A stretch of DNA of 64,000 nt from Bacteroidaceae bacterium (lineage in GTDB: Bacteria; Bacteroidota; Bacteroidia; Bacteroidales; Bacteroidaceae), in assembly GCA_017429525.1 (NCBI GenBank), contig JAFROT010000048.1:1-64000 (forward strand), in the 5' to 3' direction. The notes under the pieces were generated by a model, which saw only the letters and a program-made list of their open reading frames with translations, had not been told where the DNA came from and ran no database searches. The position numbers were made by a program, and so were the translations under genes. Positions 1 through 64,000 of the stretch are shown piece after piece (the first letter of the stretch is position 1; every line of letters begins with the position of its first letter).

Positions 1-2
1 GA

Positions 3-134
3 AGATTTTATCCTGCAATTTGACCCATAGACGTGTTTTGTTTGCCGATTTTTGCCTCAAGCTGCTTAATCTCTCGGAATGCCTTTATATACTGGCATCA
101 TGAGAGATTTTATCCTGCAATTTGACCCATAGAC
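3..134. repeat. Pair of 30-bp direct repeats, 102-bp spacing
   Basis: Identical 30-bp copies lie at 3-32 and 105-134, beginning AGATTTTATCCTGC and ending GACCCATAGAC. The 72 bp between them is unique here. The spacing is too long for a usual CRISPR repeat-spacer unit and only two copies are visible, but the array may continue beyond the left edge. No other copy was noticed in the window. The remaining 135-230 stretch holds no gene. Confidence 0.85.
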
Positions 135-230
135 CTTTTTTGAGTGTCAAAATAACGTTTTATGACGCATAAAATAGAGCCTCTCACGCATTTTCAGGCA
201 TGAAAAACACAATTATTCAACAGAAAATGC

Positions 231-238
231 TAATTTTG
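231..238 (+). promoter_or_regulatory. Bacteroidetes -7 element (TAATTTTG)
   Basis: TAATTTTG matches the TAnnTTTG -7 consensus of the Bacteroidetes primary sigma factor, about 45 bp before the first ATG of the EEP-family gene. No clear TTTG -33 element is seen at the expected distance, so this is a moderate call. Confidence 0.5.
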
Positions 239-282
239 CAAGCGTATATGTGAAAACTATATAACTTTATTTGCCTTCATCT

Positions 283-1152
283 ATGAAAAAAATCTTCTCC
301 TTGATCATCGGCTGTCTGCTCTGTGCCGGCACTGCAGCACAAGAGCTGACAGTAGGCAGCTACAACATCCGTTACAAGAACAGTACTGATAGCATTAACG
401 GCAACGGTTGGCACAAGCGTTGCAAGCCAATGTGCGAACAGATCCTGTGGGAACGTCCTGACATCTTCGGCGCTCAGGAGGTGCTCCATGCTCAGCTCAT
501 GGACCTCGAGAAGGGCCTGGGCATATACCGCTGGATTGGCGTAGGGCGCGATGATGGTAAGGAGGCTGGTGAATATGCCGCCATCTTCTACAATCCCAAG
601 CGCGTAGAACTCATCGAAAGCGGCAACTTCTGGCTCAATGAGACGCCCGACCGCCCCGCTCTCGGTTGGGATGCCGCATGCATCCGCATCTGCACATGGG
701 GCCACTTCCGCGACTTGCAGACGAAGAAGGAATTCTATTTCCTCAACCTGCACATGGATCATGTCGGCAAGGTCGCCCGTCGCGAAGCGGCCAAACTCGT
801 CATGGCGCGCATCACCCAGATGACCGATGGCGGCAAGAAGCTGGCCGTCCTCACCGGCGATTTTAACGTGCCGCAGACCGATGAGCTCTACTCGCTCTTC
901 ACCGAGTCGGGCGTGCTGAAGGATTGTTACGCCAACGCTCAGGTGCGCTTCGCCGAGAATGGGACTTATAATGGCTTCGACTATCATTTTCACACCGCCA
1001 ACCGCATTGACCATATCTTGGTGACACCTGCTACTATCGTCGACGCCTATGCTATCCTGACCGACGGACGATGGCAGAAGGACTCGAACGGCGTCATGAG
1101 CCGTCGCAACCTCTCCGACCACTATCCCGTCTTCGCGCGCATTCATTTTTAA
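283..1152 (+). CDS. Secreted endonuclease/exonuclease/phosphatase family protein
   Basis: A 289-residue protein of the EEP (DNase I-like) superfamily. It starts with a signal peptide (MKKIFSLIIGCLLCAG, ending near AAQ). The family motifs are in order: GSYNIRYKN near residue 22, AQEVLH near 64 (metal-binding Glu), GDFNVP near 191 and SDHYP at the C terminus (catalytic Asp-His). Members hydrolyse phosphodiester or phosphomonoester bonds with Mg2+; Bacteroidetes secreted versions are usually unassigned, and the substrate cannot be told here. The ATG at 283 is preferred over an in-frame TTG at 271 because it gives a clean signal peptide. It is the first of three + strand secreted hydrolases spaced 58-61 bp apart, probably one operon. 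Confidence 0.9.
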   Translation: MKKIFSLIIGCLLCAGTAAQELTVGSYNIRYKNSTDSINGNGWHKRCKPMCEQILWERPDIFGAQEVLHAQLMDLEKGLGIYRWIGVGRDDGKEAGEYAAIFYNPKRVELIESGNFWLNETPDRPALGWDAACIRICTWGHFRDLQTKKEFYFLNLHMDHVGKVARREAAKLVMARITQMTDGGKKLAVLTGDFNVPQTDELYSLFTESGVLKDCYANAQVRFAENGTYNGFDYHFHTANRIDHILVTPATIVDAYAILTDGRWQKDSNGVMSRRNLSDHYPVFARIHF

Positions 1153-1213
1153 ATATTAAACACCGCTCGCGCTCGCCAGATCATCCAACTAACGAAAACA
1201 AATACTAACCTTT

Positions 1214-1912
1214 ATGAAACGATTCCTCATCAGTATGTTTGCGCTTGCTGCCTCTCTGGCTACAACAAGCCTGTCAGCCCAACCCGCTCAGGACTGGGCC
1301 AACTTCGGTCGTTATCAGAAAGCAAATGCCGAAGTGAAACAATTACCGCAAGACCAGCGCAAGGTGGTCTTCATCGGCAACAGTATCACCGACAACTGGG
1401 CCTCGCGCCACGGACAGTTCTTCAAGGACAATGGTTACGTCGGCCGTGGCATTGGCGGGCAGACCACCTACCAGATGGTCTTGCGCTTCTACGAAGACGT
1501 CGTGAACCTGCACCCCAAAGCCGTCGTCATCAATGGCGGTACCAATGACATCGCCCTCAACAACCATCCTTATGTTGAGGACCGCACGTTCCAGAACATC
1601 ACCATTATGGCTCAGATTGCCAAGCAGAACAAGATCAAGGTGATCCTCACCTCCATTACGCCATGCGACCACTACGTCTGGCGTCCCGAGGTGACCGACG
1701 TCGTAGCCAAGATCAAGAGCCTCAACGCCCGCATCCAAGCCTATGCCAAGCAGAACAAATTCCAGTACGTAGACTATTTCTCAGCCATGGCCGATGCTAA
1801 CGGCGTCATGCGCGATGGCATCTCCGACGAGGGCTGCCATCCGAATGTCGCAGGCTACGAAATCATGGAGCCGCTGGTACAAGCTGCCATCCATAAGGTC
1901 GTGAAGAAATGA
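1214..1912 (+). CDS. Secreted SGNH/GDSL-type esterase
   Basis: A 232-residue SGNH hydrolase with a signal peptide (residues 1-22, cleavage near LSAQ). Block I is FIGNSITD near residue 54 (nucleophilic Ser), the oxyanion Gly is in GRGIGGQT, block III is GGTND near 107 (Asn), and block V is DEGCHPNVAGY near 205 with the catalytic Asp-x-x-His. Its length is normal for a single-domain family member. The family removes acyl, often acetyl, groups from glycans or lipids; carbohydrate deacetylation is the likeliest role because the next gene also carries an SGNH domain plus a second esterase domain. The specific substrate is unknown. Confidence 0.9.
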   Translation: MKRFLISMFALAASLATTSLSAQPAQDWANFGRYQKANAEVKQLPQDQRKVVFIGNSITDNWASRHGQFFKDNGYVGRGIGGQTTYQMVLRFYEDVVNLHPKAVVINGGTNDIALNNHPYVEDRTFQNITIMAQIAKQNKIKVILTSITPCDHYVWRPEVTDVVAKIKSLNARIQAYAKQNKFQYVDYFSAMADANGVMRDGISDEGCHPNVAGYEIMEPLVQAAIHKVVKK

Positions 1913-1970
1913 CCTTCTCCTCCCCCCCTTACCCTTTAGACGATCAATCAATCATCAAAAATCATTAAGT

Positions 1971-4900
1971 ATGAAACGTTTATTCACATCACTTGCTCTG
2001 TTGGCGATGATGGTCGCAGGCTATACGCCTACGGCGCTGGCATCCTCACTCATCACCGACGACGACCCTTCCGGTCTCATCTGGAAGCAAGGCGACGCAC
2101 TGCTGACCGACGCTTCACAGATCACCTCCAACAACACCGAGAGCGGCTTCCCGCCCAGCAACCTGTTGCGCCCCGAGAGCGATGGCGTAGGCACGGGCCA
2201 GTACATCTGGCACTCCTCGTGGGCCAACCCCGGGCCGCTGCCTGCGGGCACCGACACCTACCTGCAAGTGCATTTCGCTGAGGCCGAGCAGCACATCTAC
2301 TTCTCGATGGTAGGCTCCAACTGGAGCTCGACCTACGACACGCCCACCGACATCATCATCCAAGGCGCCAACCTGCCCGATGGCGAGTGGACCGAGATCG
2401 TGCACCTGACCGAGCTGCAGAACGACTTCACCACCTTCCGCCCCGACCACTACACCTCCGACCACATCGACCTCGGCGCCGCCTACACCGACCTCCGCTT
2501 CGTCGTCAAGAACACGATGACCTTCTCGAGCGGGCGCAAGGATGCCAACGGCAACCCCTTCGTCTCCCTCGGCCGCTTCCAGGTCTACGAGGCCTATCAA
2601 AGCGAACCCGATTCCGTCGGGCCCAGTTGGAAAAAGGACGAGGCGCTGCTGACCGAAGCCTCGCAGATTACGGCTAACAGTTCGCAGAACGGCTTCCCGA
2701 CCGACAATTTGCTGCGCCCCGAGAGCGATGGCGTCGGCACGGGCCAGTACATCTGGCATACAGCCTGGAGCGATCCTGCTCCGCTGCCTGCCAACACCGA
2801 TCCGTACTTGCAAGTGCACTTCAACCAGGCCGAGACCGACATCATCTTCACGATGCTGGGCACCACCTGGGGCAGTGCCTGCGACACGCCTACTGAGGTG
2901 ATCATCCAAGGCGCCAACTTGCCCGACGGCGAGTGGACCGAGATCACGCATCTGACCGACATGCAGGTCGACTTCACCACCTACTCCCCCGACCGCTATG
3001 AGTCGCCTCATATCGCACTCGGAGCCGCCTACACCGACCTCCGCTTCGTCGTCAAGAAGACCATTAACGCCAACAAGAGCGACCGCTACGATGCCAACGG
3101 CAACCCCTTCGTCGCCCTTGGCCGCTTCCAGGTCTACCGCGCTGTCGAGGGTGAGCCCGACCCCATCGACCCGAAGGAGAACATCAACCTGCTGTTCATC
3201 GGCAATAGCATCACCTACGGCGCCACCCTCAGCAATGCCTCCACGCAGGCTCCGCCCATCCTGGCACGCGCTATGGTGGAGCAGGCCACCGGCATCACGA
3301 CCAACGTCTACAACGGAGGCCACTCCGGCATCACCACGCTGGGCTTCCTGCCCGGACGCGACGACTTCACACGCGTCATGGCTGCAGCCAAGGCTTACAA
3401 GAAGAACAACGGAGGGCTCATCTACTTCTCCATCATGCTGGGCACCAACGACAGCGCCATCTCCGGCACCGAAGGGGCTCCTGTCTCCACCGACACCTAC
3501 GGCGCTAACATCCGCAAGATCATCGACGCCCTCATCGCCGGCGTGCCTGAGTGCAAGATCATCCTCAACTATCCCATCTGGTACAGCCCCAACACCCACA
3601 ACGGCGCACGCTACCTCGAAGAGGGCATGAACCGCCTCCACAGCTATTACCCCGTCCTCGATGCCATCGTCGGCGAGTACGAACAGGTCTATGCCGGCAA
3701 CCGCGACGTTTGGGAGTTCTTTGAGGACAACAAGGCCCTGTTCACCGCCGAGAGCGGCAACTCGGGCACCTTCTTCCTCCATCCCAACGCCCTCGGCGCT
3801 ACGCGTCTGGCCGAAATCTGGACACGCAGCATCCTCGAGCTCGCCAAGGCCGACGGCATCGAAGTGAAGAACCCGCCCGCCGAATGGCCCCTCTTCCGCC
3901 CGAGCAACACGAAGAAGTACACCTTCAAGACCTCACGCGGTGACTACGGCACCAAGGATGGCTACCTCACCAACACCGTCAAGGCCGCAGCGGCAGGACC
4001 GAAAGGCGAATTCGCCTTCATCACGCGCGACGACAAGCTCTACCTCTACAGCGTCGCCGACCGCAAGTTCGTCTATCGTGACCCTGTCCCCTACCGCGAC
4101 GACTGGAGCCACTGCCCCCTCTCCGCCACCACCGTCGATCCCTTCAAGGTCAACTACACGGGTGCCAATGCCAACTACCCCTACTACATCACCTCCAACG
4201 GCTACATCCTCAACAGCGCTTCAGGCACCGAGAAGGGCGTTGTCCTCAACACCTGGACCAACTGCGACGCGGGCAACCAGACGGCCATTGTAGAGGCCGG
4301 CGACTTCGACCCTGCCGAAGCTCTCGCCCAGCTCGACGACTACTTCAGCAACCAGCTTGAAGTGCGATTCCGCATCCTCGACACCGAAGGGCGTCAGCTC
4401 GACGAGGTGACCGCCACCGGTCACGCTGGCGACGAGATCACCGTCGTGCCCGGCAACATGCCGCGCCGAGCTTACACCCTCTACACCGTCAAGCAGCCCG
4501 TCACCCTCGAGAAGGGCAAGGACAACGTCGTCGACGTGGAGGCTTCCTTCCAGATGCCTTTCACCACCTCCCCCGACCTCGCCAGCGCCCACTGGTATAA
4601 CCTTGCCCTGCGCGAAGGCGCCGATATCGTCACCGTGGCCAACGACTACGCCTGCAACCTCTCTGCCACCACCGACGAACTGCTCTCGCCCGAGTACCAA
4701 TGGGCCTTTCAGGGCAACCCCTACGAGGGCATCGTCGTCGTCAACCGCTCCGATCTCACCAAGACGCTCGGCCACAGCGGCGACCGCGCCGTCCTCGTCG
4801 ACGACGTCTACCGCTGGAACATCTACGAGAACGCCAAAGGCTTTCTCCTCGGCGACAATGAGGGCACCCTCATCAACGAGTACGGCGGTGCGGGCGGCAA

Positions 4901-5831
4901 GCTTGGCTTCTGGCACAACCTCAGCGACGTAGGCAGCATCTTCACCGTCGACGAGCCCGGACAGCAGACCGTCGAGGCCGTGCGCCTCTCCACAGGAGCC
5001 TCCATCAAGATCTATAAGTCCGAAGAGGCCGTTGCCAACGGGCGCGCCGTCCTCGTCATCCCCGGTGGCGGCTATGCCTACGTCGCAGGCGGCTACGAGG
5101 GCGCCGACTGGGCTCCCATGCTCAACGAACTGGGCTACACCGTGGCCGTGCTCACCTATACCACGCCCCCTACCGCTCCCGACGGGCCCCTCAACGAGGC
5201 GCGCGAGGCCATGCAAGTGCTGCGTGGTGCCCCTGAGCACTACCACACCGCCACCGGCCAGATCGGCGTCATGGGCTTCTCCGCAGGCGGACACCTCGCC
5301 TCGACTGTCGCCACCCACACCGAGGGCGACGAGCGTCCCGTCTTCCAGATCCTCTTCTACCCCGTCATCACGATGAACGCCAGCAACACCCACGCCGGCT
5401 CGCGTGAGAACCTCCTCGGCAAGAACCCGTCGTCCGCGCTCGTACGCCTCTACAGCAACGAAACGCAAGTGACGGCCGACACCCCTCCCGCCTACCTCTG
5501 CTGGGCTGACAACGACGGCACCGTACCGACCATCAACAGCACCTCCTATGCCTCTGCCCTGCGCCGCGCCGGCGTCGACGTCCACACCAAGCACTTCGCT
5601 ACCGGCGGCCATGGATTCGGCTTCAACCCCGACTATCAGTACCACAACCAGATCGTCAGCGACCTCACCGCCTGGCTCATCGGTATCGGCGACAAACTCA
5701 CCGCCATCAACGCCCCTGCTGCCGTTGCCGTCCCCGCCCGCGAGACCTACTACAATCTCGCAGGACAGCGCGTCAGCCAACCCCGCCATGGCCTCTTCGT
5801 CAGCAGCGGGCATAAGAAGTTAATCAAATAA
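1971..5831 (+). CDS. Large secreted two-esterase protein (SGNH plus alpha/beta hydrolase)
   Basis: A 1286-residue secreted protein with a signal peptide (residues 1-25). Residues about 30-210 and 215-400 are two copies of one beta-rich, carbohydrate-binding-like domain that remain very similar even in DNA (compare 2174-2215 with 2719-2760). An SGNH esterase follows from about 405 to 630 (LLFIGNSITYG, GTNDS, HPNALG). A central part (about 640-1000) is not recognised. An alpha/beta hydrolase spans about 1005-1240: PGGGYAYVAGG oxyanion loop, GFSAGGH nucleophile elbow, WADNDGTVP Asp and TGGHGF His. The end reads YYNLAGQRVSQP and then a basic tail, resembling C-terminal tails common in secreted Prevotella proteins. 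Two esterases on one chain suggest removal of different acyl groups from one decorated polysaccharide; this is inference. Confidence 0.85.
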   Translation: MKRLFTSLALLAMMVAGYTPTALASSLITDDDPSGLIWKQGDALLTDASQITSNNTESGFPPSNLLRPESDGVGTGQYIWHSSWANPGPLPAGTDTYLQVHFAEAEQHIYFSMVGSNWSSTYDTPTDIIIQGANLPDGEWTEIVHLTELQNDFTTFRPDHYTSDHIDLGAAYTDLRFVVKNTMTFSSGRKDANGNPFVSLGRFQVYEAYQSEPDSVGPSWKKDEALLTEASQITANSSQNGFPTDNLLRPESDGVGTGQYIWHTAWSDPAPLPANTDPYLQVHFNQAETDIIFTMLGTTWGSACDTPTEVIIQGANLPDGEWTEITHLTDMQVDFTTYSPDRYESPHIALGAAYTDLRFVVKKTINANKSDRYDANGNPFVALGRFQVYRAVEGEPDPIDPKENINLLFIGNSITYGATLSNASTQAPPILARAMVEQATGITTNVYNGGHSGITTLGFLPGRDDFTRVMAAAKAYKKNNGGLIYFSIMLGTNDSAISGTEGAPVSTDTYGANIRKIIDALIAGVPECKIILNYPIWYSPNTHNGARYLEEGMNRLHSYYPVLDAIVGEYEQVYAGNRDVWEFFEDNKALFTAESGNSGTFFLHPNALGATRLAEIWTRSILELAKADGIEVKNPPAEWPLFRPSNTKKYTFKTSRGDYGTKDGYLTNTVKAAAAGPKGEFAFITRDDKLYLYSVADRKFVYRDPVPYRDDWSHCPLSATTVDPFKVNYTGANANYPYYITSNGYILNSASGTEKGVVLNTWTNCDAGNQTAIVEAGDFDPAEALAQLDDYFSNQLEVRFRILDTEGRQLDEVTATGHAGDEITVVPGNMPRRAYTLYTVKQPVTLEKGKDNVVDVEASFQMPFTTSPDLASAHWYNLALREGADIVTVANDYACNLSATTDELLSPEYQWAFQGNPYEGIVVVNRSDLTKTLGHSGDRAVLVDDVYRWNIYENAKGFLLGDNEGTLINEYGGAGGKLGFWHNLSDVGSIFTVDEPGQQTVEAVRLSTGASIKIYKSEEAVANGRAVLVIPGGGYAYVAGGYEGADWAPMLNELGYTVAVLTYTTPPTAPDGPLNEAREAMQVLRGAPEHYHTATGQIGVMGFSAGGHLASTVATHTEGDERPVFQILFYPVITMNASNTHAGSRENLLGKNPSSALVRLYSNETQVTADTPPAYLCWADNDGTVPTINSTSYASALRRAGVDVHTKHFATGGHGFGFNPDYQYHNQIVSDLTAWLIGIGDKLTAINAPAAVAVPARETYYNLAGQRVSQPRHGLFVSSGHKKLIK

Positions 5832-5865
5832 TGCCTACATTCACTTAGTTTACAGTATTTTAGCC

Positions 5866-5917
5866 ACAGAAGCACAGAGGCACAGAGAAGCATATCTTTG
5901 TGTCTCTGTGTCTTTGT
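5866..5917. terminator. Long imperfect hairpin after the esterase operon
   Basis: Arms 5866-5888 and 5895-5917 pair at 18 of 23 positions, with most mismatches becoming G-U pairs in RNA. The arms consist of CACAGAG-like units. It lies 35 bp after the stop of the large esterase and probably ends the operon. A T-run is absent, so the terminator role is inferred. The rest of 5918-6056 shows nothing coding. Confidence 0.45.
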
Positions 5918-6056
5918 ATACTATGTTTAGCCCTTGTTGTTTGGCCCACAGGTGACCCACAAAAACCCACTTTAACCCATAAAATATGTTATTTAGCATA
6001 TATTCTTTGATTCTCGTCAATAAAACGAGGTAAAAACATGCTCTATAGCATAAATG

Positions 6057-6089
6057 TTGTGATAGATACCCAAAAAGTCCGTACCTTTG
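6057..6089 (+). promoter_or_regulatory. Promoter of the small-ORF transcript
   Basis: TTGTG at 6057-6061 is followed about 20 bp later by TACCTTTG (6082-6089), matching the Bacteroidetes -33/-7 pattern. Transcription would start near 6096. The downstream unit contains a hairpin, a 30-codon ORF and a terminator. Confidence 0.65.
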
Positions 6090-6123
6090 CACCGTCAAAA
6101 GAAAGACAAAGGATAACAAATGC

Positions 6124-6141
6124 GGGACCAAGCGTGGTCCC
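6124..6141 (+). other. Perfect 7-bp leader hairpin
   Basis: GGGACCA (6124-6130) pairs perfectly with TGGTCCC (6135-6141) across the tetraloop AGCG. It sits in the predicted 5' UTR between the promoter and the small ORF at 6194. It could stabilise the RNA or be part of a structured regulatory RNA. Confidence 0.6.
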
Positions 6142-6193
6142 AACCGTGAAAACTAAACAGGATAACATTAATTAAAAGAAAGGTAAAAGGATT

Positions 6194-6286
6194 ATGACAA
6201 CAGTAACAACATCTATTGCTTTCGCAATTGTAGCAATTGCAGCAATCGTCAGTAACGCATCCGTTTTCAGCAGTCGTCTCGACTAA
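6194..6286 (+). CDS. Small hydrophobic protein of 30 residues, unknown
   Basis: The ORF begins MTTVTTSIAFAIVAIAAIV and ends in SSRLD, followed by TAA. Residues about 8-19 form an Ala/Ile/Val stretch that could insert in a membrane; the C-terminal ten residues are polar. A purine-rich AAAGGTAAAAGG precedes the ATG by a few bases. The ORF is enclosed by its own promoter (6057-6089) and a clear intrinsic terminator (6354-6391), and no other gene is present on this transcript, which argues for a dedicated small gene. The alternative is that the transcript is a regulatory RNA and the ORF is incidental. I do not recognise the peptide. Confidence 0.55.
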   Translation: MTTVTTSIAFAIVAIAAIVSNASVFSSRLD

Positions 6287-6353
6287 CACACTGACTGCGT
6301 TCGCTGAACGTTAAAAAAACTGAGAACTTCATCATTCATTTTAATAACCCGAG

Positions 6354-6391
6354 CCCGCAGAGGAACCCACTTCCTCTCGCGGGTTCTTTTT
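6354..6391 (+). terminator. Intrinsic terminator of the small-ORF unit
   Basis: CCCGCAGAGGAA (6354-6365) pairs with TTCCTCTCGCGGG (6371-6383) with a single bulge, followed by TTCTTTTT (6384-6391). This is a clear rho-independent terminator on the + strand. Beyond it, 6392-6523 holds nothing recognisable. Confidence 0.85.
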
Positions 6392-6523
6392 GTATGGGCA
6401 TCCGCGTTGCACGCCTTAGTGCTTGAGAAGCTTCGGCGCACTACATAATTCATAAGCATCAAGCCTTAGTACTGACTCCTGAGGCCTGATGAGGAATTGG
6501 TTCATGTCGAGAGGCAAACGCTC

Positions 6524-6580
6524 TTACTTGCCGAGGATGATGTTGACGAGCGCCGTCACGTCGGCCATCGTGATTGAGCC
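6524..6580 (-). pseudogene. Remnant of a dockerin-like C terminus
   Basis: Read on the - strand, the 18 codons before a TAA spell GSITMADVTALVNIILGK, which matches the second half of a dockerin-like calcium-binding repeat found at the C terminus of many secreted Bacteroidales proteins. The preceding in-frame codons (up to about 6650) do not look like a protein and lack the first half (DVNHDG-type). The piece is probably what remains of a deleted secreted-protein gene. It is not part of the next gene, whose stop is at 6701. Confidence 0.5.
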
Positions 6581-6700
6581 TCTTGTCAAGGAAGGTAAGG
6601 GGTGCTGAATTCTGGTTAAAACGGACAATTCTAGCGTGTAAGGAATACAATAAAGCCCGCTTCTCGCGTAGAACGTGGAGAATAAGACCGGAAAATGGCC

Positions 6701-7723
6701 TCAGGGGAAGGCGACGGGCGCGAAGCCTCGCGCGATGCTCTGCTCGGACAGGGGGATGACACTGCACCAGAGGGCAAGGTCGTGGACGCTGATGTCCAGC
6801 GGTCGGCCTTCGCGCAGGGCGCTGATGAGGGCGCCGTTCATGGCTACGGTCATCTCATCGTGAGAGGGACGGCCTACGTCGTGGATGTCGATGCGTCCGC
6901 GTGTGCCGATGAAGGTGAGGGTGCGGTCGTAGGGCTGGGCGGTCATGACGTCGTGACGGAGGAGGATGGTACGGCCGCGGGCGGTGCGGATGAGCGTTGT
7001 CGTGTGGTCGCCGTTCTGGAAGTCGGTGGCTTCCTGTCGCAGGGCACGACGGTAGTGGTGGGGTCCGCTGAAGGGCCGGCTGTCCATGCTGACGAGCGTC
7101 AGCAGCGCATCGGTTCGCCCGATGTCGAGCGCCTGGCAGATGGGGCCAAGTTCGTGGGTAGGGTAGAGGTCGCCGCGGCGACGGCGGTTGATTTCCAGTC
7201 GCCAGGCGCTCCAGCGGTCGTCGAGTGAGTGGTAGTAGCAGCCTTCGGCATGTACGATCTCGCCGATGTCGCCTCGACGGATGGCCGCTATGGCCCTGAC
7301 GACTTGCGGGTCGTAGCAGCAGTTCTCGAGCAAGAAGCAATGACGGGCGGTTGACTCTGCAGTGGCTACCAGCAGCTGGAGCTCGTCGAGGGTGGTAGCG
7401 GCAGGGACCTCTACGGCGGCATGCTTGCCTTGGCGCATGGCCTCGACGGCAATGGGTGTGTGGGACGTCCAGTCGCTGCAGATGTACACGAGGTCTACGT
7501 CGGCGCTGGCGCATACCTGGCGGTAGGCTTCGAGACCGCTGGCGCAGAGGACGTTGGCATCGGCCGCCAGCAGCTGACGAGCCATCACGACATTGGAGGC
7601 CACGACGTCGCACAACGCCGTGATGCGCGCTCCCTCCACGGGCAACAGCAGGCGCAGCGCGGTGCGACCGCGGTCGCCAAGTCCGATGAGTGCTATACGC
7701 ACGATATTTTCTTTACTTTTCAC
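6701..7723 (-). CDS. Gfo/Idh/MocA-family protein, GH109-like
   Basis: A 340-residue NAD(P)-dependent oxidoreductase fold. Residues 8-16 form the Rossmann loop IALIGLGDRGR. AVEVPAATTLDE replaces the usual EKP motif, followed by LLENCCYDPQVV, GEIVHAEGCYYH and GDLYPTHELGP. The EVPA and YPTHxLGP motifs are characteristic of GH109-type enzymes, which cleave alpha-N-acetylgalactosaminides through a transient NAD oxidation. Those are usually about 450 residues and exported; this one is shorter and has no signal peptide, so it may be a cytoplasmic relative acting on imported sugars. It is last in the - strand operon after the GH88 (97-bp gap). Exact substrate is unknown. Confidence 0.75.
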   Translation of the reverse strand: MKSKENIVRIALIGLGDRGRTALRLLLPVEGARITALCDVVASNVVMARQLLAADANVLCASGLEAYRQVCASADVDLVYICSDWTSHTPIAVEAMRQGKHAAVEVPAATTLDELQLLVATAESTARHCFLLENCCYDPQVVRAIAAIRRGDIGEIVHAEGCYYHSLDDRWSAWRLEINRRRRGDLYPTHELGPICQALDIGRTDALLTLVSMDSRPFSGPHHYRRALRQEATDFQNGDHTTTLIRTARGRTILLRHDVMTAQPYDRTLTFIGTRGRIDIHDVGRPSHDEMTVAMNGALISALREGRPLDISVHDLALWCSVIPLSEQSIARGFAPVAFP

Positions 7724-7820
7724 GCTTTATGCTTTTGACCCTGTAGGGTTTCGTCACGACTGGGCTGGTTCGTGCAAGCTTGATGGCTCTCGCAGCTCCA
7801 AAAATTCATTTTTTCGGTTT

Positions 7821-9125
7821 TCATTTCTCCGCCTTCTTCTTGTCGGCACTCTCGAGGGCGTGCTTTCGTGCCCGGATGAGGGCTTCGATATAATAGTAGT
7901 CGGCATAGCTGATGGATGCGTCGACCTCAGAGCCTGCGGGGTGGTGGCCGGTGCTGTGGAGCAGGAAGGCTGGGCAGCTGTCTGCGCCGCGCCATTCAGG
8001 TCGGCGCAGGGTCTGCAGCGTGAGGTCGGCCACGCGCAGGTACGTCTGGGCTTTGTCGGGGTCTACGTAGTCGGCCAGCTCGATGAGGGCTGAGGCTACG
8101 ACGCAGGCTGCTGAGGCATCGCGTGGGGCCACGGATGGTGAGGGCGTGAGGTCGGTGAGCGTGGTGGTGGCTATGCGCGGGTCGTTAAAGTCCCAGAAGG
8201 GGACGCCATCCGCGGGAAGGTTCTTCAGATAGGCGTCGGCGACCTTCTGTGCGAAGCTGAGGTAGCGCTGTTCGTGGGTGTAGCGGTAGCACATGGTGTA
8301 GCCGTAGATGGCCCATGACTGCCCGCGAGCCCACATGGTGGTGTCGGCCAGCCCCTGATGGGTGCAGCCCCGGATGAAATGGCCGTCGATGGAGTCGTAG
8401 ACGGCGACGTGGTAGGCGATGCCTTCGTCGTGGAAATGGTAGGCCATGGTGGTGTCGGCATGGCTCATGGCGATCTGCCGCAGCGAGTCGGCCCCGCCAT
8501 TGTCGGCGGCCCAGAAGAGCAGCTCGAGGTTGATCATATTGTCCATGATGGTGTTGTGGCCTCCGTAGTCGCGTACGTGGCGTGGCCACGAGAGGATGGT
8601 GCCGGCATGTGGGTTGAAGAGCGTGGCCAGCGTGTCGGCACAGGCCAGCAACACCTGCTTATAGGCTTCGTCGCCCGTGAGGCGGTAGCCATTGAGGAAG
8701 CTGGTGATGACGAGGAAGCCGAGGTCGTGGTCGTAGGCGGGCGTCTGGGCGAGGAAGGCCAGGGGCTGGGTGAAGCGGCGTGCCTGGCTGAGTATGGCTG
8801 TGTCGGCCGTGGCCTCGTAGTCGTACCAGAGTATGCCTGGGAAGAAGCCGCCGCACCACTCGGCTTTGTCCACGCGTCGCAGGTTCCAGTGGTGCTCGCC
8901 GGCGAGTATGTTGCGCGGCGAGAGGGTGTAGTCGATGGTGCCGGTAGAGTCGGCCAGTTCGGCGAGCGTGCGATGCAGCTGGCTGTCGCAGTAGTTCAGG
9001 TCGGCATCTAATGCTGAGATGCGCTCAGAGGTAGTGCCTTGGGCCGGACGGGTGGGGTTGCACGCGAGGGTGAATGCGGTGATGCCGGCGACGGCAATTG
9101 CATACAGGTGTTCACGCAGATTCAT
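7821..9125 (-). CDS. GH88 unsaturated glucuronyl hydrolase, lipoprotein
   Basis: A 434-residue GH88-type (alpha/alpha)6-barrel enzyme. The N terminus has a lipoprotein signal peptide with Cys in TLACN. WCGGFFPGILWYDYEAT, YDHDLGFLV (near residue 132) and IMDNMINLELLFWA (near 193) correspond to the family's motifs that hold the two conserved catalytic Asp residues known from Bacillus unsaturated glucuronyl hydrolase. Such enzymes hydrate the 4,5-unsaturated uronic acid left at the non-reducing end by polysaccharide lyases. Upstream genes in the operon (GH97, alpha/beta hydrolase) are 119 bp away or further. No lyase is in the window, so the source polysaccharide is not defined. Confidence 0.88.
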   Translation of the reverse strand: MNLREHLYAIAVAGITAFTLACNPTRPAQGTTSERISALDADLNYCDSQLHRTLAELADSTGTIDYTLSPRNILAGEHHWNLRRVDKAEWCGGFFPGILWYDYEATADTAILSQARRFTQPLAFLAQTPAYDHDLGFLVITSFLNGYRLTGDEAYKQVLLACADTLATLFNPHAGTILSWPRHVRDYGGHNTIMDNMINLELLFWAADNGGADSLRQIAMSHADTTMAYHFHDEGIAYHVAVYDSIDGHFIRGCTHQGLADTTMWARGQSWAIYGYTMCYRYTHEQRYLSFAQKVADAYLKNLPADGVPFWDFNDPRIATTTLTDLTPSPSVAPRDASAACVVASALIELADYVDPDKAQTYLRVADLTLQTLRRPEWRGADSCPAFLLHSTGHHPAGSEVDASISYADYYYIEALIRARKHALESADKKKAEK

Positions 9126-9140
9126 AGTTGCAAAAGTGAA

Positions 9141-9164
9141 AATTCAAAATTCATAATTCAAAAT
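9141..9164. repeat. 7-bp-period repeat (AATTCAA/AATTCAT)
   Basis: Units AATTCAA, AATTCAT, AATTCAA and AAT follow one another without gaps just upstream of the GH88 start. It is one member of the 7-bp-period repeats seen at gene boundaries through the window. Confidence 0.7.
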
Positions 9165-9244
9165 GGGTTGCTTCGCTCAGAGAGCTATTTGCAAGACATT
9201 CGTCTTAACTTCTTATTTTCTTAATCTCTTGTTTTCTTATTTTC

Positions 9245-11188
9245 TTAAATCTCTTCTATGCGAAAGGCGGCTCCGCCCGAGGGCAGAAGCTGCAGGCGTA
9301 GGGGGCGGGTCTTCGCGGTGAGGCGTAAGGGGCGCTTGGTGCAGCGCACGTGGGTCTGTGTGGCGATGGCGGGGTCGTCTTCGTAGGCATAGAGCATATA
9401 GCGTTTGCCCGGTTGCAGGATGGTGCGCAGGTCAATGCTGACGGTGCGTGCCTCGTTGCCTGTCATGGCGCCGACGTACCATGTCGTGCCGCTGCGGCGT
9501 GCCATGACGATGTGCTCGGCGGGCATGCCCGAGAGCACGCGGCTCTCATCCCACGTCGTGCGCAGGTGGTCGAACCATTCCAGCTCGGGCTCGCCGTTGG
9601 CCATCTGCGGGCGGTCGTACCAGAAGACGGTCACGAGCGGCGAGTAGTAGACGAGCGAAGCGGCGAGTTGGTGGGCATGGGTGGTGCGCAGGCGGCGGTC
9701 GAAGTAGCAGATGGTGTAGTCGGCCGCGCCGTTGATCATGCGTGTGAAGGGTAGGGTGACATTGTGGGTGGCATCGGGAAACTCCTCGTTGCCGCAGATG
9801 CCTTCCTGCGTCAGCAGGTTGGGGTAGGTGCGTGAGAACCCCGATGGGCGGTACTCGTCGTGGATGTTCATGAGCAGATGGTTCTCGGCGGCCAGGCGCA
9901 CGAGGTCGTGGAGCCAGGTTGCCCAGCGATGCGAGGCGTACTGCACGAAGCCGCTCTTGACGCCCGTGACGCCCCACTGCTTGAGCACCGGGAAGAGCTC
10001 GCGAGCCTGCTTCATCAGCGCATGCTGGTTGACGTAGAGCCACACGCCGACGCCTTTCGACCTGGCGTAGCGGCACACCTCGGGCATGTCGAGCTGCGGG
10101 ATGACTTTTGTGGCATCGCCGTCGTGGCTGGTGCAGGGCTCATACCACTTCCAGTCGAAGAGCATATATCGGATGTTGTGGGCGGCGCAGAAATCTATGG
10201 TGGCGCGTGCGCCCTCCATCGTCAGCGTCGTCTCGCGCATGATCGTCCCGGGCGTGACCCACTCTGTGGCGTCGTCCACCTGGCAGGGCGGGTTGAGCAT
10301 GTTGACCAGTTCGTTCTGCTCGAGCAGCTGTCCGGGCGTGTCGGCTGCAATAATGACTTTCCACGGCGTGGCGTAGTAGGTGACGAGGTCCACAGGGCTG
10401 TACATCAGCGACTGCAGCACGCCAGGGGCTTGCGGCTTGGCTTGCAGGCGCGTCAGACACCAATCGTCGACGTCGGCCGTGAGCAGTGCAGCCCAGATGC
10501 CGCTGGCGTAGTCGAGCGTCAGTGCCATCTCCACGGGTTGCGAGAGCTGGTCAACGGGCTTATGCTCGAAGAACGCCTGAGCCCATTGCTCGCTCCAGGC
10601 TCTTGTGCCTTCGGGCAGCGCGTATTCGGTCTCGTCGGCCACCACCTTGTGGAAGATGGCTGCGGGGTGCTCGGGGAAGAAATAGCGGAAGGCGATGCCC
10701 TCGTCGTAGGCCCGCACTTCGATGTTCAGCCGATAGCCCGAACTGATGGTCTGGCCGCTGCTGTGCTTGGCCCGGGCCTCATAGCCTGCAGGGCTGAGCA
10801 CGCAGGTGAGCGAATCTACGGGCCGTTCGGGTTTGCGGCTAAGGTAGAGCGTGGCACTCGTATAGCGCTCGTGCACCAATGAACGCTCGCCGTAGAGGTT
10901 GCGATACGCGTTGTCGACGGCAGGGAACGTGCGCACGGAGTCGAGCTCCATGGGCGACATCCAGTCGGCATACTGATGCAGCTCGCGAAAGCCCAGGGCC
11001 ATCTCCCATGTGCGGTTGTCGAGGTTGAGGCCGCAACGGCTGTCGAGCACGACGTCCTTGCCTCGATACTGAACGCTGTAGCGCGTCTCGAAGGTGCCGT
11101 CGGGCTGACGTTGCTGATAGAACTTCACCTGATGCCGCCCGTTGGGCGAGACGAGCGTCAGGGCTGCTAAAAGGAGAGTTGCAAACAT
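9245..11188 (-). CDS. GH97 glycoside hydrolase, inverting-type signature
   Basis: A 647-residue secreted GH97 protein: short signal peptide, N-terminal beta-sandwich (SPNGRHQVKFY onward), a (beta/alpha)8 catalytic barrel (about 270-560) and a C-terminal beta domain. In retaining GH97 enzymes the nucleophile Asp sits in a GVKVDF motif; here the same place reads GVKSGFVQ (near residue 412), with Gly as in inverting SusB-type alpha-glucosidases. Candidate acidic residues remain in NIHDEYRP (near 442) and LLTQEGICGNEEF (near 467). An inverting alpha-glucosidase-like activity is therefore inferred. The start is 3 bp after the stop of the upstream alpha/beta hydrolase gene, so they are co-transcribed. 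Confidence 0.88.
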   Translation of the reverse strand: MFATLLLAALTLVSPNGRHQVKFYQQRQPDGTFETRYSVQYRGKDVVLDSRCGLNLDNRTWEMALGFRELHQYADWMSPMELDSVRTFPAVDNAYRNLYGERSLVHERYTSATLYLSRKPERPVDSLTCVLSPAGYEARAKHSSGQTISSGYRLNIEVRAYDEGIAFRYFFPEHPAAIFHKVVADETEYALPEGTRAWSEQWAQAFFEHKPVDQLSQPVEMALTLDYASGIWAALLTADVDDWCLTRLQAKPQAPGVLQSLMYSPVDLVTYYATPWKVIIAADTPGQLLEQNELVNMLNPPCQVDDATEWVTPGTIMRETTLTMEGARATIDFCAAHNIRYMLFDWKWYEPCTSHDGDATKVIPQLDMPEVCRYARSKGVGVWLYVNQHALMKQARELFPVLKQWGVTGVKSGFVQYASHRWATWLHDLVRLAAENHLLMNIHDEYRPSGFSRTYPNLLTQEGICGNEEFPDATHNVTLPFTRMINGAADYTICYFDRRLRTTHAHQLAASLVYYSPLVTVFWYDRPQMANGEPELEWFDHLRTTWDESRVLSGMPAEHIVMARRSGTTWYVGAMTGNEARTVSIDLRTILQPGKRYMLYAYEDDPAIATQTHVRCTKRPLRLTAKTRPLRLQLLPSGGAAFRIEEI

Positions 11189-11191
11189 ATC

Positions 11192-12556
11192 TTAGTTTAC
11201 GCTTACTTGCACATTGATTTCCTGCTGGGCTGGTTTATAGTTGGCGTCGCCGTCGGCCTCTACGGAGAGCGTGACGCCCGTCCACTGGCGTTTCGGGTCC
11301 TTGCCGAAATATTGGGCGTCGACCTTGAAGGTGTACTCGCCCGTCTGAATAGCCGGCCCGGAGATGAGCACAATACGTGGTCTGACCTGAGCATGGCTGT
11401 CGGAGAGTGCACTGCGGTCGGCATTGACGAAGACGGGGTCGAGCGTGAACGTGTCGTCAGAGCAACCGACGTTAATCTTCACGTGGCTTTGCTTGTTGTA
11501 GGTCAGCAGCTTGCCGTTCATCCTTGCCGAGACGTATTGCATGCGCTTGCCCTTGTGCTCGTCGTAGCGGGCCTTGGTGAGGCGCGCCATCTCGTCGTCG
11601 AAATACCAGAACTGATCGTGCGGGTCGGTGGTCTCATGCCCGTCTTCGTACCATCGTGAATAGTAGACTCCATCAGCAGCCTCGGCCACGAATGGATTCT
11701 GCTCGAGGCCTGTAGGTCGTGTCGATACAGGGGTATAGTGCATAGCTTTCTCAATGAAGAGGGCCATGTAGTCCATCGTCTCTTGGCAGAGGTCGAAATG
11801 CCCGCGCCCGGCATCGCAGAGGAAGGATATGCGCGAGTCGGGGTAGTGCATGCGGAAGGCGAGGGCAGGATTCACACGACCTTCCCACCACTCGTATTCG
11901 CCTTCTATCATCAGCCCGGGAATGCGGTCTATGTTGCGTGTGCGGCCCCACTCGACGTTGGCGCCGCCGTAGCCGCAGAGATTCGTGCGGGGTGCATCGC
12001 CGTGGTAGGAGATGATGCAGAGCGTGCGGTCGGGATTCCAGGCTGCGAAATTCCATGGGAAGGTGGCTTGTGCCGAATGTCCGAAGGGGATAATCTTTGC
12101 CGAGGCTATCTCGGGGTGCTCCGTTCCTTTGGCGAAGGCCTGCATGAGCTGCTCGAAACGCTCCTGGCACGAACGGCCTTGGGCGTCCTTGACGCTGACG
12201 TCCCAGTTCTGCGACCCTTGCTGCACGAAGGCCATAGCTACGCCGAGGCTGTCCATCTTGTGGGTGAACTGCGCATTGCGGAACAGCACTTCCTCGGTCA
12301 TATTCTGATGGCAATAGAGCACGGCCTTGACCTCGCGCTGGCCCTTAGGCAGGCGGATGTATGCGCGCTGGCCTTCGGTCAGAGCCTCGTTCGTCGGATC
12401 ATAAGGTGAATCGAGCGAGGTGTAGAAGTCGAATTCAACGCGTCCCATCGCGAGCGGATGCGCATCGCAGGCCTGATGAGCGACATCAGCCCAGGCAATG
12501 GCAGTCAGCTGCAGGCACAGCAAAGTGTGGAGTATGCGTAGATTCCAGAGATTCAT
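11192..12556 (-). CDS. Secreted alpha/beta hydrolase-like protein
   Basis: A 454-residue protein with a signal peptide (cleaved near AIAWA). The middle has an alpha/beta hydrolase pattern: YCHQNMTEE after an early strand, IPFGHSAQATFPW with a GxSxQ nucleophile elbow (near residue 180), and DAGRGHFDLC with the probable catalytic His (near 260). The C-terminal 150 residues form a beta-rich domain (VNVGCSDDTFTLDPVF). Family-level name is uncertain; a carbohydrate esterase is plausible because it leads the GH97-GH88-GH109-like operon. It is separated from comM/yifB by 68 bp. Confidence 0.65.
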   Translation of the reverse strand: MNLWNLRILHTLLCLQLTAIAWADVAHQACDAHPLAMGRVEFDFYTSLDSPYDPTNEALTEGQRAYIRLPKGQREVKAVLYCHQNMTEEVLFRNAQFTHKMDSLGVAMAFVQQGSQNWDVSVKDAQGRSCQERFEQLMQAFAKGTEHPEIASAKIIPFGHSAQATFPWNFAAWNPDRTLCIISYHGDAPRTNLCGYGGANVEWGRTRNIDRIPGLMIEGEYEWWEGRVNPALAFRMHYPDSRISFLCDAGRGHFDLCQETMDYMALFIEKAMHYTPVSTRPTGLEQNPFVAEAADGVYYSRWYEDGHETTDPHDQFWYFDDEMARLTKARYDEHKGKRMQYVSARMNGKLLTYNKQSHVKINVGCSDDTFTLDPVFVNADRSALSDSHAQVRPRIVLISGPAIQTGEYTFKVDAQYFGKDPKRQWTGVTLSVEADGDANYKPAQQEINVQVSVN

Positions 12557-12624
12557 ATTCTGTTATCTCTTTGGCTTTAGATGCAGAGCGGCCAGGTAAT
12601 CGGATAGGGGTCTTATGCTTATTC

Positions 12625-14178
12625 CTACTCTCCCCATGACTCGCGGTCGAGGTTGCGGTAGCCTACGGCTTCGGCCAGGTGATGAGTCAGGATGTGCTCG
12701 GCTCCCTCGAGGTCGGCGATGGTGCGGGCGAGGCGCAGGATGCGGTCGTAGGCACGTGCGCTGAGCTGCATGCGGTTGATGACCTCGCGGAGCATGGACA
12801 TGTCCTGCGGTGCTGGCGTGGCGTACTGGCGCATGAGGGCAGGCGTCATCTGTGCGTTGCAGTGGATGCCGGGCGTCCCGCGGTAGCGTTCCTCCTGTAT
12901 CTGGCGTGCACGGATGACCCGCTCACGAATGGCTGAAGAATGTTCGCCCGGCTGCGTGCGACTGAGTTCATCGAAGGAGAGGGGCGTTATCTCAATTTGT
13001 ATGTCGATGCGGTCGAGCAGGGGACCGCTGATCTTGTTGAGGTACTTGTGGATCTGCCCGGGCGTACACTGACACGGCTTCGTCGTATGGTTGTAGTAGC
13101 CGCAGGGGCAGGGATTCATCGAAGCCACGAACATGAAGTTGCAGGGGTATTCGATGCTATACTTGGCGCGTGTGACGGTGATCTTGCGGTCCTCGAGTGG
13201 CTGACGCAACACTTCGAGGGCTGCACGCTGGAACTCAGGTAGTTCGTCAAGGAAGAGCACACCATTATGGGCCAGCGAGATCTCACCCGGCATGGGATTG
13301 GCACCGCCACCCACGAGGGCAACTTGCGAGACCGTGTGGTGAGGTGAGCGGAAGGGGCGTTCGGTGACAAGCCCTGTGCCGCCCTTGAGCTTTCCCGCTA
13401 CAGAATGGATCTGAGTCGTCTCGAGGCTCTCGGCCAATGAAAGAGGCGGCAGGATGGAAGGCAGACGGCGCGCCATCATACTCTTGCCTGCGCCTGGAGG
13501 CCCTACCATAATCAGGTTGTGCCCGCCCGCGGCTGCTATCTCGAACGCCCGCTTGACGTTGTCTTGGCCTTTGACATCGGCAAAATCGAGCTCGTAGTCG
13601 CCCTGATGAGCATAGAACTCGGCGCGCGTGTCGATAATCGTAGGTGACAGGTCCGAACGGCCGTTGAAGAAGTCCAACACTTGTTGGATGGTAGTGGCCC
13701 CGTAGACCTGCAGGCGGTTGACAACAGCCGCCTCATGGACGTTCTCCTGGGGCACGATCAGTCCCTCGTATCCCAGCTCGCGCGCCTTGATGGCAATGGG
13801 CAGCGCACCGCGGATAGGTCGGAGACTACCGTCGAGGCTCAATTCGCCCAGGACCATGAAACGGTCGATTCGTTCGGTACTGATCATGCAGTTGGCCATC
13901 AGTATGCCTAAGGCGATAGGCAGGTCAAAGCCCGTGCCTTCCTTGCGGATATCGCCGGGGGCGAGGTTGACGGTCACGTTCTGCCGCGGGAAGGCGATGC
14001 CGCTGTTGGCCAACGCAGCCTCAATACGGCTGTAGCTCTCCTTGACGCTGTTGTCGGGCAGGCCCACGATGACCATCCGGCTGCCGCCTTCACCTTGGAT
14101 GTTGACGACGTTAACCTCGATGGTCACGGGGATGGCCTCGATACCATTAACAGCGGCGCTATGGATCTTTGCTAACAT
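12625..14178 (-). CDS. comM: YifB/ComM-family Mg-chelatase-like AAA ATPase
   Basis: A 517-residue protein with the full family architecture: an N-terminal Lon-protease-like fold (about 1-180), AAA core with Walker A GPPGAGKSMMARR near residue 228 and Walker B LFLDELPEF, a Cys-rich loop (NPCPCGYYNHTTKPCQC), and a C-terminal Mg-chelatase subdomain. In Vibrio and related bacteria ComM is a hexameric branch-migration helicase that extends recombination during natural transformation; in Bacteroidetes its role is less studied. It is the last gene of the pdxJ-DJ1-ispD operon, 10 bp after ispD. Confidence 0.93.
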   Translation of the reverse strand: MLAKIHSAAVNGIEAIPVTIEVNVVNIQGEGGSRMVIVGLPDNSVKESYSRIEAALANSGIAFPRQNVTVNLAPGDIRKEGTGFDLPIALGILMANCMISTERIDRFMVLGELSLDGSLRPIRGALPIAIKARELGYEGLIVPQENVHEAAVVNRLQVYGATTIQQVLDFFNGRSDLSPTIIDTRAEFYAHQGDYELDFADVKGQDNVKRAFEIAAAGGHNLIMVGPPGAGKSMMARRLPSILPPLSLAESLETTQIHSVAGKLKGGTGLVTERPFRSPHHTVSQVALVGGGANPMPGEISLAHNGVLFLDELPEFQRAALEVLRQPLEDRKITVTRAKYSIEYPCNFMFVASMNPCPCGYYNHTTKPCQCTPGQIHKYLNKISGPLLDRIDIQIEITPLSFDELSRTQPGEHSSAIRERVIRARQIQEERYRGTPGIHCNAQMTPALMRQYATPAPQDMSMLREVINRMQLSARAYDRILRLARTIADLEGAEHILTHHLAEAVGYRNLDRESWGE

Positions 14179-14188
14179 ATAGGATAGT

Positions 14189-14890
14189 CTAAGGCCGCGG
14201 TTGCGAGGCTGCGCTATTGCCAGCCAGCAGAGCCTCGGCCACAGTCAAGTCGAAGGGGGTTGTGATCTTGATATTTTCGCGGTTGCCGTCGACGAGGGTC
14301 ACGTCCTCGCCAAGAGCTTCGGCAACGCTGGCGTCGTCGGTGAATGCCTCGCGATAAGGCTGTTCGTAGGCTCGGCGCAGTAGTGAGAGACGGAACGTCT
14401 GCGGCGTCTGTACGAGACGGAAGTGGTTGCGGTCGCGTGTGACGGAGGTGCCGTCGGCGAGTTCGCGAACGGTCTCCACGACAGGCACGACGGGTACGAC
14501 GGCTCCGTGCTGGCGTGCTGCGGCGTAACAGCGGCGGATGACCTCGGTCGACACGAAGGGGCGAACACCATCATGTACGCCCACGATGGCCTCGGTCACA
14601 GATGCGGGGATGGCTCGGAGGCCGTTGCTCACGCTATGGAACCGCGTGGCACCGCCACTGACGACGCTGTGCTGGAGGGCGAACGCGTGGCGATGGCAGA
14701 GCTCGTTCCAGAGTCCTTGCTGTTCAGCCGGGAGAACGAGGATAAGTCGGATGTCGGGCAAGGCGTGGCGGAATGCCTCGAGCGTGTGCATGAGCACAGG
14801 ACGCCCGCCGATGGGCAGGAATTGCTTGGGCAGGTCGGCGCCCATGCGCAATCCTTTACCGCCGGCGACAATGATAGCGTAGTCGGTCAT
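14189..14890 (-). CDS. ispD: 2-C-methyl-D-erythritol 4-phosphate cytidylyltransferase
   Basis: A 233-residue IspD. It transfers CMP from CTP to methylerythritol 4-phosphate in the non-mevalonate isoprenoid pathway. The N terminus is [19 protein letters not shown] (nucleotide-binding signature with the conserved Arg and Lys), followed by HDGVRPFV and QTPQTFR, all family landmarks. The ATG at 14890 is chosen because IspD proteins start a few residues before the IVAGG strand; the frame is open much further upstream but that is inside the DJ-1 gene. Start and DJ-1 stop overlap as ATGA, indicating translational coupling. Confidence 0.95.
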
Positions 14891-15438
14891 CGCACTTCGC
14901 TCCAGAGCATGCCTGCGCGCAGGGCATAGGCCGTGGTCTTGTCCTTCAGCAGTTCGACGATGGCATAGCCAAACTCGAAGACGGCAGCGGGACCTTTGCC
15001 CGTGATGTACTGCCCGTCGACCTCGACGAGGGCTCCTGTGCAGGTGGCTCCGCTGAGTTCGGCTTCGAAGCCGGGATAGCAGGTGGCGCGCTTGCCTTCG
15101 AGCAGCCCGAGTCGGCCGAGCACGAGAGGTGCGGCACAGATGGCAGCCAGGGGGCGGCCCAGGTAGGCATGGTCGCGAATGCGCTCGCACAAATCGCTGT
15201 GAGCGGCGAAGTTGGAGGCTCCGGGCATACCACCAGGGAGAACGAGCATGTCGGCCTCGAAGAAATCGACTTCTTCGATGAGGGCATCGGTAGCGACACG
15301 GATTCCATGCGCACCCGTGACGGTGCGTTCGCCTGTGACGGAAACAATTTGCAGGTCAATGCCTGCACGGCGGATGATGTCGGCAGTTCCGAGGGCTTCC
15401 AACTCCTCGGTGCCTGTGGCAAAGAATAGGTAAACCAT
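14887..15438 (-). CDS. DJ-1/PfpI family protein
   Basis: A 183-residue DJ-1/PfpI superfamily protein. Landmarks are [11 protein letters not shown] at the N terminus, [11 protein letters not shown], and [16 protein letters not shown] with the reactive Cys of the nucleophile elbow near residue 100. Bacterial members act as small-molecule glyoxalases, deglycase-like or redox-sensing proteins; the exact job is not deducible. The start at 15438 gives the standard family N terminus [12 protein letters not shown]. It overlaps ispD by four bases. The 146 bp between it and pdxJ show no gene. Confidence 0.9.
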
Positions 15439-15584
15439 GGGTATAGGTTTTATGGGGTTATTGGTTTTGGGTTTGAGGGAGCCCGCTAAAATGGCGGGGG
15501 CACTGCGGCCAAGAGAGCGGGGGTAGAGGGCAACGGCCTCAAGAGCGGGGCGACCTGGCCTCTTCACCGCTTCATAGGCGGGTC

Positions 15585-16361
15585 TTAGCTCCTGAGTTCG
15601 GCTCGGTAACGGCGGATGGTCTCTTCGAGGCCGAGGTAGAGCGCATCGCAGATGAGGGCGTGGCCTATGCTGACCTCGTCGGTCCAGGGAATCTGCTGAT
15701 GATAGTAGGCGAGATTCTGCAGGCTTAGGTCGTGCCCGGCGTTGAGGCCCAGTCCACAAGCCCGTGCTGCCTTGGCCGCCCTGATGAAAGGTGCAATGGC
15801 TGCGGCGCGTGCTGCTTCGAAGCCTGCCGACGACCCCGAGGCTGTGGCGGCATCGTGAGCGGCGACAGCCTGGGCGTAGGCCTTGGCATAAGGCTCGGTG
15901 TAGAGTTCCACGCGGTCGGCGCCAGAGCGGGCGGCGTAATCGACCATCTCCTCGTCGGCACCCACGAAGATGCTCACGCGAATGCCCACCTCGTGGAAGC
16001 GCGCTGTCACGTCGGAGAGGAAGTTGAGATGCGTGCGGGTGTCCCAGCCGTGGTTGCTCGTGATCTGGTCGTGACCGTCGGGGACGAGGGTGACCTGCGT
16101 GGGACGGTTCTCAAGCACAAGGGCGATGAACTCCGAGATGGGGTTGCCTTCGATGTTGAACTCGGTCGTGAGCAGGGGGCGCAGGTCGCGAACGTCCTGA
16201 TAGCGGATGTGGCGCTGGTCGGGGCGCGGATGTACGGTGATGCCCTGTGCGCCGTAGCGCTCGCAGTCCAAGGCTACGCGTAGCACGTCGGGGTTGTTGC
16301 CGCCTCGCGCATTGCGGAGGGTGGCGACTTTATTGATGTTTACACTGAGTTTGGTTGACAT
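15585..16361 (-). CDS. pdxJ: Pyridoxine 5'-phosphate synthase
   Basis: A 258-residue PdxJ TIM barrel. It condenses 1-deoxyxylulose 5-phosphate with 3-amino-2-oxopropyl phosphate in de novo vitamin B6 synthesis in the cytoplasm. Family landmarks are [30 protein letters not shown] (catalytic His/Arg region), TLVPD, and [12 protein letters not shown]. Length is close to the usual 240. An insertion rich in Ala (about 180-200) is slightly longer than typical. It is the first gene of the operon; a -7 element lies 30 bp upstream. Confidence 0.95.
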
Positions 16362-16390
16362 ATTGAATGAGGATTAATGTAATCTCGGTG

Positions 16391-16398
16391 CAAAGATA
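16391..16398 (-). promoter_or_regulatory. -7 element of the pdxJ operon
   Basis: On the - strand TATCTTTG matches TAnnTTTG, about 30 bp before the pdxJ start. A TTG lies 17 bp upstream, shorter than ideal for the -33 element. Confidence 0.5.
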
Positions 16399-16481
16399 GT
16401 GTTTTTGTGGAAAAACAAGAAGAAATAAAGAAATTATCATTTTTTTTGCTTCGAAAATGGCCCAGTTTGCAAAAGAATCAG

Positions 16482-16489
16482 TACCTTTG
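16482..16489 (+). promoter_or_regulatory. -7 element of tRNA-Ala
   Basis: TACCTTTG matches TAnnTTTG about 30 bp before the mature tRNA 5' end. No TTTG at the ideal -33 spacing was found, so only the -7 element is claimed. Confidence 0.5.
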
Positions 16490-16519
16490 CCGAGCCTAAC
16501 ACACGTATGGCCTGCCCGC

Positions 16520-16593
16520 GGGGACATAGCTCAGCTGGCTAGAGCGCAGCGTTCGCATCGCTGAGGTCGCGGGTTCGAATCCCGTTGTCTCCA
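16520..16593 (+). tRNA. tRNA-Ala, anticodon CGC
   Basis: A 74-nt cloverleaf. Acceptor GGGGACA (16520-16526) pairs with TGTCTCC (16586-16592), including the G3-U70 wobble pair that is the alanine identity element. The anticodon stem CAGCG/CGCTG holds loop TTCGCAT, with anticodon CGC reading GCG. The T arm is GCGGG TTCGAAT CCCGT. A73 follows and CCA is not encoded. It sits alone, 80 bp before the NAD kinase gene. Confidence 0.95.
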
Positions 16594-16673
16594 CTCAATC
16601 CACACACGCCCTCTCTTCGGCGCAGCACGCCACGGTGGCTTGCGCTGTTTACCCCTTTTTCCTGGTTTTGCCT

Positions 16674-17558
16674 ATGCGTAAGCTCCGTTTCGCTCTCTTC
16701 GGGAATATCTTCCAAGCAAAGAAATCTACCTCTGTGCAGAAACTGCTCTGCCTCTTGGAAGAGCGCGATGCAGCCTTGCTCATCGACTCCGATTTCTATC
16801 ACTATCTGACACAGCATCTGCAGATAGCCGTCCCCGACTGGGTGCAACTCATCGAAGGCGATGACTTCGATGCCGATTTCGCCATCTCCATGGGTGGCGA
16901 CGGCACTTTCCTTGAAGCCGCTCGCCGCGTGGGAGCCAAGCAGATTCCCATCCTCGGCGTGAACATGGGTCGCTTGGGCTTCTTGGCAGATATCTCGCCC
17001 GATGATATCGAAGAGGTGATTGCGCAAATCTACGAGGGCCGTTGCGCCATCGAAGAGCGTTGCGTGCTGCAACTGTCGTATGACCGCGGTCAGCCCGAGG
17101 GCTATCCATTTGCTCTGAACGAGGTCGCTGTGCTGAAGCGTGATGTATCATCAATGATTTCTATCCGCGTGAGTATCAACGGTGAATACTTGACGACCTA
17201 TCAGGCCGACGGACTCATTGTGAATACACCTACGGGCTCGACGGGCTATGCACTCTCGGTCGGAGGCCCCGTGATGCAGCCGGGCAGCCGTACGCTGGGC
17301 CTCGTGCCCGTGGCACCCCATTCGCTCACGGCGCGTCCGCTGACGCTGACCGACGATGCTGTTGTGACGCTCTCCGTGTCGGCACGCAACCACCGTTTCC
17401 TCGTCTCGCTCGACGGGCGCAGCGAGAAATGCGCTGAGGACGTGCAGCTGACCATTCGGCGGGCCCCCTATTTCGTGAAAGTGCTCAAGCGTCCTAACCA
17501 AAGCTTCTTCCGCACGCTCCGCACCAAGCTCATGTGGGGAGCGGATGTGAGAGAGTGA
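16674..17558 (+). CDS. nadK: NAD kinase
   Basis: A 294-residue NAD kinase that makes NADP from NAD and ATP. SMGGDGTFLEAARR holds the GGDG phosphate-binding motif; GRLGFLADI, ALNEVAVLK (conserved Asn-Glu) and TPTGSTGYALSVGGP are the other family landmarks. The ATG at 16674 is preferred over an upstream in-frame start at 16635 because homologues begin at the RKLRFALFGN strand. The last codons and the stop are part of a 7-bp-period repeat that continues downstream. Confidence 0.95.
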   Translation: MRKLRFALFGNIFQAKKSTSVQKLLCLLEERDAALLIDSDFYHYLTQHLQIAVPDWVQLIEGDDFDADFAISMGGDGTFLEAARRVGAKQIPILGVNMGRLGFLADISPDDIEEVIAQIYEGRCAIEERCVLQLSYDRGQPEGYPFALNEVAVLKRDVSSMISIRVSINGEYLTTYQADGLIVNTPTGSTGYALSVGGPVMQPGSRTLGLVPVAPHSLTARPLTLTDDAVVTLSVSARNHRFLVSLDGRSEKCAEDVQLTIRRAPYFVKVLKRPNQSFFRTLRTKLMWGADVRE

Positions 17559-17599
17559 AGAATGAAGAGTGAAGAATGAAGAGTGAAGAATGAAGAATA
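17550..17599. repeat. 7-bp-period array (GAAGAAT/GAAGAGT)
   Basis: Six uninterrupted heptamers alternate GAAGAAT and GAAGAGT, beginning at the stop codon of nadK. Related heptamers (ATGAATG, ACGAATG, ATGAATT) follow at about 17617-17640. The 17600-17717 remainder shows no gene. Confidence 0.85.
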
Positions 17600-17717
17600 G
17601 GAGTGACTTATTTAAATGATGAATGACGAATGATGAATTCATGAGTCCTCTCTTGAAGGCAGAGATAGAGCGTAATTATCGTTTGCGGATGAGACGATAT
17701 CAGTAAACAGCAAAAAA

Positions 17718-19403
17718 ATGAAAGAGCCTACAATCCCCACAGTTGCCATCCTAAAATGGTTCTGGCGCATCTTCAGGCAAGTGAAGGTGCAGTCGCTCAT
17801 CAATGCGATGAGCGGTGTGGTGCGCGTGGCTTTGGATTTCGCTTTCATTTGGGCGACGAAGTTGGCGATAGACCTCGCTACCGGGCATGCTGCGCCGTCG
17901 CCGTTCCATCCCTCAACGCTCTTCAGCGCAGGCGTCCTGCTCGTCGGTATCATGGCGCTGCAGCTGGCGCTCGGCTACCTGGGCCGTTGGATTGCAGCCC
18001 TCATGGGCGTCGAGGCGCAGAACCGCATGCAGCGTCACATCTTCGACCATCTCTTGCGTAGCGAGTGGCACGGCCGCGAGAAGCGGCACAGCGGCGACGT
18101 GCTGAACCGCCTTGTCAGCGACAGCCAGACCGTCGTCAGCGTCGTCACCGATACCGTCCCGCAGGCGTTTGCCGTGCTCGTGCGCCTCGTGTGCGCGTTC
18201 TTCTTTTTGTTCTCGATGGACGCCACGCTGGCCATCTCAGTCACCGTCGTCCTGCCCGTCTTCATCCTCCTGAGCCGATTGTACATCCGCCGCATGCGGG
18301 CCATCACCCGCGAGGTCCGACAGACCGACAGCCGCATCCAGTCGTCATTGCAGGAGAGTGTTCAGCACCGCCTTGTCCTCAAGACGTTGGAGCGCGTGCC
18401 GTTGTTGGTCAGTTCGCTCTCCGAACTGCAGGCGACCCTGCGCGGACAGGTGCGCCATCGCACGCTTTTCTCCTCGACGTCCAATCTGATCTTGAACGTA
18501 GGCTTTGGCGGTGCCTACCTGTTTACGTTCCTCTGGAGCGTCAACCGTCTGGCCGAAGGCACGATCACGTTCGGCATGATGACCGCCTTCATCCAGCTGT
18601 GCGGGCAGATTCAAGGCCCCTTCCGCGAACTCACGCGTTTCATTCCCTCTATCATCAGCAGCTTCACGGCAGCCGAGCGTTTGATGGAGCTTGAGGAGAC
18701 GCCTATCGAGGACGATGGCGAACCGATTCGATTTGCTGAAGGAGCAGGCATCCGCGTGAGTGATGTCACCTTTGCCTATGACGAGCACAGCCGTCACATC
18801 TTCGAGCACGCTTCCTTCGATTTCCGTCCCGGCACGGCCACGGCCATCCTCGGCGAGACGGGCGCAGGCAAGACTACGCTCATCCGCCTGATCCTCGCGC
18901 TCCTGAAGCCCGATCAGGGCGAGGTCGTCATCTATCGAACTGCCGCTGATGCCGTGCCTGTCAGTGCCCGCACGCGGTGTAACCTGGTCTACGTGCCGCA
19001 GGGCAACTCGCTCTTCAGCGGGTCACTGCGCTGGAACCTGCAGATGGGCAAGCCCGATGCTACCGAAGCCGAGATGAGGGAGGCGCTCGACCTTGCTTGT
19101 GCCGATTTCGTGGCGACACTGCCCGACGGCCTCGACACGCGCATCGGCGAGGGTGGGGCAGGCCTCTCTGAAGGGCAGGCACAGCGCATCGCGATTGCAC
19201 GTGCGCTGCTGCGTCAAGGGTCCATCCTCCTGCTTGACGAGGCCACCAGTGCGCTCGATCAGGACACGGAGCACCAGTTGCTGCAGAACCTGCTCCGCCA
19301 CCATCAGCAACTCGCGGTCAAGCCGACGCTCATCTTTATTACTCATCGCCCGGCTGTCGTCGAGCATTGTGAACAGGTCATCACGCTCGCAAAACTGAAA
19401 TGA
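17718..19403 (+). CDS. ABC exporter, fused permease and ATPase
   Basis: A 561-residue half transporter of the MsbA/lipid-drug exporter type. About six transmembrane helices occupy residues 25-320, with the coupling region RNRMQRHIFDHLLRS-like segment near 100. The ATPase follows: Walker A ILGETGAGKTTL near residue 380, Q loop VYVPQGNSLFSG, signature LSEGQAQR and Walker B SILLLDEATSALD, then the H loop FITHRP. It would work as a homodimer in the inner membrane. The substrate is unknown. Its TGA overlaps the ATG of the next gene (ATGA), so the two are coupled. Confidence 0.92.
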   Translation: MKEPTIPTVAILKWFWRIFRQVKVQSLINAMSGVVRVALDFAFIWATKLAIDLATGHAAPSPFHPSTLFSAGVLLVGIMALQLALGYLGRWIAALMGVEAQNRMQRHIFDHLLRSEWHGREKRHSGDVLNRLVSDSQTVVSVVTDTVPQAFAVLVRLVCAFFFLFSMDATLAISVTVVLPVFILLSRLYIRRMRAITREVRQTDSRIQSSLQESVQHRLVLKTLERVPLLVSSLSELQATLRGQVRHRTLFSSTSNLILNVGFGGAYLFTFLWSVNRLAEGTITFGMMTAFIQLCGQIQGPFRELTRFIPSIISSFTAAERLMELEETPIEDDGEPIRFAEGAGIRVSDVTFAYDEHSRHIFEHASFDFRPGTATAILGETGAGKTTLIRLILALLKPDQGEVVIYRTAADAVPVSARTRCNLVYVPQGNSLFSGSLRWNLQMGKPDATEAEMREALDLACADFVATLPDGLDTRIGEGGAGLSEGQAQRIAIARALLRQGSILLLDEATSALDQDTEHQLLQNLLRHHQQLAVKPTLIFITHRPAVVEHCEQVITLAKLK

Positions 19404-20428
19404 TTCATCCCCTACTTCGTTTCCTCAAGAATTGGACGCTACCCGTGGCCATCGTCGTGGGTACGACCCTCTATCTGCTGTTTGCCTTCACGCCGGCGCT
19501 GGCGCCTGCCGCCGACGTCCTCGGCCCCATCTTGGAGCAGTTGCTGCCTGCCTCGATTTTTGCAACCCTCTTCGTCACGTTCTCGAAGGTTGATTTTCAT
19601 CTGATGCGCCTGCATCGGTGGCAGGCTGTCATCCTCGTCGTGCAGCTGCTGCTCGTAGCCCTCATCGTCGGGGTGGTCTATGCCCTCGAGGGCCTTGAGC
19701 CCATGTCGGCTGTCGGCATCAAGATGTTGCTGGAGGCAGTCCTCGTGTGCGTTATAGCGCCCTGCGCCTCTGCCTCGCCAGTGGTGACAGCCAAGCTTGG
19801 CGGCGACCTCACGCAGATGACCACCTTTGTCCTCCTCTCCTCCGTGGTGACTTCCGTCCTGATTCCTGCCGTATTTCCGTTGATCGAGCCTCACGTGGGC
19901 GCCACGTTCTCGATAGCTTTCCTGGCTATCCTCCGGCGGCTGGCAGCCGTCTTGCTGCTGCCGCTTGTGCTTGGCGCCGTCGTGCGCCATTGGGTGCAAC
20001 CGCTCTATCGGTGGTTCATGCGCACGCCCGACCTCGGCTTCTACTGCTGGGCCTTCTCGCTGTCCATCACTACGGGCATCACCGCCAAGAACATCGTCCA
20101 CAGTCAGGCCACAGCCTTGATGCTTACAGCCATCGCCTTCTGCTCGCTGCTGACGTCGCTCGTGCAGTTCCGCATCGGTCGGCTTGTGGGCAAGCGCTAT
20201 GGCGAGTCTGTCTGTACGGGACAGGCTATGTTTCAGAAAAATACGGGACTTGCCATCTGGATCGCCTACGTCTACCTGACGCCTATCGCCAGCATCGGTG
20301 CCGGTTGCTACGTACTTTGGCAGAACATCATCAACTCCTACGAACTCTGGCAGCACCGACAAAGCGGCGCTCCAGCCCCTGGCAAAGCAGCAGCAACCAC
20401 AGCAGCGCAAAGAAGCACACGCCCGTGA
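19400..20428 (+). CDS. BASS-family (bile acid:sodium symporter-like) transporter
   Basis: A 342-residue integral membrane protein with about nine to ten hydrophobic segments, beginning at TLPVAIVVGTTLYLLF. CASASPVVTAKLGGD and the late segment MFQKNTGLAIWIAYVYL resemble the crossover and substrate regions of bile-acid/sodium-symporter-like proteins. Substrate is not predicted. The final ~25 residues are low complexity and lie over the 3' end of the convergent gene at 20331-21191 (98-bp antisense overlap), so the natural C terminus may have been extended. Four-base overlap with the ABC exporter indicates co-translation. Confidence 0.75.
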   Translation: MIHPLLRFLKNWTLPVAIVVGTTLYLLFAFTPALAPAADVLGPILEQLLPASIFATLFVTFSKVDFHLMRLHRWQAVILVVQLLLVALIVGVVYALEGLEPMSAVGIKMLLEAVLVCVIAPCASASPVVTAKLGGDLTQMTTFVLLSSVVTSVLIPAVFPLIEPHVGATFSIAFLAILRRLAAVLLLPLVLGAVVRHWVQPLYRWFMRTPDLGFYCWAFSLSITTGITAKNIVHSQATALMLTAIAFCSLLTSLVQFRIGRLVGKRYGESVCTGQAMFQKNTGLAIWIAYVYLTPIASIGAGCYVLWQNIINSYELWQHRQSGAPAPGKAAATTAAQRSTRP

Positions 20429-21191
20429 CGGCATTTTCGATGCCAAGCGGCGCAAACGGCACGCACGCCAGGGCGAAGGCCAGGCTGTAGGCTATCAGTC
20501 GCTGGCGCCGCAGCACGCGCCACAAGTCGGCGCGCCCCCAGGATGTCGTCGTCATCCAGAGCGTCAGCACCACAGCTACGACGAAGACTTTCGTGTCCCA
20601 CAGCGTACCAAGGACAACGGCCGTGCGGTTGGTCAGCGCCAGCAGGTCGGGCCGCAGGTCGGGCATGTGATGGCGCGAGATGAATTGCAGCACCGTTCCT
20701 ACCAGCCAACCCGCTACCATCGGCCAGCAGGCCAGACGGAAGAACTCGTTGCGTCGCTTCCAAGCCAGCAGCAGGAAGGCCAGGCAGAGCGGGAGCGTGA
20801 TGCCGTCGTGCGTGAAGCTGCAGAAGATGCCCATCAGCAGCATCAGCGCGTAGGCGCGGCGGAAGTCCTTGCGGCTGATGCGCTTGTACTGCGTGAGGAA
20901 AAACGGGACAATGCACTGCGAACACAGCTCGATCAGCGCATCTTCGTCGCGCGAGAAGAAGAGGTGCGACCCAGGGGCAAACAGCAGGATGAAAGCTGCC
21001 GTCACCATCAGTTCCAGCGACGAGCGGTCGGTGCCCACGAAGCGGGCAACCAACCACACCAACAGTGTGAATAGCGCTGCTGTGGCGGGAATGATGAAGC
21101 GCGGGTCCCAGACGTAACCGCCAGCCTTGGGCACAATGGCCAGCATCAGCGACACGAAAAGGAAGATGACGAGGTAGGTGAGTGTTCGCAT
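20331..21191 (-). CDS. Multi-spanning membrane protein, unknown
   Basis: A 286-residue protein with about eight hydrophobic helices (for example TYLVIFLFVSLMLAIV, AALFTLLVWLVARF, AYALMLLMGIFCSF, VVLTLWM). A conserved-looking FFSRDEDALIELC loop and HDGITLPLCLAF are the only distinctive polar parts. The layout resembles polytopic glycosyltransferase-like or DUF6056-like proteins, but I cannot assign it. It converges on, and overlaps by 98 bp, the BASS transporter gene. A TATCTTTG -7 element lies at 21205-21212, close to the start codon, implying a very short 5' UTR. Confidence 0.7.
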   Translation of the reverse strand: MRTLTYLVIFLFVSLMLAIVPKAGGYVWDPRFIIPATAALFTLLVWLVARFVGTDRSSLELMVTAAFILLFAPGSHLFFSRDEDALIELCSQCIVPFFLTQYKRISRKDFRRAYALMLLMGIFCSFTHDGITLPLCLAFLLLAWKRRNEFFRLACWPMVAGWLVGTVLQFISRHHMPDLRPDLLALTNRTAVVLGTLWDTKVFVVAVVLTLWMTTTSWGRADLWRVLRRQRLIAYSLAFALACVPFAPLGIENAVTGVCFFALLWLLLLCQGLERRFVGAARVRRS

Positions 21192-21433
21192 AAGATTTCG
21201 GCTGCAAAGATACGGATTTTTTCGAATACAAGGATACGGAAAGGCAAAAAACTTGCAGCAATCATGTTTGTTCGGAACTCAATGGACTGAAGGACAAATG
21301 AAAGCCGCTCCCCTGTGAGTGGCTCAGCATCTTCGATTAGTCCCATGCTTCACGTATAGTCGAAAGGCTGTAATCCTTAGGTATCAAAGCCCTGAGGCCA
21401 TAGTCGTTCATGCCTACGCATATAGTTGCAATG

Positions 21434-21475
21434 ATCATTCCATCTGATGGAATGATTATTCTGTCATGACGGAAT
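21434..21475. repeat. Two adjacent palindromes, about two helical turns apart
   Basis: A perfect 11-bp-arm palindrome centred at 21445 (core ATTCCATCTGATGGAAT) is followed by a near-perfect 18-bp palindrome centred at 21466 (ATTCTGTCATGACGGAAT). Both start ATTC and end GAAT. They look like tandem operator sites, but no convincing start codon lies nearby. The remaining 21192-21652 interval has no gene I can support. Confidence 0.6.
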
Positions 21476-21652
21476 GATTGACGCGAACGTATGTGCACGG
21501 CTGAAAGAACGGAGGCTGAGGGACGAAGGAATGGTCGTTCACGGTTGTGCGTCCGTTCGTGTTCAGCTGTGCGTCCTTTCCTCAGCCGTCGGTTGCACGT
21601 TCCTTTGCCCTCGACGATTCTTTCTTTGTCCAAGGCGCTATCATCGCCAACG

Positions 21653-21688
21653 AAAAAGCGAGCCCTCGCAATCACTGCGAAGGCCCGC
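21653..21688 (-). terminator. Intrinsic terminator of gdhA
   Basis: On the - strand a 13-bp stem (GCGGGCCTTCGCA with TGCGAGGGCTCGC, two G-U pairs) closes a five-base loop and is followed by TTTTT. It lies about 30 bp after the gdhA stop. Confidence 0.85.
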
Positions 21689-21717
21689 TGTCAAACAAAC
21701 TTATGAGGAAACGAATT

Positions 21718-23058
21718 CTACACAATTCCTTGTGCCATCATGGCCTTGGCTACTTTCATGAAGCCAGCCACGTTGGCGCCCTTGACATAGTTGACATAGC
21801 CATCGGCCTCGGTGCCGTACTTGACACAGTTGTCGTGGATGTTCTCCATGATCCAGAGCAGTTTCTTGTCGACCTCCTCGGCACTCCAGCTGAGGCGCTC
21901 GGAGTTCTGAGACATCTCGAGACCGCTGACGCTGACGCCGCCTGCGTTGCTGGCCTTGCCCGGGGAGTAGAGGATCTTAGCCTCTTGGAACACGCGGATG
22001 GCTTCGGGCGTAGAAGGCATGTTGGCACCTTCGGCAACGGCAATCACGCCATTGGCCACCAGGGCTTTAGCGGCTTCTTCGTTGAGCTCGTTCTGCGTGG
22101 CGCAGGGGCAAGCGATATCAGCTTTCTCGAACCAAGGCTTGGCACCATCGCCAACGTACTTGGCCGTGGGATATTCGTCGACGTACTCGCGGATGCGGCC
22201 GCGGTAGACGTTCTTCAGTTCCATAATATAGTCGAGCTTGGCGCGGTCGATGCCGTCGGGGTCGTAGATATAGCCATCGCTATCGCTCATCGTCATGACC
22301 TTACCGCCCAACTGCAGCACTTTCTCGGCGCAGTACTGAGCGACATTACCGGCACCGGAGATGAGCACGCGCTTGCCTTCGATGGTCTCGCCCTTCGTGC
22401 GCAGCATAGCGCGCAGGAAGTAGACGTTACCGTAGCCCGTAGCTTCGGGGCGAATCAGCGAACCGCCGAACTCAAGGCCCTTGCCGGTGAGCACGCCGCT
22501 GAACTCGCGTGTGAGCTTCTTGTACATTCCGAACATGTAACCTACTTCGCGACCGCCTACGCCGATGTCGCCTGCGGGCACGTCAACGTCGGGACCGATG
22601 TGGCGCGTCAGCTCCAGCATGAAAGCCTGACAGAAGCGCATCACTTCGGCATTGCTCTTGCCGCGAGGCGAGAAATCGCTACCGCCCTTGCCGCCGCCCA
22701 TGGGCAGCGTGGTGAGAGAGTTCTTGAAGGTCTGCTCGAAGGCCAGGAACTTCAGGATGCCCAGATTAACGCTCTTGTGGAAGCGGATACCACCCTTGTA
22801 GGGGCCAATGGCGTTGTTGTGCTGCACGCGATAGCCCATGTTGGTCTGTACGTTACCCTTGTCGTCGGTCCACGTGACGCGGAACTGATACACGCGATCG
22901 GGGATGCACAGGCGCTCGATCAGGTTCACCTTCTCGAACTCGGGGTGCTTATTGTATTCTTCTTCAATCGTGCCGAGCACCTCTTCTACGGCCTGATGAT
23001 ATTCAGGCTCTCCCGGGAAGCGTTGCTTGAGGTCTTCCAAAACTTTTTTTGCGTCCAT
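21718..23058 (-). CDS. gdhA: NADP-type glutamate dehydrogenase
   Basis: A 446-residue hexameric-type glutamate dehydrogenase, assimilating ammonium onto 2-oxoglutarate. Landmarks are YKGGIRFHKSVNLG, LPMGGGKGGSDF (catalytic Lys), DVPAGDIGVGGREVGYMFG, the Rossmann loop VLISGAGNVAQY and NAGGVSVSGLEMSQN. Length fits the roughly 445-residue bacterial NADP enzymes. It is a single-gene unit with an upstream -7 element and a strong terminator. Confidence 0.96.
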   Translation of the reverse strand: MDAKKVLEDLKQRFPGEPEYHQAVEEVLGTIEEEYNKHPEFEKVNLIERLCIPDRVYQFRVTWTDDKGNVQTNMGYRVQHNNAIGPYKGGIRFHKSVNLGILKFLAFEQTFKNSLTTLPMGGGKGGSDFSPRGKSNAEVMRFCQAFMLELTRHIGPDVDVPAGDIGVGGREVGYMFGMYKKLTREFSGVLTGKGLEFGGSLIRPEATGYGNVYFLRAMLRTKGETIEGKRVLISGAGNVAQYCAEKVLQLGGKVMTMSDSDGYIYDPDGIDRAKLDYIMELKNVYRGRIREYVDEYPTAKYVGDGAKPWFEKADIACPCATQNELNEEAAKALVANGVIAVAEGANMPSTPEAIRVFQEAKILYSPGKASNAGGVSVSGLEMSQNSERLSWSAEEVDKKLLWIMENIHDNCVKYGTEADGYVNYVKGANVAGFMKVAKAMMAQGIV

Positions 23059-23107
23059 ACTGTTGTGCTGTTTTGATGGTTTAACGAGTTATCTCTGAAT
23101 TCCGCGA

Positions 23108-23115
23108 CAAAGTTA
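23108..23115 (-). promoter_or_regulatory. -7 element of gdhA
   Basis: TAACTTTG on the - strand matches TAnnTTTG, 50 bp before the gdhA start. The -33 element is not clear. Confidence 0.5.
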
Positions 23116-23271
23116 TACATTTTATCACGTTTACACTCGTTTTTATTAAAGAAAGTTCGAAAAAAGTGCCAAATACTTGCGATTTGTCAAGAAACTCCCA
23201 TCTTTCGCATCCCCCGTGACGAGTTTTGGGTGGTGCCAATTTTCGTCCTTTTTTGATTTTTTACTTTTCAT

Positions 23272-23304
23272 TTTGCAGTTTTCCATAAGAAATCGTTACC
23301 TTTG
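23272..23304 (+). promoter_or_regulatory. Promoter of the GHL10-type gene
   Basis: TTTG (23272-23275) and TACCTTTG (23297-23304) are separated by 21 bp, a full Bacteroidetes -33/-7 match. Transcription would start near 23311, about 18 bp before the ATG at 23329. Confidence 0.75.
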
Positions 23305-23328
23305 CGCCCACAAACCCGTTGTTCCGAC

Positions 23329-24957
23329 ATGAGAGCCTCTAAATACCTCTTTCTATACGCGCTCCTGCTGGCGTGCATGCACGTGCGTGTGCGCGCGCAA
23401 GAGACGGCGCCCAAACGTGAGATGCGCGCCGTTTGGCTGACGACGCTCAACGGCCTCGACTGGCCCTCGACGCGTGCGACGTCGTTCTTCAGCCGTCAGT
23501 TGCAGCAGCAAGAGCTCTGCGAGATCCTGGACCGCCTCAAGGCCATCAACATCAACACGGTGCTGCTGCAGACGCGCGTGCGCGGGTCCGTTATTTATCC
23601 TTCGAGCATCGAGCCTTGGGACGTGGCGCTCACGGGGACCTACGGGCAGGATCCTGGCTACGACCCGCTGCAGTTCGCCATCACCGAGGCCCATCGGCGT
23701 GGGATGGAGCTGCACGCCTGGATCGTCACCATTCCCTGCTTCAAGCAGGCTGTGGCCCGGCAGATGGGGCGTCGGAGCGTGCTGCAGACGCACCCTGACC
23801 TCTGCCGCCGTCATGGAGATATGTACTACCTCGACCCCGGCCTGCCTGGGACGGCCGACTATCTGGTAAGCATCTGCCATGAGATCGTCAGCCGTTATGA
23901 CGTCGACGGCATCCACTTCGACTACATCCGCTACCCCGAGGGCGCTGCCTCTTTCAACGACGCGGCCACCTACAAGCGCTATGGCGCGGGCCGCAACAAG
24001 GCCTCTTGGCGGCGCGACAACATCACGCGCATCGTGCGTCGCATCTACGAGGACACGCATGCCCTCAAGCCGTGGGTGCGCGTCAGCAGTTCGCCCGTGG
24101 GCAAGTATGCCGATGTCAGTCGCTTCAGTTCGCGCGGGTGGAACGCTCGCGATGCCGTCCATCAGGATGCCGAAGGTTGGCTCCGCGATGGGATTCACGA
24201 CATCCTGTTCCCGATGATGTATTTCGACGGCGACCATTTCTACCCGTTCGCCGCCGATTGGCAGGAGCAGAGCTCCGGCCGTCTGGTAGCGCCGGGACTG
24301 GGCATCTACTTCCTCTCTCCAGCCGAGAAGAACTGGCCGCTCAGCATCGTCCGCCGACAGCTTTATTACCTTCGCGAGCAGGGGCTTTCGGGGCAGTGCT
24401 ATTTCCGTTCGCGCTTCCTCACCGACAACGTCAAGGGACTCTATGACTACCTGCGCGACGAGTACTATGCCTTCCCCGCTCTGCCGCCCGCCTGCACCTG
24501 GTTGGACGATGAGGCGCCAGCAGCCCCCGAGGATATCGTGGTCAATGTCGCTTCCGATCAGACCGAGGAACTTACGTGGAACTGCTCGACGGCGACGGAG
24601 CGTTCCTACTTGCGCTACAATGTCTACGCCTCGCGTCAATGGCCTGTCGACACCAGCGACCCGGCTAACCTCGTCGCCGTGGCGCTCACAGAGCCGCGCT
24701 ATGCCTACAACCGCTTTGCCGCCCTCGGCCTTTATTTCGCGGTAACGGCCATGGACCGTGTCGGCAATGAGAGCGAGCCCACGCAAGCCACCGACCATGC
24801 CGCGCTGCGCGCGCGCCAGCATCTACGCCTGGATGCCGATGGGCACGTCCTCGGACTCATAGATTGTCCTGTCCCGACTCCCGAACGTGCCAAGGTGGCC
24901 AAGCGCCGTGCCAAGGCACGAAAGAAAGCCGCCAAGGCCAAGCGTAAAGGGCGCTAA
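23329..24957 (+). CDS. Secreted GHL10 (DUF187)-type glycosyl hydrolase-like protein
   Basis: A 542-residue protein with a signal peptide (residues 1-20, ending VRAQ). The barrel begins MRAVWLTTLNGLDWP and contains NTVLLQTRVRGSVIYPSS, YDVDGIHFDYIRYP and FPMMYFDG, the usual GHL10 landmarks (related to YngK/FenI). Members are thought to act on peptidoglycan or bacterial glycans, but activity is poorly defined. A fibronectin type III-like domain follows (about 400-490). The last ~25 residues are extremely rich in Lys, Arg and Ala, which is odd for a secreted enzyme. The start at 23329 is chosen over an in-frame start at 23302 because it gives the signal peptide and follows the promoter. Confidence 0.88.
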   Translation: MRASKYLFLYALLLACMHVRVRAQETAPKREMRAVWLTTLNGLDWPSTRATSFFSRQLQQQELCEILDRLKAININTVLLQTRVRGSVIYPSSIEPWDVALTGTYGQDPGYDPLQFAITEAHRRGMELHAWIVTIPCFKQAVARQMGRRSVLQTHPDLCRRHGDMYYLDPGLPGTADYLVSICHEIVSRYDVDGIHFDYIRYPEGAASFNDAATYKRYGAGRNKASWRRDNITRIVRRIYEDTHALKPWVRVSSSPVGKYADVSRFSSRGWNARDAVHQDAEGWLRDGIHDILFPMMYFDGDHFYPFAADWQEQSSGRLVAPGLGIYFLSPAEKNWPLSIVRRQLYYLREQGLSGQCYFRSRFLTDNVKGLYDYLRDEYYAFPALPPACTWLDDEAPAAPEDIVVNVASDQTEELTWNCSTATERSYLRYNVYASRQWPVDTSDPANLVAVALTEPRYAYNRFAALGLYFAVTAMDRVGNESEPTQATDHAALRARQHLRLDADGHVLGLIDCPVPTPERAKVAKRRAKARKKAAKAKRKGR

Positions 24958-25007
24958 GCCTCGGCGGCTCTGTGGCCGCAAGTCCGAGTATAGCCTAAAG
25001 GATGAAG

Positions 25008-25089
25008 GAAGAGTGAAAAGTGAAAAATATGAGTAACCTTTATTTATGGGACTGTGCAGGTTACTTGTATTTTTCACTTTTCACTCTTC
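25008..25089. terminator. Long hairpin with heptamer arms, bidirectional terminator
   Basis: Arms 25008-25039 and 25058-25089 pair at 30 of 32 positions around an 18-base loop. The outer arms consist of GAAGAGT/GAAAAGT-type heptamers, and further heptamers follow to about 25110. It lies between the convergent GHL10-type and GH31 genes, so it probably ends both transcripts. Confidence 0.75.
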
Positions 25090-25119
25090 ATTTTTCACTC
25101 TTCACTCTTCTCACCCACG

Positions 25120-28014
25120 TCAGCGTTTCAGCCGAACTTCCTTGCCGTCGTAGTTGACGATGATGGCGGCACTTTCCTGTCCGAAGGGCTGCGGATGGTC
25201 GCGCCCGATGAAGACTACGCGGAACGTGCGCTGCTGTAGCATGCCGTCGAACTGGCCACGGCGCTCGCCTATCACGAGCTCGCCCTTTGCCTCGTCGTAG
25301 TCGAAGGGAATCAAGGCGTAGTCGCCATGCTCGTAGTTGTAGTTGGTGCCTTCGTCCTCGTAGAGCGTGAAGTGGCCGTCGCTGCCCGTGCAGACATAAA
25401 TGGTCAGTTCGCTCGGTGCCAGCTCTGAGCTGTACTGCATCACGGGTCCCATAGGCAGGATAGAGCCTGCACGAACGTAGAGCGGCACGCGTTCGTAGGG
25501 AGCTGCCACTTCCATGCGTTCGCCTCCCTCGATGTAGCGGCCCGTATAGAAGTCGTACCAGCCGCCGGCGGGGAAGTAGACCGAGCGGCTGCGGGCGCCG
25601 TATGTGTAGACGGGAGCCACCATCAGGGCCGGACCGAACATATACTGGTCGCTCACGTCGCGCACTTGGCGATCGGACGTGAAATCCATCACGAGCGGAC
25701 GCATCAGCGTGTAGTCCTCGGCCCACGCCATGCCCGCCATCGAGTAGAGGTAGGGCATCAGCTGATAGCGCAGGCGTGTGTAGTAGACGATGGAGCGGTA
25801 GGCAGGGTCGCCTTCGTTGGCGATATTCCAGACCTCGCGGCAGGGGAACTGTCCGTGGGCGCGATAGAGCGGGCAGAAGGCGCCGAACTGATACCAGCGC
25901 GTCTGCAGTTCCTGCCACTCGCGCCAGTCGTCGGTCACCGTGCCGTTGGCGAAGGCTGCCTGAGCGCCGTAATAGCGATTCTCGATGGTGAAGCCTCCGA
26001 TGTCCATCGTCCAGAATGGAATGCCGCTTACCGAGAAGTTCAGTCCGGCCGTGATCTGCGCTTTCATGTCCTCCCAACGCGAAGCGATGTCGCCGCTCCA
26101 GGTGGCTGTCGAATAGCGCTGGAGGCCAGCGAAGCCCGAGCGCGTCAGCAGGAACACGCGGCGGTTGGCGTCGGCCTCGCGCTGTCCCTCGTAGATAGCT
26201 TTGGCGTTCATCAGCGCATAGGCATTGAAGTACTGCGTCGACGGTCCGAGCGCCGTAGGGCCGCAGAGCGCCTTGCGATAGTCCATGTCGGTGCAGTCGG
26301 TCACGTTGGGCTCGCTGGCATCCATCCACCAGGCATCGATGCCGAGGGGGTAGAGGTGCTCGCGCATCTGTTGCCAGAAGAGGCGGCGTGCGTCGGCGCT
26401 GTAGGCGTCGTAGAACGAACCTATGTAGCCCGGTCCCACCCAGTCGCGTATGCTGTCCTCGACGGCCTGACGGTACATCCAGCCGTGCTCATCGAACTCA
26501 CGGAAGTGCTCAGTGCCTGCGTAGAACTTAGGCCAAACCGAAATCATCATGTGAGCGTTCAGGGCGTGGATGCTGTCGACCATCGCCTTGGGGTCGGGGA
26601 AACGTGCCGGGTCGAACTCATGGCTGCCCCATTGGTCTTCGGGCCAGTAGAACCAGTCGAGGACGATATTGTCAATCGGTATCTGACGGCTGCGGAACTC
26701 ACCGAGCGTCGAGAGCAGTTCGTCCTGCGTCTTGTAGCGCTCGCGGCTCTGCCAGTAGCCCATGGCCCAGCGCGGCATCACGGGAGCCTTGCCCGTGAGC
26801 GTGCGATAGCCGCTGACTACCTCGTCCATCGTAGCGCCCGCCACGAAGTAGTAGTCCATCTGCTCTTGCATCTCACTCCACCACGACATCTGCCGGCTCT
26901 CCTCGTCGCTCACGGGAGCCATGGCGCGCAGCCCAAAGAACGACTTGCCGCCGTCGGGGCGCCATTCCACGCGCAGACGGGCACGTGCTCCGGCCTTCAT
27001 CGGCACCTCGAAGCGCCAGCTGTTGGGGTTCCATGCCGCGCGCCAGCGCTCAGGCACCACCAGTTGGTCGTCCATGTAGACCTTCACGTAGCCCGCGTAG
27101 TAGAGTTGGAAGCGGTGCAGGCCGCTCGTCCGTGCCTCCAGCTCACCCTCGTAGGTGACGTTGCTGCCGCCGAAGGGGAAGTCCTCGGGCAGGTTGACCG
27201 TCCGCTGCAGGTGGGCAGCGCGGTCGTTGACCTCGAAGTAGAGTGAGTCTTCGCGTCGCACCAGTGAGGGCGTCTCAGCGTCGGCTGCCACGTACGTTCC
27301 CGTGAGGGCTCCTTCGTTTCCGTCCTTGTCGCGCAGAAGGAATACCTCGCCCAACTGCGCGTAGGGGCGTGGGTTGCCGAAGCGGCAGAGCGAGTAGCTG
27401 TCCCACAGCAGACCGTAGCCTTCGGTGGAGACCACAAACGGTACCGACACCTTTGTGTTGTACTGGAAGAGCTCTTCGTTACGACCCTTGTAGTTGAATT
27501 CGTCCGACTGATGTTGCCCCAGTCCGTAGAGCCCCTCGTCATCGGCCGTCGAGGCGAACACTTGGCGCACGGAGTAGCCCTTGCGGCCTTCCACCTCAAT
27601 GGGACGGAATGAGCGCCCACCCTCGGCCTCGGCCAGCAGCAGGCGTCCCTCGGCATCGCTGAAGTGGACCACGCCTGTCTGTAGGGATACGGCAGCCGTC
27701 ACGCGGGCCGTGCGCACCAGTACCGAGTCGTCGCGCTCTTCGATGCTGAAGTCAACTGCGTTCTGCTGCGGCAGCACCACCAGGCTCTCCGAGTCCTTGA
27801 AGCGCCGTTCGGGCGTGGCCGAGACGCGCATCAGGCAGTCGCCCAGCACTTGGATTCGCACTTGTCGGGCCGTCGTGTCGCTGTGCTCCGTCAGGTGTAC
27901 GATGATGCCATCGCGTGTGCGCTCCACGCCTGTGCCATTTTGGCAGGCCACCATAGCCATCACTCCGACGGCCATCAGCACTGCCCATCTTCTGAAAGAC
28001 AACATTTTCTTCAT
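25120..28014 (-). CDS. GH31 alpha-glycosidase with PA14 insert, probable alpha-xylosidase
   Basis: A 964-residue GH31 lipoprotein (Cys in MVACQN). The N-terminal beta-sandwich is interrupted by a PA14-like domain at about residues 280-350 (GLHRFQLYYAGYVKVYMDDQ). The barrel has the nucleophile Asp in DAWWMDASEPN near 565 and the acid/base Asp in TATWSGDIASRW near 640. C-terminal beta domains follow. The PA14 insert plus this motif set matches Bacteroides GH31 alpha-xylosidases of xyloglucan utilisation, but no other xyloglucan gene is near, so alpha-glucosidase or other activities remain possible. The mRNA probably has a ~250-nt leader containing two 63-bp tandem repeats. Confidence 0.88.
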   Translation of the reverse strand: MKKMLSFRRWAVLMAVGVMAMVACQNGTGVERTRDGIIVHLTEHSDTTARQVRIQVLGDCLMRVSATPERRFKDSESLVVLPQQNAVDFSIEERDDSVLVRTARVTAAVSLQTGVVHFSDAEGRLLLAEAEGGRSFRPIEVEGRKGYSVRQVFASTADDEGLYGLGQHQSDEFNYKGRNEELFQYNTKVSVPFVVSTEGYGLLWDSYSLCRFGNPRPYAQLGEVFLLRDKDGNEGALTGTYVAADAETPSLVRREDSLYFEVNDRAAHLQRTVNLPEDFPFGGSNVTYEGELEARTSGLHRFQLYYAGYVKVYMDDQLVVPERWRAAWNPNSWRFEVPMKAGARARLRVEWRPDGGKSFFGLRAMAPVSDEESRQMSWWSEMQEQMDYYFVAGATMDEVVSGYRTLTGKAPVMPRWAMGYWQSRERYKTQDELLSTLGEFRSRQIPIDNIVLDWFYWPEDQWGSHEFDPARFPDPKAMVDSIHALNAHMMISVWPKFYAGTEHFREFDEHGWMYRQAVEDSIRDWVGPGYIGSFYDAYSADARRLFWQQMREHLYPLGIDAWWMDASEPNVTDCTDMDYRKALCGPTALGPSTQYFNAYALMNAKAIYEGQREADANRRVFLLTRSGFAGLQRYSTATWSGDIASRWEDMKAQITAGLNFSVSGIPFWTMDIGGFTIENRYYGAQAAFANGTVTDDWREWQELQTRWYQFGAFCPLYRAHGQFPCREVWNIANEGDPAYRSIVYYTRLRYQLMPYLYSMAGMAWAEDYTLMRPLVMDFTSDRQVRDVSDQYMFGPALMVAPVYTYGARSRSVYFPAGGWYDFYTGRYIEGGERMEVAAPYERVPLYVRAGSILPMGPVMQYSSELAPSELTIYVCTGSDGHFTLYEDEGTNYNYEHGDYALIPFDYDEAKGELVIGERRGQFDGMLQQRTFRVVFIGRDHPQPFGQESAAIIVNYDGKEVRLKR

Positions 28015-28094
28015 GATCGGTATTCAGTTTGTTAGTTGCTCATGAATAAGTTAAGCTTAAGCAAATGCTCTAAGGCTCAGAGACGCTACTGCTA

Positions 28095-28220
28095 AGGCGC
28101 TCCTCGCACAACTGCTCAGGTGCTTATCGACCAAATGCCTATCGCACAACTGCCCAGAGGCGCTCCTCGCACAACTGCTCAGGTGCTTATCAACCAAATG
28201 CCTATCGCACAACTGCCCAA
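28095..28220. repeat. Two tandem 63-bp repeats in the GH31 leader
   Basis: Units 28095-28157 and 28158-28220 are nearly identical (AGGCGCTCCTCGCACAACTG at the start of each). Inside each, CGCACAACTGC occurs twice. They lie between the predicted GH31 promoter (28270-28299) and its start codon, so they would be transcribed as 5' UTR. Confidence 0.85.
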
Positions 28221-28269
28221 CGCCCAAAGGCCCATTTGTCCAAAATGCTCAGCATAAGCCCATCGAGCG

Positions 28270-28299
28270 CAAAATTACTACTTTTTTTCGTATGCCAAA
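28270..28299 (-). promoter_or_regulatory. Promoter of the GH31 gene
   Basis: On the - strand TTTG (28296-28299) and TAATTTTG (28270-28277) are 18 bp apart, close to the Bacteroidetes consensus. Transcription would start near 28263, about 250 nt before the ATG. Confidence 0.6.
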
Positions 28300-28394
28300 T
28301 GAAAACCGCAATTTTTTTGATGAAATAAAACAAATAAAGGTACGCGCGCGAGAAACCATCGTAAGTAGCCTCGCTCTATAATCGCATCGCCTAG

Positions 28395-28543
28395 CACGTA
28401 TATACGCATCGCCTCACACGTACTATACGCGAAGCCCTACACGTATATACGCATCGCCTCACACGTACTATACGCGAAGCCCTACACGTACTATACGCGA
28501 AGCCCTACACGTACTATACGCATAGCCCTTCGCGTATAGTACG
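28395..28543. repeat. Tandem array, 22-23 bp units starting CACGTA
   Basis: Six units begin at 28395, 28417, 28440, 28462, 28485 and 28508. Two types occur: CACGTATATACGCATCGCCT and CACGTACTATACGCGAAGCC. A degenerate unit may precede at about 28372, and an inverted piece (CGCGTATAGTACG) ends the array at 28531-28543. The 12-mer CACGTATATACG also occurs near 51490. Nothing coding is seen in 28015-28651 apart from these repeats. Confidence 0.85.
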
Positions 28544-28605
28544 CTGACTTTACCTGTCTTTTCGTGCCGTTTTTATGTGTCTTTTGAGTTGTAGAATTCC
28601 TTCGG

Positions 28606-28637
28606 TTGTGACAACGCTTATTGTACGCTTCAGTTGC
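28606..28637. repeat. Direct repeat, left copy, flanking the esterase pair
   Basis: This 32-bp stretch (TTGTGACAACG...ACGCTTCAGTTGC) matches 31025-31057 at 29 of 33 aligned positions. The two copies enclose the esterase pair at 28652-30711. Confidence 0.75.
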
Positions 28638-28651
28638 CAAAGCGGATAAGG

Positions 28652-29794
28652 CTAATAGACCTTGTCAACTAACTCGAGGCCGTAGGAATGCACCTCCCCG
28701 TCCACGGCATCTTCTATCCACTTGGCAAAGCTGCCGTTGCCGCTGCGGTCGGTGAAGAAATCATCGGTCAGCAGGATGGTGTGCTGTGTCAGTGCCTCCT
28801 CTTGTCGCGTGATGATATCATCCCATAGGAAGATGCCGCAAGATGGGATGTTATCCTTGAGTTGCTGCACAAAGGTCTTGAGGTTCTGCTGCTGAAGGTC
28901 GCCGTCGGCTCTTGTGGCCTTGTCGTTGCGATGAGCATCAAAATAGGTCTGTACATTGGCTAGCGCTTCATCGCGAACGGAGCAACCATATAGAATCTTA
29001 ACCCGCTCGCCATAATCGCGATGCAACGATAGCAGACAATCCAGAATGATGTTGTCTGAGACGATGCGGTTAGCAATCTCTGCGGGCGTCTTCCACACAT
29101 TCTCTGCCACTTGGCGCCAATCCTTGTACAGGCATAAAGCACCATCCACGCAAACCGTGACATTGGTCGTATAGGGGAAATGCCCAATGACATCTTCTGC
29201 CAGAATAGCCGTACCCCATCCTCCTGCACTATAGCCGCAAATGAGCAAGGCCTCGGGCTCTCCCAGCAGAGGCAGGACGCTGCGCAACGCCGCTGTATAG
29301 TTGGTGTAGCCGTGATGGTGGAGGACTTTCTGCTCGCCCGCGAGGGAGGTATAGGGGAAGTCGCCTGTGCCGCAATGGAAATCGCCGTTGCCATACGGAA
29401 TGGCCAGGATGGACCAGTCTTTGAACGGATTCCTCTCGTCCTGTGAGCCGATGCCCCAGGTGGCTATGAAGTTCTGGTACTTGACATTGTCGGAATAGAA
29501 TCCGCCTTCAGTGACGACAGACCTGCCGCGTGCTGCCGTATACGCATCGACGCTGACGCCGCCACCGAAGAAATAGACCATCATCTTGTTGGCCGTTCCT
29601 TTACGGAAATAGGCACACCAACGAGAGCCATCGGCAGAGACGGCTCCATCGGGCGACACTTCGTACCACTTGCCCACTTCGGGCTCCCCCTGAAGTTCCG
29701 GGAACTCCTGCAGAAAGGAATGTTTGAGCACGATAAATGCGCCAATCGCGAGGATGGCGAGGCCGATAAGGGCTATTGCGAATATCTTCTTCAT
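28652..29794 (-). CDS. Pectin acetylesterase-family protein
   Basis: A 380-residue protein with an N-terminal membrane anchor or signal segment (MKKIFAIALIGLAILAIGAF). It resembles the pectin acetylesterase/NOTUM family: VYFFGGGVSVDA oxyanion region, ATWGIGS, ICGYSAGGWG nucleophile elbow (near residue 190) and conserved Cys residues. The family removes acetyl or other acyl groups from glycans or proteins; pectin is the usual bacterial substrate. It overlaps the upstream esterase gene by 4 bp (ATGA), so the pair is co-translated. The region is more A/T-rich than its neighbours and flanked by direct repeats, hinting at acquisition. Confidence 0.78.
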   Translation of the reverse strand: MKKIFAIALIGLAILAIGAFIVLKHSFLQEFPELQGEPEVGKWYEVSPDGAVSADGSRWCAYFRKGTANKMMVYFFGGGVSVDAYTAARGRSVVTEGGFYSDNVKYQNFIATWGIGSQDERNPFKDWSILAIPYGNGDFHCGTGDFPYTSLAGEQKVLHHHGYTNYTAALRSVLPLLGEPEALLICGYSAGGWGTAILAEDVIGHFPYTTNVTVCVDGALCLYKDWRQVAENVWKTPAEIANRIVSDNIILDCLLSLHRDYGERVKILYGCSVRDEALANVQTYFDAHRNDKATRADGDLQQQNLKTFVQQLKDNIPSCGIFLWDDIITRQEEALTQHTILLTDDFFTDRSGNGSFAKWIEDAVDGEVHSYGLELVDKVY

Positions 29795-30711
29795 AAACTC
29801 TTTCTCTTGATATTCTTCCAGCGGTTTGTATTTTTCAGTATCTCAGCATCATCCCCGATAAAAGCTTTGCCTGCCGCGCTATCGCCCTTCAGGAAATAAC
29901 AAAACCAAGCTGTCATATAAGGGTCGCCTTCGCCGCCCATCTCCTCATGGTCCTTGCTCGTATGGCGCGCAGCAACGACGGGAAAGTCGCCTGTCGTCTC
30001 GTCGAAATTAGCTTGAAAAGCCTCCTCCGGACTGATGATTTTCGAATCCCAGTCGCCCGTACCTGCTACCATCAGCAGCGGAGCACTGATTTTGCTGAAG
30101 TCAGAGGCTCCCCACTTGAAGTTGATGCCTATCTGCTTCTGGGGACAACTGCACAGATACACAGCCTTATACGCTCTACTATTAGGATAGGCCGTAGCAG
30201 CCATGACAGCTCCGAATGCGCCTTGTGAATATCCGGCAATGGCTATCTTCGTCGTGTCAATCCTGTCATGAAACTGATTGTCCTGCTGGGCTGCAAGCGC
30301 AAGAAATGCATCCAACGTCTGCGACATAGAAGCACCTGTGCCTGTCTGCTTATCCATGTTGCCTATCACCACAAAGCCCCAGGATGCCAAATGCTCCATC
30401 GCCTCCATCAGGTCGTAAGCCGTGGTATTCGATGCGTTGCCGATATTGACAAGAGGCAACGCTTGGACAGACTTCAGAAGGGACTGAGGATAGACTACGA
30501 CAATCTTGCCAATGGTGGCATTGTCGCTATCGTATTCTACCCTTGCAACTTCCTCGCCGCCGTTCTGCTTATACTTACTTTCAATGGGCAGTGAGGTATC
30601 AATGTCTCCTTTGTAGAACCCTGCTTTCTTAGAGTCTTGACAATTGACTGTGGTGAAGGAAACGATCAGAAGAAGACCGCAAATGATACTTTTACTAACA
30701 ATCCTATTCAT
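29791..30711 (-). CDS. Secreted alpha/beta hydrolase (PET-hydrolase/dienelactone-like fold)
   Basis: A 306-residue protein with a lipoprotein-like signal peptide (Cys in TVNCQD). IVVVYPQSLL leads to the elbow IAGYSQGAFGAVMAA (near residue 162), the acid strand LLMVAGTGDWDSKI and AARHTSKDHEEM with the probable catalytic His. The organisation matches chlorophyllase/poly-ester hydrolase-like alpha/beta hydrolases. Its natural substrate is unknown; acting together with the coupled pectin acetylesterase-like protein on acylated glycans is an inference. Confidence 0.75.
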   Translation of the reverse strand: MNRIVSKSIICGLLLIVSFTTVNCQDSKKAGFYKGDIDTSLPIESKYKQNGGEEVARVEYDSDNATIGKIVVVYPQSLLKSVQALPLVNIGNASNTTAYDLMEAMEHLASWGFVVIGNMDKQTGTGASMSQTLDAFLALAAQQDNQFHDRIDTTKIAIAGYSQGAFGAVMAATAYPNSRAYKAVYLCSCPQKQIGINFKWGASDFSKISAPLLMVAGTGDWDSKIISPEEAFQANFDETTGDFPVVAARHTSKDHEEMGGEGDPYMTAWFCYFLKGDSAAGKAFIGDDAEILKNTNRWKNIKRKSL

Positions 30712-30848
30712 GTTATTCGTCGTTTAAAGCGATGTAAAATGGTTAGAGGTATGGTGATTACGCATTTCTTGCGAGTGTGTTCTTTCTTTATTATCTATGT
30801 ATGATAACGATTTGACGTCGCAGAAGCTATAAAAGTTGCATGGGTGAC

Positions 30849-30902
30849 GAAAAAATGGCCTTTTCTATGCCAAAAAATGGCCTTCATCGCAGATAAATGG
30901 CC
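30849..30902. repeat. Three phased AAATGGCC motifs
   Basis: AAATGGCC-containing motifs recur at about 21-22 bp intervals (ending near 30860, 30882 and 30902). They lie upstream of the esterase pair and downstream of the carboxypeptidase-regulatory-like gene. No clear -7 element was found. The remainder of 30712-31049 has no gene. Confidence 0.55.
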
Positions 30903-31024
30903 TGCAGAACCCTTGTAGGAGACCTTCGCGCAGGCTTCTAGGAGGGCTCGATTGTGTTAAGTAGATGATGAAAGTATATGAAAGTCAAGAATTTATCTGC
31001 CTATGCCTACCTGCCGTGTGACAA

Positions 31025-31057
31025 TTGTGACAACGTTTTATTGCACGCTTCAGTTGC
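31025..31057. repeat. Direct repeat, right copy, overlapping a stop codon
   Basis: This copy overlaps the stop codon of the gene at 31050-32279 and matches 28606-28637. The left copy therefore looks like a duplicated 3' end of that gene. Confidence 0.75.
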
Positions 31058-32279
31058 TGATGGTCCGCTCTACGGAGCGGCGCAGGCGGTCGATGGCCCG
31101 GTTCAAGGACTCGGTGGGTTCGATGATGTTGTCGGGTCCCCAGAAGTCAGGCTCGCTGAAGAGGTCAACGTTATCGTAGAGGTTGTCGTGTCGGCGGAAG
31201 CTGTCGCGCCCGCGGATGGACTGGGCATCTTGTAGGATATTGGTAACGACGAACTCGCTGACCACCGTGAAGGGCGAAGCGAACAGACGGCGGCTCCAGT
31301 CGCACTTGAAGCGAATCTCGTTGCGAACATAGTTGAGGTAGGTGATGCCGTCCTCGGTGCGATAGTAGATGTTCATCGTCAGCTCGAGCGGCGTGAAGCG
31401 CAGCCCTGCAGGCTTATAGACGAGCATGGCGTTGGTGGCGAGTGCCCGGTTGCGGAGGTCCAGGCTGAGGTCGGCTCGCGAGATGGCCAACGAATGCTGA
31501 TCGATGTAAAGGGTGGCGTAGAAGAGGGCGTAGGGCCGCTGTCGCTCACGAGGCGTCATTTGGATGACGTAGTGCATGCGGTCGTCGAGTTTCTGTATGC
31601 CTTCGAGCGAGTAGTCGAAGGCGGTGAGGTCGTCGGGGTAGAACAGGAGTTCAATGTTCTTGACGACATCAGCGAGTATGGGTAGGGTCGGTCCTCCCTG
31701 CAGCTTCACGGCCAGCGTGTCGGCACTCTTGATGTTCATCATGCGGCGTCCTCGTCGGATGGCGACGGCGTCGAAGTCTGTTTTCTTGTTGTATACGGTC
31801 TTGTAGAGTTCGACGACGGCCTCGCTAATGCTGATGTACTGACGGCGCTTCTGCATGACCTCGCGGTAGAAACCGTAGTAAGAGGTCTCGCGCTGGCTAT
31901 AGTTGAAGGGGAAGCGGCTGATGGCCTGACTGACGATTTTCCACGGCGAGAGTGACCGCACGACGAGCTCGTCCATAGTGACGACAGAAGGTTGCAACTC
32001 AACGCTGAGTTGTCTGTCGCGAGTGATGTCTACGCGCTGGCTAAGGTAGCCGATGAGGGAGAAAGTGAGGGAGGTGGTTTCAGGACTCACTTTCAGCGTG
32101 AAGCGTCCTTGGTCGTTGGTCACCGTGCCCACGCGTACCGCTACCACACTGACGTGCGGTAGTGGCTGGCGGGTTTGTCGGTCTGTTACGATGCCGCTGA
32201 TGGTGATGAGCTCTTCAGCCGACATCGTGAGTCCAACCATCACCAGAAGCAGGGCTATGAGGTGACGAAGACGCGGCAT
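31050..32279 (-). CDS. Carboxypeptidase-regulatory-like domain protein
   Basis: A 409-residue secreted protein with a signal peptide (residues 1-20). A CarboxypepD_reg-like beta domain spans about 27-100 (ISGIVTDRQTRQPLPHVSVV, DQGRFTLKV, LIGYLSQRV), the fold that precedes many Bacteroidetes outer-membrane proteins. The remaining 300 residues are a beta-rich domain (ETSYYGFYREVMQKRRQYI, AVVELYKTVY) common in uncharacterised outer-membrane-associated proteins. No TonB plug or barrel is present. It starts 40 bp after the valS stop, so it may be read from the mazG-valS promoter. Confidence 0.8.
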   Translation of the reverse strand: MPRLRHLIALLLVMVGLTMSAEELITISGIVTDRQTRQPLPHVSVVAVRVGTVTNDQGRFTLKVSPETTSLTFSLIGYLSQRVDITRDRQLSVELQPSVVTMDELVVRSLSPWKIVSQAISRFPFNYSQRETSYYGFYREVMQKRRQYISISEAVVELYKTVYNKKTDFDAVAIRRGRRMMNIKSADTLAVKLQGGPTLPILADVVKNIELLFYPDDLTAFDYSLEGIQKLDDRMHYVIQMTPRERQRPYALFYATLYIDQHSLAISRADLSLDLRNRALATNAMLVYKPAGLRFTPLELTMNIYYRTEDGITYLNYVRNEIRFKCDWSRRLFASPFTVVSEFVVTNILQDAQSIRGRDSFRRHDNLYDNVDLFSEPDFWGPDNIIEPTESLNRAIDRLRRSVERTISN

Positions 32280-32319
32280 GAGGGTCTGTGTTTGCTTTCT
32301 GTGTGTCTTAAAGTGTGTC

Positions 32320-35082
32320 CTAAAGTGCTGCGAGGCTCTCGCGTAGGGCTGCTATCTTCTGCTCGGCGTCGGCCTGCTTCTTGCGCTCCATCTCGACGAC
32401 GGCGGCGGGGGCATTCTGCACGAAACGCTCGTTGGCAAGCTTCTTCTGTACGCTGACGAGGAAGCCTTCGATGCGCTGCAGTTCGGCTTCGAGCTTCTTG
32501 CGCTCTGCATCGAGGTCGATGAGGTTGCCCAGGGGCACTGCGTATTCGGCGGTTCCCACAAGGAACGAGGCGCTGCCTTTTGACTTCTCGCTGACGACGT
32601 TGACGACTTCGAGGTTGGCCATCTTCTTGAGGGCTTCTACGCCCCCCTCAGGCAGCGGGCGCAGGTCGGCGGCATCCACCACTTCGAGCGTGAGCTTCTC
32701 CTTGGGCGCGATGTTCTTCTGCGAGCGCACGGCACGGACGTTGGTCACGATTTCCTTGAGTTCGTCGACGGCAGCACAGAGCAGATGGTCGTAGCCGGTC
32801 GAGGCTTCCATGTGGAGTTCGGCTCGCATAATGCTTTCGCCCGGCTGACGCTCGTAGAGGGCCTGCCACAGCTCTTCGGTGATGAAGGGCATGAACGGGT
32901 GCATCATCTTCAGCAGAATCTCGAAGAACTGCAGCGTGATGTCGTAGGTGGCACGGTCGATAGGCTGCTGCTTGCCATCGACATAAGCGGGCTTGATCAT
33001 CTCGAGATACCAGCTTGAGAACTCGTCCCAGAAGAGTTTATAGACTGTCATCAGGGCTTCGCTCAGGCGATACTTGGAGAAGTCGTCGGCCAGTTCCTCG
33101 GCAGCGAGGCGCAACTTGGCTGCGAACCAGCCAGCAGCAAGCTTTGCGGCCTCGGGCTGCTCGCCATCGGCCACCTGCCATCCCTTGACGAGGCGGAAGG
33201 CATTCCAAATCTTATTGTTGAAGTTACGGCCTTGTTCGCAGAGGCTTTCGTCGAAGAGGATGTCGTTGCCGGCAGGGGCGCTGAGCATCATGCCCATGCG
33301 CACGCCGTCGGCACCAAAGCGTTCGATGAGGTCGAGCGGGTCGGGGCTGTTGCCGAGGCTCTTCGACATCTTGCGGCCGAGCTTGTCGCGCACGATGCCC
33401 GTGAAATAGACGTGGCGGAAAGGCATCTTCTTCTCATACTCGTAGCCGGCCATGATCATGCGGGCCACCCAGAAGAAGATGATGTCGGGGCCAGTGACGA
33501 GGTCGGCCGTGGGATAGTAGTAGCTGATCTCTTCGTTGCCGGGATTGCGGATGCCGTCGAAGAGGCTGATGGGCCAGAGCCACGAGCTGAACCAAGTGTC
33601 GAGGGCGTCTTCGTCCTGACGCAGGTCGGCAAGCTGCAAATCGGCGTTGCCGCTCTTCTCGCGGGCAAGAGTTAATGCTTCTTCTTCGTTCTCGGCTACG
33701 ACGAAGCCTCCCGTGGGCAGGTACCAGGCCGGAATGCGGTGGCCCCACCACAGCTGGCGCGAGATGCACCAGTCCTTGATGTTTTCGAGCCAGTGGCGGT
33801 AGGTGTTCTTGTACTTGGCGGGATAGAACTGGATGTCGTCGTTCATGACGGGGTCGAGAGCGATGTCGGCCATGTGCTGCATCTTCAGGAACCACTGCAT
33901 GGAGAGCTTGGGCTCGATGGGCACGCCAGTGCGCTCGGAGCAACCAATCTTGTTGTCGTAGTCCTCGATTTTCTCCATGAGGCCGGCGGCCACCATGTCC
34001 TCGGCAATCTGCTTGCGGCAAGCGAAACGTTCCATGCCGACGTACTTCTCTAAGCCGATGACGTAATCGTTGGACACCTTTGTTTCGGCCAGCGACTTCT
34101 GCTGGGCGGTGGCGATGCGGTCGCTGAGGGTGGCGTCGTCGTTGAAGATGTCGATGGCTTCGAGGTTGTACTTCTCGCCAAGCATATAGTCGTTGACGTC
34201 GTGGGCGGGCGTCACTTTCAGACAGCCTGTACCGAACTCTATGTCAACATATTCATCCTCAATGACGGGAATGACGCGCCCTACGACGGGCACGATGACC
34301 TTCCTGCCTTTGAGCCACTGGTTCTTCGGGTCCTTGGGGTTGATGCACATGGCCACGTCGCCCATGATGGTCTCGGGACGTGTGGTGGCAACGACGGCGT
34401 AATAGCCGCGGTCATCATGATGCACCACATTTCCATCGTCCTCAGCAACGCTGACGGGCGCGCTGTCGGCCAGATAATATTTCATGTAGTAGAGCTTCGT
34501 GTGCTCTTCCTTGTAGATGACTTCTTCGTCAGAGAGGGCGGTCAGGGCCTTGGGGTCCCAGTTGACCATTCGCACGCCGCGGTAGATGAGGCCTTTGCGA
34601 TAGAGGTCTACGAACACCTTGATGACGCTCTCGGAGCGAGGGCCGTCCATGGTGAAGGCGGTGCGGTCCCAGTCGCAGGAGCAGCCGAGCTTGCGCAGCT
34701 GCTTCAGGATGATGCCTCCGTGCTCCTCGGTCCATGCCCATGCGTGCTTGAGGAACTCCTCGCGGGTGAGGTCGGCCTTCTTGATGCCTTGCTCGGCCAG
34801 GCGGTTGACGACCTTAGCCTCCGTGGCGATGCTGGCATGGTCGGTGCCAGGTACCCAGCAGGCATTCTTGCCCTCCATGCGAGCGTGGCGAACGAGGATG
34901 TCCTGGATGGTCTCGTTCAGCACGTGGCCCATGTGGAGCACGCCCGTCACGTTGGGAGGCGGAATGACCACGGTATAAGGCTCGCGGCCGTCGGGCTTAG
35001 AGCTGAACAACTTATTGTCTAACCAATATTGGTACCATTTCCCCTCGACGTCGGAGGGGGAGTACTTACTGCTTATTTCCAT
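32320..35082 (-). CDS. valS: Valyl-tRNA synthetase
   Basis: A 920-residue class I synthetase that charges tRNA-Val. The HIGH motif appears as [11 protein letters not shown] (residues 45-55) and KMSKS as [10 protein letters not shown] near 570. The editing (CP1) domain lies between, with the usual [10 protein letters not shown]-type segment. The C-terminal ~65 residues ([20 protein letters not shown]) form the coiled coil that contacts the tRNA elbow. Length is normal. It starts 1 bp after the mazG stop, showing an operon. Confidence 0.97.
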
Positions 35083-35083
35083 A

Positions 35084-35908
35084 TTATTTTTCTTGTTTTT
35101 TTGCTTCTTCCCAAATTAGATCCATCTCGTCGAGGGTCATCTCGGTGAGGGGCTTGCCGATGCGAATACTATGCTCCTCGAGATAGGTGAAGCGGCGGAT
35201 GAACTTGCGGTTGGTCATCTCGAGCGCATTGTCAGGGTTGAGTTTGTAGAGACGTCCTGCGTTGATGACGGAGAAGATGAAGTCGCCCAGTTCGCCAGTT
35301 GCCTTGCGCTTGTTCTCCTCGCTGTTCTCTTGGCTGAGGGCCTCGAGCTCCGTTTCCAGTTCTCCCAGTTCCTCACGCACCTTGTCCCAGACCTGCTCGC
35401 GGCGGTCCCAGTCGAAACCTACGCCGCGGGCTTTGTCCTGAATGCGATAGGCCTTGATGAGCGAGGGCAGGGCATCGGGCACGCCGCTGAGGACGCGCTT
35501 GTTGCCGCCTTTTTCCTTCACCTTCAGCTGCTCCCAGTTCTTGAGCACTTGGTCCACCGTCACCTCGCCCTTTTCGATACGTTCTGCATCAGGGCCATAG
35601 ACGTGCGGATGGCGATAGATGAGTTTGTCGCAGAGTTTGTTGCAGACGTCGGCGATGTCGAAGTCGCCGGTCTCGCTGCCTATGCGAGCATAGAAGACGA
35701 TGTGGAGCAGCACGTCGCCCAGTTCCTTACAGATCTCTGTCTTATCATCTCGGATGAGGGCGTCGGCCAGCTCGTAGGTCTCCTCGATGGTATTCGGGCG
35801 CAGGCTCTCGTTGGTCTGCTTGCGGTCCCACGGACATTTCGTCCGCAGGTCGTCCATGACATCGAGGAGTCGGCCAAAAGCCGCTAATTTTTCTTCTCTT
35901 GTATGCAT
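35084..35908 (-). CDS. mazG: Nucleoside triphosphate pyrophosphohydrolase MazG
   Basis: A 274-residue tandem-domain MazG that hydrolyses NTPs to NMP and PPi and may limit damaged nucleotides or (p)ppGpp signalling. The first domain has [12 protein letters not shown] and [13 protein letters not shown] (metal-binding Glu residues); the second has [15 protein letters not shown]. The start at 35908 ([11 protein letters not shown]) is chosen because homologues begin there and a promoter element lies just upstream; the open frame extends to 36088 through noncoding DNA. It precedes valS by 1 bp. Confidence 0.93.
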
Positions 35909-35927
35909 TCGTACTTGATTTTCGGCG

Positions 35928-35935
35928 CAAAGGTA
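35928..35935 (-). promoter_or_regulatory. -7 element of mazG-valS
   Basis: TACCTTTG on the - strand matches TAnnTTTG, 20 bp before the mazG start. No good -33 element is seen. Confidence 0.55.
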
Positions 35936-36085
35936 ATAATAATAAGCGAAAAAGGAGAAAGGAAAACTGAAAAATGAGAATTGACTTCGCACTTTTTGAC
36001 ATAGAAAGGGCCTGAGGAGCCCGTTTGTCATCGCACTCTTTCCGCCGACGGCCTCTCGTTGTGCTGTATGGGGGATGAGATGGGG

Positions 36086-36120
36086 CAAAAAAGAAGCAGA
36101 CCTGCCTCGGCAGGTCTGCT
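36086..36120 (-). terminator. Strong intrinsic terminator
   Basis: On the - strand AGCAGACCTGCC pairs perfectly with GGCAGGTCTGCT (36095-36120) and is followed by TCTTTTTT. It closes the transcript of the 38-residue small gene. Confidence 0.92.
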
Positions 36121-36144
36121 ATTGTCATGGGTCGCATTTCAAGG

Positions 36145-36261
36145 TCAGCTGTACCATATTGTGGCGTTGCTCGATGATTCGTAGTAGCGATCATAGTCGT
36201 CATTCAGGTAGTTGTCGAGCTCGTATTCCTCCTGAAAGTGCATTTTCTTTTTCGGTTTCAT
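36145..36261 (-). CDS. Small acidic/aromatic protein of 38 residues, unknown
   Basis: The ORF begins MKPKKKMHFQEEYELDNY and ends in ATIWYS. A basic start (four Lys in the first six residues) is followed by a segment full of Asp, Glu and Tyr (LDNYLNDDYDRYYE). A GGAGGA ribosome-binding site stands 7-9 bases before ATG, a full TTTG-N19-TATCTTTG promoter lies upstream, and a perfect terminator follows 25 bp after the stop. All four signals make this a confident small gene. It has no hydrophobic segment and is probably cytoplasmic. I do not recognise it. Confidence 0.75.
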   Translation of the reverse strand: MKPKKKMHFQEEYELDNYLNDDYDRYYESSSNATIWYS

Positions 36262-36312
36262 AGGCGAGTCCTCCAGTAGTTAAGTAAAACAATAGTTAGT
36301 GGTTTTGCACGA

Positions 36313-36343
36313 CAAAGATAGGTAAAAAGTGGGAAGCGGCAAA
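36313..36343 (-). promoter_or_regulatory. Promoter of the 38-residue small gene
   Basis: On the - strand TTTG (36340-36343) and TATCTTTG (36313-36320) are 19 bp apart, a near-perfect Bacteroidetes promoter. The predicted 5' UTR is about 45 nt. Confidence 0.8.
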
Positions 36344-36470
36344 TAGTATTCAACTGCTTTTAGCCGATTTTAACGATTTTTGCATCAAAAAGTGCGAATT
36401 TAAAGTGTAGGATAGACAATCGCTGAGGCCTTTATTGATGAATGACGGACCTTTTAATGAGGAATCTTTT

Positions 36471-36587
36471 AATGACGAATGACGAGTGACGAATAAAAGG
36501 CAGCGTCCTCTAATGACGAATAAAATATACCATTATAGAGCACATAGGACACAGGTAACTTTTATTCGTCACTCGTCATTCGTCATT
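36471..36587. repeat. Inverted repeat with perfect 29-bp heptamer arms
   Basis: Arms 36471-36499 and 36559-36587 are perfectly complementary and are built from AATGACG-type heptamers; the loop is 59 bases. More AATGACG/TCATTCA units flank both sides (about 36437-36470 and 36588-36622). The element sits between the divergent small gene and the sialate esterase gene. Confidence 0.85.
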
Positions 36588-36719
36588 TGTCATTAATACT
36601 ATTGTCATTCATCATTCATCAGTGGCGATTACATTCGAGGGTGTCTCACTTTTTTTGCTAAACGTCTCTTATACGTTCGAAAATCTATGACGGAAAGCGT
36701 CTATGTACGCAAAAAAATG

Positions 36720-36727
36720 TATCTTTG
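36720..36727 (+). promoter_or_regulatory. -7 element of the sialate esterase gene
   Basis: TATCTTTG matches TAnnTTTG about 43 bp before the ATG. No TTTG -33 is seen at the right spacing. Confidence 0.55.
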
Positions 36728-36769
36728 CGACGATTTTACAGAAAACTAAAGCCAAACTAAAGCCAAAGA

Positions 36770-38671
36770 ATGATGAATAGATTCTTGTCCTTAGCCTTAT
36801 TGTTCGCCTGTTCGCTCACGTCGTCTGCCAAGGTACGGTTGCCGCAAATGTTTCAGTCGGGCATGGTCGTCCAGCGCGGTTGTTCCATTCCTGTTTGGGG
36901 GCAGGCTGATAGCGGCGAACGTGTCGTAGTCAGTTTCCGCAAGAAGAGCTACGAGACCTTTGCCGATGCCAACGGGCATTGGCGACTGGAGCTGCCGCAG
37001 CAGAAAGCAGGCGGTCCCTATCGGATGGCTGTCAACGACGTCGTGTTGGACAGCGTTTTCGTAGGGGATGTCTGGCTCTGTTCGGGGCAGTCGAACATTG
37101 ATGTCACCGTGGAGCGAGTCTACCCGCAGTACACCCACGTGATTGACGACTATGCCAACGACCACATTCGCCTGCTGCGCGTCCTGACCGACACCGACAC
37201 GCACGGCCCCAAGAGCAACATCAAGCAGACGTCGTGGCGCGCGCTCAACCGCGATAATGCCTGGACGTTCTCGGCCGTAGGCTATTTCCTCGGACGGGAG
37301 ATGTTCAGGCGGGCGGGCGTTCCGCAGGGCATCATCGTCAACAGCTTGGGGGGCTCGCCTATCCAGGCATGGCTGGCGGCCGACACCATCCGCAACCACT
37401 TCCCCGCCGACTACCAACGGCTGGTCTACTATCAGGACGACGACGTCGTGCGTGCCCTGCAAACCGCCAACCAGCAAGCCAGCAATCGCTGGCAACGGCA
37501 GATGGACGAGTACGACCCCGGTCTGCTCCAAGGCTATGCTCAGCCCGATTTCGATGACCATGCCTGGCGCGAGGTCCGGCAGTACGACAACATCACGGGC
37601 AGACCTCAATACGTAGGCTCGTTCTGGGCACGCCAGCAAGTGGACATTGACGCCGCTCATGCGGGCCGTCCGGCTCGCCTGTTGCTCGGTACGTTGTTCG
37701 ACATGGACTATACTTATTTGAACGGGCGCGAGGTTGGGCGGACTTATTACCAGTATCCACCGCGACGCTACGATATTCCGGCCGGAGTCTTACGCGAAGG
37801 AGCAAACACCTTGGCCGTGCGCTTTGTAACGAAGGGCGGCAATCCTCATTTCATCAAGGAGAAGCCTTACAAGCTCGTTTTCGACGATGGCTCAGAGCTG
37901 CCTCTGTCTGACCGTTGGCGTGTCAGCGAAGGTGCTCCCATGCCCCGCTGTCCGCAGGCGGATATCTCCGTGCAGAACCTACCCTCCGTGCTCTATAACG
38001 CGATGCTGTGCCCCCTGGCGCCTTATCCATTGGCAGGCGTCGTCTGGTATCAAGGCGAATCGAACACCGGCGACGGTGCCATCTACGAGCAGATGCTGAC
38101 GCAACTCATCACGGGCTGGCGGCAACTGTGGCAAGCGCCTGAGATGCCTTTTGTGGTCGTGCAGCTGGCCAATTTCATGGAGCCGTCGGCTCAGCCGCAG
38201 GAATCAGGGTGGTCGCTCGTTCGCGAAGCCCAGCGCCTGGCTGCCAAGCACGTTCCGCAAACTGCTCTGGCCGTGACCATAGACCTCGGCGAGACGGTGG
38301 ACATCCATCCGTTGCGCAAGCGTGAGGTTGCCGAGCGCGTGGCGCTTGCCTTCGACCATCTGAAATGGAATCCGCGTACTCAACTCTCGCCCGAAGTGAC
38401 CTCGGCCACTGCAGACGGCACCGTCGTCACGCTGACCCTTGACCAAGCGTTGGCACAGGAAGGCGAGTTCTATGAGTTCGAAGTCGCAGGTGCCGATGGC
38501 CGCTTCGTCAATGCGCAAGCGTCGGGCAGCGGTCGCAGCCTACGCCTCACTTCGGGCGTCAGCCAACCTCGCCGCGTCAGGTATGCGTGGAAGAATAATC
38601 CTATCAAGGCCAATGTCTATGGCCTGAACGGACTGCCGATGTCGCCCTTTCAGATGGAGGTGGGGAAGTGA
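36770..38671 (+). CDS. Secreted sialate O-acetylesterase-type protein
   Basis: A 633-residue secreted esterase with a signal peptide (to about residue 20). VWLCSGQSNID near residue 106 carries the nucleophilic Ser; GGSPIQAWLA, VVWYQGESNTGDG and the late DLGETVDIHPLRK (catalytic Asp/His) are SASA-family landmarks. A beta-sandwich (about 270-370) is inserted between the two halves, as in Bacteroides sialate 9-O-acetylesterases. Members deacetylate sialic acids, but relatives deacetylate plant glycans, and no sialidase lies nearby. Two consecutive ATG codons (36770, 36773) could each start translation. Confidence 0.88.
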   Translation: MMNRFLSLALLFACSLTSSAKVRLPQMFQSGMVVQRGCSIPVWGQADSGERVVVSFRKKSYETFADANGHWRLELPQQKAGGPYRMAVNDVVLDSVFVGDVWLCSGQSNIDVTVERVYPQYTHVIDDYANDHIRLLRVLTDTDTHGPKSNIKQTSWRALNRDNAWTFSAVGYFLGREMFRRAGVPQGIIVNSLGGSPIQAWLAADTIRNHFPADYQRLVYYQDDDVVRALQTANQQASNRWQRQMDEYDPGLLQGYAQPDFDDHAWREVRQYDNITGRPQYVGSFWARQQVDIDAAHAGRPARLLLGTLFDMDYTYLNGREVGRTYYQYPPRRYDIPAGVLREGANTLAVRFVTKGGNPHFIKEKPYKLVFDDGSELPLSDRWRVSEGAPMPRCPQADISVQNLPSVLYNAMLCPLAPYPLAGVVWYQGESNTGDGAIYEQMLTQLITGWRQLWQAPEMPFVVVQLANFMEPSAQPQESGWSLVREAQRLAAKHVPQTALAVTIDLGETVDIHPLRKREVAERVALAFDHLKWNPRTQLSPEVTSATADGTVVTLTLDQALAQEGEFYEFEVAGADGRFVNAQASGSGRSLRLTSGVSQPRRVRYAWKNNPIKANVYGLNGLPMSPFQMEVGK

Positions 38672-38700
38672 GCCTTGCCTTTGCCTAAGGCTTTCTCTTT
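38671..38700 (+). terminator. Weak terminator after the sialate esterase
   Basis: AGCCTT (38671-38676) pairs with AAGGCT (38687-38692), followed by TTCTCTTT. The stem is short, so termination may depend on the stronger hairpin at 38726-38754. Confidence 0.4.
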
Positions 38701-38725
38701 GCGGCTGAACGTGGAGAGAAAGCGC

Positions 38726-38754
38726 GAGAGCTGAGTCGCGTGGACTCAGCTCTC
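38726..38754. terminator. Perfect 12-bp hairpin over the tyrA stop codon
   Basis: GAGAGCTGAGTC (38726-38737) pairs perfectly with GACTCAGCTCTC (38743-38754) around a five-base loop. It includes the tyrA stop codon and lies between convergent genes. The following T-run on the - strand is weak (GCTTTCTCT). Confidence 0.6.
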
Positions 38755-39522
38755 AATGTTTCGGCGTATTTTGGTCAGGTAAGCCGTCATGGCCGCCTCG
38801 TCGCGGTCGTCGATGATCTGGATGAGCTGTTTCAGCTCCGAGCGTATCATCTCCACTTTGGGCTTCGTGTGCGGGTTGAAGAGGATTTCGCGCAGGAGCG
38901 TGTCGTCCTCCGAGAGCACGCCTCGCGCAATCTTCATATGCCGCTTGAAGGTCGTTCCCGGCGTGTCCTGGTGTTTCATGACGGCCGAGAAGACGAAAGT
39001 CGAGACGAAGGGAATGGAGAGCGAGTAGGACATCGTCTCGTCGTGCTCGGCAAACGAGAGTTCCTTCAGGTTGAGGCCGAGACGCGTGTAGAGGTCGCGG
39101 AAGAAGATGCGGCCCATATAATCGCCCTCGTTGATGAGGATGGCGTTCTCGCGCGAGAGGTCGCCGAGGTTGGCGAAGGTGGGGCCGAACATAGGATGCG
39201 ACGAGGCGTAGCGATGGCCGGTCGACTCGTAGTATTCCTTGAAGCCCGTCTTGACGCTGCTGATGTCCGAGAGGACGCAGTCGCGCCCGATGTGAGGCAG
39301 CAGCTCGTCGAAGACGGTGAGCGTGTACTTCAGCGAGACAGCGTTGATGACGAACTCAGGGTTGAAGGCGTCGACCTCGTCGAGCGAGGTGAACCGCTGC
39401 GTATTGTAGAGGAAGCGCATGCGCTGAGGGTCGTTGTCGTAGACCGCCACTTCATGATCGAAGGAGAGCAGGTCGGTGAAGAACGATCCCATCTTGCCAG
39501 CGCCGAGGATGAGGATTCGCAT
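38746..39522 (-). CDS. tyrA: Prephenate dehydrogenase
   Basis: A 258-residue TyrA that oxidatively decarboxylates prephenate to 4-hydroxyphenylpyruvate for tyrosine. ILILGAGKMGSFF is the NAD-binding loop, SDISSVKTGF and SSHPMFGPTFANL (conserved His) are active-site landmarks. It lacks an ACT domain and a chorismate mutase domain, the latter being supplied by the neighbouring DAHP synthase fusion. It is the last gene of the aromatic operon, 15 bp after the fusion gene. Confidence 0.92.
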   Translation of the reverse strand: MRILILGAGKMGSFFTDLLSFDHEVAVYDNDPQRMRFLYNTQRFTSLDEVDAFNPEFVINAVSLKYTLTVFDELLPHIGRDCVLSDISSVKTGFKEYYESTGHRYASSHPMFGPTFANLGDLSRENAILINEGDYMGRIFFRDLYTRLGLNLKELSFAEHDETMSYSLSIPFVSTFVFSAVMKHQDTPGTTFKRHMKIARGVLSEDDTLLREILFNPHTKPKVEMIRSELKQLIQIIDDRDEAAMTAYLTKIRRNIES

Positions 39523-39537
39523 AGTTGGGAACTGTTT

Positions 39538-40611
39538 TTATTTGTTCATGACTTCAATCTGCTGACGGACGCTCTCGCTGTGGATGGCCTCGTAGACCTT
39601 TTTGACGAAGTCCGGATTCATGCCGCAGAGGGCTCCCTGAGCTCCTCGCTTGTCGAGGATTTCGCTGTAGCGTGTAGTCTGCACGACAGTCATATTATGC
39701 AGTTTCTTGTACTCCGCAATCTCGCGGCTGATGCGCATGCGCTTGGTCAGCAAGTCCATCAGCGCGTTGTCCAGTTCGTCAATTTGCTTGCGCAGTTGGC
39801 TGATACTCTCGGTAGCCTCTACGCTGTCGCGGATGACGAGCCGGTCGAGGATGAAGTCGAGCACCTCGGGCAGCACCTGCTGCTTGGCATCGCTCCAGGC
39901 GCAGTCGGGGTTGCAGTGGCTCTCGATCATCAGTCCGTCGAAGCCCAGGTCCATGGCCTGCTGGGAGATGGGCGCGATTAGGTCGCGTCGGCCGCCCATG
40001 TGACTGGGGTCCGTGATGATGGGCAGGGCGGGGAAGCGGCGCTTCAGCTCGATGGGCAGGTGCCACATCGGCGGGTTGCGGTAGAGCTTCTGGTCTACGC
40101 TCGAGAAGCCTCGATGGATGGCTCCGAGTCGGCGAATGCCGGCATTGTTGATGCGCTGCAAGGCACCCGTCCACAGCTCGATGTCGGGGTTCACGGGGTT
40201 CTTGACGAAGACGGGCACGTCCACGCCTCGGAGGGCGTCGGCGATGGCCTGGACGGAGAAGGGGTTGGCGCTCGTGCGCGCTCCTATCCACAGGATGTCA
40301 ACGCCCGCTGCCAGCGCCGCTTCCACGTGTTCGGGCGTGGCTACTTCCGTGGCGGTGAGCATCCCGGTCTCGGCCTTGACGCGCTGCAGCCAGGGCAGGG
40401 CGGGCTTGCCCTTGCCTTCGAAGCCTCCGGGCTTCGTGCGGGGCTTCCAAACGCCGGCACGGAAGATCTTGATGCCGTTGTCCGCCAGCTGGCGGGCGGT
40501 TTCCATGACCTGCTCCTCGGTTTCGGCCGAGCAGGGGCCGGCAATCACCAACGGGCGTTGCTGTTCAATACCGGGGAGGGAGAGAGGTGATAATTCTAAT
40601 TCGAAATCCAT
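39538..40611 (-). CDS. DAHP synthase fused to chorismate mutase
   Basis: A 357-residue bifunctional enzyme. Residues about 1-255 are a DAHP synthase of the KDO8P-synthase-like type (VIAGPCSAETEEQV, FRAGVWKPRTKPGGFEGKG, ITDPSHMGGRRDL, ESHCNPD). Residues about 270-357 are an AroQ-type all-helical chorismate mutase (ISQLRKQIDELDNALMDLL, KRMRISREIAEYKK). It thus catalyses both the first committed shikimate step and the branch to prephenate, and chorismate or prephenate could feed back through the mutase domain, as in comparable fusions. It sits between the aminotransferase (87-bp gap) and tyrA. Confidence 0.94.
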   Translation of the reverse strand: MDFELELSPLSLPGIEQQRPLVIAGPCSAETEEQVMETARQLADNGIKIFRAGVWKPRTKPGGFEGKGKPALPWLQRVKAETGMLTATEVATPEHVEAALAAGVDILWIGARTSANPFSVQAIADALRGVDVPVFVKNPVNPDIELWTGALQRINNAGIRRLGAIHRGFSSVDQKLYRNPPMWHLPIELKRRFPALPIITDPSHMGGRRDLIAPISQQAMDLGFDGLMIESHCNPDCAWSDAKQQVLPEVLDFILDRLVIRDSVEATESISQLRKQIDELDNALMDLLTKRMRISREIAEYKKLHNMTVVQTTRYSEILDKRGAQGALCGMNPDFVKKVYEAIHSESVRQQIEVMNK

Positions 40612-40698
40612 ATCTTTTCATTGTTTAGTGTTTAGCGTTTCATGCAGCGAGCCCTGAAGATGATTCCGTTCGCCGGCCAGAGGCTCGTGAGCCGATGC

Positions 40699-41886
40699 TT
40701 AGTCCTTCAGCTTCAGGCTCGAGATTCGGCGCAGCGCCTCGCGCATCCGTTCGTCTTTGGCGCAGAGCGAGATGCGGACGTAGCGGTTGCCGTTGCTTCC
40801 GAAGATGAAGCCGGGCGCGATGAAGACGCGTGCCTCGTGAAGGACGCGCTCCGTGAGGTCCTCGACGTTGGCAGTCGAGTCGGGTATGCGCCCCCAGAGG
40901 AACATGCCCGTCTGCGTCGCGTCGAAGGTGCATCCCAGCGCCGTCATAATCTGCTCGGCGATGGCGCGGCGCGTCGCGTAGACGCGCACGTTGGCCTGCT
41001 CGTGCCACGCGTCCTCATTGTTCGTGAGCGCCTCGGCGGCTGCTAATTGCAGCGCGCGGAAGGTGCCGCTGTCGATGTTGGTCTTCACCTTCAGAATCCA
41101 GCGGATGAACTCGGCATTCGTCGAGAGCATGCCTACGCGCCAGCCAGGCATGTTATGGCTCTTCGACATCGAGTTGAACTCGATGCAGCACTCCTTGGCA
41201 CCAGCCACTTGGAGTATGCTGAGTCGTTCTCCGTCGTTGAGGATGAAGCTGTAGGGGTTGTCGTTGACGACGACGATGCCGTGCTCCTGTGCGAAGGCCA
41301 CCAGCCGCTCGTAAGTCTCCCGACGTGCGCGTGCACCTGTCGGCATGTGCGGGTAGTTGGTCCACATGAGCTTGACGCGCGAGAGGTCCATCCGTTCCAG
41401 CTGCTCGAAGTCCGGTTGCCAGCCTCCAGCCTCCGTCAGGTCGTAGTTCACCACTTCCGCACCCAGCAGGCGCGAGAGGGCCGTATAGGTCGGATAGCCG
41501 GGATTGGGCACGAGCACCTGCTCGCCGGGGTTGACGAAGGCCAGGGTCACGTGTAAGATACCTTCTTTCGAACCGATGAGGGGTTGAATCTCGGTCTGCG
41601 GCTCGAGCGTGACGCCGTACCAGCGCTTGTAGAAAGCGGCCATGGCCTGCTTCAGTTCGGGCGTGCCTACGGTGGGCTGATAGCCGTGGCCGTCGGGTTT
41701 GCGCGCTTCGTCGCAGAGCACTTGGATGGTGCGCTCCGACGGTGGCATGTCGGGGCTGCCGATAGCCAGCGAGATGATATCCCGCCCCTCGGCATTCAGT
41801 TGAGCCACTTCCTTCAGCTTGCGCGAGAAGTAGTACTCCTGTACGTCGGCCAGTCGGTCGGCAGGCTTAAATGCTTTCTTTTCCAT
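40699..41886 (-). CDS. Class I/II aminotransferase, probably aromatic
   Basis: A fold-type I PLP aminotransferase of about 395 residues. Landmarks are LAIGSPDMPPSE, NPGYPTY, WTNYPHMPTGA, NDNPYSF (PLP-ring Asp region), SMSKSHNMPGWRVG with the PLP Lys, and YVRISLC with the substrate-carboxylate Arg. The operon places it between pheA and tyrA products, so it probably transaminates phenylpyruvate and 4-hydroxyphenylpyruvate. The ATG at 41886 gives a 20-bp overlap with pheA; a TTG at 41901 is possible but less likely. Confidence 0.88.
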   Translation of the reverse strand: MEKKAFKPADRLADVQEYYFSRKLKEVAQLNAEGRDIISLAIGSPDMPPSERTIQVLCDEARKPDGHGYQPTVGTPELKQAMAAFYKRWYGVTLEPQTEIQPLIGSKEGILHVTLAFVNPGEQVLVPNPGYPTYTALSRLLGAEVVNYDLTEAGGWQPDFEQLERMDLSRVKLMWTNYPHMPTGARARRETYERLVAFAQEHGIVVVNDNPYSFILNDGERLSILQVAGAKECCIEFNSMSKSHNMPGWRVGMLSTNAEFIRWILKVKTNIDSGTFRALQLAAAEALTNNEDAWHEQANVRVYATRRAIAEQIMTALGCTFDATQTGMFLWGRIPDSTANVEDLTERVLHEARVFIAPGFIFGSNGNRYVRISLCAKDERMREALRRISSLKLKD

Positions 41887-42709
41887 GCTTGTATTCTCCA
41901 AGGATTTTCAGGTCAGAAGTCAGTGGTCGAATGGCGTCGATGCCTTGCGAGTAGCGCGTGTAGTCGTTGAACTGGACGTCGACGTAGAACAGGTATTCCC
42001 ATTCGCGGCCGATGATGGGCAGCGACTGGATCTTCGTCAGGTTCAACTTGTAGAACGAGAGGATGGAGAGCACCTGCGAGAGCGAGCCCTCCTCGTGAGG
42101 CAGCGCGAAGACGATACTGGCCTTGTCTGTCGTGAGTATATTTCTTAGTAGATTCGCGCGCGCAGGCGAAGCGATGACCAGGAAGCGCGTGAAGTTGTGT
42201 TTGTTCGTTTCAATGCCTTGCTCCAGGACCTTGAGGCCGTACATCTGGGCGAGGGCTGCCGAGCCGATGGCCGCGTGATGGTGCATCTGTCCCTGGGCGA
42301 TGGTGCGTGCAGCGCCAGCCGTGTCCGTGGCCTCGACCACTTTCAGCGTGGGGTGCTGCCCGAGGAAGTCGCGGCACTGCATCAGCGCCACCGGGTGGGA
42401 GTGGACCTCTTGGATGTCGTCCCAGTCGTCGTCGGGCAGACAGAGCAGCGAATGTTTGATGCGCAGCTTGTGCTCGCCCACAATCGTGGCGCCCGATTCG
42501 CGCAGCAGCTCGTAGTTATGCAGCAGCGAACCGGCGATCGTGTTCTCGATGGCCACGAAGCCGATGGCCGTCGGGTCGTCACGGAGCGTGGCGAACACCT
42601 GCTCGAAGGTGGAGCAGCAGATAAGACCTATCTCCTCGTCCTCGAAGAACTGATGGGCAGCGATATCGTGGAAGCTGCCCTCTATGCCTTGGATCGCAAT
42701 GCGTTTCAT
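41867..42709 (-). CDS. pheA: Prephenate dehydratase
   Basis: A 280-residue monofunctional PheA. It converts prephenate to phenylpyruvate. The periplasmic-binding-like catalytic half starts AIQGIEGSFHDIAAHQFF and includes FVAIENTIAGSL; HNFTRFLVIA holds the Thr-Arg-Phe motif. A C-terminal ACT domain (about 195-275: IVFALPHEEGSLSQVLSIL, ESRP-like site replaced by TKIQSLP) would mediate phenylalanine inhibition. It is the first gene of the operon and is preceded by the leader peptide and terminator, so its transcription is predicted to be attenuated. Confidence 0.94.
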   Translation of the reverse strand: MKRIAIQGIEGSFHDIAAHQFFEDEEIGLICCSTFEQVFATLRDDPTAIGFVAIENTIAGSLLHNYELLRESGATIVGEHKLRIKHSLLCLPDDDWDDIQEVHSHPVALMQCRDFLGQHPTLKVVEATDTAGAARTIAQGQMHHHAAIGSAALAQMYGLKVLEQGIETNKHNFTRFLVIASPARANLLRNILTTDKASIVFALPHEEGSLSQVLSILSFYKLNLTKIQSLPIIGREWEYLFYVDVQFNDYTRYSQGIDAIRPLTSDLKILGEYKHGKESI

Positions 42710-42733
42710 TTCTCTTGCTTTTAACGATTAGCT

Positions 42734-42766
42734 CAAAAAGAAATCCCGCTTCTGGAGTGAAGCGGG
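42734..42766 (-). terminator. Attenuator terminator before pheA
   Basis: On the - strand CCCGCTTC (42759-42766) pairs perfectly with GAAGCGGG (42745-42752) around a six-base loop and is followed by ATTTCTTTTT. The pheA start lies 25-30 bp downstream. The position between leader peptide and first gene makes it the termination branch of an attenuator. Confidence 0.9.
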
Positions 42767-42832
42767 ACCCTTGATTACTATTTTCAATTTCAATTTTCCA
42801 ATTTCAAATTGACGCACGGCCTGCCGCTTCAC
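42757..42832 (-). promoter_or_regulatory. Antiterminator pairing of the pheA leader
   Basis: GTGAAGCGG (42824-42832), which overlaps the leader-peptide stop codon, is exactly complementary to CCGCTTCAC (42757-42765), the 5' arm and loop of the terminator. The two structures are mutually exclusive. A ribosome stalled on the aromatic codons would leave this segment free to block the terminator; a ribosome reaching the stop codon would cover it and allow termination. The loop between contains 7-bp-period CAATTTC repeats (42785-42812). Confidence 0.8.
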
Positions 42833-42885
42833 CTCTGCTGGGTAAAGTAAAAGTAAAACCAATAATATGCGTTCAAGTGTTGCAT
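42829..42885 (-). CDS. Aromatic leader peptide of the pheA operon
   Basis: An 18-codon ORF encoding MQHLNAYYWFYFYFTQQR. Codons 7-14 are Tyr, Tyr, Trp, Phe, Tyr, Phe, Tyr, Phe without interruption, which is far beyond chance and matches the logic of amino-acid operon leader peptides. It begins about 20 nt after the predicted transcription start, and its stop overlaps the antiterminator segment. The mixture of Tyr, Phe and Trp codons suits an operon that makes both Phe and Tyr. No strong Shine-Dalgarno is visible, as is common in this phylum. Confidence 0.88.
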   Translation of the reverse strand: MQHLNAYYWFYFYFTQQR

Positions 42886-42912
42886 GGATGTCTTGTTCTT
42901 GTTTTGACGCCG

Positions 42913-42944
42913 CAAAAGTATATATTTTCTGTGATACCGCCAAA
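42913..42944 (-). promoter_or_regulatory. Promoter of the aromatic operon
   Basis: On the - strand TTTG (42941-42944) and TACTTTTG (42913-42920) are 20 bp apart, a full -33/-7 match. Transcription should start near 42906, ahead of the leader peptide. Confidence 0.8.
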
Positions 42945-43052
42945 TAAAATATCATTTTTTCATTAAAAACCTCCAAAAACTATCCTTTTGTACAGATAAT
43001 AGTCGTGGCAGCAGACCCAATGAGCCAGGAAGTGAACCCATGCGGGGCCTGA

Positions 43053-43205
43053 GAAATGGACAATGGAAAATGGACAATGGAAAATGGACAATGGAAGATG
43101 GACTATGGAACATGAATCGCTCGGCCCAAAGCGACGCTTCTTGAGGTATCAAGCGTCACCCTTCGGGATGCCGAGCGATTCATTGTCCATTTTCCATTGT
43201 CCATT
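43053..43205. repeat. Heptamer-armed inverted repeat (AATGGAC/AATGGAA)
   Basis: The left side is eight heptamers of AATGGAC or AATGGAA type (43053-43112). The inner perfect stem is AATCGCTCGGC (43115-43125) with 43170-43180, and a nested GACGCTT/AAGCGTC stem lies within. The right side (43181-43205) again spells the heptamers in reverse complement, so several pairing registers are possible. It lies between the divergent aromatic operon and putA. Confidence 0.85.
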
Positions 43206-43321
43206 ATTAATTGAAGAGTCCCTGCGAAACCTCCGACGGCAAATAATCGCCGTTTTTCATTATTTCAACAATGCCTTTCTTACTTTTCTTCGCTTTCAGC
43301 CGAAAAAAAAGATTCATTTTT

Positions 43322-43352
43322 TTTGCACGTTGGTCGAATTGCACTAAATTTG
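43322..43352 (+). promoter_or_regulatory. Promoter of putA
   Basis: TTTG (43322-43325) and TAAATTTG (43345-43352) are 19 bp apart. Transcription would start near 43359, leaving a ~210-nt leader before putA that contains a candidate uORF. Confidence 0.75.
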
Positions 43353-43403
43353 CAACCGAAGACTTACAAAGAAACCTTTTTTCCCACCTTAACCTACGCG
43401 CCT

Positions 43404-43487
43404 ATGTACGACCATTTTTCCGAGCAAGCGCTCACAGGCTTGCACCGTTATAGGAACGTGAAGTTCAGCCCGCCCCCCGCCCGGTGA
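43404..43487 (+). CDS. Candidate uORF in the putA leader, ends Ser-Pro-Pro-Pro-Ala-Arg
   Basis: A 27-codon ORF starting MYDHFSEQALTGLHRYRN and ending KFSPPPAR then TGA. It lies fully inside the predicted putA leader. The three consecutive Pro codons (CCG CCC CCC) just before the stop are suggestive, since polyproline slows ribosomes and the downstream enzyme degrades proline. No clear terminator or antiterminator was found between it and putA, so a regulatory role is speculative and the ORF could be chance. Confidence 0.35.
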   Translation: MYDHFSEQALTGLHRYRNVKFSPPPAR

Positions 43488-43567
43488 AGCCTTCGTCTTA
43501 CCTTAACCTCATTGAAAGATAGAAGGACTTCAAGGACCTAAGGATTTAACCTCATAACCTCATATTT

Positions 43568-46500
43568 ATGGCTGAACAACAACTACCAACCATCGAAGAG
43601 GTCTTCTCTTGGATGCGAAAGCTTTATGATGAAAGCTACTCCGGCCTGACCAGGCTGGAGCGAAACGAGCAGCACATGTACGGCACGATGGTGACCACTC
43701 CTTCCGACAAGAAGTTCATCGTGCGCATGCTCGACGAGACGAGCCAGATCCGCGACCGCCAGAAGCTGGCTGTGCGCGTGAAGGAGCTCATCGACCAGTA
43801 CGGGATTCCCAAGTTCCTCGACCCCATGGACCACGCCCTCTTCTGGATGTACCAGAAGTTTGCCTACACGCCCCTCTTCAACTGGGCCGCAGTGCCTATC
43901 ATCAAGTGGCGACTGCGCCGCGACACCAGCCGCGTCATCATCAACGCCGCGCGCCCAAGCCTCACCGAGCACCTCGCCACGCGCTTCGACCAGCACATCG
44001 GGCAGAACGTCAACCTGCTCGGAGAAGTCGTGCTCGGCAATGAGGAGGCCGACAAGCGCTACCATTCTTACCTCGAGGCCCTGAAAGAGCCCGACATCAA
44101 CTACATCTCGGTCAAGATCTCCGGCATCTACGCCCAGACCCACGCCCTCAACTACAAGGAGTGCTTCCCCGAGCTGATGCGCCGCATGTCCGAGCTCTAT
44201 CAGACGGCCATCGACCACCCCTACACCGACGCCGCCGGCGTGACCAAGCCCAAGTTTATCAACCTCGACATGGAGGAGTACAAGGACGCCCACCTGACCA
44301 TGAAGCTCTTCAAGGACGTTCTCTCGCTGCCCCAGTTCAAGAACTACGAGGCCGGCATCGTCGTGCAGGCCTACCTGCCCGACGCCTGGGGCTTCCAGAC
44401 CGAGCTGCTGGAGTTCGCCCGCAAGCGCGTCGACGAGGGCGGCTCGCCCATCAAGATGCGCATCGTCAAAGGCTGCAACCTCGACATGGAGAACATCGTC
44501 AGCGACCTTCGCAACTGGCCCAACCCCGTGCGCCGGAGCAAGACCGAGGTCGACGCTAACTACCTCCACATCATCGAGCGCGGACTCAAGCCCGAGAACG
44601 CCCGCGTACTCCACATTGGAATGGCGTCCCACAACCTCTTCACCATCTCCTACGCCTATCTGCTTACCCAGATGTACCAGACGCCCAAGGACTGCTTCTG
44701 CTTCGAGATGCTCGAGGGCATGGCCAACCACGTCTGGCGCGCACAGCGCAAACTCGGCAACCACGTCATCCTCTACACACCCGTCGTCAAGAAGGAGAAC
44801 TTCCTCAACGCCATCAGCTACCTCGTGCGGCGCATGGACGAGAACACGGCCCCCGACAACTTCCTCACCCACTCCTTCACCCTCCGGCCCGATACCCCCG
44901 AGTGGCACAACCTGCAGCAGCAGTTCATCGAGGCCTACAACATGAAGGACCACCTCGACCATACGCCCACCCGCACCCAGGACCGCAACCGCCCCTACGA
45001 GGCCAAGGGACGTCAGACCGCCTTCAGCCACGAGCCCGACACCGACTTCGACCGCTTCTGCAACCAGCAGTGGGTCGAGAAAATCCTGAGCGGCAACCTC
45101 GAGGCTGCACCTGCCGCCGACGCCGCTGCCGACGGCTCGCTGTGGGCCGTCGCCGACCGCCTGGGACAGCTGCGTGGCGAGCTCACCGGACTGATCTGCA
45201 AGACCTTGAACAAGACCATTGAGGAAGCCGACGGCGAGGTGACGGCTGCGATGGATGCCTGCCGGTACTACGCGTTGCAGGCTGAGGAACTCCGCCGCTT
45301 GTCCGACCTCAGCTTCACGCCCCATGGCCCGGTCGAGGTGACCGCTTCGTGGAACGCACCCTGTGCAGCCACCGCGGACGCCGTTGCCGCAGCCTTCGCA
45401 GCCGGTTGCCGTTGCACGGTGACGGCCGAGGCTGCCGTCCGCGCCGTTGTCGAGCGCCTGATCCGTGCCTTCCATGAGGCTGGCGTGGCCCCTGAGGCGC
45501 TGATGCTGGAACAGGCTGCGACCACTTCGGAGCACAAAGGCTACAAGAACACCATCATCCTCACGGCCAAGGGCGACCGCGACCACGCCATCATGAACGC
45601 CTGCCACTCCGCTTTCGTCGGTGCCGGACAGAAGGGAGCCTCGTGCTCGCTGCTGCTCGTGGAGCGCTCCGTGTTCGACGACGGCGAGTTCTTCACGAAG
45701 CTCAAGGACTGCGCCTCCTCCCTCATGTGCGGACCGATTGAGAACACCGGCAATGTCGTCGGCCCCATGATCAGCACCGGGGGCGAACGCCTGCAGCGCG
45801 CCCTCCAGCTGGACGAAGGCGAGCGCTGGCTCATCGCCCCCGAGTACGTCGATGCCGACCGCTGCATCCTGCGGCCCACGGTGAAGATACAGGACCCCGC
45901 ACGCCCTAACTCCTACACCTTCCGCACACCCCTGCTCGCCCCGCTGCTCACCGTGGTGCCCTTCTTCACGCTCGAAGAGGCCGTCGCGATGGTCAACAGT
46001 CTTGACAGCGTAGCCGCAGGCCTCCAGTCGCTCGACGAGGAAGAGCAGCGCTACTGGAAGAACAACGTCCGCGTGGGCAACCTCTACATCAACCGCGGCA
46101 TCACCGGCGCCGTCGTTGGCCGTCAGCCCTTCGGCGGCATGAAAGGTCTCGCCACAGGCGGCCCCAACCGCCTCCTCCACTACCTCGACGTCAGCGACGC
46201 CCCAGGCAGCACCACCGACTACCGCACCTCCTACGCCGATAGCTACGAGCTCGAGTTCCGCCATGCCCGCAACATCCAGCCCGCGATACGCGGCGAGCAG
46301 AACGTGTTCCGCTATCTGCCCCTCGCGGGCGGCATGGTCATGCGACTCTTCGGCGACGAGACGCCCGAGCAGGTCGAGATGGTGTGCCTGGCAGCGCGAA
46401 CCGTCGGCACGCCCCTCACCGTGTCGGCCGACGACGCCAATGCGTTGCTCGACCGCGTACGTGGCCTCGGCGCGACGGCCATCAGCGAGAACTTTGACAC

Positions 46501-46720
46501 CTTCTGCCAGCGCATCAAGCACTACGAGCGCGTCCGCACCATCTCGCGCCAAGTTCCCGACGTCGTCTTCCATGCTGCTGCCGACGCCAACAAGTACATC
46601 GCACAAGCGCTTCCCGTGCGCGACGGACGCATAGAACTCGTCCACTACATCAGGGAGCAGTCCATCTCCAACGAGTACCATCGCTACGGCTCCCAGATCG
46701 AAGTGCCTCCTGTGGAGTAG
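43568..46720 (+). CDS. putA: Bifunctional proline dehydrogenase / glutamate-semialdehyde dehydrogenase
   Basis: A 1050-residue PutA that oxidises proline to glutamate in two steps. The FAD-linked proline dehydrogenase barrel occupies about residues 80-470 (INYISVKISGIYAQ, FINLDMEEYKD, MRIVKGCNLDMEN). The aldehyde dehydrogenase part follows (about 540-950) with GAGQKGASCSLLLVERSVF, the probable catalytic Cys near 692, and GNLYINRGITGAVVGRQPFGG. The segment between the domains is shorter than in classic PutA, and there is no N-terminal DNA-binding domain, so it is not a self-repressor. It is a single-gene unit with its own promoter and terminator. Confidence 0.92.
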   Translation: MAEQQLPTIEEVFSWMRKLYDESYSGLTRLERNEQHMYGTMVTTPSDKKFIVRMLDETSQIRDRQKLAVRVKELIDQYGIPKFLDPMDHALFWMYQKFAYTPLFNWAAVPIIKWRLRRDTSRVIINAARPSLTEHLATRFDQHIGQNVNLLGEVVLGNEEADKRYHSYLEALKEPDINYISVKISGIYAQTHALNYKECFPELMRRMSELYQTAIDHPYTDAAGVTKPKFINLDMEEYKDAHLTMKLFKDVLSLPQFKNYEAGIVVQAYLPDAWGFQTELLEFARKRVDEGGSPIKMRIVKGCNLDMENIVSDLRNWPNPVRRSKTEVDANYLHIIERGLKPENARVLHIGMASHNLFTISYAYLLTQMYQTPKDCFCFEMLEGMANHVWRAQRKLGNHVILYTPVVKKENFLNAISYLVRRMDENTAPDNFLTHSFTLRPDTPEWHNLQQQFIEAYNMKDHLDHTPTRTQDRNRPYEAKGRQTAFSHEPDTDFDRFCNQQWVEKILSGNLEAAPAADAAADGSLWAVADRLGQLRGELTGLICKTLNKTIEEADGEVTAAMDACRYYALQAEELRRLSDLSFTPHGPVEVTASWNAPCAATADAVAAAFAAGCRCTVTAEAAVRAVVERLIRAFHEAGVAPEALMLEQAATTSEHKGYKNTIILTAKGDRDHAIMNACHSAFVGAGQKGASCSLLLVERSVFDDGEFFTKLKDCASSLMCGPIENTGNVVGPMISTGGERLQRALQLDEGERWLIAPEYVDADRCILRPTVKIQDPARPNSYTFRTPLLAPLLTVVPFFTLEEAVAMVNSLDSVAAGLQSLDEEEQRYWKNNVRVGNLYINRGITGAVVGRQPFGGMKGLATGGPNRLLHYLDVSDAPGSTTDYRTSYADSYELEFRHARNIQPAIRGEQNVFRYLPLAGGMVMRLFGDETPEQVEMVCLAARTVGTPLTVSADDANALLDRVRGLGATAISENFDTFCQRIKHYERVRTISRQVPDVVFHAAADANKYIAQALPVRDGRIELVHYIREQSISNEYHRYGSQIEVPPVE

Positions 46721-46752
46721 TCCGTCACGCCCCTACGCAGGAACGCAACGTG

Positions 46753-46810
46753 AAGCCTCTCCCCCGTCACCCTCTCCCGTCCGTGAGGGTGGGGGGAGAG
46801 GCTTTTGTTT
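46753..46810 (+). terminator. Strong intrinsic terminator of putA
   Basis: A long stem joins AAGCCTCTCCCCC and CACCCTC to GAGGGTG and GGGGGGAGAGGCTT, followed by TTGTTTT. It lies 32 bp after the putA stop. Confidence 0.9.
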
Positions 46811-46825
46811 TGGTCCACGGAGCCC

Positions 46826-47377
46826 TCATTCCCCTTCTTCGCGTTTTCTGAAGAATCGGTCCACGCGGTCCCAGTCTACGCGCACCACCTCTATCGGTGT
46901 GCCGTAGTCGGTGGCCATGGCTTTGCGTTCGTTCAAGTCGAAAGCGACGACAATCCTATCGTCCACCGTCACGCTGCAGGAATCCGTCGGCACCACGTCA
47001 AACAACTTCGTTCGATGGAATGGATCGGGGCGCATCCTGGAGCCGTCCATAGGGGCTATCTCCAGCAGACATTCCTCGTCGGCTTTCAGATGCCAAACGT
47101 AGCTGAGGGCGCCGATGCTGTCCTCCACCGTCTCCCTCACCGTCACCATCGCTGCCTGGCGATGCCTGCGGACATCGCATCTCTGATAGGCGACGATGCC
47201 TACGATGGCCATCATACATGCTACGCCACACACGAACGGTTGCAGGAGGCAGCCTAAGAACGCGCCCCTGAGGCGGTGGCGAACGAAACCATAGAACGGG
47301 ATGATAAACGAAACCACTAGCAACACCGTTATCAGCATCGCAATCAGAATGTAGAAAACAAAGCCTTGCTCTATCAT
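46826..47377 (-). CDS. Small membrane protein, unknown
   Basis: A 183-residue protein with two or three hydrophobic helices near the N terminus (YILIAMLITVLLVVSFII, GAFLGCLLQPFVCGVACMM, MAIVGIVAY). The remaining ~110 residues are a soluble domain with CSVTVDDRIVVAFDLNE. I do not recognise the family. It lies 11 bp after the broken phosphatase gene and is probably part of that former operon. Confidence 0.6.
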   Translation of the reverse strand: MIEQGFVFYILIAMLITVLLVVSFIIPFYGFVRHRLRGAFLGCLLQPFVCGVACMMAIVGIVAYQRCDVRRHRQAAMVTVRETVEDSIGALSYVWHLKADEECLLEIAPMDGSRMRPDPFHRTKLFDVVPTDSCSVTVDDRIVVAFDLNERKAMATDYGTPIEVVRVDWDRVDRFFRKREEGE

Positions 47378-47388
47378 CGCGTGAAGGT

Positions 47389-48781
47389 TTAGTTAGAGGA
47401 TAATGAGTGGGTGTACTGTATGGCGAGCATGGTTAAGTCATCACCCTGTTCGGTGTCGCCCATATACAGGTGGACTGAAGACGCCATGGCCTCAATGAGC
47501 GGCTGCGGCTTATTGATGGTGAGCCTTGCCACTTGTAGCATGCGCTCTAATCCGAACTGACGGTGGTTGTTGTCCTCGGCTTCGTTGAGGCCGTCGGTAT
47601 AGAGAAACACGCTGTCGCCTTTGTTCATCTGGTGGTGTTGCACTGTGAACTGCCAACCTGGCATCACGCCTGCTGGGATGCTGGAGTCGCACGTCAGTTT
47701 GCTGGCCTCGTTGCCCGTCACCATCAGTGGCGGATTGTGGCCGGCATTGGTGTAACTCAGGCAGCCTGATGTGAGGTCGAGCACGCCAAGGAAGATGGTT
47801 ACGAACATGCCGGTATCGTTGTTGCCACAAAGTGCCTCGTTCAAAGCCAAGGCACTGCTACTGCCAGCGTCCAATCGATTCCCATCAGAGGCAGGTAAAA
47901 CAGATAGTTTTCCACGCGGTTCACACGCATCACCTTGTCGGTTTCAGAGTAGCTCTTTTGGCCCTCCATCATATGTTGTATGGCCTCTTTGGCCAGGCCT
48001 CTTGTGTCGGCATCCTTGATATGAACGAAGAAGTTTCCTTTCAGAATGCGGCGATGGTCGGGGTGTGTGATATAGGTACCGTCGTGCGCGAGTACGTAAC
48101 TAGTCGCTTCATCTGTCAATGAGATATACCAAGCGTTGCTTCTAAAGATACTGTCGAGGCTCTGTACCAGCCCTGTCATGAAGTCAAGTGATAGGTCGGC
48201 ACCAAGAATGGCCACTACGCGCCCCTGCTCGTCGTGAATAGGCTGTAAGTAAGCCACGAGGGGCGTCTTGGCATCATGACCGTCGAAGAATGGTTGAGAC
48301 CAGTAGGCCGAGTCAGCAGCCACAGCCTCGACGAACCATTTGGACCGTAGGTAGGTATCGTCGTAGCCTTCTATGGATCGCTTGTCGTTTTGCACGCTGT
48401 CCTCGTTCCATGCATAAGGGCAGAACGAACGGCCCCGTTGTGGGTAGTAGTTCTCAATAAAACTCACTCCACAACTGCGTATGCGAGGATTCTGTACGAT
48501 GATACGTTCCATGATGCCCTGCAACTGCTCGGGTTGGTGCAGGTGGCGCTCCACGTCAGAGGTATTGTTGCGTACAGCTGTGCATTGGCCAACATGCCGG
48601 TGATGGTGCTTGCCGATGCCAGCATGTCCGCATGGTAGGCATCTGCGCTCATCTCCACCACGACTGATTTTGCCAACTTGTAGATGAGGTAACCCAAGGC
48701 GCTCATCATGATGAATAGCACCAACATCACCCATTGTGTCAGCCTGCGGGCAAATGAGCGGTTGTATTTCTTCCGGTTCAT
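47389..48781 (-). pseudogene. Broken sensor phosphatase (dCache - PP2C/SpoIIE)
   Basis: Three reading-frame pieces belong to one former gene. The 5' piece encodes a membrane anchor (RLTQWVMLVLFIMMSALGYL) and the start of an extracellular sensor up to about 48570. A frameshift there moves the rest of the dCache-like sensor (ENYYPQRG, LVAYLQPIHDEQGRVVAILGADLS, THPDHRRILKG) to another frame, ending AVAVPWL at 47841. At about 47845-47870 the sequence jumps, again in another frame, to the C-terminal part of a PP2C/SpoIIE phosphatase (LNEALCGNND, GVLDL, YTNAGHNPPL, LYTDGLNEAED, GDDLTML). The second transmembrane helix, linker and first half of the phosphatase are missing, which points to a deletion in addition to the frameshift. 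Confidence 0.82.
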
Positions 48782-48795
48782 CTTGTTTACAATTG

Positions 48796-49098
48796 TTATG
48801 TAAGTTCGCTGTCAGACAACTCATTGGTCGGGTTTTGCCAGCGTTTGAGAGTAGGGTAGAACTGACGCAATCCCTCCTTGTACTCCTCCATACTGAGGTG
48901 CTGCCCGGTGTGCTTGTTGAATTCGCCCACAAACTGAGCACACATCTCCACCATCTCTTCCATTGTACAATCAGTCGTGAATGCACCATCCTTGAAGCAG
49001 TATTGGCAGTAATCCTCGTTCTTCGTCCCGTCGGCTTTCGTACCGAGGACGTCCTCCGTGAGCGGCATCCCACAACTCTGACAAAACTTCTGTGGCAT
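48796..49098 (-). CDS. Zinc-ribbon domain protein
   Basis: A 100-residue protein beginning MPQKFCQSCGMPL, with a second pair CQYC about 20 residues on, forming a four-Cys zinc ribbon. The C-terminal half is helical (TMEEMVEMCAQFVGEFNK). It matches the family of putative zinc-ribbon proteins of unknown function. It leads an operon with the broken phosphatase 14 bp downstream. Confidence 0.85.
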   Translation of the reverse strand: MPQKFCQSCGMPLTEDVLGTKADGTKNEDYCQYCFKDGAFTTDCTMEEMVEMCAQFVGEFNKHTGQHLSMEEYKEGLRQFYPTLKRWQNPTNELSDSELT

Positions 49099-49160
49099 AA
49101 CTATCAGTTTATCGATGTTTTACTCTATCCTCAAAACTTATCAGCTCCAAAAACTTGCTG

Positions 49161-49168
49161 CAAAATTA
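49161..49168 (-). promoter_or_regulatory. -7 element of the zinc-ribbon gene
   Basis: TAATTTTG on the - strand matches TAnnTTTG, with CTTG 20 bp upstream as a partial -33 element. The 49169-49461 stretch otherwise has no gene. Confidence 0.55.
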
Positions 49169-49461
49169 ATACATTTTGCTTGTTTCTGCAAGTTTTTGGG
49201 GTATTATGCGCGTATATGACGGCATAAAACACTTTTAGTCATACCTATTCCTACTTTGTTAATCTTTATGTCATCGCTGGTAGCAACGTAACGGCTTAAC
49301 GTCGGGATCATCACAATGAGCATGATTACCATTTGTTTTTTTCATATCAATAACAATAGAGCAAGTAGGTGCTATGAAGCAGTAATATCTGCTCAACATG
49401 AACAATTTTGTGAAAAATTATGGTGTTGATAGAGTATTTTTAAATATTATCTCTCTTTTCT

Positions 49462-49492
49462 TTTGTGTGATAGAGATAAATGGCTACTTTTG
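49462..49492 (+). promoter_or_regulatory. Promoter of the transglutaminase-like gene
   Basis: TTTG (49462-49465) and TACTTTTG (49485-49492) are 19 bp apart, a full match. The predicted 5' UTR is under 20 nt. Confidence 0.8.
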
Positions 49493-49516
49493 CGCCGAAA
49501 TTCTAAATATTTTAAT

Positions 49517-50839
49517 ATGAATCTGAAATCTGAACTTTTTCTCATGAGTCTCGCTACGCTTTTTGTAGCCTGTTCCAATACTGATGGACTTTTCGAAATG
49601 GCTCCCTCTGAGCCTTTGAACAACGAGGTCATGAGGTCTGCGCCCGACAAAGATTTGTTTGCGCGTCGCAATGGTGAGGCTCTGCTCACTGGAGCATATA
49701 CCGACCCCACCGACTATAGTCACTACTACAACGACCCAGTCATAGCCGAGCATGCCAGCAAACTGATGTGTGTGGCTGACACCAATATGGCTGCCAGCCT
49801 TAATGGTGTGGAGATTACCGACAAGCATCTGGCTGAGCTAAAGAATTATGTGGAGGGCACAATCCTCTCTGCCGAGACGACTCAGTACGCTAAGATGATG
49901 GCCATTTTGAAGTGGATTCGCGCCAATATTAAATATGATTACAATGATCAGGATGCCTACAGCGTGTTCAAGAACCGAGTGGCCGTCTGCCAGGGCTACT
50001 CCAACCTGATGGTGGCCATGCTCCACACCCAAGGTATCAAAGCCACTGTGGCCACTGGCTTCCTTGCTAATACGGGTGGCCATGCTTGGGTCTATGCCCT
50101 GGCCGATGGCGTTTGGTATGTGGCTGACCCCACCAACCGTAACACCGTGTTCAAAATGGTGGCTAATTTGAGTCAATACAAGAACACGCTCCAACCTTGG
50201 AACATAGATATGCCCTTGGCTCAGGACGAGAGATTCGTCTATGACTTCCGCGATAAGCACTTCAATATACGCCAAGTAATCAGTAGCGATGAGCAGGTGA
50301 GCGTGCCTTTCGGAGCCCTTGGTTATCGCATCACTGCCTTCGACCCCATTGGAGGCATCAACGAGCATGTGCGCGAAATCTATCTAAGCCTGAACATCGC
50401 CAGCATCGGCGAGTATGTGAAAGGGTTGAAAACCCATGGTGCCAACCTGCAGGACATCTATGTGCTCAACGAGGAAAATCGCTCGATTAACGAGTATGAC
50501 GGATGCGTGTATAGCATCAAATACAACAGTGCGACCAAGAAGACCACCTATCTGAAACTTCTCTACGTACCTGGTGGCAAATGCGAGATAGAGTTTGCTC
50601 CAATGGCCAAGATCACCAGCAAACTCATAGAGGATCTATCCAATGTGGAAGTCATCCGTTTCGATGAAGCCACGTTGACCTTCGAGGACTATGCCATTAC
50701 TGGATGCCCAAGTCTGAAGGAGATTTACATCAACATGAATGCCAAGGTTAGCAGCAAGGCCTTCTACGATTTACCTGCCGACTGCCAGATTATCCGCTAC
50801 GACCCACTCGAGACAGGCATTCGGCCTATTTATATGTAG
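49517..50839 (+). CDS. Transglutaminase-like lipoprotein with LRR-type C terminus
   Basis: A 440-residue lipoprotein (Cys in FVACSN). The transglutaminase-like papain fold has the Cys in VAVCQGYSNLM near residue 157, the His in TGGHAWVYALADG near 189 and the Asp in WYVADPTN near 204, so the triad is intact. The C-terminal part has BspA-like leucine-rich features (NVEVIRFDEATLTFEDYAITGCPSLKEIYI). Such proteins are thought to act as surface peptidases or cross-linking enzymes. The start at 49517 is chosen because it yields the lipoprotein signal and follows the promoter; an upstream frame start at 49463 lies before the promoter's -7 element. Confidence 0.85.
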   Translation: MNLKSELFLMSLATLFVACSNTDGLFEMAPSEPLNNEVMRSAPDKDLFARRNGEALLTGAYTDPTDYSHYYNDPVIAEHASKLMCVADTNMAASLNGVEITDKHLAELKNYVEGTILSAETTQYAKMMAILKWIRANIKYDYNDQDAYSVFKNRVAVCQGYSNLMVAMLHTQGIKATVATGFLANTGGHAWVYALADGVWYVADPTNRNTVFKMVANLSQYKNTLQPWNIDMPLAQDERFVYDFRDKHFNIRQVISSDEQVSVPFGALGYRITAFDPIGGINEHVREIYLSLNIASIGEYVKGLKTHGANLQDIYVLNEENRSINEYDGCVYSIKYNSATKKTTYLKLLYVPGGKCEIEFAPMAKITSKLIEDLSNVEVIRFDEATLTFEDYAITGCPSLKEIYINMNAKVSSKAFYDLPADCQIIRYDPLETGIRPIYM

Positions 50840-50926
50840 GTTGTATTATAGGAGCATAGTAAGTTATTTCAACTGCTGCTGCAATCTTATTAAATCTATT
50901 ATTAATGTCCGCTAAACGTTCAATGA

Positions 50927-51262
50927 ATGTCGAACTGGATAGTGACACAGATAGAACTGACAGGTTCGAGAGAGGTCCTGGAAAAGATAGCAAAAGTCAT
51001 CAATGACTGTAATGATGGTCCCGATCCTGACAATGGTTCTGACAATAATTGGGTCGGGAACATACTTGATTTGTTGCATATCAACACAAATAAATGGAAT
51101 CCCCGAAGGACCTTTTGGCACCATGCTCATTTCAACAAGCATGGACATCTCGTTTTTGAAGAGCATAGCGCATGGGAAAGTTCAAAATGCGCCGAAGCAC
51201 TCAAGCAAAGATTCCCGCAAGAGATTTCCGGAATCAACTATCATTATGAAGGATGGTATTGA
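50927..51262 (+). CDS. DUF1281/YubB-like ferredoxin-fold protein
   Basis: A 111-residue protein starting MSNWIVTQIELTGSREVLEK, with HLVFEEHSAWESSKC and the terminal HYEGWY. The W-V-x-N/Q-x-I/L pattern and the SAW motif match the Api92/YubB-like family found on phages and plasmids. Function is unknown. The gene and its surroundings are more A/T-rich than neighbours, suggesting acquired DNA. Confidence 0.6.
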   Translation: MSNWIVTQIELTGSREVLEKIAKVINDCNDGPDPDNGSDNNWVGNILDLLHINTNKWNPRRTFWHHAHFNKHGHLVFEEHSAWESSKCAEALKQRFPQEISGINYHYEGWY

Positions 51263-51396
51263 CACATTCTAAAGTGTGTGGCTCAGTAGTGATGCCTAAA
51301 AGATTGAAGTTGAAAATCCCCCGAACGCACGGCTTACCGTCAAATAATGGTTGGGTTCACCGTCTTGGCCGCCAATTGCAGCCATTATTTATTGCA

Positions 51397-51469
51397 TTCA
51401 GCCCCAAGAATAGTCATGCCCGTAAGATATGAATCTTAGGGGGCATACATATATATATCTTGGGCTGAA
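51397..51469. other. Structured 73-nt element of three collinear stems
   Basis: Outer stem TTCAGCCCCAAGA (51397-51409) pairs with TCTTGGGCTGAA (51458-51469) with one bulge. Middle stem ATGCCC (51416-51421) pairs with GGGCAT (51441-51446), and inner stem TAAGAT (51423-51428) with ATCTTA (51433-51438). It may terminate transcription between the convergent YubB-like and GH2 genes or be a structured RNA or site. The following 51484-51540 holds ACGTATATACGT palindromes. The 51263-51600 interval holds no gene. Confidence 0.6.
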
Positions 51470-51600
51470 GGTATATTCATGAAAGGTCTCACGTATATAC
51501 GTAAAGGGTGGAACGTATATATGTGTACAAATCGTAGCGGCGAAAGGTTAGGAGTGGGGCTACTCTGCGTCAAAACCTTCCATGCCCTTTGCACCTTTCA

Positions 51601-54141
51601 CTAATACGGCGAGATATTGTTCAGCTCTCCAATCTTGCCTTCTACGACGGGAGTGGTGAAGAGCGCCTGGAGGTCGTCGATGCTGACGTTGGCGGTCGGC
51701 GCGAAGTCGCGGGAACGCATATACTGGAGCACGCTGCGATAGAACGCCTCGCCCTCGGGGTAGACGGCTGCACGGTCTAAGTCGGCCATGACCACGAGCA
51801 GCTTACCCCTGCCCACGGCGAACTCAAAGACGAGCCCGAGCTTGTGGTTGCGCTCGATGTTGTCGATCACCTGCACGATGGGGCGGTAGGCGGCGGCCGT
51901 GTTGTCCAACATCATGGGGTGACTGTTCTTGACGACGGCCCACCACTGCCAGTTGGTGTGTTCCTCGGTGGGGAACTCGCGCAGCAGGGGGTGCTGCGGG
52001 TTGCACAGGATGCCAAGCGTGCCGGGCGAGACGGTGCGCTTGTTGTTCTCGGCCACGGTCTTGAACATACGATAGTTCCAATAGTCGGTCTGAAAGAGTC
52101 CGCCCACGCAGAGGTCGGTGCTGTCGGGCATGAGCAGCACGCGCTTACCTTGCTGCAGCAGGCGCCGGACGTCGTCGGTCAGTTGGCGGGCGATGACGAC
52201 TTTGCGCTTTAGGCGGTCCAGGTCGTCGCGCACGGGATAGACCCAGAGGTCGTAGGTGTTGAGGTAGTCGGTGCCGTCGATAGCCAGCGTCAGTTGCACT
52301 TGTGTGGGTTCGGTGTAGACCGAGAGGTCGCAGTCGATCACGGCCGCGTCGATGAGGCCTTCGCCGTCGGGCAGAAAAGCTGTGCCGCCGTGCTGGCCGG
52401 CGCGCCAGCGGAGCGTCTTGCCGCGCAGGCTCTCGCCGCTGTAGTTGGCAATTTGTATCTTGGCACGCAGGTGCTCGTCGTTGGAGAAGCAGTACTTGTC
52501 GGCCACGAGCAGGGGCACAACGGGCGCGCACCACTGTCGCCACTGCTTCTCGGTGCAGAGTCCCTTGGTGGCCATGAAGGCGTCGAGGATGCCGACGTAG
52601 GCCGAGCCTTGTCCGGGATAGTCCTGGAGGTCGAGCAGCTGGAAACCTGCCATGTTGGGGGTGCGCAGGTCCATCTCGATGTCCTGCTTGTAGAGGCGCA
52701 GCGACCATTGCCCGCTGGCGCGGTGGAAGGCGTCGGCCTGGTCGAGCATGCCGGCCTGCTGGAGGCGCTGGCGGAAGGTTTCGAGGTTGCAGGGGGTGAG
52801 CACGCCGGTGTACTTCTGGATCTCGGCATAGTCGGGATAGGTCTGGAACTGGGCCGTCTCATGGGAGATGACGGGCACGGTGCTCAGCGAGCAGCCTTGC
52901 TCGAAGTTCATGCTGGCGTTGGGGTGGAAATGGTTGATCATGCCGCCGTCCTCGGCATCGGCAAACGAGAAGGAGCCGCGTGTGTGGGTGCCGTAGCGCC
53001 CCCATCCCTCGGCGCCGACGCGGCAGGTGGTGAAGTAGTCCATGCCGGGCTTGACGCCCTCGTAGCCGAGGTAGTAGTTGGAGCCGAAGGTGTAGAGCTT
53101 GTCGGGCGCTATGCGGCGGAAGTCGGTCACGAAGGCTGCCATCTGACTGACGTCGCCCCAGAGTTCGTTGCCGAGGGCAAACATGCGGAAGGAGGGGTGG
53201 TGGCCGTAGGTGCGCAGAATGAGCTCGCCCTCCTTGTGGAGGAAGGTCATCAACGTAGAGTCCTTAGCGTCGAAGTTGCCCCAGAAGGGCAGCTCAGGCT
53301 GCAGGATGATGCCAAGCTCGTCGGCGGCGACGAAAGCGGCTTCGGGTGGGCACCACGAGTGGAAACGGATGTGGTTGAGGCCGTAGGAATCGCACGTGCT
53401 GAGGTAGCGATGCCAGGAGTCGACGTCCATGGGCACATGCCCCGTCAACGGCCATACGCAGGCGTCGTGCTTGCCGCGTAGGAAGAGGCGATGGCCGTTG
53501 GCGTAAAAGTGGTGGCCTTCGATGTGGAAGTTGCGGAAGTTGGGGTGGATGTGGGTCGTGGGTGCCGGCTGGGGCAGCTGCGTCGTGAGGCAGATGTCGC
53601 CGATGATGCCGTTCCAATTGGTCTGCGTGTCCTCGGTGTAGGCATGGCTGTTGGCATAGAGTTGTGTGGGCACGCCGCTGGCGTTGTCGACCATGATGGC
53701 GAGCTGATGACGGCCGGGGGTGAGCAGGCGGGAGAGGTTGTAGAGCTGCGGCGTCGAGATGTTGTTGGCGGAGCCTGCGCGGCGCCCGTCGACGTAGACT
53801 TCAGAGGGCTTGGTGCGCTCCAGCTTCAGGTAGATGGTCTTGCCGCGCCAGTCGCGGGGTATCTCGACGGTGCGGCGGTACCATGCGCGTCCCTTGTAGG
53901 AATAGAGTCGCGAGAGATGGGAGGTCTCGCCCCGCCACTTGAGCGGGTCGCCCTTGCGGTTGGTGTCGGTGGTGCCGGGCAGCGCCACGGTCTCGCTCAT
54001 CGGGGCGTCGGGGCGCAGGTTGCCTTGGCGGTCGAGGGCGAACTGCCATGTCCCGCTCAGGTCGATGCGCGGCTGTGGCAGCGCCATGCTGCTGATGCAG
54101 AGCAGCGCCAGCAGGATGAAGGATGTGCGTAGCTTGCTCAT
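51601..54141 (-). CDS. GH2-family glycoside hydrolase
   Basis: An 846-residue secreted GH2-type protein with a signal peptide (to about residue 22). An N-terminal sugar-binding jelly roll (IDLSGTWQFALD, GRAWYRRTVEIP) is followed by an immunoglobulin-like domain and a TIM barrel (about 210-560). FALGNELWGD near 324 gives the acid/base Glu, and PVISHETAQFQTYPD near 427 the probable nucleophile Glu. C-terminal beta domains complete it. Sugar specificity (beta-galactoside or related) cannot be read from the sequence. It lies with GH127 and GH36, suggesting arabinose- and galactose-containing side chains as targets. Confidence 0.85.
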   Translation of the reverse strand: MSKLRTSFILLALLCISSMALPQPRIDLSGTWQFALDRQGNLRPDAPMSETVALPGTTDTNRKGDPLKWRGETSHLSRLYSYKGRAWYRRTVEIPRDWRGKTIYLKLERTKPSEVYVDGRRAGSANNISTPQLYNLSRLLTPGRHQLAIMVDNASGVPTQLYANSHAYTEDTQTNWNGIIGDICLTTQLPQPAPTTHIHPNFRNFHIEGHHFYANGHRLFLRGKHDACVWPLTGHVPMDVDSWHRYLSTCDSYGLNHIRFHSWCPPEAAFVAADELGIILQPELPFWGNFDAKDSTLMTFLHKEGELILRTYGHHPSFRMFALGNELWGDVSQMAAFVTDFRRIAPDKLYTFGSNYYLGYEGVKPGMDYFTTCRVGAEGWGRYGTHTRGSFSFADAEDGGMINHFHPNASMNFEQGCSLSTVPVISHETAQFQTYPDYAEIQKYTGVLTPCNLETFRQRLQQAGMLDQADAFHRASGQWSLRLYKQDIEMDLRTPNMAGFQLLDLQDYPGQGSAYVGILDAFMATKGLCTEKQWRQWCAPVVPLLVADKYCFSNDEHLRAKIQIANYSGESLRGKTLRWRAGQHGGTAFLPDGEGLIDAAVIDCDLSVYTEPTQVQLTLAIDGTDYLNTYDLWVYPVRDDLDRLKRKVVIARQLTDDVRRLLQQGKRVLLMPDSTDLCVGGLFQTDYWNYRMFKTVAENNKRTVSPGTLGILCNPQHPLLREFPTEEHTNWQWWAVVKNSHPMMLDNTAAAYRPIVQVIDNIERNHKLGLVFEFAVGRGKLLVVMADLDRAAVYPEGEAFYRSVLQYMRSRDFAPTANVSIDDLQALFTTPVVEGKIGELNNISPY

Positions 54142-54256
54142 TCGTGAATGAGTTATTTTATAGCGATTATATCATTGCCTAATGGAGTGAAACGACATGA
54201 AGGACAATGGAACTTGCATTTGAGGGAGCTCGGATGTCTCCTGCTTGATGCGCTGC

Positions 54257-57157
54257 TCACTTGGCGGCGTCGCGCAGCTGTCGCTCGGCCCGCTCAATCA
54301 TGTCGGCGGTGCCGGAACCGTCGCTGACGTACTTGACGACCATCTCGGCATAGTCGATGGCCTCGCGCAGCTTGGGCGACGGAGCCTGCTGTTGGCGCGC
54401 CTTGGCCAGCAGGGGCAGCAGGGCGTCGAGGTCCTCGAGTTCGGGCAGGTTGCCGGGGCGCATGGTGTTGAGGGCCGCGTTGAGCTCAGTGGTCATGGCG
54501 TCGAGGGCTTCCTGCGAATGGCTACGCTCGGCATCGTCGAAGAGGGCACGGGCGCGGTCGAACTGCTCCATCAGGCGGGCGTAGCCGTGCTTGGCCCAGG
54601 GGGCGTACTCGGGCACCTTCACGGTCAGCTGGTTCCACGCGTTCTGCGCGTCGCGACGGCTGCGGGCCAGCTGCATGGCTTCCTTCAGACGTGTGTCGTC
54701 GACGTCGGCGCCACCTTCGCCCTCGGCGACGGCCGCTACGGGCGTGCCGGGCAGGCGTAGGCGGAAGTAGTGGGTGACGTGGCGGTCGGCATCGTAGTCG
54801 GGAAGCCATTTTCCATCTACCATTTTCCATTTACCATTTACCTTTTCTCCCAGTCCATTGTCTGTATTCAATGGTCCATTGTCCATTGCTATCGTCGCTT
54901 GCTCCCATGTCTTGATGCCTTCGGCGGCCATCACGAGGGGGCCGTGCATGAGGGCGGCGCACCATGCGGGCTCGAAGCGCGTGCGAGGCTCGTTCTTGCC
55001 CGTTGCGGCGACTTCCATCTTGTCGGGGCCGAAGTCGAGGTGATCGGCGAAGGGCATGACGACCTCGATGCGGTCGGTGGCCGACCAGCGGCGCAGGGGG
55101 AGGGTGACGTAGCTGGAGGGCTGATAGTGGGTGGCTACGCTTTGTCCGTTGACGCGAATGTCGAAGCCCTCGGTGGCCCAGTAGGGCACGCGCAGCTTGA
55201 CGGCGAACGGCTTCTTGGCCTTGGCGAAGCGGATGACGGAGCGCTCGGCGGGCCACTCGCACTCCTGCTGGATCGTGGCTTTCTTGGCCTCCCACTCAGC
55301 GGTCGTGGGCAGGTAGAGGGCTACCCAGAGCGTGTCGGCGCCCACGAAATAGGCGGCTTCCTGGTACTTGACGTGGTTCTCGACGCCGGTGCCGCCGCAG
55401 CAGGTCGACTGCGGAGTCTCGTTGCCCCAGGGCTTGGAGGCGTCGAGGCCGACGGCGTACTGGTAGAGCACGGCGTAGTGACGGGGATTGAGCGAGCCGA
55501 TGATCTGGTTGTAGAGCACGCGCTCGTAGTAGTCCATATAGCTGGCGTCGTTGGGGCGGAAGCAGTTGAGGTCCTTGGTCAACTTGGCCAGGTTGTAGGC
55601 GCAGCACGTCTCGTTGAGCGTGGGCTCAGGGTAGGTGGAGCGGTCGCGCCAGTCGGTGCCAACGTTGGTGCACATGGAGAGGATCTGCGTATAGGGCTGT
55701 CGGAACATCTCGCCGTTGCCTACGCCGCCCATGGCGTAGCGGTAGCGCCCCTGGATCATGGTCCAGAAGTTCTGCGCGAGGTTGTAGTAGTAGGGGTTGG
55801 CATTGCCTCGGTAGGCGCGCAGGGCTCCCGTGACCATGGGGATATGCTGGTTGGCGTGGCGCGTGCGGATGGCGTCGACGTTCTTGGAGAGGGGCGTGAA
55901 GAAGGCAGGGCTGTCGAAGTAGGTGGCGGCCTCGAGCAGATGGGCGCGCTCGTCCTTGTCGCGCACCATCTCGGAGAGGCGTGCCAGCGACTCGGCCATG
56001 CCGCCTACCTCGCCGGCGATATACATGTTCCACATTTCGAAGCGATTGCCGGGACGCTGGCGGCGCTCCTCCTGCGAGCCCTGCTCCTGGACGAAGGTGC
56101 GGTAGTGGAGGCGGTTCCAGACCCACAGGCCCATGTCCTTGGCGATGAGGAGTGCCTTGCGGGCGATGGCCTTGTCGTCGATGTAGTTGGCGATGTCAAT
56201 GAGTCCGGCCAACTGCTTGTGGACGCTATAGTAGGGCGCCCAGACCCACTGCTCGTTGTTGTAGGCGCGGTACATCTCGATGAGCACGCAATGCTGGGCG
56301 GGGATGGCGTTGAGGTAGCCGTAGCCGTAGTGGGCATAGTCCTGCTTGTAGCGGTCGAAGTCGGCCCACGTGCCTTTCAGCTGGCGCAGCTCGTCTTCGG
56401 GAGCGAGGTCGCGCGCCTCGCGATAGCGCCCCAGGGCCTTGTCGTAGACGAAGGTCCGCTCCTGGCAGGCGCGCAGCTCGTCGACCATCACGCGCAGATT
56501 CTCCTTCAGGCGCTGGCGCTTGGCCTGATCGGTGCAGGAGGCGTATGCCATGGCCATGGCGCTCATGTAGTGGCCGCTGCCGTGCCCTTTGAGCTTCGTC
56601 GTCGGCGAGTCCCATCCGTCGGCCTCGGGGTAGCCGTCGGTGGGCAGACCGTAGGTGTCGCGATAGTTGTAGAGCTGTTGGCGCACGTCGAGCGAGAGCA
56701 GTTGGTCGACATCCATGTCGCGGTTGTGGGTGAGGCGGTTCTGGCCGTTGATGCTGACGCGGTTCAGGGGGAGCGGCTCGGCAACGGGCTTGTTGGAGGG
56801 CGTGGCGTAAGGAGTGCTGACGACGCTGATGTGGGCGGTGACGGGATAGCCCATCGTGGTCGTGTTGTCGCCCGTGACGTAGCCACGGACATCGTAGGCG
56901 GTGCCTGCGGGCGTCTGCTTGGCGTCGGCCTGGGCCTGCTCGGTGGCGGGGGCGGCGTTCGTCCAGCGCACGCCGCGCAGCTCGCTAGTGCCGTCGGCGT
57001 AAGTGACCTTCAGCTGGAACGGCAGCCGCGGAGCGGTGCCCTCGGGGGTGGTGACGACGACGGGATCGACAGACTTGATTTCCTTGTAGATGAGTTGTGC
57101 ATCGGTGGCTGTGGCAGTGGCCGATGCGAGCAGCAAAAAGGCAATGAATCGCTTCAT
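54257..57157 (-). CDS. GH127 family protein, probable beta-L-arabinofuranosidase
   Basis: A 966-residue secreted protein with a signal peptide and an N-terminal Ig-like domain (VVTTPEGTAPRLPFQLKVTY). The (alpha/alpha)6 barrel carries NETCCAYNLAKLT near residue 515 and STCCGGTGVENH near 589; in characterised GH127 enzymes the corresponding Glu and Cys residues bind zinc and one Cys is the nucleophile. A C-terminal helical domain follows. Residues about 757-784 (NGKWKMVDGKW) are encoded by a 7-bp-period repeat array absent from the family pattern, which usually has a short linker there. It is divergent from the GH36 gene. Confidence 0.9.
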   Translation of the reverse strand: MKRFIAFLLLASATATATDAQLIYKEIKSVDPVVVTTPEGTAPRLPFQLKVTYADGTSELRGVRWTNAAPATEQAQADAKQTPAGTAYDVRGYVTGDNTTTMGYPVTAHISVVSTPYATPSNKPVAEPLPLNRVSINGQNRLTHNRDMDVDQLLSLDVRQQLYNYRDTYGLPTDGYPEADGWDSPTTKLKGHGSGHYMSAMAMAYASCTDQAKRQRLKENLRVMVDELRACQERTFVYDKALGRYREARDLAPEDELRQLKGTWADFDRYKQDYAHYGYGYLNAIPAQHCVLIEMYRAYNNEQWVWAPYYSVHKQLAGLIDIANYIDDKAIARKALLIAKDMGLWVWNRLHYRTFVQEQGSQEERRQRPGNRFEMWNMYIAGEVGGMAESLARLSEMVRDKDERAHLLEAATYFDSPAFFTPLSKNVDAIRTRHANQHIPMVTGALRAYRGNANPYYYNLAQNFWTMIQGRYRYAMGGVGNGEMFRQPYTQILSMCTNVGTDWRDRSTYPEPTLNETCCAYNLAKLTKDLNCFRPNDASYMDYYERVLYNQIIGSLNPRHYAVLYQYAVGLDASKPWGNETPQSTCCGGTGVENHVKYQEAAYFVGADTLWVALYLPTTAEWEAKKATIQQECEWPAERSVIRFAKAKKPFAVKLRVPYWATEGFDIRVNGQSVATHYQPSSYVTLPLRRWSATDRIEVVMPFADHLDFGPDKMEVAATGKNEPRTRFEPAWCAALMHGPLVMAAEGIKTWEQATIAMDNGPLNTDNGLGEKVNGKWKMVDGKWLPDYDADRHVTHYFRLRLPGTPVAAVAEGEGGADVDDTRLKEAMQLARSRRDAQNAWNQLTVKVPEYAPWAKHGYARLMEQFDRARALFDDAERSHSQEALDAMTTELNAALNTMRPGNLPELEDLDALLPLLAKARQQQAPSPKLREAIDYAEMVVKYVSDGSGTADMIERAERQLRDAAK
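54810..54887. repeat. Heptamer array inside the GH127 coding region
   Basis: On the + strand ACCATTT, TCCATTT, TCCATCT and TCCATTG heptamers follow each other, the same family as the intergenic AATGGAA/AATGGAC arrays. Three heptamers equal 21 bp, so the array keeps the frame and adds a low-complexity Asn/Gly/Lys/Trp-rich segment to the protein. Confidence 0.8.
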
Positions 57158-57186
57158 AATTGTGTGAGTTTCTTAACAATTTGTTG

Positions 57187-57220
57187 CAAAGATAGTGCTT
57201 TCGTCCGAACTTTTATCAAA
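57187..57220 (-). promoter_or_regulatory. Promoter of the GH127 gene
   Basis: On the - strand TTTG (57217-57220) and TATCTTTG (57187-57194) are 22 bp apart, followed 30 bp later by the GH127 start. It abuts the divergent GH36 promoter. Confidence 0.65.
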
Positions 57221-57224
57221 AAAG

Positions 57225-57256
57225 TTGAGGAAAATGACGAAAAAGCTGTAACTTTG
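57225..57256 (+). promoter_or_regulatory. Promoter of the GH36 gene
   Basis: TTG (57225-57227) and TAACTTTG (57249-57256) are 21 bp apart, 48 bp before the GH36 ATG. The two divergent -33 regions nearly touch, so one regulator could govern both. Confidence 0.6.
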
Positions 57257-57304
57257 TCGGCGAAAGCTATCACTTCACATAACCCTAAAGCAAATTCAAA
57301 ACCT

Positions 57305-59461
57305 ATGAAACGAATCCTGTTTGCAGTCCTGGCCCTCGGCTTGACGCTGACGGCACAGGCCAAAGACATCTTCGTCAACACGCCGAAGACTACCCTCATG
57401 CTGACGGCCAATGACGGTCAGACGCCCCGCATTCATTATTATGGATCGCGCATCACGCCTGCGCAGGGGCATGAGATCATCGATGCGATGAGCCTCAACT
57501 ACGACGCCTATCCAGCTTTCGGGCGCGAGAGCTACGACGAGACGGCGCTCAGCGTGACGCACGCCGACGGCAACATGACGACCGAGCTCGCCATCACCGG
57601 CACGCGCACGGAGGGTGACCTGACCATTATCTCGATGAAGGACAAGAAATATGACTTCTACGTCGACCTTTACTATCGTGCCAACGACAAGAGCGATGTC
57701 ATCGAGACGTGGACGGTGCTGCGCAACGGCGAGAAGAAGGCCGTGCGCCTGGAGCAGTACGCCAGCGGCGTGATGACTTTTCGCCAGGAGGGTGCCTGGC
57801 TGACGCATTTCCATGGCACTTGGGCTGCCGAGGGACAGATGACTGAGGAGCCGCTGACGCAGGGGCTGAAGACCATCGTCAGTCACGACGGCGTCCGTGC
57901 TGGCATGAACGATCGCGCCGAGGTGATGATCTCGCTCGACGGCAAGCCGCAGGAAAACAGCGGACGCGTCGTGGGCGCTGCGCTCTGCTGGACGGGCAAC
58001 TACAAGCTGCGCCTGGAGACGCGTGGCAAGTACCGCCACACGCTCGTCGCCGGCATCGACGACCTGCATACCACCTACACGCTCAAGCCCGGCGAGTCGT
58101 TCCAGACGCCTGAGTTGGCGATGACCTACAGCACCGAGGGCAAGGGCGGCGTCAGCCGTGCCTTCCACCGTTGGGGCCGCGAGGGCAAGCTGCACAACGG
58201 CAAGGGTCTGCGCGAGATCCTGCTCAACTCCTGGGAGGGCGTCTACATGAACGTCAACCAGGAAGTGTGCGAACAGATGATGGACGGCATCCGCGAGCTG
58301 GGCGGCGAGCTCTTCGTCGTCGACGACGGTTGGTTCGGCCGTAAGTACCGCCGCACCAACGACTCGCAGGGCCTTGGTGACTGGCAGACTGACCTCGAGA
58401 AGCTGCCGGGCGGCGTGCCGGCCCTGCTGAAGGCTGCCGAGGACCGCGGCCTGAAGTTCGGAATATGGATTGAGCCCGAGATGACCAATTCCAAGAGCGA
58501 GCTCTACGAGAAGCACCCCGACTGGGTCGTGGCGCATCCCACGCGCGAGCTGGCCAAGGGACGCGGCGGCACGCAGCTCGTGCTGGATATGTCCAACCCA
58601 AAGGTGCAGGACTTCGTCGTGGGGATCGTCGACGACCTCGTCAAGGAGAACCCGCACCTCCACTATATCAAATGGGATTGTAACATGTCGATGAACAACT
58701 TCGGTAGTTCCTACCTGAGCGGCGACCGTCAGAGCCACCTCATCGTTGACTTCCACCGTGGCCTGCGCAGCGCTCTCGAGCGCATCCGCAAGGCTCATCC
58801 TGACCTCGTCATCCAGCTCTGTGCCAGCGGCGGCGGACGCGTCAACTGGGGCTTCATGCCTTACTTCGACGAGTTCTGGTGCTCTGACAACACCGATGCC
58901 CAGCAGCGCCTGTTCATCCAGTGGGGCACCAGCCATTTCTTCCCGACGATGGCCATGGCGCAGCACGTCAGCGCATCGCCCAACCACCAGACGGGGCGCG
59001 TCATTCCGCTCAAGTTCCGTTTTGACGTGGCTATGACAGGGCGCCTTGGCATGGAGATGAAGCCCAGCGACCTCAACGACCGCGAGTGTGAGTATGCCAA
59101 GAAGGCCGTGGCGTTCTACAAGGAGATCCGTCCTATCGTCCAGCTCGGCGATCAGTACCGCCTCCTCTCGCCCTACGAGGGCAACGGCTTCTGCAGCGAG
59201 ATGTTCGTCAGCGAGGACAAGAGCGAGGCCGTATTCTTCTGCTACAAGTTCGAGAACTATGCCGACCTACATACACCCCGCTGGCACATGGCGGGCCTCG
59301 ACCCCGACGCTACCTACCGCCTTACGGAGTTTGAGCCCTCCGAGCGGGCCCGCTATTTCGACGGCAAGACTTTCAGCGGCCGCTTCCTCATGGAGACGGG
59401 CCTCGACGCCTACCTCAGCCGCCAGTTCAGCAGCCGCGTCATCAGGCTGAAGAGAGAATGA
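57305..59461 (+). CDS. GH36 alpha-galactosidase
   Basis: A 718-residue secreted GH36 enzyme with a signal peptide (to TAQA). A large N-terminal beta-sandwich precedes the barrel. HYIKWDCNMSMNN near residue 458 carries the nucleophile Asp, and WCSDNTDAQQR near 528 the acid/base Asp; VDDGWFGRKY and GIWIEPEM are further landmarks. It releases alpha-galactose from oligosaccharides such as galactomannan or raffinose-type sugars. The start at 57305 follows its promoter and gives the signal peptide; the open frame upstream to 54770 is an artefact antisense to GH127. Confidence 0.94.
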   Translation: MKRILFAVLALGLTLTAQAKDIFVNTPKTTLMLTANDGQTPRIHYYGSRITPAQGHEIIDAMSLNYDAYPAFGRESYDETALSVTHADGNMTTELAITGTRTEGDLTIISMKDKKYDFYVDLYYRANDKSDVIETWTVLRNGEKKAVRLEQYASGVMTFRQEGAWLTHFHGTWAAEGQMTEEPLTQGLKTIVSHDGVRAGMNDRAEVMISLDGKPQENSGRVVGAALCWTGNYKLRLETRGKYRHTLVAGIDDLHTTYTLKPGESFQTPELAMTYSTEGKGGVSRAFHRWGREGKLHNGKGLREILLNSWEGVYMNVNQEVCEQMMDGIRELGGELFVVDDGWFGRKYRRTNDSQGLGDWQTDLEKLPGGVPALLKAAEDRGLKFGIWIEPEMTNSKSELYEKHPDWVVAHPTRELAKGRGGTQLVLDMSNPKVQDFVVGIVDDLVKENPHLHYIKWDCNMSMNNFGSSYLSGDRQSHLIVDFHRGLRSALERIRKAHPDLVIQLCASGGGRVNWGFMPYFDEFWCSDNTDAQQRLFIQWGTSHFFPTMAMAQHVSASPNHQTGRVIPLKFRFDVAMTGRLGMEMKPSDLNDRECEYAKKAVAFYKEIRPIVQLGDQYRLLSPYEGNGFCSEMFVSEDKSEAVFFCYKFENYADLHTPRWHMAGLDPDATYRLTEFEPSERARYFDGKTFSGRFLMETGLDAYLSRQFSSRVIRLKRE

Positions 59462-59486
59462 GGTGGGAGAGAGAAAAGTGAAGACT

Positions 59487-59575
59487 GATAAGTGAAAAGC
59501 GAGAAACAAGAGTTTCCTGCAAGTTGTGGTATGCAGGCCTTGCAGGAAACTCTTGTTTCTCGCTTTTCACTTATC
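59487..59575. repeat. Hairpin with a perfect 37-bp stem
   Basis: Arms 59487-59523 and 59539-59575 are perfectly complementary over 37 bp around a 15-base loop. The outer part is AAGTGAA/AAGCGAG heptamers. It lies 26 bp after the GH36 stop and 25 bp before the putative enhancer sites of hsp20, so it probably isolates the two units as a terminator. Confidence 0.9.
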
Positions 59576-59599
59576 TGCTTTCTTTGTCAGTAAAATGGA

Positions 59600-59630
59600 C
59601 AAATTGTCGCTAATGTAGACAAAATGTCAC
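59600..59630 (+). promoter_or_regulatory. Tandem dyads, likely enhancer-binding-protein sites
   Basis: GACAAATTGTC (59600-59610) and GACAAAATGTC (59620-59630) have centres exactly 20 bp apart, two helical turns. They lie 35-65 bp upstream of the -24 element, as expected for activator sites of sigma-54 promoters. The activator is not in the window. Confidence 0.7.
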
Positions 59631-59664
59631 TGGTAATGAGTCGATTATGCGTGTCAATGCACGT

Positions 59665-59680
59665 TGGCACACCTCTTGCA
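59665..59680 (+). promoter_or_regulatory. Sigma-54 promoter of hsp20
   Basis: TGGCACACCTCTTGCA matches the -24/-12 consensus TGGCAC-N5-TTGCA exactly. Transcription would begin near 59692, leaving a ~97-nt leader before the hsp20 ATG. No TAnnTTTG element was found nearer the gene. Confidence 0.85.
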
Positions 59681-59788
59681 TAATAATGGGTGACACCGCA
59701 AGCGAGACGCAGACAGACAACGGAAGCGGACGCCGAGGCGATCAAAAACAAGAAAGTCTAACCATTAAACTAATAGGAGGTTTTAATC

Positions 59789-60211
59789 ATGTTACCAGTT
59801 ATGTTCAAAAACAGTTGGTTTCCTACAGTATTCGATGATTTCTTCAACAATGATTTCGTAACAACGCAGCGTACGGCACCGGCCGTCAACGTCAAGGTCG
59901 ATGAGAACGCTTACACCATGGAGGTCGCTGCTCCTGGCCTGAAGAAAGAGTTCTGCCGCATCAGCATCAACGACGAAGGCAGCCTGAACGTAGCCATCGA
60001 GAACAAGTTCGAGCACAAGGAAGAGGACAAGAAGGAGCACTATCTGCGTCGTGAGTTCTCCTACACCAACTACCAGCAGGCCTACACGCTGCCTGACGAC
60101 GTCGACAAGAATGGCATCTCGGCCAAGGTCGAGGACGGCGTTCTGACCATCGTACTGCCGAAGATGAAGAAGGAAGAAGTCAAGGTCTCGCGTCATATCG
60201 AGATTGCCTAA
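59789..60211 (+). CDS. Small heat-shock protein, Hsp20/alpha-crystallin family
   Basis: A 140-residue small heat-shock protein that holds unfolded proteins in the cytoplasm. The alpha-crystallin domain runs about 28-130 (APAVNVKVDENAYTMEVAAPGL, FCRISINDEG, GISAKVEDGVLTIVLPK with the G-V-L/I-T-I-x-L/V hallmark). FPTVFDDFFNNDF at the N terminus is typical. A strong AGGAGG ribosome-binding site precedes the ATG. It is a monocistronic unit with a sigma-54 promoter, putative enhancer sites and a terminator, implying activation by a specific enhancer-binding protein instead of only heat-shock sigma control. Confidence 0.95.
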   Translation: MLPVMFKNSWFPTVFDDFFNNDFVTTQRTAPAVNVKVDENAYTMEVAAPGLKKEFCRISINDEGSLNVAIENKFEHKEEDKKEHYLRREFSYTNYQQAYTLPDDVDKNGISAKVEDGVLTIVLPKMKKEEVKVSRHIEIA

Positions 60212-60286
60212 TAGGCAACACTTGCTCGATTTCCCCGCAACGCCCACAGGGCATTCAGCGAGATAACCTTACTCCTTAAATCAGCC

Positions 60287-60328
60287 GAAGAGGATGTGCC
60301 TAATCACAGGCGCATCCTCTTCTTTTTG
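60287..60328 (+). terminator. Intrinsic terminator of hsp20
   Basis: GAAGAGGATGTGCCT pairs with AGGCGCATCCTCTTC (one mismatch) around a short loop, followed by TTTTTG. It lies 75 bp after the hsp20 stop. Confidence 0.92.
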
Positions 60329-60455
60329 TTCAGGCAATGAAATCAATGATATGCCAGTTGACCCGCAAACAGCGGAAAGTCTTGTTTTGTGCCAACTGCG
60401 ATATTATTGTCACAATATAATATTACCTATTTTTTACTTTCCACTCTTTCGCTTT

Positions 60456-61517
60456 TCACTCTTCCTGCGAGAGCAGGCAGCGCTCGAGGCTGTCGACCTC
60501 GTCGTCGGTGGTGGCCCAGCTGGTGACGAAGCGGCAGGCGGTATGAGCGTCGTCGACGGGTGCCCAGGGCTCGAAGCCTATGAATTGGCGCAGGCGCGGG
60601 AGGTCGTCGTCGGGAATGACGTAGAACTGCTGATTCGTGGGCGAGCCGATATAAGGCGCGTAGCCGAGGCGGTCGACGAAGAGGTGGCGCAAGCGCATGG
60701 CCAGACTGACGGCAGAGCGTCCGAGCGAGATGTAGAGTGGCCCGCCATCGGGAACGGGGCTGAACAGCGCCTCGAACTGCACGCCTACGACGCGGCTCTT
60801 GGCCAGGAGGGCGCCATGGCGCTTGATGCGACTGAGCATGTGAGAGGGCGCATCGCCTCGGGGGAAGACGACCGCCTCGCCACAGAGGGCTCCGCACTTG
60901 GTGCCGCCGACGTAGAAGATGTCCGAGAGGCGGGCGAGCAGCGGCAGGTCGATGTCGGCGCTGGCGGCAAGACCGTAGGCCAGGCGTGCACCGTCGACGT
61001 AGAGCGGAATCTCGTATTCGCGGCAGGTGTCGTGCAGCTCGCGCAACTCGTCGGCCGTATAGAGGGTGCCCAGTTCCGTCGGGAAGGTGATGTAGACCAT
61101 TCCGGGACGAACCATATGCTCGGCAGTCTCGTCGGCGAAATAACCCTTCAGCCATTGGCGCAGGTCGCTGTTGCGGAGCTTGCCGTCGTGGTGGGGGAGG
61201 GCGATCACCTTATGTCCGGTGAACTCCACGGCGCCTGCCTCGTGGACGTTGATATGCGCCGTGTCGCAGCAGACGACGCCCTCGTAGGGCTGGAGCACGC
61301 AATCGATGATGGTGGCGTTGGTCTGCGTGCCGCCGGCGAGGAAGTAAACCTGCGCGTCGGCAGCCTGGCAAGCCTCGCGGATGAGTTGGCGGGCATGCTC
61401 GCTGTAGCGGTCGTCGCCATAGCTTTGCGAACGCTCGCCGTTGGTGGTGATGAGATGGCGAAGCACGGCGTCGTGGGCTCCGTTGTTGTAGTCGCTTTCG
61501 AGATGTATCAGGTCCAT
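60456..61517 (-). CDS. Low-specificity threonine aldolase-like PLP enzyme
   Basis: A 353-residue fold-type I PLP enzyme. LESDYNNGAHDAVL at the N terminus, GERSQSYGDDRYSEHA, FLAGGTQTNATII, YVDGARLAYG (PLP Asp) and IFYVGGTKCGALCGEAVV with the PLP Lys near residue 207 match threonine aldolases, which cleave L-threonine or allo-threonine to glycine and acetaldehyde. Close beta-eliminating-lyase relatives cannot be excluded. It lies 26 bp from the MutS-like gene on the same strand. Confidence 0.88.
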   Translation of the reverse strand: MDLIHLESDYNNGAHDAVLRHLITTNGERSQSYGDDRYSEHARQLIREACQAADAQVYFLAGGTQTNATIIDCVLQPYEGVVCCDTAHINVHEAGAVEFTGHKVIALPHHDGKLRNSDLRQWLKGYFADETAEHMVRPGMVYITFPTELGTLYTADELRELHDTCREYEIPLYVDGARLAYGLAASADIDLPLLARLSDIFYVGGTKCGALCGEAVVFPRGDAPSHMLSRIKRHGALLAKSRVVGVQFEALFSPVPDGGPLYISLGRSAVSLAMRLRHLFVDRLGYAPYIGSPTNQQFYVIPDDDLPRLRQFIGFEPWAPVDDAHTACRFVTSWATTDDEVDSLERCLLSQEE

Positions 61518-61543
61518 GATGTGAGTGTTTAGAGTTGAGCGTT

Positions 61544-63400
61544 TTAGGGCGTAGAGTTGAGTATTTGGCGCAGTAGGTGGGTTGCGTTCTGGTTGCGCGC
61601 CACGCCTGGCGTGATGCGGTAGGTGTAGGTGATCGAGTCGGCGAGTGAGATCTCGAAACAGAAAGCGTGGAAGCGGTCGGGCTTCTCATCGGCCATGCGC
61701 GAGAGCTCGAGGTCGTGGGTGGCGATGACTCCCGTGACGGGCAGCTGTGCGATGTGCTCCAGGAAGAGGCGCGAGCCGTTGAGCTTGTCGAGCGAGTTGG
61801 TGCCTTTGAGAATCTCGTCGAGGATGATGAGCGTGGGTAGGGGTGTGGTGCTGTCGGCGCCCGCGTGATCATGTCCTGTCCGTGGGCGTACGGCTTGCAG
61901 CAGCTGCCTGAGGCGCAGCAGCTCGGCGTTGAAGTAGGAGATGCCATGCGTCAGGTCGTCGGTCGTGCGCATGGACGTGAAGAGGGCAAAGCGGCTCAGC
62001 CTTAGCGTTTCGGCGAACACAGGCAGCCCTGCGCGGGCCAGCACGACATTGATGCCGATGGCCCTGAGGAAGGTGCTCTTGCCCGCCATGTTGGCGCCTG
62101 TGATGATGTAGTAGTGCTGGTCGGCAAGGCTGAAGTCGTTGCGCACGGCCTTGGCGCCTACGAAGGGATGCCAGAGGCCGAGAGCCTCTAGCGTGACGCT
62201 GCCGTCGTCCAGCCATTCGGCGTCGGTGGCCTGCGGCTCGTTGAAGCAGAACGTGCCCATCGAGACGAAGGCGTCGAATCGTCCTACGGCTTCGACCCAC
62301 GAACTCATCTGCCCGACGTACCGCTCCTGCCACCGCAGGAAACGGCGTACGAGGAAATAGTCGCTCAGCGCAAACACGTTGAACACGATGAAGGCCAGGA
62401 AGTTGCCTCTGCGGTCGAGCGCATCGAGTATGGCCGTGAGCTCGCGGAAGCTGGCCTGGGCATTGTGGCCGTCAGCTGCGAGGTCGTCACGAAGGCTGAC
62501 GAGCAGCTGACTGCTGAACTGACTCTCGGCAATCAGCCGTACGAGTCGCTGATAGCGCTCCAAGGCACTGCGAATGCCCGTGAGGACCTGCGTGGCCTGC
62601 CGGAGCGAGTGGCTACAGGCTAAGGTGACGAGGGTAAACTGCGCCGTCGCCCAGAGCATGAGCTGCCCCTCGGTGAGGCGGTCGAGCAGATAAGCTGCGA
62701 AGGCTGCGGCAAAGGCAATGATGGCCGTCCATGCCACCACCGACGACCATCTCGTCAGCGGCCAGCGCGCCACGCTGACGGCCTTGGCTGCGGCTACGAC
62801 CTGCCCGACGCGCGTCTCGTCGATAGTGCCTTCGAGGCCGTAGGTGCAGAAGGCGGTGCGCAGCGGCTCGTTGTCGGCCAGTTCGCGGACTGCCTCGCGG
62901 CGACGGGCGATGACCTGCAGGGCGGGCGGTTCGGGCTCGCTGAGCATGGCGGCCAGCGCAGCCTCGCCTCCCGACGTGACGGCGCGGTTGATGCGTTGGA
63001 ACAGGGAGGCCGTCCCGAAGAGGTCCAGGTCGACCGCGAACGGGTGCTGGTCGTCCACGAATTGTCGGCCGTCGGCAAAGGGCGAGTAGTCGCCGTCGAG
63101 GTAGGCTCTTTCGCGCTCATAGACATGCAGTCGCCGCTCGCAGTCGGCACGGCGCTGACTCATGCTCACGTCCTGCCAGCGGACAGCCAGGTAAGCCGCC
63201 AGCGCCACAGCCCCTGCGGCCAGCCATGTCCATGAACGGCCCCACAAGTCGGGGCCCCAGATGCTTGCCGCCACGCAGGCTGCCGCCGCGCCAAACAGCA
63301 GCAGCTCGGCCGTGACGAAGCGCTTGCCATAGCCTCGCAGGCGGGCCGTCTCGCTCTTCAGCGTTGCGATTTTCTCTCCGTAGAAAGCCTTCAGTGGCAT
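61544..63400 (-). CDS. Membrane-anchored MutS-family ATPase
   Basis: A 618-residue protein with a MutS-type C-terminal ATPase: Walker A ITGANMAGKSTFLRA near residue 435, DDLTHGISYFNAELLRL and Walker B LIILDEILKGTNS near 525, then VIATHDLELS. Instead of the mismatch-recognition domains it has transmembrane helices at about 30-48, 57-75, 225-245 and 251-270, with a possible fifth near 330-347. It therefore cannot be a standard mismatch-repair MutS. Such membrane MutS-like proteins are known in Bacteroidetes but their role is unknown. The start at 63400 fits a cytoplasmic N terminus before the first helix pair. Confidence 0.85.
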   Translation of the reverse strand: MPLKAFYGEKIATLKSETARLRGYGKRFVTAELLLFGAAAACVAASIWGPDLWGRSWTWLAAGAVALAAYLAVRWQDVSMSQRRADCERRLHVYERERAYLDGDYSPFADGRQFVDDQHPFAVDLDLFGTASLFQRINRAVTSGGEAALAAMLSEPEPPALQVIARRREAVRELADNEPLRTAFCTYGLEGTIDETRVGQVVAAAKAVSVARWPLTRWSSVVAWTAIIAFAAAFAAYLLDRLTEGQLMLWATAQFTLVTLACSHSLRQATQVLTGIRSALERYQRLVRLIAESQFSSQLLVSLRDDLAADGHNAQASFRELTAILDALDRRGNFLAFIVFNVFALSDYFLVRRFLRWQERYVGQMSSWVEAVGRFDAFVSMGTFCFNEPQATDAEWLDDGSVTLEALGLWHPFVGAKAVRNDFSLADQHYYIITGANMAGKSTFLRAIGINVVLARAGLPVFAETLRLSRFALFTSMRTTDDLTHGISYFNAELLRLRQLLQAVRPRTGHDHAGADSTTPLPTLIILDEILKGTNSLDKLNGSRLFLEHIAQLPVTGVIATHDLELSRMADEKPDRFHAFCFEISLADSITYTYRITPGVARNQNATHLLRQILNSTP

Positions 63401-63422
63401 GGACCGTGAACGTTGATGGATG

Positions 63423-63734
63423 CTAACGAGCCGGTGCCTCGGAGTGGCGGGGCATGCTTTTCATCCGTTCGTGCAGCTTGCGGTTGTCGCAGAGCATATT
63501 CCAAATGCCATCCTCCGAGAGTACGCCCCGCTTCAGGCCGTCGGGCAGGCGCCCCTCGCGGTCGGCGTCATAGTCTTGTTTCCAGAGGTCGCTGCCGTAG
63601 TAGTCGTCGAGCTCAGCTATCGCCTTCTGGGCAGCCTCGAAGTGGTCGAGGGCCGTTGTCAGTTCCCTGATAGCCGCCGAGGCGGTGTCGAGGTGACTTT
63701 CCATCAGGCGGATGCGTTCAATCTGTTCTGTCAT
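63423..63734 (-). CDS. DUF4298-type small helical protein
   Basis: A 103-residue protein starting MTEQIERIRLMESHLDTA, helical and charged, with LDDYYGSDLWKQDYDADREG and the C-terminal SEDGIWNMLCDNRKLHERM. It matches the DUF4298 family, of unknown function. The start at 63734 is preferred because the upstream open frame (to 63869) is built from a 79-bp tandem repeat. It precedes the MutS-like gene by 22 bp and is probably co-transcribed. Confidence 0.8.
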   Translation of the reverse strand: MTEQIERIRLMESHLDTASAAIRELTTALDHFEAAQKAIAELDDYYGSDLWKQDYDADREGRLPDGLKRGVLSEDGIWNMLCDNRKLHERMKSMPRHSEAPAR

Positions 63735-63751
63735 AGGCTTTTGTTCTTTTA

Positions 63752-63905
63752 AAAGCGCACCTTTTCTCGCCATGGCAGAGTTTGGAGCAAGCTTCACTCT
63801 GCTCATCTGGCTCAGCGAAAACGTTCGCGGAAAGCGCACCTTTTCTTGCCATGGCAGAGCTTGAAGCAAGCTTCACTCTGCACATTTGGCTTAGCGAAAA
63901 CGTTC
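63752..63905. repeat. Two tandem 79-bp repeats
   Basis: Units 63752-63830 and 63831-63905 are highly similar, each containing GCGCACCTTTTC, a GCAGAG/CTCTGC hairpin (GCAAGCTTCACTCTGC) and ending GCGAAAACGTTC. They form the likely 5' UTR of the DUF4298-type gene. The last 95 bp of the window (63906-64000) hold only a -7 element. Confidence 0.85.
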
Positions 63906-63916
63906 ATTTTTGCGTG

Positions 63917-63924
63917 CAAAGATA
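63917..63924 (-). promoter_or_regulatory. -7 element before the 79-bp repeats
   Basis: TATCTTTG on the - strand matches TAnnTTTG; the -33 region is not clear. The transcript would include both 79-bp repeats and the DUF4298-type and MutS-like genes. Confidence 0.5.
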
Positions 63925-64000
63925 CGCTTTTTCATGCAAACTCACGCGCGAAACACTATTTTTAACGCGCCTACCGATGGTTTTCGTTGATTTCTTCGTA

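Follow-up and report, generated by a model that had tools for sequence, protein, structure and literature searches.

How is transcription of the pheA operon, on the minus strand of the window (the whole stretch of DNA analysed, 64,000 nucleotides), controlled? The first-pass annotation had read the region upstream of pheA as a ribosome-mediated attenuator, and the elements behind that reading are present where it had placed them (Table 1): the promoter TTTG-N20-TACTTTTG, an 18-codon leader ORF with eight consecutive Tyr/Trp/Phe codons at 42885-42829, and a 9-nt segment over the leader stop codon (42832-42824) that is exactly complementary to 42765-42757. The terminator was recovered with its U run, about 25-30 nt ahead of the pheA start (42709); its stem, given earlier as a perfect 8 bp, is 9 bp long (10 bp in RNAfold; dG −17.3), with the sequence TCCCGCTTC-ACTCCA-GAAGCGGGA, then TTTCTTTTT. 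The simple promoter scan used the sigma-70 consensus, and the Bacteroidota-type promoter lay outside its reach. The operon content proposed earlier (DAHP synthase, chorismate mutase, pheA, tyrA and an aminotransferase) was matched, mostly below curated cut-offs. Because the NCBIfam matches fell below those cut-offs (the PF00800 match of pheA was above), the gene names rest on best match and context. The order pheA, aminotransferase, DAHP synthase/chorismate mutase, tyrA was found in 63 of 67 named-genome loci of at least 7.8 kb, among the matches listed.

Table 1. Parts of the pheA leader region and genes of the operon in the window.
Feature	Position	Strand	Basis or remark
Promoter, Bacteroidota type: TTTG 42944-42941, N20, TACTTTTG 42920-42913	42913..42944	-	sequence
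Leader peptide ORF, MQHLNAYYWFYFYFTQQR, then stop	42829..42885	-	sequence; aromatic leader in relatives
Control codons YYWFYFYF = TAT TAT TGG TTT TAC TTT TAC TTT	42844..42867	-	
Segment 0, ACGCAU, putative protector hairpin, outer 5' strand	42867..42872	-	pairs with 42817-42812
Segment 1, CUUUACC, putative protector hairpin, inner 5' strand, mostly last aromatic codons	42841..42847	-	
Segment 1 partner, GGUGAAG	42833-42827	-	
Segment 2, GTGAAGCGG / GUGAAGCGG, antiterminator 5' strand, spans leader stop codon	42824..42832	-	
Segment 2b, GUGCGU, putative protector hairpin, outer 3' strand	42812..42817	-	
Segment 3, CCGCTTCAC / CCGCUUCAC, common to antiterminator and terminator	42757..42765	-	exact complement of segment 2
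Intrinsic terminator, hairpin 42767-42744 and U tract	42735..42767	-	folding, covariation
pheA, prephenate dehydratase, first operon gene	41867..42709	-	NCBIfam PRK11898 3.8e-58 (below curated cut-off); PF00800 above cut-off
Aminotransferase, LL-DAP/aspartate aminotransferase type	40699..41901	-	below curated cut-offs; comes after pheA in relatives too
DAHP synthase fused to chorismate mutase	39538..40611	-	below curated cut-offs
tyrA, prephenate dehydrogenase	38746..39522	-	below curated cut-offs

The run YYWFYFYF is the sole stretch of at least five F/Y/W residues in the six frames of the 64-kb window, and the core TACTTTTACTTT occurs once in the draft genome, at the pheA leader. Folding of the leader RNA against shuffles gave a z score of −2.46, with 1 of 200 shuffles equally good. 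Direct repeats resembling TCCATTTTCCATTGTCCATT were seen upstream of the promoter (43040-43150), and repeats resembling AATTGAAA in the stretch that separates segment 2 from the terminator (42773-42806).

A pheA match was obtained in 129 of 139 genomes of the genus and in 263 of 301 of the family, and upstream regions were drawn from these and from a named-genome collection (the best 80 of 552 confirmed loci). The 194 upstreams read were collapsed to 160 distinct ones; genome G063 is still represented twice (L121, L174), and two loci with an 11-base filler (L001, L150) were left out. When a leader was defined by at least six F/Y/W within ten residues, 149 of the 160 distinct family upstreams carried one, and folding revealed a terminator hairpin in 145 of these 149 (median −18.8 kcal/mol); no hairpin was found by folding in L027, L069, L165 and L176. 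Among the 11 upstreams in which no leader was found, L003 ends with its contig in mid-leader, and in the others, read by eye, pheA follows another gene or stands directly after a promoter. Of 143 relatives' loci (those of the 145 with sufficient upstream sequence), 135 have TAnnTTTG no more than 75 nt ahead of the start of the leader, compared with 4.5 expected in shuffles. Leader and hairpin were also present in 37 of 40 chosen upstreams from other families of the order, although L207 probably is a chance match, and in 10 of 12 from other orders of the class; both were found in none of the eight chosen pheA upstreams from outside the class. Loci were hand-picked from longer lists at the levels of order (40), class/phylum (20), far genus (39) and family (20). 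Judged by these signatures, the putative attenuator goes beyond the window's genus, to most loci sampled in other families and other orders.

The last four aromatic residues read YFYF in 135 of the 145 pheA-led leaders and YYYF in 2, and the aromatic core is kept at the peptide level in most sampled loci of the class. The leader had been described as a mixture of all three aromatic residues, which holds for Tyr and Phe; Trp is a minor ingredient, its codon TGG occupying position −6 in 13 of 145 leaders only, and the conserved sensor is therefore Tyr/Phe. On the same count a strong general role of Trp is unsupported, although the ribosome model described below allows a working stall at a Trp codon. 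In alignment A1, comprising 59 of the 145 loci picked for diversity prior to counting, the invariant columns fall within the coding run and the stems. The type strain of Phocaeicola sartorii (L102) carries the leader MKALYNTYFFFFYYFYF..., and in genome G021 both of the two pheA copies, L130 and L149, have an aromatic leader of their own (MKHNFYFYSWYYFTQQR and MRQSSNFFYGYYFYFAERL).

The operon is kept without a leader in four genomes (G025, G037, G047, G067). At L133, L134, L135 and L148 the leader is absent and the pheA operon intact (L296-L299), and an inverted repeat resembling TTTCTACC...GGTAGAAA was seen by eye ahead of the pheA promoter; in those four genomes it is perhaps an operator that replaced the attenuator. 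Of 295 genomes sampled across the order, 169 gave no PF00800 match (135 of the 243 with a completeness of 90% or more), and Phe auxotrophy or another route may therefore be common in the order.

We then turn to the RNA helices. The longest Watson-Crick run between segments 2 and 3 averaged 9.0, compared with 4.8 in shuffles, and exceeded all 50 shuffles in 109 of 145 loci, hence not in all; for these shuffle figures, the end of the aromatic run was placed less exactly than in the later counts. In the order-wide set, 22 of 37 loci had a 2:3 shuffle p below 0.05. Within the 59-member alignment, 93.9% of the antiterminator (2:3) cells pair and both-side changes occur in 6 of 8 pairs; cells with such changes number 21, compared with 5.3 in shuffles, and slid controls pair at 37-57%. 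For the terminator (3:4), 95.0% of cells pair, 6 of 9 pairs show both-side changes, and 37 cells are changed on both sides, compared with 11.5 in shuffles. Unpaired 2:3 cells numbered 76 of 1136. Both helices share segment 3, so that a genuine switch has to change at three places together. Matched changes in segments 2, 3 and 4 at one or more positions were found in 36 of 142 loci (three of the 145 had no core and were left out): in L117 and L126 segment 3 has changed from C to T, with A in both partner segments, and in L149 from G to A, with T in both. An intrinsic terminator between the leader and the first gene is thus indicated by sequence and covariation, together with a mutually exclusive antiterminator that has one strand in common with it. 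The comparison of relatives that had been proposed as a check, for aromatic codons and compensatory stem changes, was carried out with a positive outcome, and with the leaders in 149 of 160 family upstreams it supports the attenuation reading, function in the cell being inferred.

In every one of the 145 loci, segment 2 starts 7-19 nt past the last aromatic codon. The leader stop codon, by contrast, ends between 46 nt downstream and 7 nt upstream of the segment 2 start, and the AAGCGG-like core lies within the ORF in frame 1 in 51 loci, frame 0 in 39 and frame 2 in 1; it runs across the stop codon in frame 2 in 36 loci, the window among them, follows the stop in 13 and was not found in 5. The position of segment 2 is held while frame and stop codon vary, indicating that the RNA is kept and not the peptide tail. 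We modelled a ribosome with an assumed E. coli-like footprint on 141 loci (four with a 2:3 run shorter than 6 were left out). With the A site at any one of the run's last eight codons, the mean modelled 2:3 pairing was 0.95-0.98; past the run it fell from 0.83 at the first codon through 0.51 to 0.06 at the third. The model places the switch point where the aromatic run ends. It did not bear out the idea that action is confined to the last four codons, as it frees segment 2 from the last eight. In relatives with long ORFs, segment 2 could re-emerge behind the terminating ribosome, which the model ignores.

A putative protector hairpin, a part absent from the first-pass annotation, was recognised in addition. 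Its inner helix pairs the last aromatic codons with the 5' part of segment 2 (CUUUACC/GGUGAAG in the window, CUUUGCA/UGUGAAG in Prevotella-type and UUUUACUUU/AAAGUGAAG in Bacteroides-type leaders), and the longest GU-allowed run between segments 1 and 2 has a median of 8 in the 145 loci. Third codon positions at the end of the run are nearly fixed (TTT in 143/145, TAC in 142/143 Tyr, TTT in 133/140 Phe) and freer further up, and the near-fixed positions fit inner-helix pairing. A synonymous-codon test of the same pairing was weak (−7.41 vs −6.63 kcal/mol; best 5% in just 18 of 145 loci). The outer helix joins codons before the run to a stretch after segment 2, with letters that differ by genus (ACGCAU/GUGCGU in the window, UACGGC/GCCGUA, GCAUAC/GUAUGC). 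Over 141 loci (four without a core match were left out), its mean duplex energy was −8.7 kcal/mol, compared with −6.3 for the partners of other loci and −5.1 for shuffled sequences; 110 of the 141 loci beat their own mismatched mean, and no more than 51 ranked in the top 5% against mismatched partners. On average, the outer helix is therefore maintained through sequence change among relatives, and at the level of sequence a protector hairpin exists. In a ribosome-free model, 2:3 formed with a probability of 0.74 on average (0.97 for the window) before segment 4 exists. Since equilibrium favours 2:3 over the protector, the latter would have to act by timing or pausing.

Taken as a whole, the element is very probably a ribosome-mediated transcription attenuator, with charged tRNA-Phe and tRNA-Tyr as its signals; we infer transcription, translation, stalling and amino-acid response. 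To judge from the promoter, RNA polymerase would start a little over 20 nt upstream of the leader, with a ribosome following. When Phe and Tyr are ample, the ribosome would pass the aromatic codons onto segment 2; with segment 2 covered, 3 would pair with 4 and transcription would end ahead of pheA. When Phe or Tyr is scarce, the ribosome would stall in the aromatic run and open the protector (0/1 with 2/2b), and segment 2, set free, would pair with 3 before 4 is made, so that the operon would be transcribed.

Operon splits bear on which amino acids are sensed, as the Phe/Tyr content of the leader, read from the relatives' sequences, tends to follow operon content. In seven genus genomes (G010, G019, G059, G081, G097, G114, G132) pheA is leaderless and away from the operon, and leader, segment 2 and hairpin stand ahead of the aminotransferase in 7/7; behind it come DAHP synthase/chorismate mutase in 7/7 and then tyrA in 6, the seventh locus (L300) ending before. 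One of these pheA-less operons, L292, has a poor U tract and ends YFYF; the last four residues are YYYF in the other six of seven. The mean Tyr share of F+Y was 0.73 in the seven, compared with 0.55 in 56 pheA-led genus leaders (Mann-Whitney p 0.00016 against the 56 and 0.0019 against the 22 nearest, with relatedness ignored; both comparison sets include three pheA-alone leaders). In an aminotransferase tree of 33 rows, the state "pheA gone" required five changes, at least four of them on well-supported branches; operon transfer between genomes could mimic repeated pheA loss, and independence is not proven.

Three genus leaders stand before pheA alone, L010 (MYNTSASFFSNFFFVFTWRR), L012 (MQHRNAFFWFYFNFTQTR) and L016 (MRQFNSFYWFYFDFTQQG), with Tyr shares of 0.14, 0.17 and 0.29. 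Their codon −2 encodes V, N and D, respectively, and Tyr in the other 142 pheA-led leaders; this residue was read by eye for L010, L121, L174 and L177, where an aromatic that follows a small gap could pass for the last one, and in the leader counts the anchor of L016 sat a codon pair too early, ahead of its Asp. In a different family, genome G435 has a solo pheA with a convergent gene behind it, and the leader of this pheA, MTRFFTHFFFFFTQQ, contains seven Phe but no Tyr; elsewhere the genome has a tyrA-DAHP synthase operon, with tyrA above the NCBIfam cut-off, whose leader MNNTFGYYAFYYYFFYNN has a Tyr share of 0.60 and ends neither YFYF nor YYYF. Phe-rich leaders before a solo pheA were seen in 4 genomes. 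On the contig of L012, the locus L038 carries the pheA with the Phe-rich leader and, 3.3 kb on, a second attenuator-like leader, MKFFNAYAYFYYYFTQTR, before an aminotransferase, where the locus ends; this second leader ends YYYF, and its whole Tyr share of 0.56 is ordinary. It looks as if the attenuator had been duplicated and the two inputs divided between specialised copies. Across nine pheA-less operons, 7 leaders end YYYF and 6 have a Tyr share of at least 0.67. Tyr occupies −3 in 7 of 8 pheA-less genus operons, compared with 3 of 145 pheA-led leaders. There are counter-cases, pheA-led with the aminotransferase behind: a Tyr share of 0.27 in L164, and of 0.33 in four listings from two Paraprevotella-type genomes. 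Relatives' genes were named by NCBIfam for pheA, tyrA and DAHP synthase of G435, trpB in L035 and hisG in L238; the others were found by tblastn with the window's proteins, which missed divergent tyrA. We consider it reasonably likely that these sequences belong to one attenuator family of the Bacteroidia, and that evolution retunes its control codons at operon splits: the switch remains on the aminotransferase-DAHP synthase/chorismate mutase-tyrA half and turns to Tyr (Phe to Tyr at −3), and a leader-keeping pheA loses Tyr (at −2).

The same attenuator might respond to one amino acid, Phe or Tyr alone, or to general translation stress, the rest of the run being filler. Such a view draws on the model, in which any stall in the run frees segment 2 and geometry singles out no codon, and on the Trp codons of some leaders. 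Both residues are held, however, in the YFYF of 135/145 leaders, Tyr −2 is lost before a solo pheA in 3/3 genus leaders (V, N, D), and Tyr at −3 marks 7/8 pheA-less genus operons against 3/145 pheA-led ones, all of which make a single input unlikely. Control of the terminator by a metabolite riboswitch or an RNA-binding protein (TRAP- or T-box-like), with an incidental ORF, is more doubtful still. It would equally use an antiterminator/terminator pair, and the four relatives with a promoter and inverted repeat instead of a leader leave room for protein control. Against it, no Rfam family except a tRNA reaches gathering score in the window, the best Rfam leader family is far below threshold, and the invariant columns of the 59-member alignment lie in the coding run as well as the stems.

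We regard as least probable, and scarcely credible, that the leader peptide is a functional small protein and the hairpin merely an upstream terminator. The conservation of the aromatic core as peptide across most sampled loci of the class would suit a small protein. Past the core, however, the amino acids differ according to the frame in which segment 2 is read, whereas the RNA segment itself is retained, the final aromatic codons hardly vary at their third positions (TTT 143/145, TAC 142/143), and changes are matched across segments 2-3-4; an ordinary small protein was rejected because the frame of the conserved RNA segment differs between genera. Attenuation with a double Phe/Tyr input is the preferred reading.

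Searched against Rfam, the window gave nothing but a tRNA at gathering score. Phe_leader (RF01859) scored 15.8 bits at the locus (E = 5), below its gathering threshold of 55; the resemblance is that its model aligns full-length, on the right strand, at 42735-42878. In E. coli, the pheA leader (pheL) encodes a Phe-rich peptide before pheA, with a terminator and a competing antiterminator. The window differs from it in that the control residues are both Tyr and Phe and the operon adds DAHP synthase/chorismate mutase and tyrA, and among the window's relatives the position of the stop codon moves freely. One leader with codons for several end products is also known from E. coli ilvGMEDA and thr; here the residues are Phe and Tyr, and in relatives the mixture separates at the operon split. 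The kind of attenuator is thus classical, and what is unusual is the double Phe/Tyr input, the frame-free antiterminator and the retuning after splits. Vitreschak et al. (2004, FEMS Microbiol Lett) reportedly extended amino-acid operon attenuation to some Bacteroidetes/Chlorobi, phenylalanine included. Bacteroid-trp RNA (RF01692; gathering score 49 bits), which we take to be a trp attenuator, had no match in the window or draft genome and none at the locus at E up to 10, in a search whose control, Bacteroides ihuae, was matched. It has been described as a candidate cis-regulatory RNA in Bacteroidetes (PMC2864571). Structured, transcribed 5' regions without an Rfam match have been reported upstream of pheA and hisG in Flavobacterium psychrophilum, these elements are kept in other Flavobacteriaceae genera, and strong clues were noted for leader-peptide attenuation before amino-acid operons (PMC9723704); the main text of that paper presents the pheA element without leader sequence, segments, covariation or sensed amino acid. 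Small ORFs in the 5' UTRs of B. thetaiotaomicron are reported to resemble leader peptides (PMC7366714). No further description of a Bacteroidia pheA leader was found in the part of the open-licence PMC literature covered, which does not prove absence.

In the class as a whole, messages mostly have no Shine-Dalgarno sequence. Ribosome-mediated attenuation works only if a ribosome trails RNA polymerase closely, and to find it conserved in such a class implies transcription-translation coupling there, a question that becomes testable by one reporter. The lack of Shine-Dalgarno sequences is described for most messages of Flavobacterium (PMC9723704). Operon splits amount to a natural mutagenesis of the sensor, in which one-codon changes predict the amino acid of each variant, and the evolutionary evidence on what the attenuator senses is unusually direct. 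Phe/Tyr synthesis in common bacteria of the gut and rumen would be governed by this switch.

Similar leaders were noticed before other amino-acid genes. No leader is claimed for ilvB in the window's genome, where a leucine-rich ORF sits upstream of the ilvB promoter. In the same genome (G000:C5), the locus L238 has a His-rich ORF on the minus strand (2321-2274), ATG TCA TTC GAG TTC CTT TGC TCT CAT CAT CAT CAC CAC GGC GCG TAG (MSFEFLCSHHHHHGA), upstream of hisG (above the NCBIfam cut-off); by eye, it is followed by GGCTTGCCG...CGGCAGGCC and a T-rich tail, and the element is probably a His attenuator. At L035, the leader MKHVSYFWWWQCSRFKKS (4486-4542), with three Trp codons and a terminator-like stretch, precedes trpB (above the cut-off), and this is probably a trp attenuator downstream of a pheA with a Phe-type leader.
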